This document shows positions 1 through 35,361 of a stretch of DNA of 35,361 bases, in pieces. The translations under genes and the position numbers were made by a program. The notes under the pieces were generated by a model. It was not told where the DNA came from. It saw only the letters and a program-made list of their open reading frames with translations, and ran no database searches. Positions within the stretch are counted from its first letter, which is position 1, and every line of letters begins with the position of its first letter. The stretch covers positions 1-35,361 of the IMG/VR virus record IMGVR_UViG_3300045999_010565. One strand, given 5' to 3'. This DNA is from a virus.

Positions 1-21
1 GAGAAGAGGAGTCGCCTGTTT

Positions 22-50
22 TTGACCAGCCCAAAAAAAGGACCTTCCTA
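22..50 (+). promoter_or_regulatory. weak promoter-like element before first gene
   Basis: TTGACC at 22-27 is followed after 17 bases by TTCCTA at 45-50, five bases before the ATG at 56. The -35 is good and the -10 is poor. An AAGGA at 38-42 lies 13 bases from the ATG, which is too far for a normal ribosome site. The early operator seen at other promoters is absent. It could start late transcription, but a promoter beyond the window edge is equally possible. Confidence 0.25.
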
Positions 51-55
51 AGAAC

Positions 56-553
56 ATGCCAGACCCCAACGCATCGCCCGAGGACCTGCTGCTCGCCGAG
101 ATGGAGGCGACCGCCGACGCGCTGCTGCGCCTGGCCGACACCGCAGAGGGCCTCGATCGCATCGCCGACGCCGTGCGGGCGCGCGCGAAGTTGGCAGACT
201 TGCTGCCGGCGTTAGCGAACGCCCGGGCCGCCGCCGAGCTGCGCCGCGCGGACCCGATCCGGCGCATCGAGATCCTGGCTGAGCGGGCGGCGCGAGACGG
301 GTCCTACGTCGCGGCGAAGGACCTCACGGCGCAGGCGACGGCGCTCCGTGCGGCGGCGGCCGACGAGGAGCGGCGCCGGGCCCTGCTCGCGACCTCCGAC
401 GAGGAGATGCTCGCGGAGGTCCTGGCGGTCGTCGAGGGCCTGCCCCTCGTGCTGCGCGAGCAGCTCGTCGCGGGCCTGGCGTCGCGCTTCCCGGTGGAGG
501 TGCGGCACGCGCTCGAGGACCTCGAGGCGGCCGGCGACGGGGGCGCCGAGTGA
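56..553 (+). CDS. putative terminase small subunit
   Basis: The 165-residue, highly charged and mostly alpha-helical protein lies directly upstream of the large terminase, and its stop overlaps the GTG start of that gene. Small terminases recognise packaging sites on concatemeric DNA and load it onto the large subunit. The helix-rich N-terminal half and the coiled-coil-like centre (roughly residues 60-125) fit that role, but I see no clear helix-turn-helix motif. The assignment rests mainly on size and position. The ATG at 56 is the first in frame; its ribosome site is weak. Alternative: an unrelated first gene of the late operon. Confidence 0.5.
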   Translation: MPDPNASPEDLLLAEMEATADALLRLADTAEGLDRIADAVRARAKLADLLPALANARAAAELRRADPIRRIEILAERAARDGSYVAAKDLTAQATALRAAAADEERRRALLATSDEEMLAEVLAVVEGLPLVLREQLVAGLASRFPVEVRHALEDLEAAGDGGAE

Positions 554-2046
554 GCCACCTGCGCCTCGTCGGCGGGTCGCCTCCCGGGGACGGCTTCGCG
601 CCACTCGTGCGCGCACTCCACCGCGTGCAGGACCGCGTCGCGACGGACCCGGCCCGATACCTGCGCTGGCTGCCGCTGCAGGACGCGTTCCTGCGCGCGC
701 GAGCCCGGGCGGCGATGGTCCGCGCGGGGAACCAGGCGCTCGGCAAAAGCACGGTCGCGCTCTACGAGCTGCGCTGTCGCTGCCTGGGCGAGCATCCGTA
801 CAAGCCCGTCAAGCCACCGCCGATCGAGGCGTGGGTGATCTGCGCCACGATCGGGCAGTCCGTCCCGATTCAGCGCAAGTTCGCCGACCTGCTGCCGGCC
901 GACTGCCTCGACCTCGAGCGCTGCGCGTACGACCCGGTGCGCGGCTTCGGCGGGCAGGTCCCGACGGCGGTGTTCCGCAACGGGTCGGTCGTCAAGTTCC
1001 GCACGACCAACCAGGACGCGATCGCGTTCGCTGGCGCGACGCTCGACGTGGTGCTGTTCGACGAGCCTCCGACCTCCGAGCGTCTGTACTCCGAGGCGCG
1101 CAAGCGGCTGATGCGCCGCGGGGGCACGCTGCTGCTCGCGATGACCCCGATCAACGCGGGCCCGCTGGGCTGGCTTCGGGAAAACGCCGAGAAGGGGCTG
1201 ATCGTCGACTTCCACTCGCGCCTGACGCCCGAGGCCGTGATCCCCGTCGGCGAGACGCGCCCGCTCCGGCTGGGGGACGGGACGATCTGCGACGCGGCGT
1301 GGATCGATCGCGTCGAGGCCGAGACGCCGTCGCACGAGGTGCCCGTCGTCGTGCACGGCGAATGGGAATTCCGCACTCAGGGCCGGGTGTTTGCGGCGTT
1401 TCGCTCCGATCGCCACCTGGCGGGCACGATGGCCCCGCGCCCGGGGCAGACCTTCCGCGCCCACCTGGGGATCGACTACGGGACGAAGGTCGGCAAGCAG
1501 TACGCGGTGCTCGTGGCCATCGAGCCCGGCGACGATCACGACCGGGTGTTCGTCGTCGACGAGTACGTCGGGTCTGGCGATACGACGATGGCCCAGGACG
1601 CGCAGGGCGTGCTCGACCTGCTGGGGCGCAATCGCATGACCTGGGGCGACCTCGACGAGGCGTGGGGCGACCGTCTGTACATTCGCGGGGCAGAGGAGAA
1701 GAGCAACCGCGACCTGATGGACGCGCTCGGGCGGATTCTGCGCGACCAGCGGCTGATCGCGCACCGTCCGATCCGCACGGTCAAGCGCGGGTCGGGTCGG
1801 GCGCAGGGGTCCGTCGACGCGGGCGTCCGCTACCTGCACCGTCTGATGCTGCAGGACGGGGCCTTCGCTGTGCACCCGCGCTGCGAGCGTCTGCTCGGCG
1901 CGATCAACCGCTGGGACTACTCCGACAGCGACGATAAGGACCCGATCGACGCGCTGCGCTACGCGCTGACCTCGGCGGTGTTCGCGAAGCGCAACGTGTC
2001 GCGGTCGCCGGGCAAGCTGCGGATCGGCGGTCCTCGTGGCGTCTGA
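550..2046 (+). CDS. terL: terminase large subunit (packaging ATPase/nuclease)
   Basis: This 498-residue protein should cut and pump concatemeric DNA into proheads through the portal. The N-terminal ATPase shows a deviant Walker A, GNQALGKST (residues 60-68), and a Walker B, LDVVLFDEPP, with D171 and E172. The C-terminal RNase H-like nuclease begins with LGIDYGTKVGK near residue 307, where the aspartate is the expected metal ligand. It ends with DPIDALRYAL near residue 461, the typical final acidic motif. Length is normal for the family. The GTG start at 550 overlaps the upstream stop, implying translational coupling. Confidence 0.93.
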   Translation: MSHLRLVGGSPPGDGFAPLVRALHRVQDRVATDPARYLRWLPLQDAFLRARARAAMVRAGNQALGKSTVALYELRCRCLGEHPYKPVKPPPIEAWVICATIGQSVPIQRKFADLLPADCLDLERCAYDPVRGFGGQVPTAVFRNGSVVKFRTTNQDAIAFAGATLDVVLFDEPPTSERLYSEARKRLMRRGGTLLLAMTPINAGPLGWLRENAEKGLIVDFHSRLTPEAVIPVGETRPLRLGDGTICDAAWIDRVEAETPSHEVPVVVHGEWEFRTQGRVFAAFRSDRHLAGTMAPRPGQTFRAHLGIDYGTKVGKQYAVLVAIEPGDDHDRVFVVDEYVGSGDTTMAQDAQGVLDLLGRNRMTWGDLDEAWGDRLYIRGAEEKSNRDLMDALGRILRDQRLIAHRPIRTVKRGSGRAQGSVDAGVRYLHRLMLQDGAFAVHPRCERLLGAINRWDYSDSDDKDPIDALRYALTSAVFAKRNVSRSPGKLRIGGPRGV

Positions 2047-2073
2047 GGCGCCGCGTGGCGCTGTCTGCCCGTC

Positions 2074-2088
2074 CGTGGTAGCGTGAGG
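2074..2088 (+). promoter_or_regulatory. late element copy 1 (possible extended -10 promoter)
   Basis: The 15-mer CGTGGTAGCGTGAGG lies in the 55-base gap between terminase and portal and recurs exactly at 4895-4909 before the capsid gene. It contains TG-G-TAGCGT (2076-2084), which matches an extended -10 box. No good -35 lies 17 bases upstream (TGGCGC). Exact conservation in the two gaps that precede major structural genes argues for function. A shared RNA-processing site is an alternative. Confidence 0.45.
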
Positions 2089-2101
2089 CGGGGGATTGCC
2101 C

Positions 2102-3874
2102 GTGCCCGACTACACCCCGCAGACCGTCGCGACTCGTGAGGCGGAGCTCAACGCACCGCCGCTTCACACGGAGTGGCACGAGGCGGCCCGGCAGCGGCAC
2201 ACGCGCGACCGCCTGGCCGTGCTGTCGGGCGTGTGGAAGTCGATCCTCGTGGATCGCATCCTGGCGACCGTCGGCGCCGATCGGTTCTCGGCGATGCCCG
2301 ACCCGAGCCTCGCGACCAACCCGTTTAGCGCGATCTGCCGCCAGCTCGCCTGCCTGTACGACCAGGGCCCGCCCAGCGTCACGAATCCGACGGCCGAGGC
2401 GCGCGGCTTCGACGTCGCCGGCCTGACGCGGACGATCACGCGCGCGGGGTACTGGGCTCGGATGCAAGCGCAGCAGCGCCTCGTGCTCGGCCTGCGCGAG
2501 GTCCTCGTGCACGTCGCGATCGACGAGGGCCGCCCGCTCTTCCTGTTTGCGACGCCCGACCAGGTCGTCGCACGGGCGCGACCCGAGCGGCCGGATCAGC
2601 CGGTGCGGATCGAGTGGCTTCGCAGGGCGCGCGTGGACGTCGCGGGGGCGGTGGCTGGCACGCCGGCGGTGCCCGAGCTGCGCCGCGAGCAGTGGACGCT
2701 TTGGGTGTGGGACGTCGCCGACCCCGAGGCTCCGTACCATCGCGTCTATGCGCTCGGGCAGGGCCAGTGGCGCTCGAGCGGGATGGGCGCGGCGGCGGAG
2801 GTGTCCGGGATCGACGTCACCGAGCAGCTGCTCGGCGGGCGTTACGACGGCGACGCGTACCCGTTCCGCCGCCGGCCGACGCTTCGCGAGGAGCGGCGCG
2901 CGGCCGAGCTCGGCGTGCCGGCGGTGGGCGTGCCGATTCTGCCCTGGGTCGTCTACCATGCCGCCCCGAACGGCGCGGCGATCTTCTCGGCGTACGACGA
3001 GATCGAGCTCTTCGATGGCACGCTCGACGTCGCCGCGAAGCAGGGGTTCGTCGATCACGCGTTCCTCGATGCGTCCTGGCCGCAGCGCTACGTGATCGGC
3101 GCCGTGCCGGTGGGCGGCTCCGTCCACCCCGACGACGCGGGGCACGTCGCGCACGTCCCGACGGATCCGGCCTCCGTGCTGATCCTGCAAAAGCTGCAGG
3201 ACTACGACGGGCAGCCGATGATCGGGCAGTACCAGGCGGGCGCGGACCCGGCGGCGCTGCAGGGCGTCGTGAGCGGCCAGATCGAGGCCCTCGCGACGAA
3301 CGCGGGCGTCGCGCCGTCTGACGTGCAGCGCCTCGGAGGCACGGCCCGATCCGGCGTCGCGATCGCGCTGTCGCAGGGCGGAAAGCGGGACATGCAGCGC
3401 CGGTATGCACCGGTTTTTCGCGACGCCGACGAGCGCCTCGTCGCGCTCGTGGCGACGCTTTGGAATAGGTGGTCGGAGAGTCCCGAGGGCCTGGCCGTCT
3501 TCGGCGAGGAGGCGCCGCCCGCGTACCCGGAATCTGGGTACGAGGTGCACTATCAGTCGCTGCCCCTCTCCCCGGCAGAGCGTGAGGCCCGGCGTAAGGA
3601 CGTCCTCGAGCGCCTGGCCGCGGGGCTCGTGTCGCGCGTCGACGCGTACGCCGAGCTGCACGACGTCAGCCGGGAGGAGGCGGCCGTGCGCCTGGCCGCG
3701 ATGGACGGGCCGGACGGAGACGACGACGACGACGACGCCGACGACCTGCGCGAGGAGCTCGTCGCGGCTTTGGCCGCGCTCGAGGGCGCGCTCGGGGTCG
3801 ACGGCCTGCCCCGGGCGGCGCGCGAGGCGCTCGAGGACGCGCGCGACCAGGCCCGGGCCGCGGTGGAGGGGTAG
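2102..3874 (+). CDS. portal protein
   Basis: Portals form the dodecameric channel at one capsid vertex and dock the terminase. The protein is about 590 residues, lies directly after terL and before the scaffold and capsid genes, and has the long mixed alpha/beta make-up of siphovirus portals. The C-terminal third is helical and contains a run of consecutive aspartates encoded by GAC repeats (around 3716-3745). I chose GTG 2102 because the purine-rich GAGGCGGGGG is well spaced for it. A TTG two codons earlier (2096) would abut that site. The portal call rests on position, length and composition rather than a diagnostic motif. Confidence 0.75.
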   Translation: MPDYTPQTVATREAELNAPPLHTEWHEAARQRHTRDRLAVLSGVWKSILVDRILATVGADRFSAMPDPSLATNPFSAICRQLACLYDQGPPSVTNPTAEARGFDVAGLTRTITRAGYWARMQAQQRLVLGLREVLVHVAIDEGRPLFLFATPDQVVARARPERPDQPVRIEWLRRARVDVAGAVAGTPAVPELRREQWTLWVWDVADPEAPYHRVYALGQGQWRSSGMGAAAEVSGIDVTEQLLGGRYDGDAYPFRRRPTLREERRAAELGVPAVGVPILPWVVYHAAPNGAAIFSAYDEIELFDGTLDVAAKQGFVDHAFLDASWPQRYVIGAVPVGGSVHPDDAGHVAHVPTDPASVLILQKLQDYDGQPMIGQYQAGADPAALQGVVSGQIEALATNAGVAPSDVQRLGGTARSGVAIALSQGGKRDMQRRYAPVFRDADERLVALVATLWNRWSESPEGLAVFGEEAPPAYPESGYEVHYQSLPLSPAEREARRKDVLERLAAGLVSRVDAYAELHDVSREEAAVRLAAMDGPDGDDDDDDADDLREELVAALAALEGALGVDGLPRAAREALEDARDQARAAVEG

Positions 3875-4273
3875 GTGCCGCGCGTGCCTCCTGGGCCCGT
3901 CGCCGACGACTACGTCGTGCACCCGCCGGTGGCTGTGGCGCAGGCGGCGCAGCGGGGCCTCGACGTGCGGGCCGCGGCCACGCCGTCACGCCGCGGCGGG
4001 ACTGCGGTCGGCCTGGCGCGGGCGCGCCAGCTCGCCGGGCGTGAGCCCGTGTCGATCGCGACGGTCAAGCGCATGCTGAGGTACTTCTCGCGGCACCTGG
4101 TCGACCGCGAGGGCGCGACCTGGGCCGAGCGCGGCCCAGGCTGGCAGGCGTGGCAGCTGTGGGGCGGGAATCCGGGCGTGGCCTGGGCGTTCGCCGTCCT
4201 GCGGCGCGCCGATCCGGCGTGGTACGCGCGCCTCAAGGCCACCGACGCCGGGCGCCGCCTGGCCCGACTTTGA
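3875..4273 (+). CDS. XkdF-like / KRM-YF-RH...WGG domain protein
   Basis: The 132-residue protein starts with GTG immediately after the portal stop. Residues about 45-110 carry a recurrent phage pattern: an ARARQLAGREPVS stretch, then TVKRMLRYFSRHLVD, then WQAWQLWGGNPGVAWA. I recall this pattern from phage proteins near the capsid genes, sometimes fused to XkdF-like prohead proteases. No protease active site is evident here. The place between portal and scaffold fits a head-assembly role. The exact function is unknown. Confidence 0.5.
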   Translation: MPRVPPGPVADDYVVHPPVAVAQAAQRGLDVRAAATPSRRGGTAVGLARARQLAGREPVSIATVKRMLRYFSRHLVDREGATWAERGPGWQAWQLWGGNPGVAWAFAVLRRADPAWYARLKATDAGRRLARL

Positions 4274-4275
4274 CC

Positions 4276-4297
4276 CACACACACGGAGGACCCCGTG
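4276..4297 (+). repeat. repeated translation-initiation cassette, copy 1
   Basis: A 22-base string ending in CACGGAGGACCCCGTG spans the ribosome site and GTG start of the scaffold gene. The same 22 bases occur at 6000-6021. The last 16 bases recur at 9151-9166. All three copies end in the GTG start codon of a structural gene. Confidence 0.7.
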
Positions 4298-4879
4298 AGC
4301 GACACCCAGCCCGAGACTACGCCCCCGGCGCCTGCGCCGACTCCTACCCCTGCGGCCCCGCCTGCCCCGGCGCCTGCGCCGACTCCTGCGCCCGCTGCGG
4401 GTCCGCCTGAGTCCATCCCGTACGCGCGCTTCTCCGAGGAGGTCGCGCGCCGCAAGGCGACGGAGACGCGCGTCACGGAGCTGTCGGAGCGCCTGGCCGC
4501 GGTGGAGGCGGCGGCCGAGTCGGCGCGGATCGAGGCGGCCGCAGCGCGTGCGGGCGTGACGGACCCCGAGGCCGTCGAGATCGCGCGCGAGCGCTACGGC
4601 CGCGCCCCGGCCGAGGGCCGGCCCGACTTCGGGGCGTGGCTCAGCGCGCAGCGCGAGGCGGGCGCGAAGTGGCTGTCGGGGTACGTCGCGCCCGTGGCGG
4701 CGCCAGGCGCGCCCCCTGCGGCGCCTCCGGGCCCGTCTCTGCCCCCGGCCCGGCCCGGCGGCGTGTCGGCGCCGGCCCCGCAGACGGGGCAGCTCAGCCT
4801 CGGGCAGCTGGCCCAGCTCGCGATGACGGACCCGGCGGCGTACCGCGCCGCGAAGGCGGCCCAGCGCGGCCGTAGTTGA
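4295..4879 (+). CDS. putative capsid scaffold protein
   Basis: This 194-residue protein sits directly before the major capsid gene, the usual scaffold position. Residues 1-40 are a Pro/Ala/Thr linker. Residues about 45-90 form a charged coiled-coil-like helix with heptad leucines and alanines. A second Pro-rich stretch (about 130-165) precedes a short C-terminal helix ending in basic residues, which commonly contacts coat protein. Low complexity and acidic/helical character are typical of scaffolds that direct procapsid assembly and then leave. The GTG start at 4295 follows GGAGGA. Confidence 0.7.
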   Translation: MSDTQPETTPPAPAPTPTPAAPPAPAPAPTPAPAAGPPESIPYARFSEEVARRKATETRVTELSERLAAVEAAAESARIEAAAARAGVTDPEAVEIARERYGRAPAEGRPDFGAWLSAQREAGAKWLSGYVAPVAAPGAPPAAPPGPSLPPARPGGVSAPAPQTGQLSLGQLAQLAMTDPAAYRAAKAAQRGRS

Positions 4880-4909
4880 CGGGGCGCGCGGGAGCGTGGT
4901 AGCGTGAGG
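4876..4909 (+). promoter_or_regulatory. late promoter before major capsid gene, with 15-base element copy 2
   Basis: TTGACG (4876-4881) overlaps the scaffold stop codon. An 18-base spacer leads to TAGCGT (4900-4905), preceded by TGG as in an extended -10. The surrounding CGTGGTAGCGTGAGG (4895-4909) is identical to 2074-2088. Transcription would begin near 4912 and give a leader of about 110 bases for the capsid mRNA. No GTGYA-N5-TRCAC operator is present, unlike at early promoters. Confidence 0.55.
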
Positions 4910-4914
4910 GCAAC

Positions 4915-5013
4915 GCCGGGCCCTGCCCGGCCGGCCCCCCTCGCCTCCGCGGGCGTAAAATGCGTCTCGGGCCGCGTTGACGCTCCAACGCTTGCCCGGC
5001 GCGTCTGCCGGGC
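4915..5013 (+). promoter_or_regulatory. capsid leader with two interchangeable hairpins
   Basis: Hairpin 1 (4915-4931) pairs GCCGGGC with GCCCGGC over a three-base loop. Hairpin 2 (4994-5013) pairs GCCCGGC with GCCGGGC over GCGTCT and ends at the base before the GGAGGT ribosome site. The four arms are the same two 7-mers, so arm 1 can also pair with arm 3, and arm 2 with arm 4. This allows alternative folds. The structure may stabilise the abundant capsid mRNA or control access to the ribosome site. Confidence 0.4.
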
Positions 5014-5024
5014 GGAGGTGCCGC

Positions 5025-5939
5025 ATGGCTGGTGAGATTCTCTACTCTGGTACTGGTGACCTCGTCGTCGCCGCTGTCATTCACGCCGAGATCCTGGCGC
5101 TCGTCGCCGATCGCGGCTCGATCGTCGGCCTGCCTCAGGTCCTCGACGTTTCCGGCCGCTTCGTGCCGGGCTCCACCGTGCAGAAGATCGGCCAGGCCGG
5201 CCTCTTCGGGTACGACAAGTTCGCCGCGGTGAACGAGAACACCGACGTCGGCAACACCGACATCACTCACAGCAGCGTCTCGATCACGCTGGCCCGCCAG
5301 TCGATCCAGCGCTCGCTCTCGGGCCTGCTCGGCTCCGTCAACAGCGTCGGCCTCGACACCGAGCTCCTCGCGCAGTCGATGGTCGGTGAGGCCCAGAAGC
5401 GCGTCATGGAGATGCTCGCCACCAGCGCGAGCGGCTTCACCGACACCGTCGGCAGCTCCGGCGTGGACATGACCCTCGACGACTTCGTCGACGCGCTGAA
5501 CGCGCTCGAGCTCAAGGTCGCGCCGGGCCCCTTCCTCGCTCTGCTCCACCCGGTGCAGTACAACGACCTCCGCACGTCGCTCCTGGGCGCGGGCGGCACG
5601 ACCGCGTTCACCCCGGCCACCGCCGAGATGATCGCGATCAAGGGCCCCGGCTTCAAGGGCATGCTGTACGGCGTCGACGTCTTCACGTCCGACCAGGTCC
5701 CCACCGCGGACGCGGGTGCCAACCGCGCCGGCGCGCTGATGGGCGCGGGCGCTCTGGCGATGGCCATCCGCTCCGAGCCGATCGTGATCCCGGGCGCGAC
5801 GCAGCAGCTCTTCAGCCCGATCGTCGTCGCGTACGAGTACAACCAGGGCTTCGACCAGCACGTCGTGACCGGCCGCATGTACGCCGGCACCGCGCTCGTC
5901 GAGCAGGCCCGCGGCGTCCTGATCAAGACCGACGCCTGA
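5025..5939 (+). CDS. major capsid protein (HK97-fold candidate)
   Basis: The 304-residue protein follows the scaffold, has its own leader and has the best ribosome site in the operon (GGAGGT, 6 bases before ATG 5025). An upstream in-frame TTG at 4977 lies inside the leader hairpins and is rejected. The sequence is rich in beta and small residues. N-terminal residues 1-60 include a hydrophobic helix (VVAAVIHAEILALVA), and the C-terminal half has alternating strands with PGATQQLFSPIVVAYEYNQGF and GRMYAGTALVEQ. The length and order suit a single-domain HK97-fold coat protein without an N-terminal protease domain. Confidence 0.8.
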   Translation: MAGEILYSGTGDLVVAAVIHAEILALVADRGSIVGLPQVLDVSGRFVPGSTVQKIGQAGLFGYDKFAAVNENTDVGNTDITHSSVSITLARQSIQRSLSGLLGSVNSVGLDTELLAQSMVGEAQKRVMEMLATSASGFTDTVGSSGVDMTLDDFVDALNALELKVAPGPFLALLHPVQYNDLRTSLLGAGGTTAFTPATAEMIAIKGPGFKGMLYGVDVFTSDQVPTADAGANRAGALMGAGALAMAIRSEPIVIPGATQQLFSPIVVAYEYNQGFDQHVVTGRMYAGTALVEQARGVLIKTDA

Positions 5940-5948
5940 TTCGACCAG

Positions 5949-5983
5949 CCACCCGCCGGGGGCGCCGCGGCCCCGGCGGGTGG
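5949..5983 (+). terminator. strong hairpin after capsid gene, no U-run
   Basis: CCACCCGCCGGGG (5949-5961) pairs perfectly over 13 bp with CCCCGGCGGGTGG (5971-5983) across a 9-base loop, starting ten bases after the capsid stop. No T-tract follows, so this is not a classical intrinsic terminator. It may be a U-less terminator, an attenuator lowering downstream expression, or a 3' stabiliser of the capsid mRNA. Confidence 0.5.
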
Positions 5984-5999
5984 ATCTCACCGCGGCGAA

Positions 6000-6021
6000 C
6001 ACACACACGGAGGACCCCGTG
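6000..6021 (+). repeat. repeated translation-initiation cassette, copy 2
   Basis: Identical over 22 bases to 4276-4297. It contains GGAGGA and ends in the GTG start of the next gene, which fixes that gene's start at 6019. Confidence 0.7.
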
Positions 6022-6726
6022 CCCTTTCAGCCCCCCACCGCCGCACCCGCAGCCGGCGCGATCCGCGGACAGCCCTACGGGCTCAGCTCCGCGAGCGCGA
6101 CGGTAGACCTCCCGGCCTCGCCGGTCTTCGACCTGCTCTGGCACCCGCAGCAGCACGAGGTCGACGTCTCGACGGGTACGCCGGTGCTCGTGCCGCGGCT
6201 CCGCGAGCTGCGCGCCGATCCGGGCGTGTGCGGCGTCGACGCCCGCGGCGCGATGGCCCTCGCACTGGCGGACGCGGACGCGCACGGGTGGCGGCGCCTC
6301 GACCCGATCCTGTCCTGCCCCGCCGAGTACACGCCCGACGGCGACCCGGGGTACGTCCGCGTCTACCGCGTGCCGCGCGGCGTGGCGCACCTCGTGTCCT
6401 TTGCGACACTCGTGCAGTCCCCTGTCGGAGTGCGGCTGCGCCGCGACGACGCGCGGTGGGTCCGCTGGCTGCGCTATCTGTACGAGTCCGGGCAGGTGTG
6501 GGAGCCTGACGCCGCGTACAAGGCCGAGCTGCTGGCGCAGCTGCGCCAGCGCCACGAGGGGCGCCTGGCGAAGACCTCCGACGAGACGCGCCGCAAGGCA
6601 ATCTCGGAGGGCGCCGCGGCGTCCATCGCCGCGGCCGAGGCGGCGTTCGCCGACGCCCCGGCGCCGGCCCCCGCTTCGCGCTCGCGGCGTGCACAGGCGC
6701 CGGTGCTCGGGGGCGACAATGAGTGA
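6019..6726 (+). CDS. hypothetical protein after major capsid gene
   Basis: The 235-residue protein has a Pro/Ala-rich start, a mixed core (about 20-150) and a helical, alanine-rich C-terminus ending in a basic segment (RSRRAQ). I do not recognise a family. In comparable phages this position holds head-associated or neck proteins. The GTG at 6019 is chosen because of the GGAGGA cassette; an in-frame GTG at 5980 lies at the foot of the preceding hairpin and lacks a ribosome site. The C-terminus overlaps the next start by eight bases. Confidence 0.6.
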   Translation: MPFQPPTAAPAAGAIRGQPYGLSSASATVDLPASPVFDLLWHPQQHEVDVSTGTPVLVPRLRELRADPGVCGVDARGAMALALADADAHGWRRLDPILSCPAEYTPDGDPGYVRVYRVPRGVAHLVSFATLVQSPVGVRLRRDDARWVRWLRYLYESGQVWEPDAAYKAELLAQLRQRHEGRLAKTSDETRRKAISEGAAASIAAAEAAFADAPAPAPASRSRRAQAPVLGGDNE

Positions 6727-6862
6727 GACGCCCGGGCAGCGCGAGGCGATCGGCCGGGTGACGGAGCGGCTCGTGCAGGGCGGCATGCGCCCCGACGAGG
6801 CTGCGCGCCGGGCACGCGAGGCGGCGATCAAGGCCGACCGCGAGCGCGACAAGAAGCGATAA
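6719..6862 (+). CDS. small hypothetical protein (47 aa)
   Basis: A 47-residue, strongly charged helical protein begins at ATG 6719 behind a GGGGG ribosome site and overlaps the upstream gene by eight bases. The C-terminus is lysine/arginine/aspartate-rich (ADRERDKKR). The coupled start and the in-operon position support a real gene. Function is unknown; size and place allow a head-assembly accessory role. Confidence 0.5.
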   Translation: MSETPGQREAIGRVTERLVQGGMRPDEAARRAREAAIKADRERDKKR

Positions 6863-6864
6863 CC

Positions 6865-6882
6865 GCCGCGCAAGCGGCTTTT
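6865..6882 (+). terminator. short GCAA-loop hairpin followed by TTTT
   Basis: GCCGC (6865-6869) pairs with GCGGC (6874-6878) across a GCAA tetraloop, followed directly by TTTT (6879-6882). A second CCCC/GGGG hairpin follows at about 6884-6895. The stem is only 5 bp, so termination would be partial at best. Confidence 0.4.
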
Positions 6883-6910
6883 GCCCCTGCGGGGGCCGTA
6901 GGGGTAGAAC

Positions 6911-7360
6911 ATGACGATCGGACCGGAACGGCTTGCAGCATCGGCGGGTATCGCTGTCCGCAAGCTCAGCGTGTGGCTCAGCGGCAAGGAGTCGACGATC
7001 GCGACCTCGCCGACGATCTCTGCCTCGACGGCCGCGGCCTCGGCCACGGAGCCTGACGGTTCGCTGCACCTCCGCACGAACGGCGACCTCAGCCAGCGGA
7101 TCAGCGGCACCTGGCGCGCGGTCCTGACCGGCGGCCGCGCCTCGCGGGTCGTCGCGCCGTTCAAGAGCACCGTTCAGACCGGCAACGGCTCCGCGCAGAG
7201 CGTGGCTCACGGGCTCGGCGTCGTGCCGTCTCTCGTGCTGATCGTCGGCTACGAGCTGACCGGCGGCGCCTACGTCGTGACCGAGGGCGTTCACACGACG
7301 ACCAACGTCGTCGTCACCGTGACCACCGGCGAAAAGTACGTCGTCATCGCCTACGCCTGA
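6911..7360 (+). CDS. putative head decoration / fibre protein
   Basis: The 149-residue protein starts at ATG 6911 after AGGGG. The second half (about residues 80-149) is almost pure beta structure. It has a pattern often seen at the ends of phage fibre and decoration proteins: a QTGNGSAQSVAHGLGVVP stretch, then VVVTVTTGEKYVVIAYA. The first 50 residues are Ala/Ser/Thr-rich. Its place between capsid and neck genes favours an exposed head protein over a tail fibre. Confidence 0.45.
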   Translation: MTIGPERLAASAGIAVRKLSVWLSGKESTIATSPTISASTAAASATEPDGSLHLRTNGDLSQRISGTWRAVLTGGRASRVVAPFKSTVQTGNGSAQSVAHGLGVVPSLVLIVGYELTGGAYVVTEGVHTTTNVVVTVTTGEKYVVIAYA

Positions 7361-7369
7361 GGAGTCTCC

Positions 7370-8119
7370 GTGGCCGACGACGTCCTGTACACTGCGCGCC
7401 TGGTCGGGCCCACGCTGCTCGAGCGGGGGCGTGACACTCCGATCGCCTGCCCGGTGTACCGGGACGGAGCGCTCGTGGCGCCGTCAGTGGGGACGGTGTC
7501 GATCTTCGACTCCGCAGGCGTCTCTGTCGTGTCCGCCGCGCCGGCGCCTGTCAGTGGGTCCATCGCTGGCTACACCGTCGCGGCGGCCACGACCTCCGCG
7601 CGGGCGCTCAGCGCGGACTGGCGGATCGAATGGAGCCTCACGATCGCCGGGCAGGTGCGGCTTTTCACCTCTGAGTCGGCGCTCGTGGCTCGCCGCCTCT
7701 ACCCGGCGATCACTGACGCCGACCTGTACGCCCGGCACCGGGCGCTCTCTCCGTCGTCGACGTCGCCCCTCACGTCGTTGTCGACGTTCCAGGGGTTCAT
7801 CGACGACGCCTGGACCACCCTGCTCAATCGAATCCTCGCGGATGGGACGTACCCGCAGCGGATCCCGTCCCCGGCGGCGCTGCGCGAGACGCACCTGCTG
7901 CTGACGCTCGGGCGAGTCTTCGGCGACCTCGCCTCTGCCGCGCCCGACCAGTATCAGACGATGGCCGACAGCTACCGTCGCCAGTACGCCGACGCGTACC
8001 GCGAGATGCGATTCACGGTGATCGAGGACGGGGACGGGTCGCAGGGCAACGGGCGCCACGCCGCGCAGCCGATCACGATGCTCGCGGCGCGCCGGCGCTC
8101 GACCTGGGGCGGCCGGTGA
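7370..8119 (+). CDS. head-tail connector (neck) protein with Ig-like N-terminal domain
   Basis: The 249-residue protein appears to have two domains. Residues about 1-105 are beta-rich and resemble Ig-like phage domains (ERGRDTPIACPVYRDGALV, then SIFDSAGVSVV). Residues about 110-225 are helical with LYPAITDADLYARH and later LLLTLGRVFGDLA, in the style of gp6-like connector/adaptor proteins. Position before the tail genes supports a neck role. The GTG start has GGAG seven bases upstream. Confidence 0.5.
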   Translation: MADDVLYTARLVGPTLLERGRDTPIACPVYRDGALVAPSVGTVSIFDSAGVSVVSAAPAPVSGSIAGYTVAAATTSARALSADWRIEWSLTIAGQVRLFTSESALVARRLYPAITDADLYARHRALSPSSTSPLTSLSTFQGFIDDAWTTLLNRILADGTYPQRIPSPAALRETHLLLTLGRVFGDLASAAPDQYQTMADSYRRQYADAYREMRFTVIEDGDGSQGNGRHAAQPITMLAARRRSTWGGR

Positions 8120-8613
8120 CGACGCCCACCCTCCCCGTCCACGCGCTGTACTCGCACCTCGGGACGGCGATCGCGACGTCGCTCGGGTCCGCGTGGCGCC
8201 GGTCCGGCCGGCACCCCGAGGCCCTCGACGAGCTCGTCAGCAACCCCGAGACGACGCGCCTCTGGAGCCTGGCTGTGGTGGCCTCGAGCTGGGCCGACGA
8301 CGGCGCGGCGCGGCAGCGTGTGCCATCCGTGGCGCGGGCCGAGACGCAGGTGCGGCTGTCCTACCTGCGCCGTGTGCGCGCTGCTGACGGGGCCGTGGCC
8401 GACTACGTCGCGGGCCTGCAGGACGAGCAGACGGCGATCCTGGCCGTGCTCGGCGTCTCGCGCGCGGTGCCGGGCTACGGCCCGATCCAGGCGCTGCTTT
8501 GGCAGGGTACACCCACCCGTGCGCCCGTCGTCACTGACGCCGCGGCGACGGTGATGCGCGTCGACCTCGACTTCGTCGCCGTCCACACGATCCCTCTCGT
8601 CACGTCCCCGTAG
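8116..8613 (+). CDS. putative tail terminator / tail completion protein
   Basis: The 165-residue protein lies between the connector and tail tube genes, where siphoviruses usually encode the tail terminator. It has an N-terminal helical region and a C-terminal strand segment (VMRVDLDFVAVHTIPLV) reminiscent of tail terminators. The GTG start overlaps the upstream TGA. The similarity is weak, so the call depends on gene order. Confidence 0.4.
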   Translation: MTTPTLPVHALYSHLGTAIATSLGSAWRRSGRHPEALDELVSNPETTRLWSLAVVASSWADDGAARQRVPSVARAETQVRLSYLRRVRAADGAVADYVAGLQDEQTAILAVLGVSRAVPGYGPIQALLWQGTPTRAPVVTDAAATVMRVDLDFVAVHTIPLVTSP

Positions 8614-8623
8614 GAGTGTTCCA

Positions 8624-9118
8624 ATGCCCGCTTCCGCAATCGTCAAGCACCTGTACGACGGCAGCATCACCCTCAAGGACGGGACGGCTACTCCGGTGAC
8701 CCTCGTCGCGCCGTTCACCACGGGCGAAACCTCGATCTCGGGCCTCGCCGCGACGCAGCGCGAGGTGCAGGCCTACTCCGCCCGCGCCGGCACCCCGCAG
8801 GTGCGGCACACGGGCCGGACGTACCCGAGCGGCTCGTTCACGCTGCAATTCACCAACTGGACGGGTGCCAGCGGCTCCAGCGTGTACGCGTTCGTCAACA
8901 AGATCGCGCCCTACGCGAGCAACGCGACGACCCTCACCAACCCGGCCGAGGTCTACGCGATCGACATTGTGCTCAACGTCGAGGGCACGGACCTCGGCGA
9001 CTCCGCGGATCACACGATGACGCTCACGAAGTGCGTCTGCACCGCGGACTTCGCCGAGGGCGAACCGAACACCGTGACGATCAACTTCACCTGCTACGGC
9101 TCGGTGTCGTACACCTGA
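8624..9118 (+). CDS. major tail protein (tail tube)
   Basis: The 164-residue beta-rich protein starts at ATG 8624 behind AGGAG. Its pattern of alternating strands, its size and its place immediately before the frameshifted chaperone pair and tape measure fit a tail tube subunit. Features include GTYPSGSFTLQF-like strands near residue 66 and a C-terminal strand TVTINFTCYGSV. Two cysteines lie near residues 137-139 and one near 158. It should polymerise around the tape measure to form the tail tube. Confidence 0.7.
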   Translation: MPASAIVKHLYDGSITLKDGTATPVTLVAPFTTGETSISGLAATQREVQAYSARAGTPQVRHTGRTYPSGSFTLQFTNWTGASGSSVYAFVNKIAPYASNATTLTNPAEVYAIDIVLNVEGTDLGDSADHTMTLTKCVCTADFAEGEPNTVTINFTCYGSVSYT

Positions 9119-9150
9119 TCGCCCGCCCGTCTCTGCACATTCGCCCCACC

Positions 9151-9166
9151 CACGGAGGACCCCGTG
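9151..9166 (+). repeat. repeated translation-initiation cassette, copy 3 (partial)
   Basis: CACGGAGGACCCCGTG is identical to the last 16 bases of the cassettes at 4276-4297 and 6000-6021, again ending in a GTG start codon. Confidence 0.65.
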
Positions 9167-9595
9167 ACGACTCCCACCGCCGCCCCTCAGGCCGCCGCCG
9201 GCCCCGACCCCGCGCCCGACACCGTCACGGTGCGGGGCGTGTGCTTTCCTCTGCGGGCCCCGCGCTCGCAGGCTCAGATCGCCGCGCTCGTCGGCCTCGC
9301 CGCTGACGGCCAGGTGTCGCCAGCGATGGCCGGCGCGGCGCTCGGGCTGTGCTCTCCCAAGGGTGCGGCGAGGGCGCTCGGGTTCGACTCCGTGCCGTGG
9401 CAGGGGCGGGCCTGGTCGTACGGCGAGGCGGTGTACGACGCGCTGATCGCGGCTGGCGCGACGCACCTCGAGCTCGTCGCGGCCGGCAACGCGGCGTACT
9501 CCGTCGCGATCCAGGGCATGATTCGGGTGGGAGAGGTGGCGGCGGCCGAGGCCCCTTTCGGGGGGTCGGCGGCCCCTCCGTCGACTGGATCCTGA
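9164..9595 (+). CDS. tail assembly chaperone, short form (G-like)
   Basis: The 143-residue protein lies between tail tube and tape measure, the place of lambda gpG and its relatives. Such chaperones bind the tape measure and recruit tube subunits. It begins with a Pro/Ala linker, followed by a helical domain (about 35-120). The last codons run through a slippery heptamer at 9553-9559. A fraction of ribosomes would shift into the -1 frame and make the longer GT-like product; the rest stop at 9595. Confidence 0.7.
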   Translation: MTTPTAAPQAAAGPDPAPDTVTVRGVCFPLRAPRSQAQIAALVGLAADGQVSPAMAGAALGLCSPKGAARALGFDSVPWQGRAWSYGEAVYDALIAAGATHLELVAAGNAAYSVAIQGMIRVGEVAAAEAPFGGSAAPPSTGS

Positions 9596-9819
9596 TGGAG
9601 TGCGGCCGGCTATGGGGCCGCGGGCCGGACTGGGCCGCGGAGCTGCCGCGTGAGGAGCAGGCGCGCCTGCTCGCGTGGTACCGAGTGCACCAGGCGCCGG
9701 ACGGTAAGCCCCTCGAGGTCCCCGCGCTGCCTGTCGAGGCCGACGAGGACAGCGACGAGGCGCGGGCGCTGCGCGAGTGGCAGCTCGTCGACGCGTGGCA
9801 GCCGCCGGGTGCGACGTGA
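9164..9819 (+). CDS. tail assembly chaperone, frameshifted GT-like fusion
   Basis: Joining 9164-9559 with 9559-9819 after a -1 shift gives 218 residues. The downstream part, about 86 residues with PREEQARLLAWYRV and an acidic stretch, has no convincing start or ribosome site of its own, as expected for a GT extension. The heptamer CCCTTTC at 9553-9559 is in the exact X-XXY-YYZ phase with the zero-frame codons CCT and TTC. The G-rich sequence that follows could form a stimulatory structure. Confidence 0.75.
9553..9559 (+). other. programmed -1 ribosomal frameshift site CCCTTTC
   Basis: In the zero frame it is read as C CCT TTC. After slippage the tRNAs re-pair on CCC and TTT. The new frame stays open to 9819. 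Shift direction and gene location match the conserved frameshift of siphovirus tail assembly chaperone genes. Confidence 0.8.
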
Positions 9820-10394
9820 GCACCGCGGCGCGCGCCGTCACGGTCGGCCGCGGCATGGCCCGCGTCACGATCTCGGCCGACTACGCCCGCACGATCCAGG
9901 CGATGATCGCGTCCGTCGCGCCGACGGTGTCGCGCGAGCTGCACGGCTACCTCGACGACGTCGAGACGATGATCACGCGGGAGTACCCGGGTGACGGGGA
10001 CACGCGCTTTTCGACCGGCACGTCAAAGGCGCGATGGGCGTACGTGTTCACGACGGACGCCCGCCTGACCTTCATCGAGGCGACGGTGCTCAATACTGCC
10101 CGCTGGCTGGACCGGCGCGGCGCCCTGAGCGCGCGATTCTCCGGCCTTGAGGCGCGGATGCTGCGCGGCGAGGCGCTCACCGACGAAGAGCGTACGACGA
10201 TGCAGGTGCTGCGCAGCCAGCTCGCGCCGCAGTACGCCGCGAAGCCGGGCAATCGCAAGCCCTACGCGCTCCTGGCGAGAAACGCCTACTTCTACCGCAA
10301 GATCCGCGAGATCCGCGACGACTACGAAAAGCGGATCGTGGAGACTCTCAGCGATGAGCTGGCGGCGCTAAGCGGTCGCTACAAGGGGACATAA
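9816..10394 (+). CDS. hypothetical protein between chaperone and tape measure
   Basis: The 192-residue protein starts with GTG 9816, overlapping the upstream TGA (GTGA). It is helical and basic at its C-terminus (FYRKIREIRDDYEKRIVETL). I do not recognise a family. Most siphoviruses go straight from the chaperones to the tape measure, so an extra gene here is uncommon. A minor tail or completion protein is possible. An ATG at 9855 is an alternative start. Confidence 0.55.
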   Translation: MSTAARAVTVGRGMARVTISADYARTIQAMIASVAPTVSRELHGYLDDVETMITREYPGDGDTRFSTGTSKARWAYVFTTDARLTFIEATVLNTARWLDRRGALSARFSGLEARMLRGEALTDEERTTMQVLRSQLAPQYAAKPGNRKPYALLARNAYFYRKIREIRDDYEKRIVETLSDELAALSGRYKGT

Positions 10395-10398
10395 GGCC

Positions 10399-12327
10399 GT
10401 GTCTACGCTTACGCTCAAGGCAGACATTCGCGACCTCACGCGCCAGCTGTCGCAGATCCCGGGCATCACGGCCGGGGAAGCGCAGAAAATGACGATCGCG
10501 CTTGAGAAGGAGCTCAAGAAGCAGACAAAGCTCGCGCAGGACGCGGCGCGGGCCTCGGCGGTCGCGGTCAAGGGCCAGGCGCAGGCGACGACGACCAGCC
10601 TCGGGCAGGCCCAGGCCGCCGCGTTCTCGCTGCAGCAGCAGATCCTCGACGTGGGCACGTCCCTCGCCGGCGGCCAGTCTCCGCTGACGGTGCTCGCACA
10701 GCAGGGCCCGCAGATCGCGACGGCGCTCGCGCAGGGAGGGGGCGCGGCGGCCACCTTCCGCGCCGCCCTTGCTCCTCTGGCAGGCGCTGCGGCGGCGGCA
10801 GGCACGGCGCTCGCCGCGGTGGCAGTCGTCGTCGCCACTGTCGCTGCAGCGGGCTCGACGCTGGCCCGGGCCTGGGTCGACGCAAACGAAGCCACCCTGC
10901 GCGCAGAGGAGCAGGCCCAGGCGCTGACGGTGGCGCTCGAGGCCGCCCGGCTCAAGTCTGCCGAGACGGCGGCCGGGATCCGCGCGATCGGGTCCGCGGC
11001 GACAGAGGCCGAGACGTCGCTCGGGGTGCTGGTCGGCGAGCTCGACCGCTACTCCGTCGAGGCCGACAAAGCGCAGGCAGCCGCACGGCGGCAGGCCGAG
11101 GCGGCGCTGTCGGCGACGGGTCGCGAGCTCGAGCTGACGCGGCAACGCCTCGCCGGTCTGGAGGCCGAGCAGGCGGCCGCCTCGCGGTCGATCACGGGCC
11201 TGGAGACGTACGGCGAGCGCCAGGCGCAGATCGAGCAGACGACGGCCCGGGTGCGCGACCTCGAGGCCCAGCTCGCCGCGGGGCGGGCGGGCCTGGCCCG
11301 GCAGAACGACGCGATCGCCCTCGCCGCGGAGTACCGGCGCGAAGAGGCAGAGGCGAACGAGGTCCTGCGCAAGCGCGAGGAGGGTGTCCGGGCGGCAAAG
11401 GAGGCGACGGCCGAGGCGACGCGTCGGCAGCGCGAAGAGGAGGCGCAGCGGCGCAAGGAGGCCGACGAGGCAGCGCGTGCGGCGCAGGCGCGGGCGACGG
11501 CTGAGGGGTCGCTCGTCGACGCGTTCCGCCAGGCGCGCTTCGAGGCGGCGAGCGCCGAGGAGCAGGTCGCGCTGCGCCTCGCGGAGACGACGGCCGAGAT
11601 CGACGCGCAGATCGAGGCGGCCGGGTTCTCCGAAACCGCGTTCCAGTACGGCGAAGCGGCGAAGGTGCAGGCGGCGCTCAACGCTGAGGCGCAGATCACG
11701 GCGATTCGCAAGGCCGCCGCAGAGGAGGAGTCACAGCGCCTGGCTCGCCAGCGGCAAGAGTACGCCGAGCTGCAGGCGTCGCGCTACGACGCCGCGGCGC
11801 AGCTTGCGGGCGGTCTGGCTGCGCTGGCTGAGGGCGCGGCACGCGCGGAGGCGGGGCGCAACCGGCAGGCAGCGCTCGCTGCCTTCCGCGTCGCGAAGGG
11901 GCTCCGCGTCGCCGAAAGCACGATGAACGGGCTGCAGGCGATCACAGCGATTCAGGCTCGGTGGGCGGCAAACCCGGTGCTCGCGGGCGTCCTGACGGGC
12001 GCGACGGTCGCGACGACGGCCGCGACGATCGGCACGATCCTCGCGACGAAGCCGACGTTCGACCGCGGCGGCATCGTCACGCCCGGCACCGGCGACCAGG
12101 TGACGGCGCAGGTACTGCCTGGCGAGGCGGTCCTCAACCGCCAGGCGACGGCGTCCCTCGGGGAAAGTGGCGTGCGGGCGCTCAACTCCGGGCAGGGGAT
12201 GGGTACGCAGATCGTGGTGACGCCAGTCCTCGACACGGGCCGATGGGTGCGCGCTGAGCTGGCGCGGCCGTCTGTGCTCGCTCGCGCACTGCGGCCGGCG
12301 GCGGGCAGCGGCCGGCGCGGATACTGA
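10399..12327 (+). CDS. tail tape measure protein
   Basis: The 642-residue protein sets tail length and is threaded inside the tube. It has long alanine/glutamine-rich helices, a hydrophobic stretch (about residues 115-160) and a central coiled coil (about 210-400) rich in Glu, Arg and Ala. A small C-terminal domain has FDRGGIVTPGTGDQVTAQ and LPGEAVLNRQAT, a motif common at tape measure ends. By the usual rule of about 0.15 nm per residue, the tail would be near 95-100 nm. The GTG start has only a weak upstream purine run. Confidence 0.85.
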   Translation: MSTLTLKADIRDLTRQLSQIPGITAGEAQKMTIALEKELKKQTKLAQDAARASAVAVKGQAQATTTSLGQAQAAAFSLQQQILDVGTSLAGGQSPLTVLAQQGPQIATALAQGGGAAATFRAALAPLAGAAAAAGTALAAVAVVVATVAAAGSTLARAWVDANEATLRAEEQAQALTVALEAARLKSAETAAGIRAIGSAATEAETSLGVLVGELDRYSVEADKAQAAARRQAEAALSATGRELELTRQRLAGLEAEQAAASRSITGLETYGERQAQIEQTTARVRDLEAQLAAGRAGLARQNDAIALAAEYRREEAEANEVLRKREEGVRAAKEATAEATRRQREEEAQRRKEADEAARAAQARATAEGSLVDAFRQARFEAASAEEQVALRLAETTAEIDAQIEAAGFSETAFQYGEAAKVQAALNAEAQITAIRKAAAEEESQRLARQRQEYAELQASRYDAAAQLAGGLAALAEGAARAEAGRNRQAALAAFRVAKGLRVAESTMNGLQAITAIQARWAANPVLAGVLTGATVATTAATIGTILATKPTFDRGGIVTPGTGDQVTAQVLPGEAVLNRQATASLGESGVRALNSGQGMGTQIVVTPVLDTGRWVRAELARPSVLARALRPAAGSGRRGY

Positions 12328-12351
12328 CCCTCCACCGCCCTCGAGGACCCG

Positions 12352-15300
12352 ATGCCCGAAACTCGCACGCAGTACCAGGCCCTCGTCGAGCCCGACGCGC
12401 AGCTCCAGCCCTGGACGGCCGAGACGACCGTCACGGAGGCGTCGGCGGTGGCGGGGCGCGTCGTGCCGACGGGCGCGACGTCGGCGGTGCTCCGGGCGTC
12501 GGGCTCGCAGGTGGGCGGGCTCAGCCTGCGGGCCGCGCAGGGCGGCCACCCGACGGGCCGGATCGGGACGGGCGCGATCCTCTCCCGGCAGTCGACGACT
12601 GCGGGCCCCGACTGGCTCGGGTGGGAGGGCCCGGCGACGGTGTCGGCCGTGACAGCGCCCCACTGGGGCACCGGCGACCCGGTGCAGACCTCGCACGCGG
12701 CGGGCCTGGCGGACGGTACGGCGCTGATCGCTGGCTGCGGCGGCTCGACCCCGACGGACGGCGGCACCCTGTGGGTGTGGCGGTGGGGTCCGGGTGCGAC
12801 GTCCTGGACCCGGATCACGGTGTGGGACGCGGGCGCGACCGGGCGCGATGCGTATGCCCCCTGCCTCGTGCCGGCTGTGGATCGCGTGCTGCTCTTTGCT
12901 TTCGTCGAGTCTCCCGTCACGGGCGCGGGCGCGGCGCGGGCGGTGCGGGTCGCGGTGTGGGAGTCGCTCGACGGCGGGGCCTCGTGGACGCTGCGCGGCG
13001 ACGGCGTCTCCGGGCAGACCGACATGCGCCTCGGCGGCGCTTTCGCCGCGTCGACGTCGGAGCTCTCCGTGCGCCGGCTGCGCGGCGCGTACCTCGGCGG
13101 GCAGGTGATGCTCGTCGCGCACCTGGTCGCGCTGGAGATCGACGGGACGTACGACCGCGTCGACGTGCTGCGCCAGTGGGCCAGTGACGACCTCGGGCAG
13201 ACCCTGGTGCCGGTGACGACCTGGAGCGGATCGAGCGCCGACGCGCAGGACGGCGGCGTGCACGAGGTGCTCGCGGTGTCCGGGTCCCTCCTCGTGTACT
13301 ACCTGCGGGCGGGCCTTGACCGCGTCAACTGGATCCGGCTCGGCGCCGCGGCCGTGCCGCTCCAGTACGGCGCGGCGGGCAGCTCCGCGACGGCGCTGTC
13401 GCCGACCTGGGACGATGACCTGGTGACGACGACGACGCGCACCGTGGGGGCCAACAGCGCCGATCAGATCACCGACGGCGACCTCGCCGTGTGCGTCGAC
13501 GACACGGGGATCGTGTGGGTGGCTGCGCGCAAGGCCGACGCAGGGGGCGCGACGCACGATCAGATCGTCGTCGCCTACACGGACCCCGCCGGCACCGCGT
13601 TCACGCCGTACGGGCGCAATCCGGGCGCCTTCGCGACGTCCTCCGACGCCGCCCGGATCGGCGCCTCGATCGACACGGGCAACTCGTACCTGCACCGCCT
13701 CTCGTGGGCGCCCTCGTCGGGGCGCCTGGTCCTGGCCTGTCAGCCAAACGTGGACGGTGCGACGTCGACGGAGGACAGCCTGCTCGCGCTGTGGATCGGG
13801 GGCTGGTCCTCGCTCACCATGCCCCCTGTCGCCGACGCGACGCGCCCGCAGGACCGCGGATCCTGGGATCAGACGTGGCTCCCGATCGAACGGCCCGACG
13901 ACGTCTCGGGATGGACGATCACGTCGTCGGGCACCTCGTCCTCGGCGATTGCGACGACGGGGGCGCCGCGGCTCCAGCTTTCGACGACGGGCGTCGGCTC
14001 GACGCACTACGTGCAGCAGACCGCGGGGTACGTCGACCAGACCCACGCGATCGCGGAGTGGGCGTGCCGCGTGACGGCGGGCGGGTCCTACGCGACGGCC
14101 GAGGTGGCCGTCGAAGTCGAGATCAACACCGCGGCGCAGAACCGCCGCGTGTCCGTGCGCCTCGACCCGACGGGCTACCGCGTGCGCGACCTGGTCGCGG
14201 CGGCCGACCTGTACACCGTGACGGGCCTGTCGAGCTCGGAGACGCGGCAGTACCGGATCGCGGTGGACCGGGTGACGGGCGCGGTGCGGGTGTGGCACCG
14301 GGCCTACTCCGGGGGCGCAGAGGCGACGGACGCGCGGACGTGGACGGGCGACGCCGGCACCTACACCCTCGCCGACGGCGGCGGCGCGGCGGGCGGGCTG
14401 ATCGTCCGCTGGGGACACGTCGCAAGCCCGGCGCTCGCGGCGACCGTCACGAGCGACTGGGGCCTGGTCCAGTGGGCGCGCGGGCGCCTCGACGACACCG
14501 CCGCAGCGTACGGAAACGCAGGCAGCCGCGCGCTGTGGCACGACCTCGGGACGCAGGCGCAGCGGCGCGACGCGCTGTGGGGCCGGCCCGTGGGCGGCTC
14601 GGGCACGCGGTCGTACGTCACGCGCTCGACGTGGATCACGGCGCAGGATGGGCCCCTGCGCCGCGGCGAGGAGTGGACGATCACGCCGACGGCCGTCTCG
14701 TCTGTGGCGCGCATCCTGCCGACGACCAACCGCTCCCCGCGGCGGCCGTGGCGCTCGACGGGCGTCGGGTCGGCGGCGCAGATCGCGCTGCAGTACCCGG
14801 GCGGCGATCGCGAGCTGCTCTCGGGGTATCTGGGCGTCGTGCTGCGCGGCTGCAACTGGCGGACGGGGTCGATCTCCGTGTACCGGGCCGGCGCGTGGGT
14901 GTCCGTCGCGACGCTTGACCTGGCCGGCGCGTACGGCTCGCTCCCCTTCCAGCGCTACGGCCGATCGCTCGTGCCGAACGGGTCGTCGTCGGCGTACTTC
15001 GTCGCGCACGAGCTCGCGGGCTGGACCGTCGACCTCGGCTCGGGCACGGGCCGCCTACAGCGCGTCGTGACGAATAGGGAGGGGCCGTGGACGACCGCAG
15101 CGGCCCCGGCGCCGGTCTGCGAGCTCGTGACGGACCGCGACGGTCTGCTGCTCCCGAACACGGGCACCGCCTCGCTGTGGGCGCCTGACGTCTGTGTGAT
15201 CATCCCTTCGCCGGGCCGATTCTCCGGCGTTCGCCTCACGATCGACGCGCAGAGCACCGCCGACCAGGACCTGCGGCTCGGGCAGATGCTCGTCGGGCCC

Positions 15301-15768
15301 GTGCACGTCCTGCCCCTCCCGCCCGCGTGGGGCACGTCGAGGTCGACGGCGCTCGGGTACGTCGTCACGCGCGACGCGGCAGGGGTCGCGACGCTGGCCC
15401 GGCCGCAGCCGCCCGAGCGGACTGTCGAGATCGCGTGGACGGACGGCGTCGAGCAGACGGGGGCCTGGACTGGGTCGCCGGTGCCCGACTACGTCACGCC
15501 GAACTCCGCCGGCACGCCGCGCAGCCCGGGCGCGATGGGCGCGACGCCCTTCCTGCTCGACGGGGTCCTGCGCCGGTCCGCCGGCCTGCCCCTCGCCTAC
15601 CTGCCGCGCGTGCTCCCGATCGGGACGTCGCCGGTCATGCTGTCGCGCCGCGAGGAGATGATCGTCGGGAGCGTCGACGGGCCCCTCGTCGTCGAGAACA
15701 TTATCGGGGACGAACTTCGCGACGAGGTGGTGCGCGTGGCCCGCGTCGCAATCCGCGAGGAGGTCTGA
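12352..15768 (+). CDS. very large tail-tip protein with sialidase-like propeller and lectin-like region
   Basis: At 1138 residues this is the largest gene. Residues about 80-480 show repeating beta blades with an Asp-box (SLDGGASW near residue 205) and a second, looser one (SDDLGQT), typical of sialidase-type propellers. Residues about 520-720 (AEWACRVTAGGSY, RRVSVRLDPTGYRVRD) resemble a concanavalin/LamG-like sandwich. The C-terminal about 300 residues look like a distal tail or baseplate segment. I see no catalytic triad for glycan cleavage, so binding is more likely than hydrolysis. It probably forms the tail tip. Confidence 0.6.
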   Translation: MPETRTQYQALVEPDAQLQPWTAETTVTEASAVAGRVVPTGATSAVLRASGSQVGGLSLRAAQGGHPTGRIGTGAILSRQSTTAGPDWLGWEGPATVSAVTAPHWGTGDPVQTSHAAGLADGTALIAGCGGSTPTDGGTLWVWRWGPGATSWTRITVWDAGATGRDAYAPCLVPAVDRVLLFAFVESPVTGAGAARAVRVAVWESLDGGASWTLRGDGVSGQTDMRLGGAFAASTSELSVRRLRGAYLGGQVMLVAHLVALEIDGTYDRVDVLRQWASDDLGQTLVPVTTWSGSSADAQDGGVHEVLAVSGSLLVYYLRAGLDRVNWIRLGAAAVPLQYGAAGSSATALSPTWDDDLVTTTTRTVGANSADQITDGDLAVCVDDTGIVWVAARKADAGGATHDQIVVAYTDPAGTAFTPYGRNPGAFATSSDAARIGASIDTGNSYLHRLSWAPSSGRLVLACQPNVDGATSTEDSLLALWIGGWSSLTMPPVADATRPQDRGSWDQTWLPIERPDDVSGWTITSSGTSSSAIATTGAPRLQLSTTGVGSTHYVQQTAGYVDQTHAIAEWACRVTAGGSYATAEVAVEVEINTAAQNRRVSVRLDPTGYRVRDLVAAADLYTVTGLSSSETRQYRIAVDRVTGAVRVWHRAYSGGAEATDARTWTGDAGTYTLADGGGAAGGLIVRWGHVASPALAATVTSDWGLVQWARGRLDDTAAAYGNAGSRALWHDLGTQAQRRDALWGRPVGGSGTRSYVTRSTWITAQDGPLRRGEEWTITPTAVSSVARILPTTNRSPRRPWRSTGVGSAAQIALQYPGGDRELLSGYLGVVLRGCNWRTGSISVYRAGAWVSVATLDLAGAYGSLPFQRYGRSLVPNGSSSAYFVAHELAGWTVDLGSGTGRLQRVVTNREGPWTTAAAPAPVCELVTDRDGLLLPNTGTASLWAPDVCVIIPSPGRFSGVRLTIDAQSTADQDLRLGQMLVGPVHVLPLPPAWGTSRSTALGYVVTRDAAGVATLARPQPPERTVEIAWTDGVEQTGAWTGSPVPDYVTPNSAGTPRSPGAMGATPFLLDGVLRRSAGLPLAYLPRVLPIGTSPVMLSRREEMIVGSVDGPLVVENIIGDELRDEVVRVARVAIREEV

Positions 15769-17534
15769 TGGCTGCCGACGTCTCCCGCGCCGCGGGCTGG
15801 GTGTGGACGGTGGATCTCGACTGGGCCGGCCGGCGCTACCGCCTGGCCGAGCAGGCGCTGTCCCTGCCCGACGTGACCGGCGTCGTGCTCGACTACAGCC
15901 CGGGCCTGTCGCGCGTCGGGTACGAGGCGCGCCTCGACCTCCTCGAGACGGACCCGTCGATCGCCTCTGTCCCGATCGCCGTCGACCTCGGCCCGGACCT
16001 GCCGGTGCTGCTCGGGGACGGGCACGAGCTGCGCCTCGCGTACGCCGTCGTGCGCCTGGTGCCAGTGGACGCCGCGGGGGCCGCGCTCGGCGACTACGCG
16101 GACGGGATCACGATTGCGGCTGGCACCCTGCGGCAGATCCAGACGGCCGACCCCGACGCGCCGACGATTGTCGAGGCGCAGGTCGGAGACGAGCCCGGGC
16201 AGGGCACGGGCCCGCTTCTCCCGCCCTCGGGCGTGATCCGGCAGGAAACCTGGTCGACGGCCGCGGACGCCGCAGAGGGCAAGGCATACCCTCTCGTCGT
16301 CGGGTCGCCCGGGTCCTATCCGCGGGGCGCGTCGACGCTGCGCTGCCCGGGCTCGCCGGTGTACGTCGTGACGTCGTCGGGCGGGGGGCGGGCGATCCTC
16401 GGGGTCGTCGCCGGGCACGCGGTCGCAGCGGCGACTGTCGACGTCTACAATCGCACGAAAGACGTGTGGCTAACTGCGCTTCCGGTCGTGACGACTGCCG
16501 ACCTCACGGAGCGCTATCGCGAGCTGTACGAGCTCCACAGTGAGGCGCGCGACCAGGCCGTCGCACTGCGCGACCTGGCGAACGCGTCGCTTTCGCAGCT
16601 CGGGTCCGCGGTGACGCTCACTGACATCGGGCACATGTACGGCGTTTTTGGCCACCCGGGCGCGTTCGACCTGCCACGATCGCTCCTGGCCGTCGTCGAC
16701 TTCTCGCCGCTGGCCGTCGGCGACCAGCCCGAGACGGAGGACGAGCTGTGGGCGGCGTGGGTCGACGGGCCGGGCCTCGTCGACGAGACGGGGACGGAGA
16801 TCACGACCGCGGGCCAGCTCCTGCTGTGGCTGCTGCGCCGGTCCGGCCTCGCGTATGACGAGGGGCGCACGGTGGCCGTCGCGGGCGCACTGACGCACGC
16901 CGTGTCGGGCTACGTCAACGATCCCGATCTCGCCTCGTGGGACTACCTGCAGGAGGTCCTCGCGGCCCTGCCGGTCACGCTCGCGCGCGGCCCGCTCGGC
17001 GTGTACCCGGTCCTGCTGCGGGGTACGGACGCGCCCCGCGAGGCGGCGCTGTGGGCGTGGACCGCCGGCGAGGACGCGACGCCGCAGGGCCCGGCCCAGC
17101 TCGAGGACGCGACCGGCCCCGCGGCGGTGCGGGTGGCGTGGGGCTGGGATGGGGCACGCGAGGCGTACCGATCTGAGGCCCGGGTCGGCCTGGAGACGGA
17201 CCCGGGCACGCTGCGGGTGTCGACGTCCGGCGCCCGGACGCGGGCCACACGGTACGCCGGGCGGGGTGTCGTCGAGCTCGAGGCGTCCGTCGTCGGCGAC
17301 CTGGCGACGGCGCAGCGGGTGGGCGCCGAGCAGCTCGGCCTCCGATCCTGGCCGCTGACGACGCGCACGTACGCGACCGCGCCGGGCATCGTCCTCGAGC
17401 TCGGCGACGAGGGACTGATCACAGACGCAGCGATGGGCTGGACACGGCGCCGGGCGGTCATTCTGGGCCGCGAGTGGGACGGCCCCGGCGGGCGCTGGCT
17501 GTACCGTGTCGCGGTGCGCGAGGGCGCCGCGTAG
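15768..17534 (+). CDS. putative tail hub / minor tail protein
   Basis: The 588-residue protein begins at ATG 15768, overlapping the upstream TGA, behind GAGGAGG. The first 150 residues are beta-rich. Strands near 160-230 follow, then a helical insertion (residues about 235-270). The C-terminus has strands such as TYATAPGIVLELGDEGLI and ends in WLYRVAVREGAA. Gene order after the tape measure and the large tip protein fits a baseplate hub (Tal/gp27-like). No peptidase or lysozyme motif is visible. Confidence 0.5.
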   Translation: MAADVSRAAGWVWTVDLDWAGRRYRLAEQALSLPDVTGVVLDYSPGLSRVGYEARLDLLETDPSIASVPIAVDLGPDLPVLLGDGHELRLAYAVVRLVPVDAAGAALGDYADGITIAAGTLRQIQTADPDAPTIVEAQVGDEPGQGTGPLLPPSGVIRQETWSTAADAAEGKAYPLVVGSPGSYPRGASTLRCPGSPVYVVTSSGGGRAILGVVAGHAVAAATVDVYNRTKDVWLTALPVVTTADLTERYRELYELHSEARDQAVALRDLANASLSQLGSAVTLTDIGHMYGVFGHPGAFDLPRSLLAVVDFSPLAVGDQPETEDELWAAWVDGPGLVDETGTEITTAGQLLLWLLRRSGLAYDEGRTVAVAGALTHAVSGYVNDPDLASWDYLQEVLAALPVTLARGPLGVYPVLLRGTDAPREAALWAWTAGEDATPQGPAQLEDATGPAAVRVAWGWDGAREAYRSEARVGLETDPGTLRVSTSGARTRATRYAGRGVVELEASVVGDLATAQRVGAEQLGLRSWPLTTRTYATAPGIVLELGDEGLITDAAMGWTRRRAVILGREWDGPGGRWLYRVAVREGAA

Positions 17535-17550
17535 CGGCGTGCGCGGGCCT

Positions 17551-17570
17551 GCCAGGCGTGCTATCCTGGC
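17551..17570 (+). promoter_or_regulatory. extended -10-like element inside a 6-bp hairpin
   Basis: TG-C-TATCCT (17559-17567) resembles an extended -10 and is enclosed by GCCAGG (17551-17556) and CCTGGC (17565-17570). No -35 is visible. It precedes the small gene at 17588 and could raise expression of the fibre/lysis segment. A regulatory hairpin without promoter activity is the alternative. Confidence 0.35.
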
Positions 17571-17587
17571 GACGGTAGGGGGTTCCC

Positions 17588-17938
17588 GTGGCCGTAGACC
17601 TCTCCGCTGTGACGATGGACCGGGCCCGGACCCGGGCCGTGAGCCTCAACTCGACCGGCACGAACTGCGTCGAGGTGTCCCTCCCCGTCGGGTGCCGGTC
17701 GATCGACGTGTTTTTCACGAACGGCTCGGGCTCCGCGCACGCCGGCAAGATCGCCGACTCGGGGACGGACGGCGCCGCAGAGTCCGCCGACGCGATGATC
17801 GTGCCGTCCGGCGCCCTCTACAACTACCCGGTGAGCACCGACGTCCGGGCGCCTGCCGCCCCTAAGGTGTACCTGTCCGGGCACAACTCCGGGATCGCCC
17901 ACCTCGTGCTGATCCCCGGCCGTCCGGGTAGCCCGTGA
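17588..17938 (+). CDS. small beta-rich virion protein candidate
   Basis: The 116-residue protein starts at GTG 17588 after TAGGGGG. It is predicted to be mostly beta strands (CVEVSLPVGCRSIDVFFTN, then KVYLSGHNSGIAHLVLI), with two cysteines near residues 27 and 36. The fold looks like a small jelly-roll or decoration domain. It is coupled by a GTGA overlap to the fibre candidate, so a tail-tip accessory or adhesin base is plausible. I do not recognise a named family. Confidence 0.5.
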   Translation: MAVDLSAVTMDRARTRAVSLNSTGTNCVEVSLPVGCRSIDVFFTNGSGSAHAGKIADSGTDGAAESADAMIVPSGALYNYPVSTDVRAPAAPKVYLSGHNSGIAHLVLIPGRPGSP

Positions 17939-18999
17939 GCCCCGGGCGTCGGTTCCCCTCGCCCGCGGCGCGAGCTGAGTCTGGCGGGGGCGGTCCTGAC
18001 CTGACGGCGCCGCTCCCGCCTGTGCCGGTGTCGCTTGCGTCGGGTACGACCTCGCTCGGGTCGACCTCGATCGGCTCCTGGAGCGACACCGTCACCGTTA
18101 CGGCGACCGTTACGGCCTCGTCGGGCTCCCCGCCGACGGCAACGGTCACGGGCTCGGGCGCGGGTCCGTACTCTGTCTCGATCGCTTCGGGCCTCGCGGA
18201 CGGGCGCACCTACGCCGTCACTCTGACGGGCACCGGGGCGGACGGCCAGGTGGCGCGGGTCGGGCTCTCGGTGGCGGTGCGTCCGGCGCTTGGAACGGTG
18301 GGCTGGGCGAAGGCTGTCACCTACGATTTCACCGGATGCACTACGTCTTCGCGCGTGACGTCCGGCACGGTCACCTCCGGGGGCGGCCTGCCTAACTGGA
18401 CACTGGCCTCCGACTCTGGCACAGGCTTTGGCGTCACTCCGACGGCCGGCACGGGTCTGGTGCTGGACAATACCGGCATTTCTCGCGGGTTTGTCCACTT
18501 CACCCCAGACTATGCATCGCTGGGCCTGGACTTCCTTGCCCCGACCCCGATGGCCGTCGTGCTGCACGTTGCTGCCCCGACGCTTGGCGCCTCTGCATTC
18601 ATGACGTTCCAGGTCGGGACTGCCGCAAACCCTAACGGGAGTGGCTCCGGGGCTGGAGGCCGACTCATCAATACGGCGGGCACTCGCAACGGGAATGCGC
18701 GCTCCAACTCGCTCGGAACGTCTGAGCTGTCCAGCTCTCCGATCTTCTCATCGGCCTCTGACATCGCAAACCTTTCGATGCTGGGCGGGTTCTACCCGGG
18801 AGAGGGCGTCAACAGCGTGCTGAATGGCACCCCGCCTTCCACGGGTCCTACCGGCTTCACGCTTTGGCGCGATGGGGCGGCCCGCACGATCGGGACCGGC
18901 GCCGGGTATTCCCCCGGGTTCGTTTCGCTGCTGTTTGGCGGCGGCACAGTCGGCGGCGCGATTGCCGCGGTCGAGATTTGGACGCGGAGGGTCACATGA
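17935..18999 (+). CDS. putative receptor-binding tail fibre
   Basis: The 354-residue protein has a Ser/Gly linker start and a Thr/Val-rich Ig-like domain (about residues 32-122). A C-terminal domain (about 127-354) is rich in Gly, Ser, Thr and Asn and looks like a lectin-type beta sandwich. The last gene before the lysis cassette is often the adhesin. From about 18310 the DNA uses more A and T at third positions than the rest of the window, suggesting a horizontally exchanged binding domain. No chaperone or enzymatic motif is visible. Confidence 0.5.
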   Translation: MSPGRRFPSPAARAESGGGGPDLTAPLPPVPVSLASGTTSLGSTSIGSWSDTVTVTATVTASSGSPPTATVTGSGAGPYSVSIASGLADGRTYAVTLTGTGADGQVARVGLSVAVRPALGTVGWAKAVTYDFTGCTTSSRVTSGTVTSGGGLPNWTLASDSGTGFGVTPTAGTGLVLDNTGISRGFVHFTPDYASLGLDFLAPTPMAVVLHVAAPTLGASAFMTFQVGTAANPNGSGSGAGGRLINTAGTRNGNARSNSLGTSELSSSPIFSSASDIANLSMLGGFYPGEGVNSVLNGTPPSTGPTGFTLWRDGAARTIGTGAGYSPGFVSLLFGGGTVGGAIAAVEIWTRRVT

Positions 19000-19205
19000 A
19001 GGTGAACGCTCGGACCATCACCACGGAAGGGCCGACCGGCGACGACCCCCGCGCCGTCGTCGTGACGCTCGTGCTCTTCGGGGACGAGGCCGACGACCTC
19101 GTCGCCGCTTACCGCCCGGGCCAGTCGCCCGAGATGCTCGCCGACCCGGCCCGCGTCGTCGCGGTGCCCGTCGCTGCCGCAGTCGCTGAGCTGGTGCGCC
19201 CGTGA
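18996..19205 (+). CDS. small hypothetical protein (69 aa)
   Basis: It starts at ATG 18996, overlapping the fibre stop (ATGA), with GGAGGG upstream. The 69 residues contain strands (AVVVTLVLFGD), an acidic stretch, then a helix ending AVAAAVAELVRP. There is no signal peptide or membrane segment. The placement between adhesin and lysis genes suggests a virion accessory or chaperone role, but no family is recognised. Confidence 0.5.
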   Translation: MKVNARTITTEGPTGDDPRAVVVTLVLFGDEADDLVAAYRPGQSPEMLADPARVVAVPVAAAVAELVRP

Positions 19206-19393
19206 AGCGCCTCAGCCGCACGACGCGCCGCAAGATCGCCCGCTTCCTCGGGCTCGTCGGCGTCTCTCTCGTCGACGGGCGCCTGACCCCGGCCGAGATC
19301 TCGATGCTCGTCGGGTCTGCCGCGCAGGTCTACGAGGCTTTGCGGGCCGAGCGCGACGGCACGGCCCCGGCCGACGAGGCGGACGGCGAGTGA
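19202..19393 (+). CDS. small hypothetical protein (63 aa) of lysis region
   Basis: The GTG start overlaps the upstream TGA. The 63-residue protein has a basic N-terminus (MKRLSRTTRRKIARF), a moderately hydrophobic helix, then DGRLTPAEISMLV, a pattern I associate with small phage proteins near lysis genes. The C-terminus is acidic. The hydrophobic helix seems too short and polar for a certain membrane span, so a holin role is only a possibility. Confidence 0.45.
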   Translation: MKRLSRTTRRKIARFLGLVGVSLVDGRLTPAEISMLVGSAAQVYEALRAERDGTAPADEADGE

Positions 19394-19806
19394 CGGGGCC
19401 CCGCTACCAGTGGGGGGCCCGGTCCGTGGCTCGCCTCGCGACGGTCCACCCGGCGCTGCGCGAACTCATGGAGCGCGTGATCGCGCGGCCCGACCTGCCC
19501 TTCGACCTCACGATCCTGTGCGGCCATCGCACGGAGGCCGAGCAGGCGGCCGCGGTCGCGTCGGGCGCGTCGAGGCTTCCGTGGCCCGGGAGCAAGCACA
19601 ACAAGTGGCCGTCGCGCGCGGTGGACGTGGCCCCCCTCGTCGGCGGGTCCGTGACCTGGGACTGGGCCGCCTACCGGGCCGTGGCCCCGCACGTCAAAGC
19701 GGAGTGGGCCGAGATGCAGGCCGAGGGGCGCTATCCGGGCGTGTCCCTGATTTGGGGCGGCGACTGGGTGCGCTTCCCGGATGGGCCGCACTGGGAGCTG
19801 TCGTGA
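19390..19806 (+). CDS. endolysin, M15 family zinc peptidase (CwlK-like)
   Basis: The 138-residue single-domain enzyme should cut peptide cross-links of peptidoglycan during lysis. Zn ligands fit H70 and D79 in SKHNKWPSRAVDVAP and H134 in DGPHWEL. WGGDW before it matches the M15C L-alanyl-D-glutamate peptidase type. The region around R47 (LCGHRTEAEQ) matches the conserved N-terminal helix motif. No cell-wall-binding domain or signal peptide is present, so a holin is needed. The GTG start overlaps the upstream TGA. Confidence 0.85.
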   Translation: MTGPRYQWGARSVARLATVHPALRELMERVIARPDLPFDLTILCGHRTEAEQAAAVASGASRLPWPGSKHNKWPSRAVDVAPLVGGSVTWDWAAYRAVAPHVKAEWAEMQAEGRYPGVSLIWGGDWVRFPDGPHWELS

Positions 19807-20153
19807 TTTTTACTCTGGCCCTCGCCGCCGCCCTCGCGCAGGACGCAGTGCCACCCCCGGCCTCGGCCCCGACGTCCGACCCGTGGACGCTGCTCGGCGT
19901 CGGGCTCGGGTCGGCGGTCACTGCCTGGCTCGCCGAGCACATCCGCTCGCGCCGCAACACTGCCCCCGCCGACGACCTCTCGCCGCTTCTCGCGCGGTCG
20001 GCCGACGGCGGCATCCTCCTGCTCCAGCGCCTCGCGCGCATCGAGGAGTCGGTCCATGATCTCGCCTCTGCGCTCGCCGTCCTTGCCCGTGCTGTCTCCG
20101 ACGACGCCACCATCAGCAGCGTCCGCCGACGGCGCCCGACCGGCGGGAACTGA
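19803..20153 (+). CDS. putative holin
   Basis: The 116-residue protein starts at GTG 19803, overlapping the endolysin stop. Residues 2-13 (IFTLALAAALAQ) form a short hydrophobic or signal-like segment. Residues about 28-45 (WTLLGVGLGSAVTAWLAE) form a transmembrane candidate, followed by a soluble, helical and basic tail. Position next to the endolysin and one or two membrane segments support a holin. A signal-anchor accessory protein is the alternative. Confidence 0.55.
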   Translation: MIFTLALAAALAQDAVPPPASAPTSDPWTLLGVGLGSAVTAWLAEHIRSRRNTAPADDLSPLLARSADGGILLLQRLARIEESVHDLASALAVLARAVSDDATISSVRRRRPTGGN

Positions 20154-20268
20154 CCCTCGGCCGGCCGTCCGCTCGGCGCTCGTCGAGATCGTCGCTGCGG
20201 TGCGCGCCCTCTCGGGCGACGACGCGGGCGATCGGCTGGAGCACGCGCTGCGGCTCGTCGGGCCCTGA
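20056..20268 (+). CDS. small overlapping hypothetical protein (70 aa)
   Basis: The start ATG 20056 lies inside the holin candidate in another frame, with GAGGAG seven bases upstream. The gene then extends 115 bases beyond the holin stop. The N-terminal 25 residues are Ser/Pro-rich because of the overlap. The unique part (VRSALVEIVAAVRALSG, then DRLEHALRLVG) is a good amphipathic helix pair. No lipobox is visible, so a spanin is not supported. Confidence 0.4.
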   Translation: MISPLRSPSLPVLSPTTPPSAASADGARPAGTDPRPAVRSALVEIVAAVRALSGDDAGDRLEHALRLVGP

Positions 20269-20270
20269 CG

Positions 20271-20303
20271 AAAAACCCACACCCGGACCATTCCGGATGG
20301 GGG
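20271..20303 (-). terminator. leftward terminator of the early region
   Basis: Read leftward, an interrupted stem (20276-20303, core CCGG/CCGG with a six-base loop) runs directly into TTTTT (20275-20271). It lies 44 bases past the stop of the last leftward gene and next to the end of the rightward lysis cassette. Confidence 0.55.
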
Positions 20304-20312
20304 CCTATCGGA

Positions 20313-20338
20313 TGCGAGGTCCGGCCCGGAGCCTCGCA
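20313..20338. terminator. 7-bp hairpin at the convergent junction
   Basis: TGCGAGG (20313-20319) pairs perfectly with CCTCGCA (20332-20338) around a 12-base loop. No T-run follows on either side. It sits between two converging transcription units and may help stop read-through from either. Confidence 0.35.
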
Positions 20339-20346
20339 CCAGGTGC

Positions 20347-20553
20347 CTACCCGGCGGGTGGCGACGCGTCGAGGGCGTCGACGATGCGCCGGGCCGTCTC
20401 GATCGCGACCTCGATCGTCGCAGACCGCGACGAGATCTCGACGACGTCCTCGGAGGCGCCGCAAAGCGGCGACCAGCGCAGAGTCCAGCGCACGCCGTCG
20501 ACGCGCTCGTACAGCTCGATCGTGCCCCAGGGGCCGAGGGTGTGTGTCGTCAC
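20347..20553 (-). CDS. small hypothetical protein (68 aa)
   Basis: Last gene of the leftward early unit. GTG 20553 overlaps the upstream stop (GTGA). The 68 residues look like a compact beta-beta-alpha protein: WGTIELYERVDGVRW, then SATIEVAIETARRIVDAL. No known family or catalytic motif is recognised. Translational coupling to its upstream neighbour supports expression. Confidence 0.55.
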   Translation of the reverse strand: MTTHTLGPWGTIELYERVDGVRWTLRWSPLCGASEDVVEISSRSATIEVAIETARRIVDALDASPPAG

Positions 20554-21164
20554 GGGTCACCCCCCGGGCGGTGCAGACCCTCCTCGATCGCCTCGGCCGC
20601 GCGGTCGACTGCGAGGGCGCTGGACAGGTGCAGCTCCTGCAGCCGATCCGCCTCACTCCGCAGCCACGCGACGACAGTCGCGCGCTCTCGGATGCGCTCT
20701 GCACGCAGCTCACGTCGCGCGTCCACAACCGCGCCCTCGGCCCGCTCGAGGGCGGCCTCGAGGTTAGCGGCACGGCGACGCGTCGCCGCAGCTCGACGTG
20801 CGGCCGATGTGACCGCCGCGTAGGGCACGGCGCGAGATGCCAGGACGTCCCACACCGCGCGGGCCAGCCCCTCTGCCTCGGCCTGCAGCTCGCGCTGCGC
20901 AGCAGCCTCCAGGTACACGACCAGGTCGACCGCCTCCTGCACCGCGTCGCGGAGATGATCGCGCCCGTTGTCGCGCTGGAGCGGCACGCCGTACCGTGCG
21001 AGGCCCTGCGCCCGGCGCGCGACGTACAGCTCGCGCAGCACAGGGTCTGTCGTGCGCGCGATCACGTCGAGCCAGAGGTCGCCGGTGCCAGGCGTCGGCG
21101 GGGGCTCGGGCTGGAGCGCCGCGAGGGCCTGGAGCTGGGCCCGGTCTTCGTTGGGTGTGGTCAC
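20550..21164 (-). CDS. conserved phage protein with YGVPLQ-NGRD motif
   Basis: The 204-residue protein starts at GTG 21164, overlapping the MazG stop. Residues about 49-76 hold the pattern RYGVPLQRDNGRD followed by DAVQEAVDLVVYL, which I know from many phage hypothetical proteins. It may relate to all-alpha nucleotide-handling folds, but I cannot confirm that. The C-terminal 110 residues are a long Arg/Ala/Glu coiled coil. Adjacency to MazG favours a nucleotide-pool role. Function is unknown. Confidence 0.6.
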   Translation of the reverse strand: MTTPNEDRAQLQALAALQPEPPPTPGTGDLWLDVIARTTDPVLRELYVARRAQGLARYGVPLQRDNGRDHLRDAVQEAVDLVVYLEAAAQRELQAEAEGLARAVWDVLASRAVPYAAVTSAARRAAATRRRAANLEAALERAEGAVVDARRELRAERIRERATVVAWLRSEADRLQELHLSSALAVDRAAEAIEEGLHRPGGDP

Positions 21165-21766
21165 GACTGCACCCGATGCGCACCGGCGTCGATCGCGTCG
21201 ATCGCGTCGGAGAGGGCAGCGTCGCAGCAGGCGGCGCAGACCTCGGGCAGGTGCTGCAGGTAGCGCACGACCGCCGCACACTCCGCCGCCACCGCCGCGG
21301 CCCGGTCCTCTCCCGACCCGCCGATCGTGCCCGTCGCGGCGCGGCGGCCGAGCTTGTCGAGGTTGCGCGTCTGCACCTCCTCGAGCGTCCGCCCGTGCGC
21401 GACGGCCAGGTCGCGGACCCACGCGGCCACCTGCGACGGGTGCTGCGCATAGGCGAGCACGGCCCCGAGGGCGCCGGGCGCGACGTCCTCCGCGCAAACC
21501 CACGGCTGCTCGCGCCGCGCGACGAAGAGCTCGTCGCGCTGCAGCGTCGCGCAGGCGGCCGCGTACCACAGGACGTCGCCGAGCTCGAGCACGAGGCGGT
21601 CGACGTCGACGGGCACGGAGTCGCGCAGGGACTTCTGAAACAGGCCGGCGACCTCGCCGACCTCGGCCACCAGGCCGAACGCGGCGTGATCGAGGGCAGC
21701 GTCGCCCTCGCGGATCGAGGAGCGGGCAAAGGCCCAGGCGGCGATCTGATACTGAGCGGGCGTCAC
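21161..21766 (-). CDS. MazG-like nucleotide pyrophosphohydrolase
   Basis: The 201-residue protein has the metal-binding pattern of all-alpha NTP pyrophosphatases: GLVAEVGEVAGLFQKSLR with E35 and E38, then LELGDVLWYAA with E61 and D64. A later NLDKLGRR resembles the C-terminal lysine/arginine motif. Phage MazG homologues may hydrolyse non-canonical nucleotides or reduce alarmone signals. Start GTG 21766 has GAGGTG five bases upstream and overlaps the previous stop. The C-terminal about 45 residues are an extra helical region with two adjacent cysteines. Confidence 0.8.
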   Translation of the reverse strand: MTPAQYQIAAWAFARSSIREGDAALDHAAFGLVAEVGEVAGLFQKSLRDSVPVDVDRLVLELGDVLWYAAACATLQRDELFVARREQPWVCAEDVAPGALGAVLAYAQHPSQVAAWVRDLAVAHGRTLEEVQTRNLDKLGRRAATGTIGGSGEDRAAAVAAECAAVVRYLQHLPEVCAACCDAALSDAIDAIDAGAHRVQS

Positions 21767-21987
21767 GGGGTCACCTCGGGTGCAGGCAGCAGGCCGTGCT
21801 CGACAAGCGCGTCGAGCAGGCGGTGGGGCAGGATCCAGTCTCGCAGGACGGTCCCGTCGGCATAGCTCAGCTCGTACGCCGGGCCGCGCCGCAGCACGGC
21901 CGCAAGGGGGACAGACCCGCGCCGGAGCAGGCTGAGCTGTCCCGTCGTGGTCCAGGTGTAGGAGGGCGGCAGAGGGCAGGGGGTCAC
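21763..21987 (-). CDS. small hypothetical protein (74 aa)
   Basis: Start GTG 21987 overlaps the upstream stop, and its own stop overlaps the MazG start. The 74 residues contain a small beta core (GSVPLAAVLRRGPAYELSYADG) and a C-terminal helix (HRLLDALVEHGLLPAPE). No family is recognised. Tight coupling on both sides supports a real gene. Confidence 0.55.
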   Translation of the reverse strand: MTPCPLPPSYTWTTTGQLSLLRRGSVPLAAVLRRGPAYELSYADGTVLRDWILPHRLLDALVEHGLLPAPEVTP

Positions 21988-22262
21988 GGAGTGCTCCGAG
22001 CTTGGGTCTTCGCAAGGGAGTCGCGCACGATCTGAGCCAGGCGCACCGTCGTCATGGCCTGGCCGACGAAAAGACACTTCATGTAGCAGTGCAGCTCGTA
22101 GTCGCTGAGCCCGAGGTGCTCTGCGCAGCTGGCCGAGCCGTGACCCTCGAGCCACTGCTGCCGGGCGTAGTGCAGGGCCCCCTCGAATTCTCCGACCCGG
22201 TGCAGGTGGCCCTGCTCGAGCAGCCAGCCAGGCGTCCACGGCTTGCGCACGACGCGGCTCAC
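21984..22262 (-). CDS. small hypothetical protein (92 aa)
   Basis: Start GTG 22262 overlaps the upstream stop (GTGA). The protein is helical and rich in histidine and aromatic residues: GWLLEQGHLHRVGEFEGALHY-like and HLGLSDYELHCYMKCLFVG. Two cysteines lie close together near residues 56-60 with one earlier, but the spacing does not form a clear zinc finger. The function is unknown. Confidence 0.5.
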   Translation of the reverse strand: MSRVVRKPWTPGWLLEQGHLHRVGEFEGALHYARQQWLEGHGSASCAEHLGLSDYELHCYMKCLFVGQAMTTVRLAQIVRDSLAKTQARSTP

Positions 22263-22417
22263 TGGGCGATCCTCGAGGCAGTGACTGCGGCGAAGCCACC
22301 CGACACGGCGAAGCACACGAGCCAGAGGACGTGCAGCGGCGCGGGCGCGCAGGTGAAACCGAACGCGGCGACGGCGTACACGAGGGACAGGGCGGCAGGG
22401 ATGATCGGGCTTTTCAT
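22259..22417 (-). CDS. small membrane protein (52 aa)
   Basis: ATG 22417 follows AGGAG with good spacing. The 52 residues contain two hydrophobic segments, about 4-20 (PIIPAALSLVYAVAAFG) and 25-45 (LHVLWLVCFAVSGGFAAV), separated by a short polar turn. This suggests a two-span inner membrane protein. Being in the early unit rather than the lysis cassette, superinfection exclusion or host takeover is as likely as a holin role. No family is identified. Confidence 0.55.
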   Translation of the reverse strand: MKSPIIPAALSLVYAVAAFGFTCAPAPLHVLWLVCFAVSGGFAAVTASRIAQ

Positions 22418-22590
22418 GCGTTCTCCTGAGTGACGAGGTGCCGCGCAGCAGCGACGCGACACGAGGTGGGACTGCGGGGCCGGGTGCAGGTGCTCACCGC
22501 GGCGGCGACCTGCGGCCAGGTGAGGCCGGCGGCCCGGAGGCGATGGAGCTCCGCGCGCTCAGCGCGGGTCCAGCGGGGGCGCGGGGGCAT
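22414..22590 (-). CDS. Myb/SANT-like small protein, paralogue 4
   Basis: ATG 22590 lies one base after the upstream stop. The first 35 of 58 residues match the Myb-like pattern seen in three other proteins here: RWTRAERAELHRLRAAGLTW, then PQVAAAV. The conserved tryptophans and the three-helix spacing suggest a DNA-binding domain. The C-terminus is basic with two cysteines. It is the shortest and most divergent of the four. It could be a regulator, a nucleoid-binding protein or a host-interaction factor. Confidence 0.5.
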   Translation of the reverse strand: MPPRPRWTRAERAELHRLRAAGLTWPQVAAAVSTCTRPRSPTSCRVAAARHLVTQENA

Positions 22591-22591
22591 G

Positions 22592-22852
22592 TCAGGCCTC
22601 GTCGTCAATGGTGACCGTGATGTACTCGCCGTCACCCTCGGCCAGCCCGCTGTCCACCTCGCGCAGCCCACTGAGCAGCACCGTGATCGCGTCAAACCGC
22701 GCCTGAGTGTCGGGGGTGAAGCCGCGGTTAGGGTCGCCCCCGATGTAGTCGGCGTCGTAGGTGAGGGTCATTTCGTCACCGCCGGAATGGAGGGTGACGG
22801 CGCCGTGAGCGGAGAGGGCGTCGACGAGGGTGCGGAGGTCGGTGGCGGTCAT
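22592..22852 (-). CDS. small acidic hypothetical protein (86 aa)
   Basis: ATG 22852 is preceded by AGGAA at six bases. The 86-residue protein is acidic, with an N-terminal helix (TATDLRTLVDALSAHG), two strands (AVTLHSGG, EMTLTYDADYI) and a C-terminal strand (EYITVTIDDEA). Its N-terminal MTxxDLRxL resembles that of its upstream neighbour, hinting at duplication or a shared partner. The acidity could suit a DNA-mimic or inhibitor role, but that is only conjecture. Confidence 0.5.
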   Translation of the reverse strand: MTATDLRTLVDALSAHGAVTLHSGGDEMTLTYDADYIGGDPNRGFTPDTQARFDAITVLLSGLREVDSGLAEGDGEYITVTIDDEA

Positions 22853-22880
22853 GGTCGTTCCTGCGGGGTAGTGGGGGCGG

Positions 22881-23063
22881 TCAGACGGAGGCCAGAGCAC
22901 GACGGGCACCGGCAGCGCGGATGCGCGGGGGGCAGGCGGCGCGGATATGGGCGGGCATTTTCTGCCGGCGGCAGTCGAGGGCCAGAAGGCAGAGGGCCAC
23001 AGTGGCGTAGTCGCCGGCGGCGGCGGCTTCGAAGGCGAGGGCGCGGAGGTCGATCGAGGTCAT
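22881..23063 (-). CDS. small hypothetical protein (60 aa), first of second leftward unit
   Basis: ATG 23063 follows AAAGGAG with six-base spacing and lies about 45 bases from the promoter -10 at 23110-23115. An in-frame GTG at 23105 would start only four bases after the -10 and is less likely. The 60 residues are helical (DLRALAFEAAAAGDYATVALCLLALD), then basic with three cysteines in total. No known family. Confidence 0.55.
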   Translation of the reverse strand: MTSIDLRALAFEAAAAGDYATVALCLLALDCRRQKMPAHIRAACPPRIRAAGARRALASV

Positions 23064-23109
23064 GGGCGGCTCCTTTGCGCCGAGGACTCCATCGCCCCCG
23101 GACACTCAG

Positions 23110-23138
23110 ACTCTACGCCGGCGCGATCAAGCGTGCAA
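23110..23138 (-). promoter_or_regulatory. leftward early promoter with operator (site I)
   Basis: Read leftward: TTGCAC (23138-23133), 17-base spacer, TAGAGT (23115-23110). The operator-like GTGCAAGGGCTGCAC at 23133-23147 covers the -35. This promoter should drive the second leftward unit from 23063 to 20347. The -35 is embedded in a larger 37-base palindrome. Confidence 0.65.
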
Positions 23139-23158
23139 GGGCTGCACACTTGATCGCG
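23122..23158. repeat. 37-base palindrome over the promoter -35
   Basis: Arms CGCGATCAAG (23122-23131) and CTTGATCGCG (23149-23158) are perfect reverse complements. Inside them, after one mismatch, GTGCA and TGCAC (23133-23137, 23143-23147) pair around AGGGC. Six Ts follow on the plus strand at 23163-23168. As DNA it is a large operator. As rightward RNA it resembles an intrinsic terminator that would block antisense transcription into the exonuclease unit. Confidence 0.7.
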
Positions 23159-23175
23159 TTGCTTTTTTCGTCGAC

Positions 23176-23640
23176 TCACTCCACCGACGCGACGAGCTTC
23201 CGCAGCAGGCGCTCCTTCTCCGCGAGCAGCGCGTCGATCTTCGCCTGTGCGATCTCGGCCCGGCGCTGGGCCTGCGCGATCGCGGCGGTGGCCGCCGCCG
23301 CCTCGGCCCGGCAGGCGACCAGGTCGGCGCGCAGCGCGAGGAGCTGCTCGGCCGTCTGCACCGTGCCCTGCGGGTCCGGCGCGACAGGGGGCGCGCGTCG
23401 GGTCTGCGGGTCTGACGACACGACGACACGCACCGGCCGATCGGGCCGCAGCAGCTCGCCGTCGTCAGTCGCCCGTCGGGCCGCGCCCGCGAGCAGCAGC
23501 CGTGCCCCGAGGACCTTCGCCGTGCGCGCGGGGTAACCCTCACGTCGCAGGGCCTCGGCCACCTCCTCCCAGGACAGCGTGGGGTTCGATGCGATCTCGA
23601 TTCCGCGGCGCAGCTCCGCGGCGGTGTAGAACGTGCGCAC
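23176..23640 (-). CDS. Myb/SANT-like protein with coiled-coil tail, paralogue 3
   Basis: GTG 23640 follows GAGGCG just after the upstream stop. Residues 1-50 of 154 are Myb-like: FYTAAELRRGIEIASNPTLS, then WEEVAEAL, then a third helix with TAKVLGARLL. Residues about 100-154 form an Ala/Glu/Arg/Leu coiled coil, suggesting dimerisation. The N-terminal domain is clearly homologous to the next gene upstream (TAAELRRG shared). Last gene of the exonuclease unit. Confidence 0.6.
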   Translation of the reverse strand: MRTFYTAAELRRGIEIASNPTLSWEEVAEALRREGYPARTAKVLGARLLLAGAARRATDDGELLRPDRPVRVVVSSDPQTRRAPPVAPDPQGTVQTAEQLLALRADLVACRAEAAAATAAIAQAQRRAEIAQAKIDALLAEKERLLRKLVASVE

Positions 23641-23647
23641 AGTCGCC

Positions 23648-23872
23648 TCACTTGCGAAACAGGGGACGGGGGCCGCGACGGATAGACCCGTCGCTGTGGC
23701 GCCGTCGCTCGGCGCCGTGGGCCAGCAAAAACGAAGAGCAGCCCTGCGCGCTGCGCCGCGGATACCCCGCGGCCTCGAGGGCGATCGCGACGTCGCGCCA
23801 GGTGCGCCGCTGGTCGGCGGCAAGCTCGAGCCCGCGCCGCAGCTCTGCGGCGGTCCATACGCGTCGTTTCAT
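23648..23872 (-). CDS. Myb/SANT-like small protein, paralogue 2
   Basis: ATG 23872 follows GAGG. The 74-residue protein is almost entirely one Myb-like domain: RRVWTAAELRRGLELAADQR, then TWRDVAIALEAAGYPRRS, with a basic tail ending in RRGPRPLFRK. It shares TAAELRRGxE and GYPxR with paralogue 3, indicating tandem duplication. DNA or RNA binding is likely; the target is unknown. Confidence 0.6.
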   Translation of the reverse strand: MKRRVWTAAELRRGLELAADQRRTWRDVAIALEAAGYPRRSAQGCSSFLLAHGAERRRHSDGSIRRGPRPLFRK

Positions 23873-23879
23873 CGGAACC

Positions 23880-24215
23880 TCAGGGGTTATACGTGGCCGC
23901 GGCCAGGCGCTCGAGCACGGTCGCGCAGTGTCGCGCGGCGTCGCGCTCGAGCTCGGGTCGGTGGGTCTGCGCGGCGACGAGGTGCGCCTGCCGCGCGAGC
24001 TCGGCGTACCTGGCAGCGACGGCGCGCTGGTCGGGGTCTGTCGTCGCTGCCCGCAGGCGGCGAGGCGGCAGGTGCATGCGCGCGGCCCGCGTCTCCGCAG
24101 AGCGGGCCGTGCGCCCGAGCTCTGCCGCGATCTCGGCCCAGCTCAGGTCGCGATCGCGGCAGAGTGCGCGCAGGCGTGCCTCCTCGGCGAGCGTCCATGC
24201 GCGGCGCGGGCTCAT
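23880..24215 (-). CDS. Myb/SANT-like protein, paralogue 1
   Basis: ATG 24215 overlaps the upstream TGA by one base (TGATG). Residues 4-52 of 111 give the clearest Myb-like match: RRAWTLAEEARLRALCRDRD, LSWAEIAAELGR, then AETRAARMHLP as the recognition helix. The remaining 60 residues are an alanine/arginine/histidine-rich helical region. It probably binds DNA and may be one of the early regulators. Confidence 0.65.
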   Translation of the reverse strand: MSPRRAWTLAEEARLRALCRDRDLSWAEIAAELGRTARSAETRAARMHLPPRRLRAATTDPDQRAVAARYAELARQAHLVAAQTHRPELERDAARHCATVLERLAAATYNP

Positions 24216-24736
24216 CAGTAGGGGCAGTCGTCGGCAGCAGGTGCGAACGGGTCCGCGTCGACGGCGGCCGGCAGCGTCTCGGGCTCGGGTCCGGGCGCGA
24301 AGAGGCGCAGGCCGAGAGGGCCCGCGGAGGGCGCCGCCGGGGCTGCTGGGGCCGCCTCAGCCGTCGGCTCGGGCGTCGGCTCGGCCGCGGGCTCAGACGC
24401 AGCCACGGCGGTTTTCCGGGCCCTCCTGGAGGCGCGCGGGGCCTCGGCCTCGACCGCGGCGACGGGTGCAGGCGCGGGAGCGGGCACGTCGACCGGGACC
24501 CCGGCCGGTGCCTGGTCCGGCGCGACGGCCTCGACGGCGACAGGCGCGGGCTCCGTCGCGGGCAGGTTCTGCCAGGCAGCGGGCAGGTAGTGCCAGGCGT
24601 CGGCGCCCGTCGCGGCAGCCGCGAGCAGAGACAGGCGATCGAGGGTGTCGTCGAGGGCGCGGGCCTTCGCTTGGAGTACGGCGAGCTCCGCGTGCTCGAT
24701 CACGGTGCGGAGGTCCTGGGGTGTGAGAGGGGGCAC
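24215..24736 (-). CDS. Pro/Ala-rich protein with SSB-like acidic tip
   Basis: GTG 24736 has GGAG upstream. The 173-residue protein has a helical N-terminal domain (about 1-60) and a long disordered Pro/Ala/Glu region with a short basic patch (RASRRARK near residue 100). It ends in DPFAPAADDCPY. That end resembles the DDDIPF tip by which bacterial SSB proteins recruit partners. Its place between SSB-like and Myb-like genes suggests a replication or recombination accessory. I see no OB fold here. Confidence 0.5.
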   Translation of the reverse strand: MPPLTPQDLRTVIEHAELAVLQAKARALDDTLDRLSLLAAAATGADAWHYLPAAWQNLPATEPAPVAVEAVAPDQAPAGVPVDVPAPAPAPVAAVEAEAPRASRRARKTAVAASEPAAEPTPEPTAEAAPAAPAAPSAGPLGLRLFAPGPEPETLPAAVDADPFAPAADDCPY

Positions 24737-24739
24737 GGT

Positions 24740-25408
24740 CTACTCCTGAGTGGGCGTCGAGGTGGTGAGGCGCTCCGCGAGCCAGGCGATCGCGGCGGGG
24801 GCGTGCTTCGGGGGCAGGTTGCCGATCGTCGGTTTTTTGCCAGCGACGAGCAGCTCGTCGAGGTGGGCGGGGTCGTGCCCGTGCTCGCGGGCCCAGGCGA
24901 GGACCGGGTGCTCGGCCTCAGGCACGGGCACAGGCTGCGCGGCGGGCCCGTCCAGCCAGGGCGGCCGGCGCAGCGTCACCGTGACCGGGCGCCGGCCCGG
25001 GTGCGCGATCGTGACGTCGACCGGCGCCCGCAGCTCGGGGCTGCCGGCGACGCGGATTCCGCCGACGGTCTTTCCGTCGACGGTGACGCGCGGGTCGTGG
25101 CAGAGCCAGACCTCGTGCCCGATCATCGCCCCCGCGATCGTGCTGCCGGTGATCGCCTGGCCGAGTCCGCGAAGGAGCTTCGCGTTCGTTTTGTTCAGGA
25201 CAAGGGGCCGTTCCCCATCGAATTGCACCGTCGTTTTCTCGTCCTGGCCGCCGCCGCGCGGGTTGCGCATGCGCTCCACACTGAGGCCGGCGATGCGCAC
25301 GATCCACCCGCGCTCGGCGCTGGCGAGGTCGGCGGCACGCAGAAAGCGCGAGGGCACGGTCGCGTCCCAATCCTGATCCGCGATCGTCGCGGGCTGATCG
25401 TCGTTCAC
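24740..25408 (-). CDS. phage SSB-like / recombination accessory protein
   Basis: The 222-residue protein matches a pattern common in phage recombination modules: SRFLRAADL near the start, then KTTVQFDGERPLVLNKTNA, then GHEVWLCHDPRV, then GKTVGGIRV (residues about 20-125). These proteins are probable OB-fold ssDNA-binding proteins and often accompany a PD-(D/E)XK exonuclease, as here. A C-terminal extension (about 150-222) with HPVLAWAREHGHDPAHLDELL may be a helical interaction domain. The start has AGGAG. Confidence 0.65.
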   Translation of the reverse strand: MNDDQPATIADQDWDATVPSRFLRAADLASAERGWIVRIAGLSVERMRNPRGGGQDEKTTVQFDGERPLVLNKTNAKLLRGLGQAITGSTIAGAMIGHEVWLCHDPRVTVDGKTVGGIRVAGSPELRAPVDVTIAHPGRRPVTVTLRRPPWLDGPAAQPVPVPEAEHPVLAWAREHGHDPAHLDELLVAGKKPTIGNLPPKHAPAAIAWLAERLTTSTPTQE

Positions 25409-25420
25409 GTTGTCTCCTGC

Positions 25421-26218
25421 TCAGAGGTGGTCGTCTTCGTCGGCGAGCGTGTCGACGCCGGTCTGCTCGATGCCCGGCGCCCACCGCGGGAGCACGAGCG
25501 GGCGCAGCTCAGGTGCAGCCCCCGGCCAGCGGTCCTCAGCCTCGCACTGCGCGAGCACGTCGAGCAGGCCGGCGCGCAGGACCTCGCCCACGTACAGCGC
25601 GGCGTCGAGCTCGAGGGCGTACACGCCGACGTCGTACGGGGGCGCAGCCTCGTACGCGATCACGACGACGCGCTCGACGTACTGCCCGCAGGCGCGCAGT
25701 CCCTCAACGTAGTGTGCGAGCTGGCCGTGGTAGAGCCTGCGCGCCACCTCCACCGCGATTTTGCGAGGCTCGACACTGGGTACGGCCTTGAGGTCGATCA
25801 GCGTGCCCGAGGACGTCAGGCGGTCGATCCGGCCCTTGAGCGCCCGCCCGTGGTCCTCCCACGTCATCGTCAGCTCAGACCAGCCAGGCTCGGCCAGCAG
25901 CGCGCCGGCGACCGGGTGCGCGTGCAGCGCGTCGACGACGCCCTGGATTGTCGCGAAGTCACGAGCCGTCAGCAGGACGCGGTCGCCCGCGGCAGCTTTT
26001 GCGGCGGCAGTCCGTCGACCCTCGGCGAGCTGGTACTGCTCGGCGAAAATCTGCGGCTCCAGGAGCGCGGTGTGCAGCGCGGAAAACAGCGGGTCGCTGT
26101 CGACCGGCGGCGGCGAGCGGAAGTGGAGAGGGGAACGTGCCAGGAGCTTGAGCCGGGACCAATTGAGCCCGGGCAAGCACTGGTACGTCGCGAACGGGAG
26201 GTTGCGGTGCAGCGGCAT
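25421..26218 (-). CDS. PD-(D/E)XK exonuclease (RecE/Cas4-like)
   Basis: The 265-residue protein probably resects double-stranded ends for recombination-dependent replication. Family signs in order: YQCLPGLNWSRLKLLARSPL (about 12-31), LFSALHTALLEP with H49, SELTMTWE near 114, KGRIDRL with D132, LIDLKAV with D142 and K144, and YHGQLAHY with Y163, Q166 and Y170. These form the nuclease core. No four-cysteine iron-sulphur cluster is evident. ATG 26218 lies six bases after the promoter -10, so the mRNA is probably leaderless. First gene of the leftward unit. Confidence 0.85.
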   Translation of the reverse strand: MPLHRNLPFATYQCLPGLNWSRLKLLARSPLHFRSPPPVDSDPLFSALHTALLEPQIFAEQYQLAEGRRTAAAKAAAGDRVLLTARDFATIQGVVDALHAHPVAGALLAEPGWSELTMTWEDHGRALKGRIDRLTSSGTLIDLKAVPSVEPRKIAVEVARRLYHGQLAHYVEGLRACGQYVERVVVIAYEAAPPYDVGVYALELDAALYVGEVLRAGLLDVLAQCEAEDRWPGAAPELRPLVLPRWAPGIEQTGVDTLADEDDHL

Positions 26219-26224
26219 GAAGTC

Positions 26225-26252
26225 CGTGTATCACATGCACGGGGAGCGTCAA
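26225..26252 (-). promoter_or_regulatory. leftward early promoter with operator (site A)
   Basis: Read leftward: TTGACG (26252-26247), 16-base spacer, TACACG (26230-26225), then six bases to the ATG at 26218. The palindrome GTGTATCACATGCAC (26226-26240) covers the -10. It drives the exonuclease unit and predicts a leaderless transcript. Confidence 0.75.
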
Positions 26253-26277
26253 GGTGCGGCAGAGTGCGTCGCGCCGC

Positions 26278-26307
26278 TTGCCCCTCGGGATCGTGTACGG
26301 TATACAC
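26278..26307 (+). promoter_or_regulatory. rightward early promoter with operator (site B)
   Basis: TTGCCC (26278-26283), 17-base spacer, TATACA (26301-26306). The palindrome GTGTACGGTATACAC (26293-26307) covers the -10. It diverges from site A, 52 bases away centre to centre between the two palindromes' regions, so one regulator could control both directions. The mRNA would have a short leader with GGAG before GTG 26330. Confidence 0.8.
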
Positions 26308-26329
26308 GCCCCGTCACCCGGAGTCCCTC

Positions 26330-27466
26330 GTGCGTCTCACTGTCCCCGCCTCACTTGTGCCTGTTCTTCGCGCCGCTGTCTCCCGCCTGACGGCGGTCGC
26401 GCGCGACCTCCCGATCCTCGTCGGGTACACCCGGCCGGACGGCCTCCACCTCCGCGCCTGCGACGGTCGCGCCGTCGACCTCGAGGCGACGATCCGCGGC
26501 GTCGACTGGATCGTGCCGAGCGACACGATCGCCGTGCCGGCCGATTCGCTGGCTCAGGTGCTGGCCGTCGTGCCGCGCGCACAGGATCTGGCAGTGTCGC
26601 TCCGTGGGACGAAGCTGCGCCTCTCGGCCGGCGCGGCGACCTGGGACCTGCGGACCGGCGACGCCTCCCTCGTGCCCCCCGGCGCAGGCCAGGCGCAGCA
26701 GGGATGGACCGTGCGCGTCGTCGCGGCGGACCTGGCGCGCGTGCTGTCCATCGCCCGGCCCAATGTCGGCGACGAGGCGCGGTACGGGCTCAATGGGATC
26801 CACTGCGAGCCCGTGCTGCTCGGGGGCACGGGCGCGGAGGGGCTGCGCCTGGTCGCGACGGATGGGGCCCGGCTGGCGTTCGGCGAGGTCGCCGTCGAGA
26901 CTCAGGGCCAGGACTGGGTCGGCGGTCGCCTCGGGCTCGTGCCTCCCGCCCTGGCCGATCACATCCTCGCGCTTGCCGCCGCAGAGCCCGCTGCGCGCGT
27001 CGTGCTGACGCTGTCCGGCCGGTGGATCGCTGGCGAGGCCGAGGGCGGCGCCTGGCGTGTGTGCGGGCCCGCGATGGACGGCGAATTCCCCGACTACCGT
27101 CAGATCCTCGACGGGATGAAATTCGCATGCGTCGTGCGGGTCCCCCGCAAGGCCCTGTCGGATGCGCTGCGCCGTGCGACGGCGATCTCCCGCGAGGTGG
27201 CGATCGAGGCGCGCGAAGACGAGATCCTGATCTCCGCGACGGACGCAGAGGCCGGCGAGCTGCGGGAGACGGTGGCCGCTGCGGTCGACCGGCCGGACAA
27301 TCTGCCCCGCGGCCTGCGCATCGCGTACCTGGCCGACTGCCTGCGCGTCGTCGAGGCCGACGAGGTGACGGTGAGCCTGGGGAAGTCTCTCGACCCGGTG
27401 CTCGTGTGTGGCCGCGGCGCAGAGCTCGACGGCGAGTGGGTCGTGATGCCCCTGCGGCTCGGGTAG
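26330..27466 (+). CDS. dnaN: DNA polymerase III beta sliding clamp homologue
   Basis: The 378-residue protein has the length and end motifs of bacterial beta clamps. It starts MRLTVPASLVPVLRAAVSRL as in clamp domain 1. GEFPDYRQILDG near the domain 2/3 border matches the family GEFPDYR motif. The C-terminus VVMPLRLG matches the conserved VVMPMRL. Three repeated clamp domains are expected (about 1-125, 126-250, 251-378). A phage-encoded clamp without a phage polymerase suggests hijack of the host replicase. GTG 26330 has GGAG eight bases upstream. It is transcribed from the operator-controlled promoter at 26278. Confidence 0.92.
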   Translation: MRLTVPASLVPVLRAAVSRLTAVARDLPILVGYTRPDGLHLRACDGRAVDLEATIRGVDWIVPSDTIAVPADSLAQVLAVVPRAQDLAVSLRGTKLRLSAGAATWDLRTGDASLVPPGAGQAQQGWTVRVVAADLARVLSIARPNVGDEARYGLNGIHCEPVLLGGTGAEGLRLVATDGARLAFGEVAVETQGQDWVGGRLGLVPPALADHILALAAAEPAARVVLTLSGRWIAGEAEGGAWRVCGPAMDGEFPDYRQILDGMKFACVVRVPRKALSDALRRATAISREVAIEAREDEILISATDAEAGELRETVAAAVDRPDNLPRGLRIAYLADCLRVVEADEVTVSLGKSLDPVLVCGRGAELDGEWVVMPLRLG

Positions 27467-27505
27467 CAGGTGGCGTCATAGTGCGGCAGCGGGTAGGACG
27501 CGCAG

Positions 27506-27700
27506 GTGCTACCCGTACCCGCCAGCCCCCTTCTCCGCGCGATTCGCACTTCGCGGCTCTCTCAGGCCGAGCTGGCGGCGCGTGCGGGTGTCAGCAAAGC
27601 CACGATCACGCGCATTCTGCGGGAGGGCCGGCCACGGACCCTCCGCGCGGCCGCGGCGCTCGCGGCGGTGCTCGGCCTCGAGCTCGAGGACTGCGCGTGA
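27506..27700 (+). CDS. XRE-type helix-turn-helix regulator (64 aa)
   Basis: The 64-residue protein is a single HTH domain: LSQAELAARAGVSKATITRI is the helix-turn-helix and TLRAAAALAAVLGLEL the following helices. Small XRE proteins are repressors or controllers. It follows the clamp gene by 39 bases, and its stop overlaps the next start (GTGA). The GTG start has only a weak GGA upstream. It is one of two XRE candidates for the protein that binds the early palindromes. Confidence 0.75.
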   Translation: MLPVPASPLLRAIRTSRLSQAELAARAGVSKATITRILREGRPRTLRAAAALAAVLGLELEDCA

Positions 27701-28218
27701 CGTACCCGCACCCGGGGACGTACGTTGGCGTCGACCCCGGCCAGCGTGGCGCGATTGCTCGCGTCACGGTCGACGCGGAGGGGCGTGTCGTCGCGCACCT
27801 GCTGCTGCACGGGCGCGACTACCACGGCCGACAGCTACGGATCGGCCCGTGCGTCGAGGCCCTGCGCGAGGCCGGGGTCGTCGAGGCGGACGGCGTCGCA
27901 GTCGAGGCGCTCGGCCTGCGGCCAGGAGAGGGCGTGCGGGCCACGGCGACGGCCGCGGCCTCGTGGGCGGTGTGGCAGGCGGCCCTCGACCAGCTGCGCG
28001 GGCCCGGCCGATACGCCGTCGTCGACCCGCAGCGCTGGGGGCGCGTCGTCGGCCTTCGCGCGGGCCTGGGACGGCCGATCCGCAAGGCGATGGCCGTGCG
28101 CCTGGCCGCAGAGCTCCTCGGGGCCCGGGCCTGCCTCGTGCCCCCGCGCGGCCGCGAGCCCTCCGACGGCGCGGCAGACGCGGTGCTGCTCGCGTACGCT
28201 TCGGGGCGCGGCTTCTGA
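27697..28218 (+). CDS. RuvC-like Holliday junction resolvase
   Basis: The 173-residue protein has an RNase H-like arrangement: GVDPGQRGAIA with D13, AVEAL with E70, then SDGAADAVLLA with D157 and D161, a close match to RuvC active-site order. The region RPIRKAMAVRLAAELLG before the last motif fits the conserved basic helix. Phage resolvases clear branched DNA before packaging. The GTG start overlaps the stop of the HTH gene. Confidence 0.8.
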   Translation: MTYPHPGTYVGVDPGQRGAIARVTVDAEGRVVAHLLLHGRDYHGRQLRIGPCVEALREAGVVEADGVAVEALGLRPGEGVRATATAAASWAVWQAALDQLRGPGRYAVVDPQRWGRVVGLRAGLGRPIRKAMAVRLAAELLGARACLVPPRGREPSDGAADAVLLAYASGRGF

Positions 28219-28237
28219 GGCTGACGCCGTGCGCCGC

Positions 28238-28266
28238 TTGCACGCCGATCGTGCGCGGGCTACACT
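28238..28266 (+). promoter_or_regulatory. rightward promoter for second XRE gene with degenerate operator (site C)
   Basis: TTGCAC (28238-28243), 17-base spacer, TACACT (28261-28266), then six bases to ATG 28273, giving a leaderless mRNA. GTGCGCGGGCTACAC (28251-28265) fits the early operator with one mismatch in the left half. A weaker site at its own promoter is typical of autoregulation. Confidence 0.75.
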
Positions 28267-28272
28267 GCGGGC

Positions 28273-28503
28273 ATGACCTCCGATCCGCATCCCTCGCCTC
28301 TTTGGCCCGCTGGGTCCCTCCTGCGGGCGGCCCGTGAGGCGCGCCAGCTGACCCAGGAGCAGGTCGCCGGTCTGGCCGGCTGCGACCGCTCGACTCTGGC
28401 TCGCTTGGAAAACGGCGGCGCCCGGCCGTCGCTGTCGACGCTCGCCGCGCTCTGCGACGCGCTCGGGATCGGCCAGCGTGATCGCGGCCGGTTTCTCTGC
28501 TGA
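28273..28503 (+). CDS. leaderless XRE-type controller-like regulator (76 aa)
   Basis: Residues about 15-70 form a full HTH domain: SLLRAAREARQLTQEQVAGL, AGCDRSTLARLENGGARPSL, STLAALCDALGI. Size and leaderless start resemble controller proteins of restriction-modification operons, and a methyltransferase gene follows 263 bases later. There is no upstream ribosome site, and the ATG lies where transcription should begin. This is the best candidate for the regulator of the early palindromic sites, including its own promoter. Confidence 0.85.
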   Translation: MTSDPHPSPLWPAGSLLRAAREARQLTQEQVAGLAGCDRSTLARLENGGARPSLSTLAALCDALGIGQRDRGRFLC

Positions 28504-28574
28504 CCCCTGCCCCCGTCCCCTCCGCGCCGGTGCTCCTTCTGTGTGCTCTGGGGGCGGGGGCTCTGGAGTCTCCT

Positions 28575-28769
28575 GTGCTGCAGCCGATCGAGTCCGCGAT
28601 CCGTGAGGCGCTCCTGGCCGGGCACACCGCCGAGGTCGCCTGGTACTTGCTGCGCGTGATCGCGCGCCTGGCCCAGCACGTCGGGGCGCCCTACTCCGAG
28701 ACGGAGTCGGCGCTGCGGCGCGCGTGGCTTGACGTCGCCGAGCACGGGCCCGCGGTGGGTGACGCGTGA
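28575..28769 (+). CDS. small hypothetical protein (64 aa)
   Basis: GTG 28575 has GGAG six bases upstream; an in-frame GTG at 28530 lacks one. The 64-residue protein is helical: LQPIESAIREALLAGHTAEV, AWYLLRVIARLAQHVG, then SALRRAWLDVAEHG. It could be a small dimeric adaptor. The stop overlaps the methyltransferase start (GTGA). No family is recognised. Confidence 0.5.
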   Translation: MLQPIESAIREALLAGHTAEVAWYLLRVIARLAQHVGAPYSETESALRRAWLDVAEHGPAVGDA

Positions 28770-29338
28770 GGGACTCGTCAGACCGCTACTACACCCCGCA
28801 CGGCCTGGCCGTCGGGCTCTGCCGGGCGGTCGTCGACACGGGCCTGCGGCGGCCGCGGCGCATCCTCGAGCCCTGCGCCGGGCAGGGCGCGATCACGCGT
28901 GCAGCGCGCGAGGTCTGGCCCGGCGCCTCCGTCGACGAGTCAGACCCGGACCCCGAGGCCGGCCGCGCCTGTCAGCTCACGCTGGCCGAGCTCGCAGCGC
29001 GCGCCCGGGGTCCGTACGACCTGGTCGTGACGAACCCGCCCTTCAGCGGCTATCGGCAGCACGTCGCCGACCTGCGGCGTCTGCAGGCCCGCGTCGGTGC
29101 GGCGCGTCTGGCGATCATCGTCCGCGAGACGGCCGTCGCTCACCTGCTCGACCAGGACCCGCCGACCTGGTCGTATCGTTCTCCGCTGCGGCCCCGGTGG
29201 GACGGGCCCGGCGGTGCGCAGTACCAGTCGCCCGACGTGTGCGGGGCCGAGATCCTGGTGTGGGAGGCGGCGTCGACGTTCCGCCCGCCGACGGTGATGC
29301 GCCGCCTGCCCGACTGGCGGCCGAGGGGGCGCCAGTGA
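28766..29338 (+). CDS. DNA adenine methyltransferase-like protein
   Basis: The 190-residue protein has YYTP (residues 8-11), a SAM-binding motif ILEPCAGQGAITRAA (33-47) and the catalytic NPPF (90-93) in DLVVTNPPFSGY, as in N6-adenine methyltransferases. A target-recognition domain is small or absent. The C-terminus is basic (RRLPDWRPRGRQ). Phages use such enzymes to evade restriction or to mark their own DNA. The start overlaps the upstream stop and the stop overlaps the helicase start. Confidence 0.75.
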   Translation: MRDSSDRYYTPHGLAVGLCRAVVDTGLRRPRRILEPCAGQGAITRAAREVWPGASVDESDPDPEAGRACQLTLAELAARARGPYDLVVTNPPFSGYRQHVADLRRLQARVGAARLAIIVRETAVAHLLDQDPPTWSYRSPLRPRWDGPGGAQYQSPDVCGAEILVWEAASTFRPPTVMRRLPDWRPRGRQ

Positions 29339-31218
29339 CGCTGCCCCTCCCGCCCGGGCAGACCCCGCGCGCCTGGCAGCTCGAGGCGCTCGCCGCGATC
29401 ACGAGCTCGTGGCGGGCCGGCCTGTCGTCTGTCGTCGTGTCCGCGGCGACGGGCACAGGCAAGGGGTCGCTGCTCGCAGGCCTGGCGCGCCGGGCCGAGG
29501 CGAAGGGGTCGCGGGTGCTGATCCTCGTGCATCGTCGTGAGCTCGTCGAGGATCTCGCGGCCCGCGTCGCGGCAATCCCGGGCCCGCCGCCCGGCATCGT
29601 CCAGGCCCGACGCGACGAGGGCGACCGCGGGATCGTGATCGCGTCGGTGCAGTCCCTGGCGAAGCGGCTCGCCTCGCTGCAGGCGTACGACCTGGTCGTC
29701 ACGGATGAGGCGCATCACGCCGTCGCGCCGACGTACCAGCTTGTGTATCGTGCAGTGGAGGAGGCCCGGCGTCGTGCCGGGAAACCTGACCGGTACGCCC
29801 ATCTCGGCATGACCGCGACGCCGTTTCGCACTGGCGGCGAGGGCGTGTCGCCGATCACGGGCGACGGCGCTCCTTTCCAGGCGATCGCGTACGAGCACGG
29901 CATCACGCAGGCGATCGCGGCGGGCGACCTGGTCCCGCCGCGCGGCACGGCGATCGAGACGCACCTCGACCTGTCCGCGGTGGAGATGCGCGGCGGCGAC
30001 TACGACGAGCGCGGCCTCGAGCGCGTCGTCGACGTCGACGCGCGGAACGCGCACGTCGCGCAGCTCGTCGCCGAGCGCGCTGCGGGCCGGTCCTTTCTCG
30101 CGTTCGCCGTCTCTGTCGCCCACGCTGAGCGCCTCGCCGCGGCGTTTCGCGGCGCCGGCCTGGCCGTCGAGGCGGTGTGGGGGAACATGCCCGCCGACCT
30201 CCGCGCACAGCGGATCGCGGAGTACGCCGCGGGCCGCCTGCAGGGCCTCGTGAGTCGCGACCTGCTCTTCGAAGGCTTCGACTCGCCGCGGACGTCACTC
30301 CTCGTCGCGTGTCGCCCGACGCGATCGCAGATCATCGCCTGGCAGCTCGTCGGCCGCGGCCTGCGACTGTACGCGGGGAAGGTCGACTGCGAGATCCTCG
30401 ACTTCGTCGGGTTTCTGCGCGTGCTCGACTTTGGCAGCGCGCCCGAGGCCGACGAAGCGGATGCGAAGCGCCAGTCGGCGACCCCGTGGGTCTGCGCGGT
30501 CGGCGATCGCGTCGTGCCCCGGTACGCGGAGGGCGACCCGCCCGTCGGCGTCGTCGTCGAGGTCGACGAGCCCGAGGCGCCTGCTTTCGTCCGGGTGCGC
30601 TGGTCTGTCGACAACGTCCGCCAGTGCTCCGTCGCCGACCTGCGACGCGCGCCGCTCGAGGTCGTCGAAGAGGAGGCCGTGCCCGTCGAGGTGCGCGGCC
30701 ACACGTCCTACTCCGTGTCCCTGCTCCCCGGGCAGGACGTCGAGCGGGCCCGGGGATGGTACTCGCCGCGGGCCTCGGAGGGGCGCGCCGAATGGTCGTC
30801 GTACGGGTGGCGCGAAGGCGTGCAGCTCTTCGTCGCGATCGCCCTGCCCGTGTCCCTTGGCTGGACCCTGTGGCGCGTCCGGCTGCCGGCGAATGGCATG
30901 CGCGCGGCCGAGCTCGAGGGCGGGGCGGTGCACGGGGCGGTCGCCCGCAAGATCGCCGACGGGGCAGACCTGCTCGACCTGCAGCGTCAGGCCGAGCGCT
31001 GGCTCGACGGCGAACGGGCGCGCCACCTGCCGGTGACGAGCCCGCCGATGCGCGAGCTCGCGGCCCCGGCCCTGCTCGCGCGCCTTCGGGCGGCAGGCGA
31101 CGTCCCGCCGCCCGACGGCCTGGCGAAGGGCGAAGCCTGGGCCCGGCTGGCACACGCGCAGGGCCGGCGGGCAGTCGAGGACGCGCGGCGCGAGCTGCGG
31201 CGGCGGTTCGTCCGCTAA
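29335..31218 (+). CDS. SF2 DEAH-box helicase with C-terminal extension
   Basis: The 627-residue protein shows Q-motif-like WQLEAL (14-19), Walker A ATGTGKGS (38-45), DEAH (124-127), TAT (160-162) and motif VI QLVGRGLR (337-344). Residues 1-190 and 200-390 are the two RecA-like domains of the UvrB/ResIII type. From about 400 there is a phage-specific extension. It includes a KOW/SH3-like segment (GDRVVPRYAEGDPPVGVVVEV) and a helical tail. No nuclease motif is seen. It probably unwinds DNA or remodels forks. Its stop overlaps the convergent VirE-helicase stop by three bases. Confidence 0.85.
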   Translation: MTLPLPPGQTPRAWQLEALAAITSSWRAGLSSVVVSAATGTGKGSLLAGLARRAEAKGSRVLILVHRRELVEDLAARVAAIPGPPPGIVQARRDEGDRGIVIASVQSLAKRLASLQAYDLVVTDEAHHAVAPTYQLVYRAVEEARRRAGKPDRYAHLGMTATPFRTGGEGVSPITGDGAPFQAIAYEHGITQAIAAGDLVPPRGTAIETHLDLSAVEMRGGDYDERGLERVVDVDARNAHVAQLVAERAAGRSFLAFAVSVAHAERLAAAFRGAGLAVEAVWGNMPADLRAQRIAEYAAGRLQGLVSRDLLFEGFDSPRTSLLVACRPTRSQIIAWQLVGRGLRLYAGKVDCEILDFVGFLRVLDFGSAPEADEADAKRQSATPWVCAVGDRVVPRYAEGDPPVGVVVEVDEPEAPAFVRVRWSVDNVRQCSVADLRRAPLEVVEEEAVPVEVRGHTSYSVSLLPGQDVERARGWYSPRASEGRAEWSSYGWREGVQLFVAIALPVSLGWTLWRVRLPANGMRAAELEGGAVHGAVARKIADGADLLDLQRQAERWLDGERARHLPVTSPPMRELAAPALLARLRAAGDVPPPDGLAKGEAWARLAHAQGRRAVEDARRELRRRFVR

Positions 31219-32903
31219 AGCGCCCGGTGCGTCCCCGGCGGCCAGTATCGCAGGGGCCGCGATCGCAGCGGATGCCCCGGCGGGTAGGGCAGCCAGCCCA
31301 GCGTCCGCAGCGCCTCACCGGCCGTGCGCAGGTCGCGCTCCGTCTGCTGTCCGGCCGGCTTGCCGACGAGGTCCAGGACGTCGAGCGTCGTCATGCTCTC
31401 GGGCAGGGCCCCCTCGGCAGTCAGCGCCTCGAGGTGGAGGGCCAGGCGGTCGACCCACGGGTGATCGAGGTGTCGGAGGTCGATCGCCTCGTGGCGGCGT
31501 TCGTTCTCCAGCTCGGCGGACTTGCTGATCCAGTGCGGCACCTTGGAACGGTACAGGTGCAGTGCCTCGGCCCAGAGCTGGTCGCGGACCGCCGCCACGC
31601 CGGCGGGATCGAGGGGGCGCTGGCACTCGACGAGCCACCAGCGCCGTTTTCCGGCCGGGTCGTCCACCAAGCGTTTGTTTGTCTCGGGGTTGACGGTCGC
31701 TGCGAAGATGCAGCGCCGCGGGATCGTCTCCGGCACTTTGCCGTACGCGAAGCGCGTCGTCTCGACTTCCTGGCTCACCCACCGCCGCAGGTCGCGCATG
31801 TCTGTCGACTTCGCCACCGCGAGCTCGGCCAGCTCGTACAGCCAGGCACGGCGCATCACCTGGATCGCATCGCGCTCGCCGGGGATGATCTTGTCCTCGC
31901 TGTGGAATTCCCGGCCAAAAAGCGCCTTAAATAGCTCCGACTTGCCGGCGCCCATTCCTCCCGCGAGCACGAGCACCCCGTCGGCCTTGCAGCCGGGCTC
32001 GATCACGCGCGCCACGGCCGAGATCATCCACGCGGTGCCGAGCTCGGCGAGGTGGGTGTCCTTCGCCTCTGGCCCGGCGCCGGCGCCGGCGTAGCGCACG
32101 AGCCACTGCGGCAGACGGGGCACGCGGTCCCACGCGGGCAGCGCGTCGAGGTAGTCGCGCACCGGATCAAATTCGCAGCGCGAGGCCACGAATTCGAAGA
32201 CCTGCCCCACCTCGCCGGCGGGCTCGAGGATCTCGTGCTCCCGGGCCCAGGCGTACCGGGCGGCCGTGAGGTCCGCCGCGCTCACCTGCACGACCTCGCG
32301 CCGACCGTGCTCGTCGACCGTCACGCGGCAGGGCAGGCCCGACCGGCTGTTCAGCGCGACGCCCCAGCGAAGGCAGAGCCACTCCAGATTCTCGAGGCGG
32401 CGGGGGCCCTTCGGCGCGCCCCATACGCCGTTCGGGGCCTGCACGGCGTGCGGGAGGACGGCGAGGCCCTCGGGGCAGCCCGCGGCCATTCGCTCTGCCG
32501 CGGTCGTAGCGCGCGTGGCGTCGAGGCCCCACTCGGCCTCGAGGCGGGCCGCGAGGTCGTCGACGTCGGCCGGCCCGAGGAGACGCAGGGACCCCGACGG
32601 ACCCGCAGCGCGTGACGCGGCGCGCGACGTCGCCGCGAGCAGGCGGCGGATCGTCGTCTGGATCGAGGACGCGTGTCGGCGCGTGCCCGTCGCCCGGGCG
32701 TTGGCGGCGAGGGCGGCCTGCACCTGGTCGCTTTTCGCGGCCTCTGTCTCCTCCGGGCTCAGGGTCTGGACCTCGGCGAGCGCCAGGCCGAGCAGGATCA
32801 GCGCGGCCTCAGCCGCTCCTGTGCCCGGCGGCTCTGTCGAGATTGCACGGAGGCGAGCCGTCAGGACGGACGCAGAGGAGGGAGAGGGCGCGGCGGTGCT
32901 CAT
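31215..32903 (-). CDS. VirE-type (virulence-associated E) replicative helicase
   Basis: The 562-residue protein has the VirE core at about residues 245-430: DYLDALPAWDRVPRLPQWLV, a P-loop GGMGAGKS (315-322), an acidic WLYELAEL (354-361), a sensor FAATVN (400-405) and GKRRWW with arginines (418-423). In phages these ATPases act as replicative helicases beside a primase, encoded here just upstream. The N-terminal 240 residues include a helical region and a beta segment. ATG 32903 is seven bases after the -10, so the transcript is probably leaderless; the in-frame TTG at 32939 is part of the -35. Confidence 0.85.
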   Translation of the reverse strand: MSTAAPSPSSASVLTARLRAISTEPPGTGAAEAALILLGLALAEVQTLSPEETEAAKSDQVQAALAANARATGTRRHASSIQTTIRRLLAATSRAASRAAGPSGSLRLLGPADVDDLAARLEAEWGLDATRATTAAERMAAGCPEGLAVLPHAVQAPNGVWGAPKGPRRLENLEWLCLRWGVALNSRSGLPCRVTVDEHGRREVVQVSAADLTAARYAWAREHEILEPAGEVGQVFEFVASRCEFDPVRDYLDALPAWDRVPRLPQWLVRYAGAGAGPEAKDTHLAELGTAWMISAVARVIEPGCKADGVLVLAGGMGAGKSELFKALFGREFHSEDKIIPGERDAIQVMRRAWLYELAELAVAKSTDMRDLRRWVSQEVETTRFAYGKVPETIPRRCIFAATVNPETNKRLVDDPAGKRRWWLVECQRPLDPAGVAAVRDQLWAEALHLYRSKVPHWISKSAELENERRHEAIDLRHLDHPWVDRLALHLEALTAEGALPESMTTLDVLDLVGKPAGQQTERDLRTAGEALRTLGWLPYPPGHPLRSRPLRYWPPGTHRAL

Positions 32904-32910
32904 GGCCCGG

Positions 32911-32939
32911 TGTGTATCGGATGCACGTTGACGGGGCAA
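32911..32939 (-). promoter_or_regulatory. leftward early promoter with operator (site D)
   Basis: Read leftward: TTGCCC (32939-32934), 17-base spacer, TACACA (32916-32911), then seven bases to ATG 32903. The palindrome GTGTATCGGATGCAC (32912-32926) covers the -10. It lies just after the primase gene, giving the helicase an independent, leaderless transcript. Confidence 0.75.
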
Positions 32940-32942
32940 GGG

Positions 32943-34316
32943 TCACGCTCCCGCCGCGGCGATGCCCGCCGCCAGACCGCGCTCGACGTGGCGATCGGCG
33001 TCGCGCAGGCCGTGCCCCGACGCCGCGGATCGGAGCGTGCCCGACGCCGTGCTGAGCGCGAGGTGGCCGGGCGCGACAAGCGCACGCCCGACGAAGAACG
33101 CCGCGTCGAAGATCACGCGGCGGCGCTGGCCCTGCCCGGCCCCGCGCACCCGGCCGGCCATCGTCTCCAGCGCACGAGCTGCGGCGCGCTCCTTCCGGCC
33201 TGCCTGCACCTGCGCCGGGGCGGCGCTCTCCGCGGCGGCGTACGTCCACGCTGCGACGCGGGGCTCGGGGTAGTCCCTCAGCAGCGCGTCGGGATCGAGG
33301 GCCGGCGCGTCGACGTCGGCGCCCGCGTAGAACGCGCCACCGCCGCCCGTCCACACCGCCGGCAGGTAGTACAGGCGCGACGCGTCTTTGCACGCCGGGT
33401 CGACGGACAGGCCCCGTGCGCCGGCCCACCGCGCCCCCGCCGCCCACACCGCGGGCCACTCCTCAGCCGGGACAGGACGCGCGAGGGGCAGCACGAGGCG
33501 GGCCCGCGGCGCCTCCGGGGTGTGGCTGATCGTCGTGTGCCAGACGTGGCGCAGGCCCTGCGCGGCATCCTCGACGACCTCGAGGCTGCCGGCGTCGTCG
33601 AGGTCGGCGACCAGGGCCCACACCGCGGCGACGGTGTCGCGCCGGCGGCGGGCCTCTGCCCCGTCGCGCAGCACGATCGGCAGCCACCCGGCGCAGCTCG
33701 CCTTCGCTGCGGCGAGGTCCGGCGCGTTGACGCGCGGGGCGGTCTGGAGGCGTGCGGCGAGCTTGCGCCACGGCGTGCGCGTCAGCGTGAGGGCCGGGTC
33801 GCGGGCGTGGCGGACCCACGCGACGGGCAGCGCATCCCAGTCGACGGCCGGGCGCCAGGCTGCGGCGTACGCCGCGGCGAGGGCCGGCGGCAGCCAGTCC
33901 CTCGCCTCGTCGGGCAGCGCTGCGGCCTCAGCGGGCCCGACGTCGCGCTCGAGGGCGGCGATGCGAAGGTCCTCGAGCGCCGCGAGCCACTCGTCCTCCG
34001 TCAGCAGGCGCGGGTGCAGCCAGTCCGGGCGGCAGGAGAGGCGGACCCCGGCGAGGTACGAGACGAGGCGGGCGGCCTCGACCGTGACGGGCCCACCGCC
34101 CGACGCGAGCAGTACGACGGCTGTTCCGCTGTCCCCGTCGACGGAGACGCAGACCCCGACGGCAGACTGCCCCGTCTCGTCGGCGAGCTGGACCGCGCGG
34201 TCGACCAGCTCGGCGGGCGGTTCGAACCCGGTCACGGGCTCCCAGTCGTCGAGAACGGGCACAGCGTCGGCATCGGGGAAGGGCCAGAGGGCAGGCATAG
34301 AGGCAAGCGCGTACAT
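32943..34316 (-). CDS. primase-polymerase (archaeo-eukaryotic primase fold)
   Basis: The 457-residue protein likely makes primers for replication with the VirE helicase. The AEP motifs are VWALVADLDD (D238 and D240), TTISHTPEAPRARLVLPL (H265) and SVDPACKDASRLYYLP (D306, R314). The region about 395-457 resembles a primase C-terminal helical domain (RRVIFDAAFFVGRAL, then HVERGLAAGIAAAG). Residues 1-200 are a less conserved N-terminal region with strands and an acidic stretch. ATG 34316 has GGAG five bases upstream; the in-frame ATG at 34349 lies inside the promoter. Confidence 0.8.
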   Translation of the reverse strand: MYALASMPALWPFPDADAVPVLDDWEPVTGFEPPAELVDRAVQLADETGQSAVGVCVSVDGDSGTAVVLLASGGGPVTVEAARLVSYLAGVRLSCRPDWLHPRLLTEDEWLAALEDLRIAALERDVGPAEAAALPDEARDWLPPALAAAYAAAWRPAVDWDALPVAWVRHARDPALTLTRTPWRKLAARLQTAPRVNAPDLAAAKASCAGWLPIVLRDGAEARRRRDTVAAVWALVADLDDAGSLEVVEDAAQGLRHVWHTTISHTPEAPRARLVLPLARPVPAEEWPAVWAAGARWAGARGLSVDPACKDASRLYYLPAVWTGGGGAFYAGADVDAPALDPDALLRDYPEPRVAAWTYAAAESAAPAQVQAGRKERAAARALETMAGRVRGAGQGQRRRVIFDAAFFVGRALVAPGHLALSTASGTLRSAASGHGLRDADRHVERGLAAGIAAAGA

Positions 34317-34332
34317 GGTAGCTCCGGGCTGT

Positions 34333-34365
34333 GTGTATCCTATACACATCGGGGGGTCGGCGCAA
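34333..34365 (-). promoter_or_regulatory. leftward promoter for primase with perfect operator (site E)
   Basis: Read leftward: TTGCGC (34365-34360), 17-base spacer, TAGGAT (34342-34337). The palindrome GTGTATCCTATACAC (34333-34347) is the only copy with perfect six-base arms and spans the -10. The mRNA would have a leader of about 15 bases with a GGAG ribosome site. Confidence 0.7.
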
Positions 34366-34432
34366 CCGGGCGCTGAGGGTCCGCGAAAACCTGCCCCGCT
34401 GGCCGGCCTTGACGCAGCGTGGCGACGGGCGG

Positions 34433-34582
34433 CGGAGACATTGTGTACTAGAATCCTCTCCTCAGATGATAGAAGGGGGGGGTTTACTCAGGGAGGGGGT
34501 CGTGTAGCGTTTGCACGCGATTTCCGGGCCGGCGCCGCGATTCGGACCCCAAAACGCGACCATCTTGTACACAATGTCTCCG
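34433..34582. repeat. 16-bp inverted repeat flanking a central operator
   Basis: CGGAGACATTGTGTAC (34433-34448) and GTACACAATGTCTCCG (34567-34582) are perfect reverse complements, 118 bases apart. Each arm contains an operator-like half-site, GTGTAC or GTACAC, at its inner end. The midpoint (34507.5) nearly coincides with the centre of operator F (34509). The symmetric layout suggests looping or origin function. Confidence 0.7.
34502..34516. promoter_or_regulatory. solitary operator (site F)
   Basis: GTGTAGCGTTTGCAC fits GTGYA-N5-TRCAC exactly but overlaps no recognisable promoter box. It lies at the centre of the inverted repeat at 34433-34582. Confidence 0.55.
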
Positions 34583-34647
34583 GCCCGTCCCGCCGGGCTC
34601 GTCGAGAAGTCCGCCCTGTGGCTGCTTCCGGGCCAGCGTCGCGCCGC

Positions 34648-34682
34648 TTGACGCGCCGGGGTCCGTTGTGTATGTTCTGCAC
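34648..34682 (+). promoter_or_regulatory. rightward promoter for last gene with operator (site G)
   Basis: TTGACG (34648-34653), 17-base spacer, TATGTT (34671-34676), then six bases to ATG 34683, predicting a leaderless mRNA. The palindrome GTGTATGTTCTGCAC (34668-34682) spans the -10 and ends at the start codon. Confidence 0.75.
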
Positions 34683-35264
34683 ATGCCCTGGATCGACGCC
34701 TCAGGCACCGTCACCATCACCCGCGACGCCGCGGCGGCCGCTCCGTGGGAGGTCCTCGACGATGCCTCCGACGAAGGCCTCGACGAGGCGTGGGCCAGTG
34801 ACGACGACGACGAGGTCGGGCCGCTGCTGTCCCAGGCCTGGGGCACGATCGAGGCGTACGGCCCGAGGTCCGCGGAGGCGGTGGCGGCCTGGCTGTCCGT
34901 CGCGGCCTTGCTCGTGCGTGTCCCCTCCGTGTGGCCGGCCGTGTACGGCGCGGGCGCCGAGGGCTGGGTACGGGCGCTCGAGACGGCGCTGCGCGGACCG
35001 GCGACCGCGGTCGCGGCGGGGCAGGTACGCGCGGCCCTGCGGGCAGCCCTGCGGGCCGCGGGTCGGGCAGAGCGGGCCGAGGCCGAGCTCGCCGAGCGCT
35101 CGCAGCCGGCGGGCGTCGTCGACCTGGCACGACTGCGCGCGGCGGCACCCAGTCCCGCGCCCGGGGTTACGGCGCCCCCGTCGATCGCGGTCCGGGGGCC
35201 GGCCGATCGGCGGGTCGGGGCGTGGTCGGCGGCAGTCCGGGCCGCGGCGCGTGGGGGTCGCTGA
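34683..35264 (+). CDS. hypothetical early protein (193 aa)
   Basis: ATG 34683 is placed at the predicted transcription start. The 193-residue protein has an acidic N-terminal region (residues 25-45, DDASDEGLDEAW then DDDDEV). A long helical core follows (about 45-140, with VAAWLSVAALLVRVPSVW and repeated arginine/alanine helices), then a Pro/Ala/Arg-rich tail. No known family is recognised. Own promoter with operator and leaderless start mark it as an early gene. A host-takeover or DNA-binding function is possible but unproven. Confidence 0.6.
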   Translation: MPWIDASGTVTITRDAAAAAPWEVLDDASDEGLDEAWASDDDDEVGPLLSQAWGTIEAYGPRSAEAVAAWLSVAALLVRVPSVWPAVYGAGAEGWVRALETALRGPATAVAAGQVRAALRAALRAAGRAERAEAELAERSQPAGVVDLARLRAAAPSPAPGVTAPPSIAVRGPADRRVGAWSAAVRAAARGGR

Positions 35265-35284
35265 GAATGCGCACGGGGACGGCA

Positions 35285-35313
35285 TTCACGCGAGGCGTGT
35301 ACGTGGATACACG
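35285..35313 (+). promoter_or_regulatory. rightward promoter at the window end with variant operator (site H)
   Basis: TTCACG (35285-35290), 17-base spacer, TACACG (35308-35313). The palindrome GTGTAC-GTGG-ATACAC (35297-35312) has the same half-sites but is one base longer than the others. Transcription would run out of the window; if the molecule is circular or permuted, it would read into the terminase operon. Confidence 0.6.
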
Positions 35314-35361
35314 GGGGGTTGGGGCGTGTACCTGGCCGGACCCCCCCCGGGTGTCTCTCCT

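Follow-up and report, generated by a model that had tools for sequence, protein, structure and literature searches.

An inverted repeat between divergent early promoters as a candidate replication origin of a VapE-encoding phage

The CI systems of lambda and 186 are looping switches at divergent promoters with several operators. In the pLS20 switch, which is controlled by RcoLS20, multiple operators are placed within and around a pair of divergent promoters (PMC4207663). Among replication systems, SaPI Rep and SCCmec Cch2 each use the C-terminal domain for origin recognition (PMC7581432), and RepE binds both inverted repeats at its own promoter and iterons in F-plasmid oriS (PMC13028717).

The window analyzed here is the whole of IMG/VR record IMGVR_UViG_3300045999_010565 (35,361 bases; 73.5% GC; genome mean AT 26.5%). 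An inverted repeat at 34433–34582 lies directly upstream of a primase–VapE gene pair, between the divergent primase and right-end promoters. Judging from sequence comparison, we put the probability at about 50% that this region between the divergent promoters is the replication origin, or the origin core, of a virulent phage. The features of the locus, together with a regulator gene encoded further to the left, are listed below.

28273–28503, plus strand: XRE-type regulator (PHROGs family match), candidate operator-binding protein
31215–32900, minus strand: VapE-like helicase gene, proposed initiator; its own promoter has an operator at 32912–32926
32943–34316, minus strand: primase gene (PHROG DNA primase, E 6e-20)
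34333–34347, no strand: operator GTGTATCCTATACAC, overlapping the −10 element of the primase promoter, which points leftward
34416–34599, no strand: extended imperfect dyad with 37-nt arms, 76% complementary
34433–34452, plus strand: left arm CGGAGACATTGTGTACTAGA, with the GTGTAC half-operator at 34443–34448
34436–34515, no strand: 80-bp window with the highest AT content in the genome (49%), candidate site of unwinding
34502–34516, no strand: central operator-like site GTGTAGCGTTTGCAC, centre 34509, 14.6 bits
34563–34582, minus strand: right arm, reading CGGAGACATTGTGTACAAGA, with the half-operator at 34567–34572 and a weak full-operator score of 10.2
34668–34682, no strand: operator GTGTATGTTCTGCAC, overlapping the −10 element of TTGACG-17-TATGTT, a promoter that points rightward (34648–34676)
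34683–35264, plus strand: rightward gene without an assigned function; its counterpart in L113/L170 shows 98% identity over 127 aa

A first-pass annotation had reported a perfect 16-bp inverted repeat, and this was confirmed: CGGAGACATTGTGTAC (34433–34448) faces GTACACAATGTCTCCG (34567–34582) across an interior of 118 bp. The arms pair at 19 of 20 positions when taken to 34452 and 34563, with AGA/TCT added inward past one mismatch, and GACGGGC/GCCCGTC pair outward past a 2-nt offset. Among perfect inverted repeats spanning up to 300 bp, this one ranked highest in the genome (34.9 bits; next, 27.5), and the best inverted repeat in a small number of second-order Markov shuffles (15) reached 27.6 bits. 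An independent-base estimate gives about 3e-4 such repeats expected per genome by chance. No further copy of the arm motif was found elsewhere in the 35,361-bp genome. The arm 14-mer matched 106 stretches of IMG/VR with one copy each among the matches listed, a count consistent with chance, and the paired-arm pattern had zero matches there. Searches with the primase and the right-end protein yielded no relative spanning the arms, returning only distant primases and L170, which is the same contig as L113 and begins at position 34880 of the present record.

The left part of the genome has close relatives in L113, L114, and L115 (terminase protein 99–100% identical; DNA 96–97%), and no DNA-level match to the right end was found among GenBank phages. 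In L113, positions 1–485 join a match to the right end (34880–35358) to a match to the left end (from 11). Since L113 joins both end matches, the two ends of the record are adjacent, which makes it likely that the record covers the genome from end to end. The record's own sequence at the junction differs from those of L113 and L115. An element near the right end (35297–35331) reads GTGTACGTGGATACAC, one base longer than the operators described below, with GTGTAC again at 35326; its version in L113 is GTGTACGTGGGTACAC.

Five strong palindromes resembling GTGTAY-N3-RTRCAC are present at 26226, 26293, 32912, 34333, and 34668. They score 20.9–27.1 bits with a matrix built from the same five sites, for which the fair scores are the leave-one-out values of 18.0–25.7 bits; sites above 14 bits are expected only about 0.03 times per shuffled genome. 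By eye, each of the five overlaps the −10 element of a promoter of the form TTG...-16/17-TAnnnn. The promoter scan covered the right end only, where it recovered the promoter at 34648–34676; the remaining promoters were identified by eye. Promoters of this early class were seen at 26205–26262, 26260–26335, 28215–28280, 32890–32950, 34310–34380, and 34635–34690, and several appear to be leaderless, with an ATG about 6 nt past the −10. Upstream of both the 26293 and 34668 operators lies GTCGCGCCGCTTG, and GCGCCGCTTG also occurs at 28231. A second small XRE-like helix-turn-helix protein, noted by eye in the early region (27509–27700), is a candidate regulator of the operator family, as is the product of 28273–28503. 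Elsewhere, a long palindrome at 23123–23157, GCGATCAAGCGTGCAAGGGCTGCACACTTGATCGC, contains GTGCA/TGCAC halves and is followed by a T run; it may be a terminator or an operator.

The first-pass annotation had also placed a full operator at the midpoint of the repeat and half-operators at the inner ends of its arms. The central site at 34502 is real and sits 1.5 bp off centre, but at 14.6 bits, against 18.0–25.7 bits for the five strong sites, it is the weakest credible member of the operator family. The half-operators were found as described, GTGTAC being present in both arms, and a shuffled arm would contain a half-site of this type with a probability of 0.016. Scored in the register of the full operator, the right arm reaches 10.2 (a genome is expected to hold about 0.8 sites scoring above 10), and the left arm, at −3.8, holds no full site. 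GTGTA boxes are crowded around the repeat (six in 350 bp; at most four in 200 shuffles), a crowding that is partly the three operators themselves. No convincing promoter was found within the arms. At the repeat centre, a weak TTTACT-16-TAGCGT was seen by eye and was not reported by the scan.

Several properties of the repeat would fit an origin. Its interior includes most of the AT-richest 80-bp window, and the repeat also encloses one of the two AT-richest 150-bp windows of the genome. Intergenic DNA in GC-rich genomes tends to be AT-richer anyway, a point that we count against the origin reading. The earlier suggestion of an origin beside the primase gene gains support from the AT-richest 80 bp, from the presence of primase and VapE, and from inverted iteron clusters in related phages (see below), whereas the GC skew, which had been proposed as a check, was silent: no turning point occurs at the repeat, and the analysis is uninformative. 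DnaA boxes (TTRTCCACA) form no cluster; one box with one mismatch lies at 34565–34573, and the genome holds four against 2.1 expected. A DnaA-dependent origin was rejected, as these boxes are at chance level. No family of three or more direct repeats was detected in 34350–34670, and a word-cluster scan that finds iterons in six relatives yielded none near the replication genes of this phage. The top words of this phage are GC-rich and near the shuffle level, except for CGATCGAG, which occurs in four copies in about 190 bp (20398–20590) and has a cluster score of 19.0 against a maximum of 14.6 in 10 shuffles.

We looked for VapE in 18 virus records reached via terminase or primase and found it in six: G008, G012, G013, G014, and G015, which share the terminase, and G018, which shares the primase. 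The relatives are distant (terminase 31–34% identical; primase 34–39%), and five of these six are far lower in GC (39–44%). In each of the six, short repeats in both orientations, located near VapE, make up the highest-scoring word cluster of the piece analyzed, as judged against 10 shuffles only. The clusters, of iterons of about 8–11 bp, and their repeat words are as follows.

L196:3044–3330, L197:7160–7440, L198:1766–2047, L199:5583–5871, L194:3229–3480, and L195:826–1073: iteron clusters of the six uncultivated records
G013 and G015: words of the TTTCACACGTG type
G008: TGGGATAAA
G018: GTCCCTACC
G012 and G014: GTGTGACA

In G013, G015, and G008, opposed arrays surround a spacer of 192–193 bp that is 69–76% AT. 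The G018 spacer, at about 102 bp, is close in length to the 118 bp of the dyad, and its AT content is 50% within a piece whose GC content is 65%. The boxes of G012 and G014 occur in mixed order, without clean opposed arrays, a point that counts against the origin reading. The G012 cluster is immediately upstream of a gene encoding an 879-aa primase–VapE fusion, and that of G014 is upstream of VapE; the placements in G014 and G015 were judged from match positions. On this comparison, the six clusters look like iteron origins and are candidate replication origins, and the dyad at 34433–34582 is the nearest putative analogue in this phage of the relatives' opposed arrays. The C-terminal region of VapE aligns between this phage and three of the relatives. 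Further differences also count against an origin: the dyad has one element per arm and no direct iterons, compared with several copies per array in the relatives, and it lies upstream of the primase gene, whereas the cluster is downstream of VapE in four of the six (G013, G015, G008, and G018).

If the region is an origin, the two inverted arms would be recognized by an initiator of the phage, for which the VapE-type helicase, acting through its C-terminal domain, is the most plausible candidate, and two initiator assemblies would then face one another across the AT-richest stretch. Strand opening would take place in that stretch, the adjacent primase would lay primers, and a host polymerase would extend them. 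Early transcription would be linked to the origin region through the GTGTA-type operators at its centre and flanks. It is also conceivable, though rather doubtful, that one phage protein reads the GTGTA box both as dimer palindromes over the early −10 elements and as single half-sites in the arms, which would couple origin firing to the shut-down of early genes; the sharing by the arms is a 6-bp resemblance (P about 0.016).

The same operators allow a purely transcriptional reading, which is possible but which we hold with low confidence. An early repressor, perhaps the XRE-type protein of 28273–28503, would occupy the operators at the primase promoter, the centre, and the right end, a loop would silence both divergent promoters, and this regulator or a different one would use the arms as upstream sites. 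An origin and a transcriptional switch are mutually compatible and do not exclude each other. The three full operators (centres 34340, 34509, and 34675) are 169 and 166 bp apart, corresponding to 16.1 and 15.8 helical turns and hence near phase, so a loop among them is possible; the estimated probability of two such near-integral spacings by chance, about 0.16, does not make them rare. The overlap of the operators with −10 elements and the half-sites in the arms also fit regulation, as does the symmetry of the locus: each arm lies 108 bp from the centre of its nearest promoter operator, and the repeat centre (34507.5) is the exact midpoint of the two flanking operator centres, a coincidence noticed after the fact and hence suggestive only. 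For the arms themselves, the first-pass annotation had proposed half-sites about 61–64 bases from the central site, close to six helical turns away, on one face of the DNA and favourable to looping. The distances were reproduced (63.5 and 60.5 bp), but they set a half-site centre against a full-site centre. Compared like with like, half-sites in the same orientation are 59 and 56 bp apart, or 5.6 and 5.3 turns; the arms are thus out of phase with the central site, and the one-face argument fails. Looping from the arms would, moreover, form loops of about 56–59 bp, shorter than the approximately 90 bp given as the usual minimum (PMC4207663). The transcriptional reading is also weakened by the arm dyad, which extends over at least 20 bp with only 6 bp operator-like, and by the score of the left arm as a full operator.

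Other readings concern the dyad itself. On either strand, the 184-nt segment has a more stable fold than any of its 200 shuffles (z −5.7 and −5.0 as RNA; −5.4 as DNA, plus strand), and its pairing goes on past the perfect arms with a bulge, as would be expected if a hairpin closed by the arms acted as a single strand, either as a structured RNA or as a single-strand priming site. The interior alone, however, folds like its shuffles (z −0.5 and +0.1), indicating that the folding signal comes from the arms alone, and the recognized promoters point away from the repeat region. Rfam gave no family at threshold; its sole match, which lies outside the repeat, is at chance level, with 19.8 bits where the gathering score is 60. 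We regard such a hairpin as unlikely, and a structured RNA was rejected because the interior is unstructured relative to shuffles. The inclusion of outer, imperfectly matching flanks in the dyad would suit a relic or mobile feature, that is, an old inverted duplication, a MITE-like insertion, or an invertible segment, but the arm is confined to a single locus in the genome, and IMG/VR holds no paired copy. In addition, no PF00589 or PF00239 match, representing tyrosine and serine recombinases, was found anywhere in the phage genome; a host enzyme could serve instead. An invertible promoter segment was rejected on the lack of such a recombinase, and a relic or mobile origin of the dyad is very improbable overall. 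The absence of a recombinase is consistent with a virulent phage.

Compared with the described systems, the locus resembles the RcoLS20 switch of pLS20 (PMC4207663) in having a divergent pair of promoters with multiple operators inside and around it; it differs in that the arm half-operators are out of phase with the centre, the repressor is only a candidate, and no integrase was found. With F-plasmid oriS and RepE it may share the use of a single half-site in promoter palindromes and at the origin, although here this is a 6-bp resemblance and iterons are absent (PMC13028717). The closest parallel to the proposed origin is in SaPI Rep and SCCmec Cch2. Their repeats lie directly downstream of the helicase gene, whereas the dyad is upstream of the primase gene and has one inverted element per arm without direct iterons; the C-terminal part of the helicase can be aligned among the phage relatives, and its binding to the arms is a candidate function (PMC7581432). 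If the origin reading is correct, a phage group that is nearly without relatives in GenBank would have an origin of compact form: each side would be reduced to a single inverted element, in place of the iteron arrays seen in related phages, and the origin and the early operators would perhaps share a half-site. Apart from this, the six candidate iteron origins are of use for learning where replication may start in VapE-encoding phages. As in the SaPI and SCCmec elements, an initiator-type helicase and a primase are encoded beside a noncoding repeat region that is locally AT-rich (PMC7581432).
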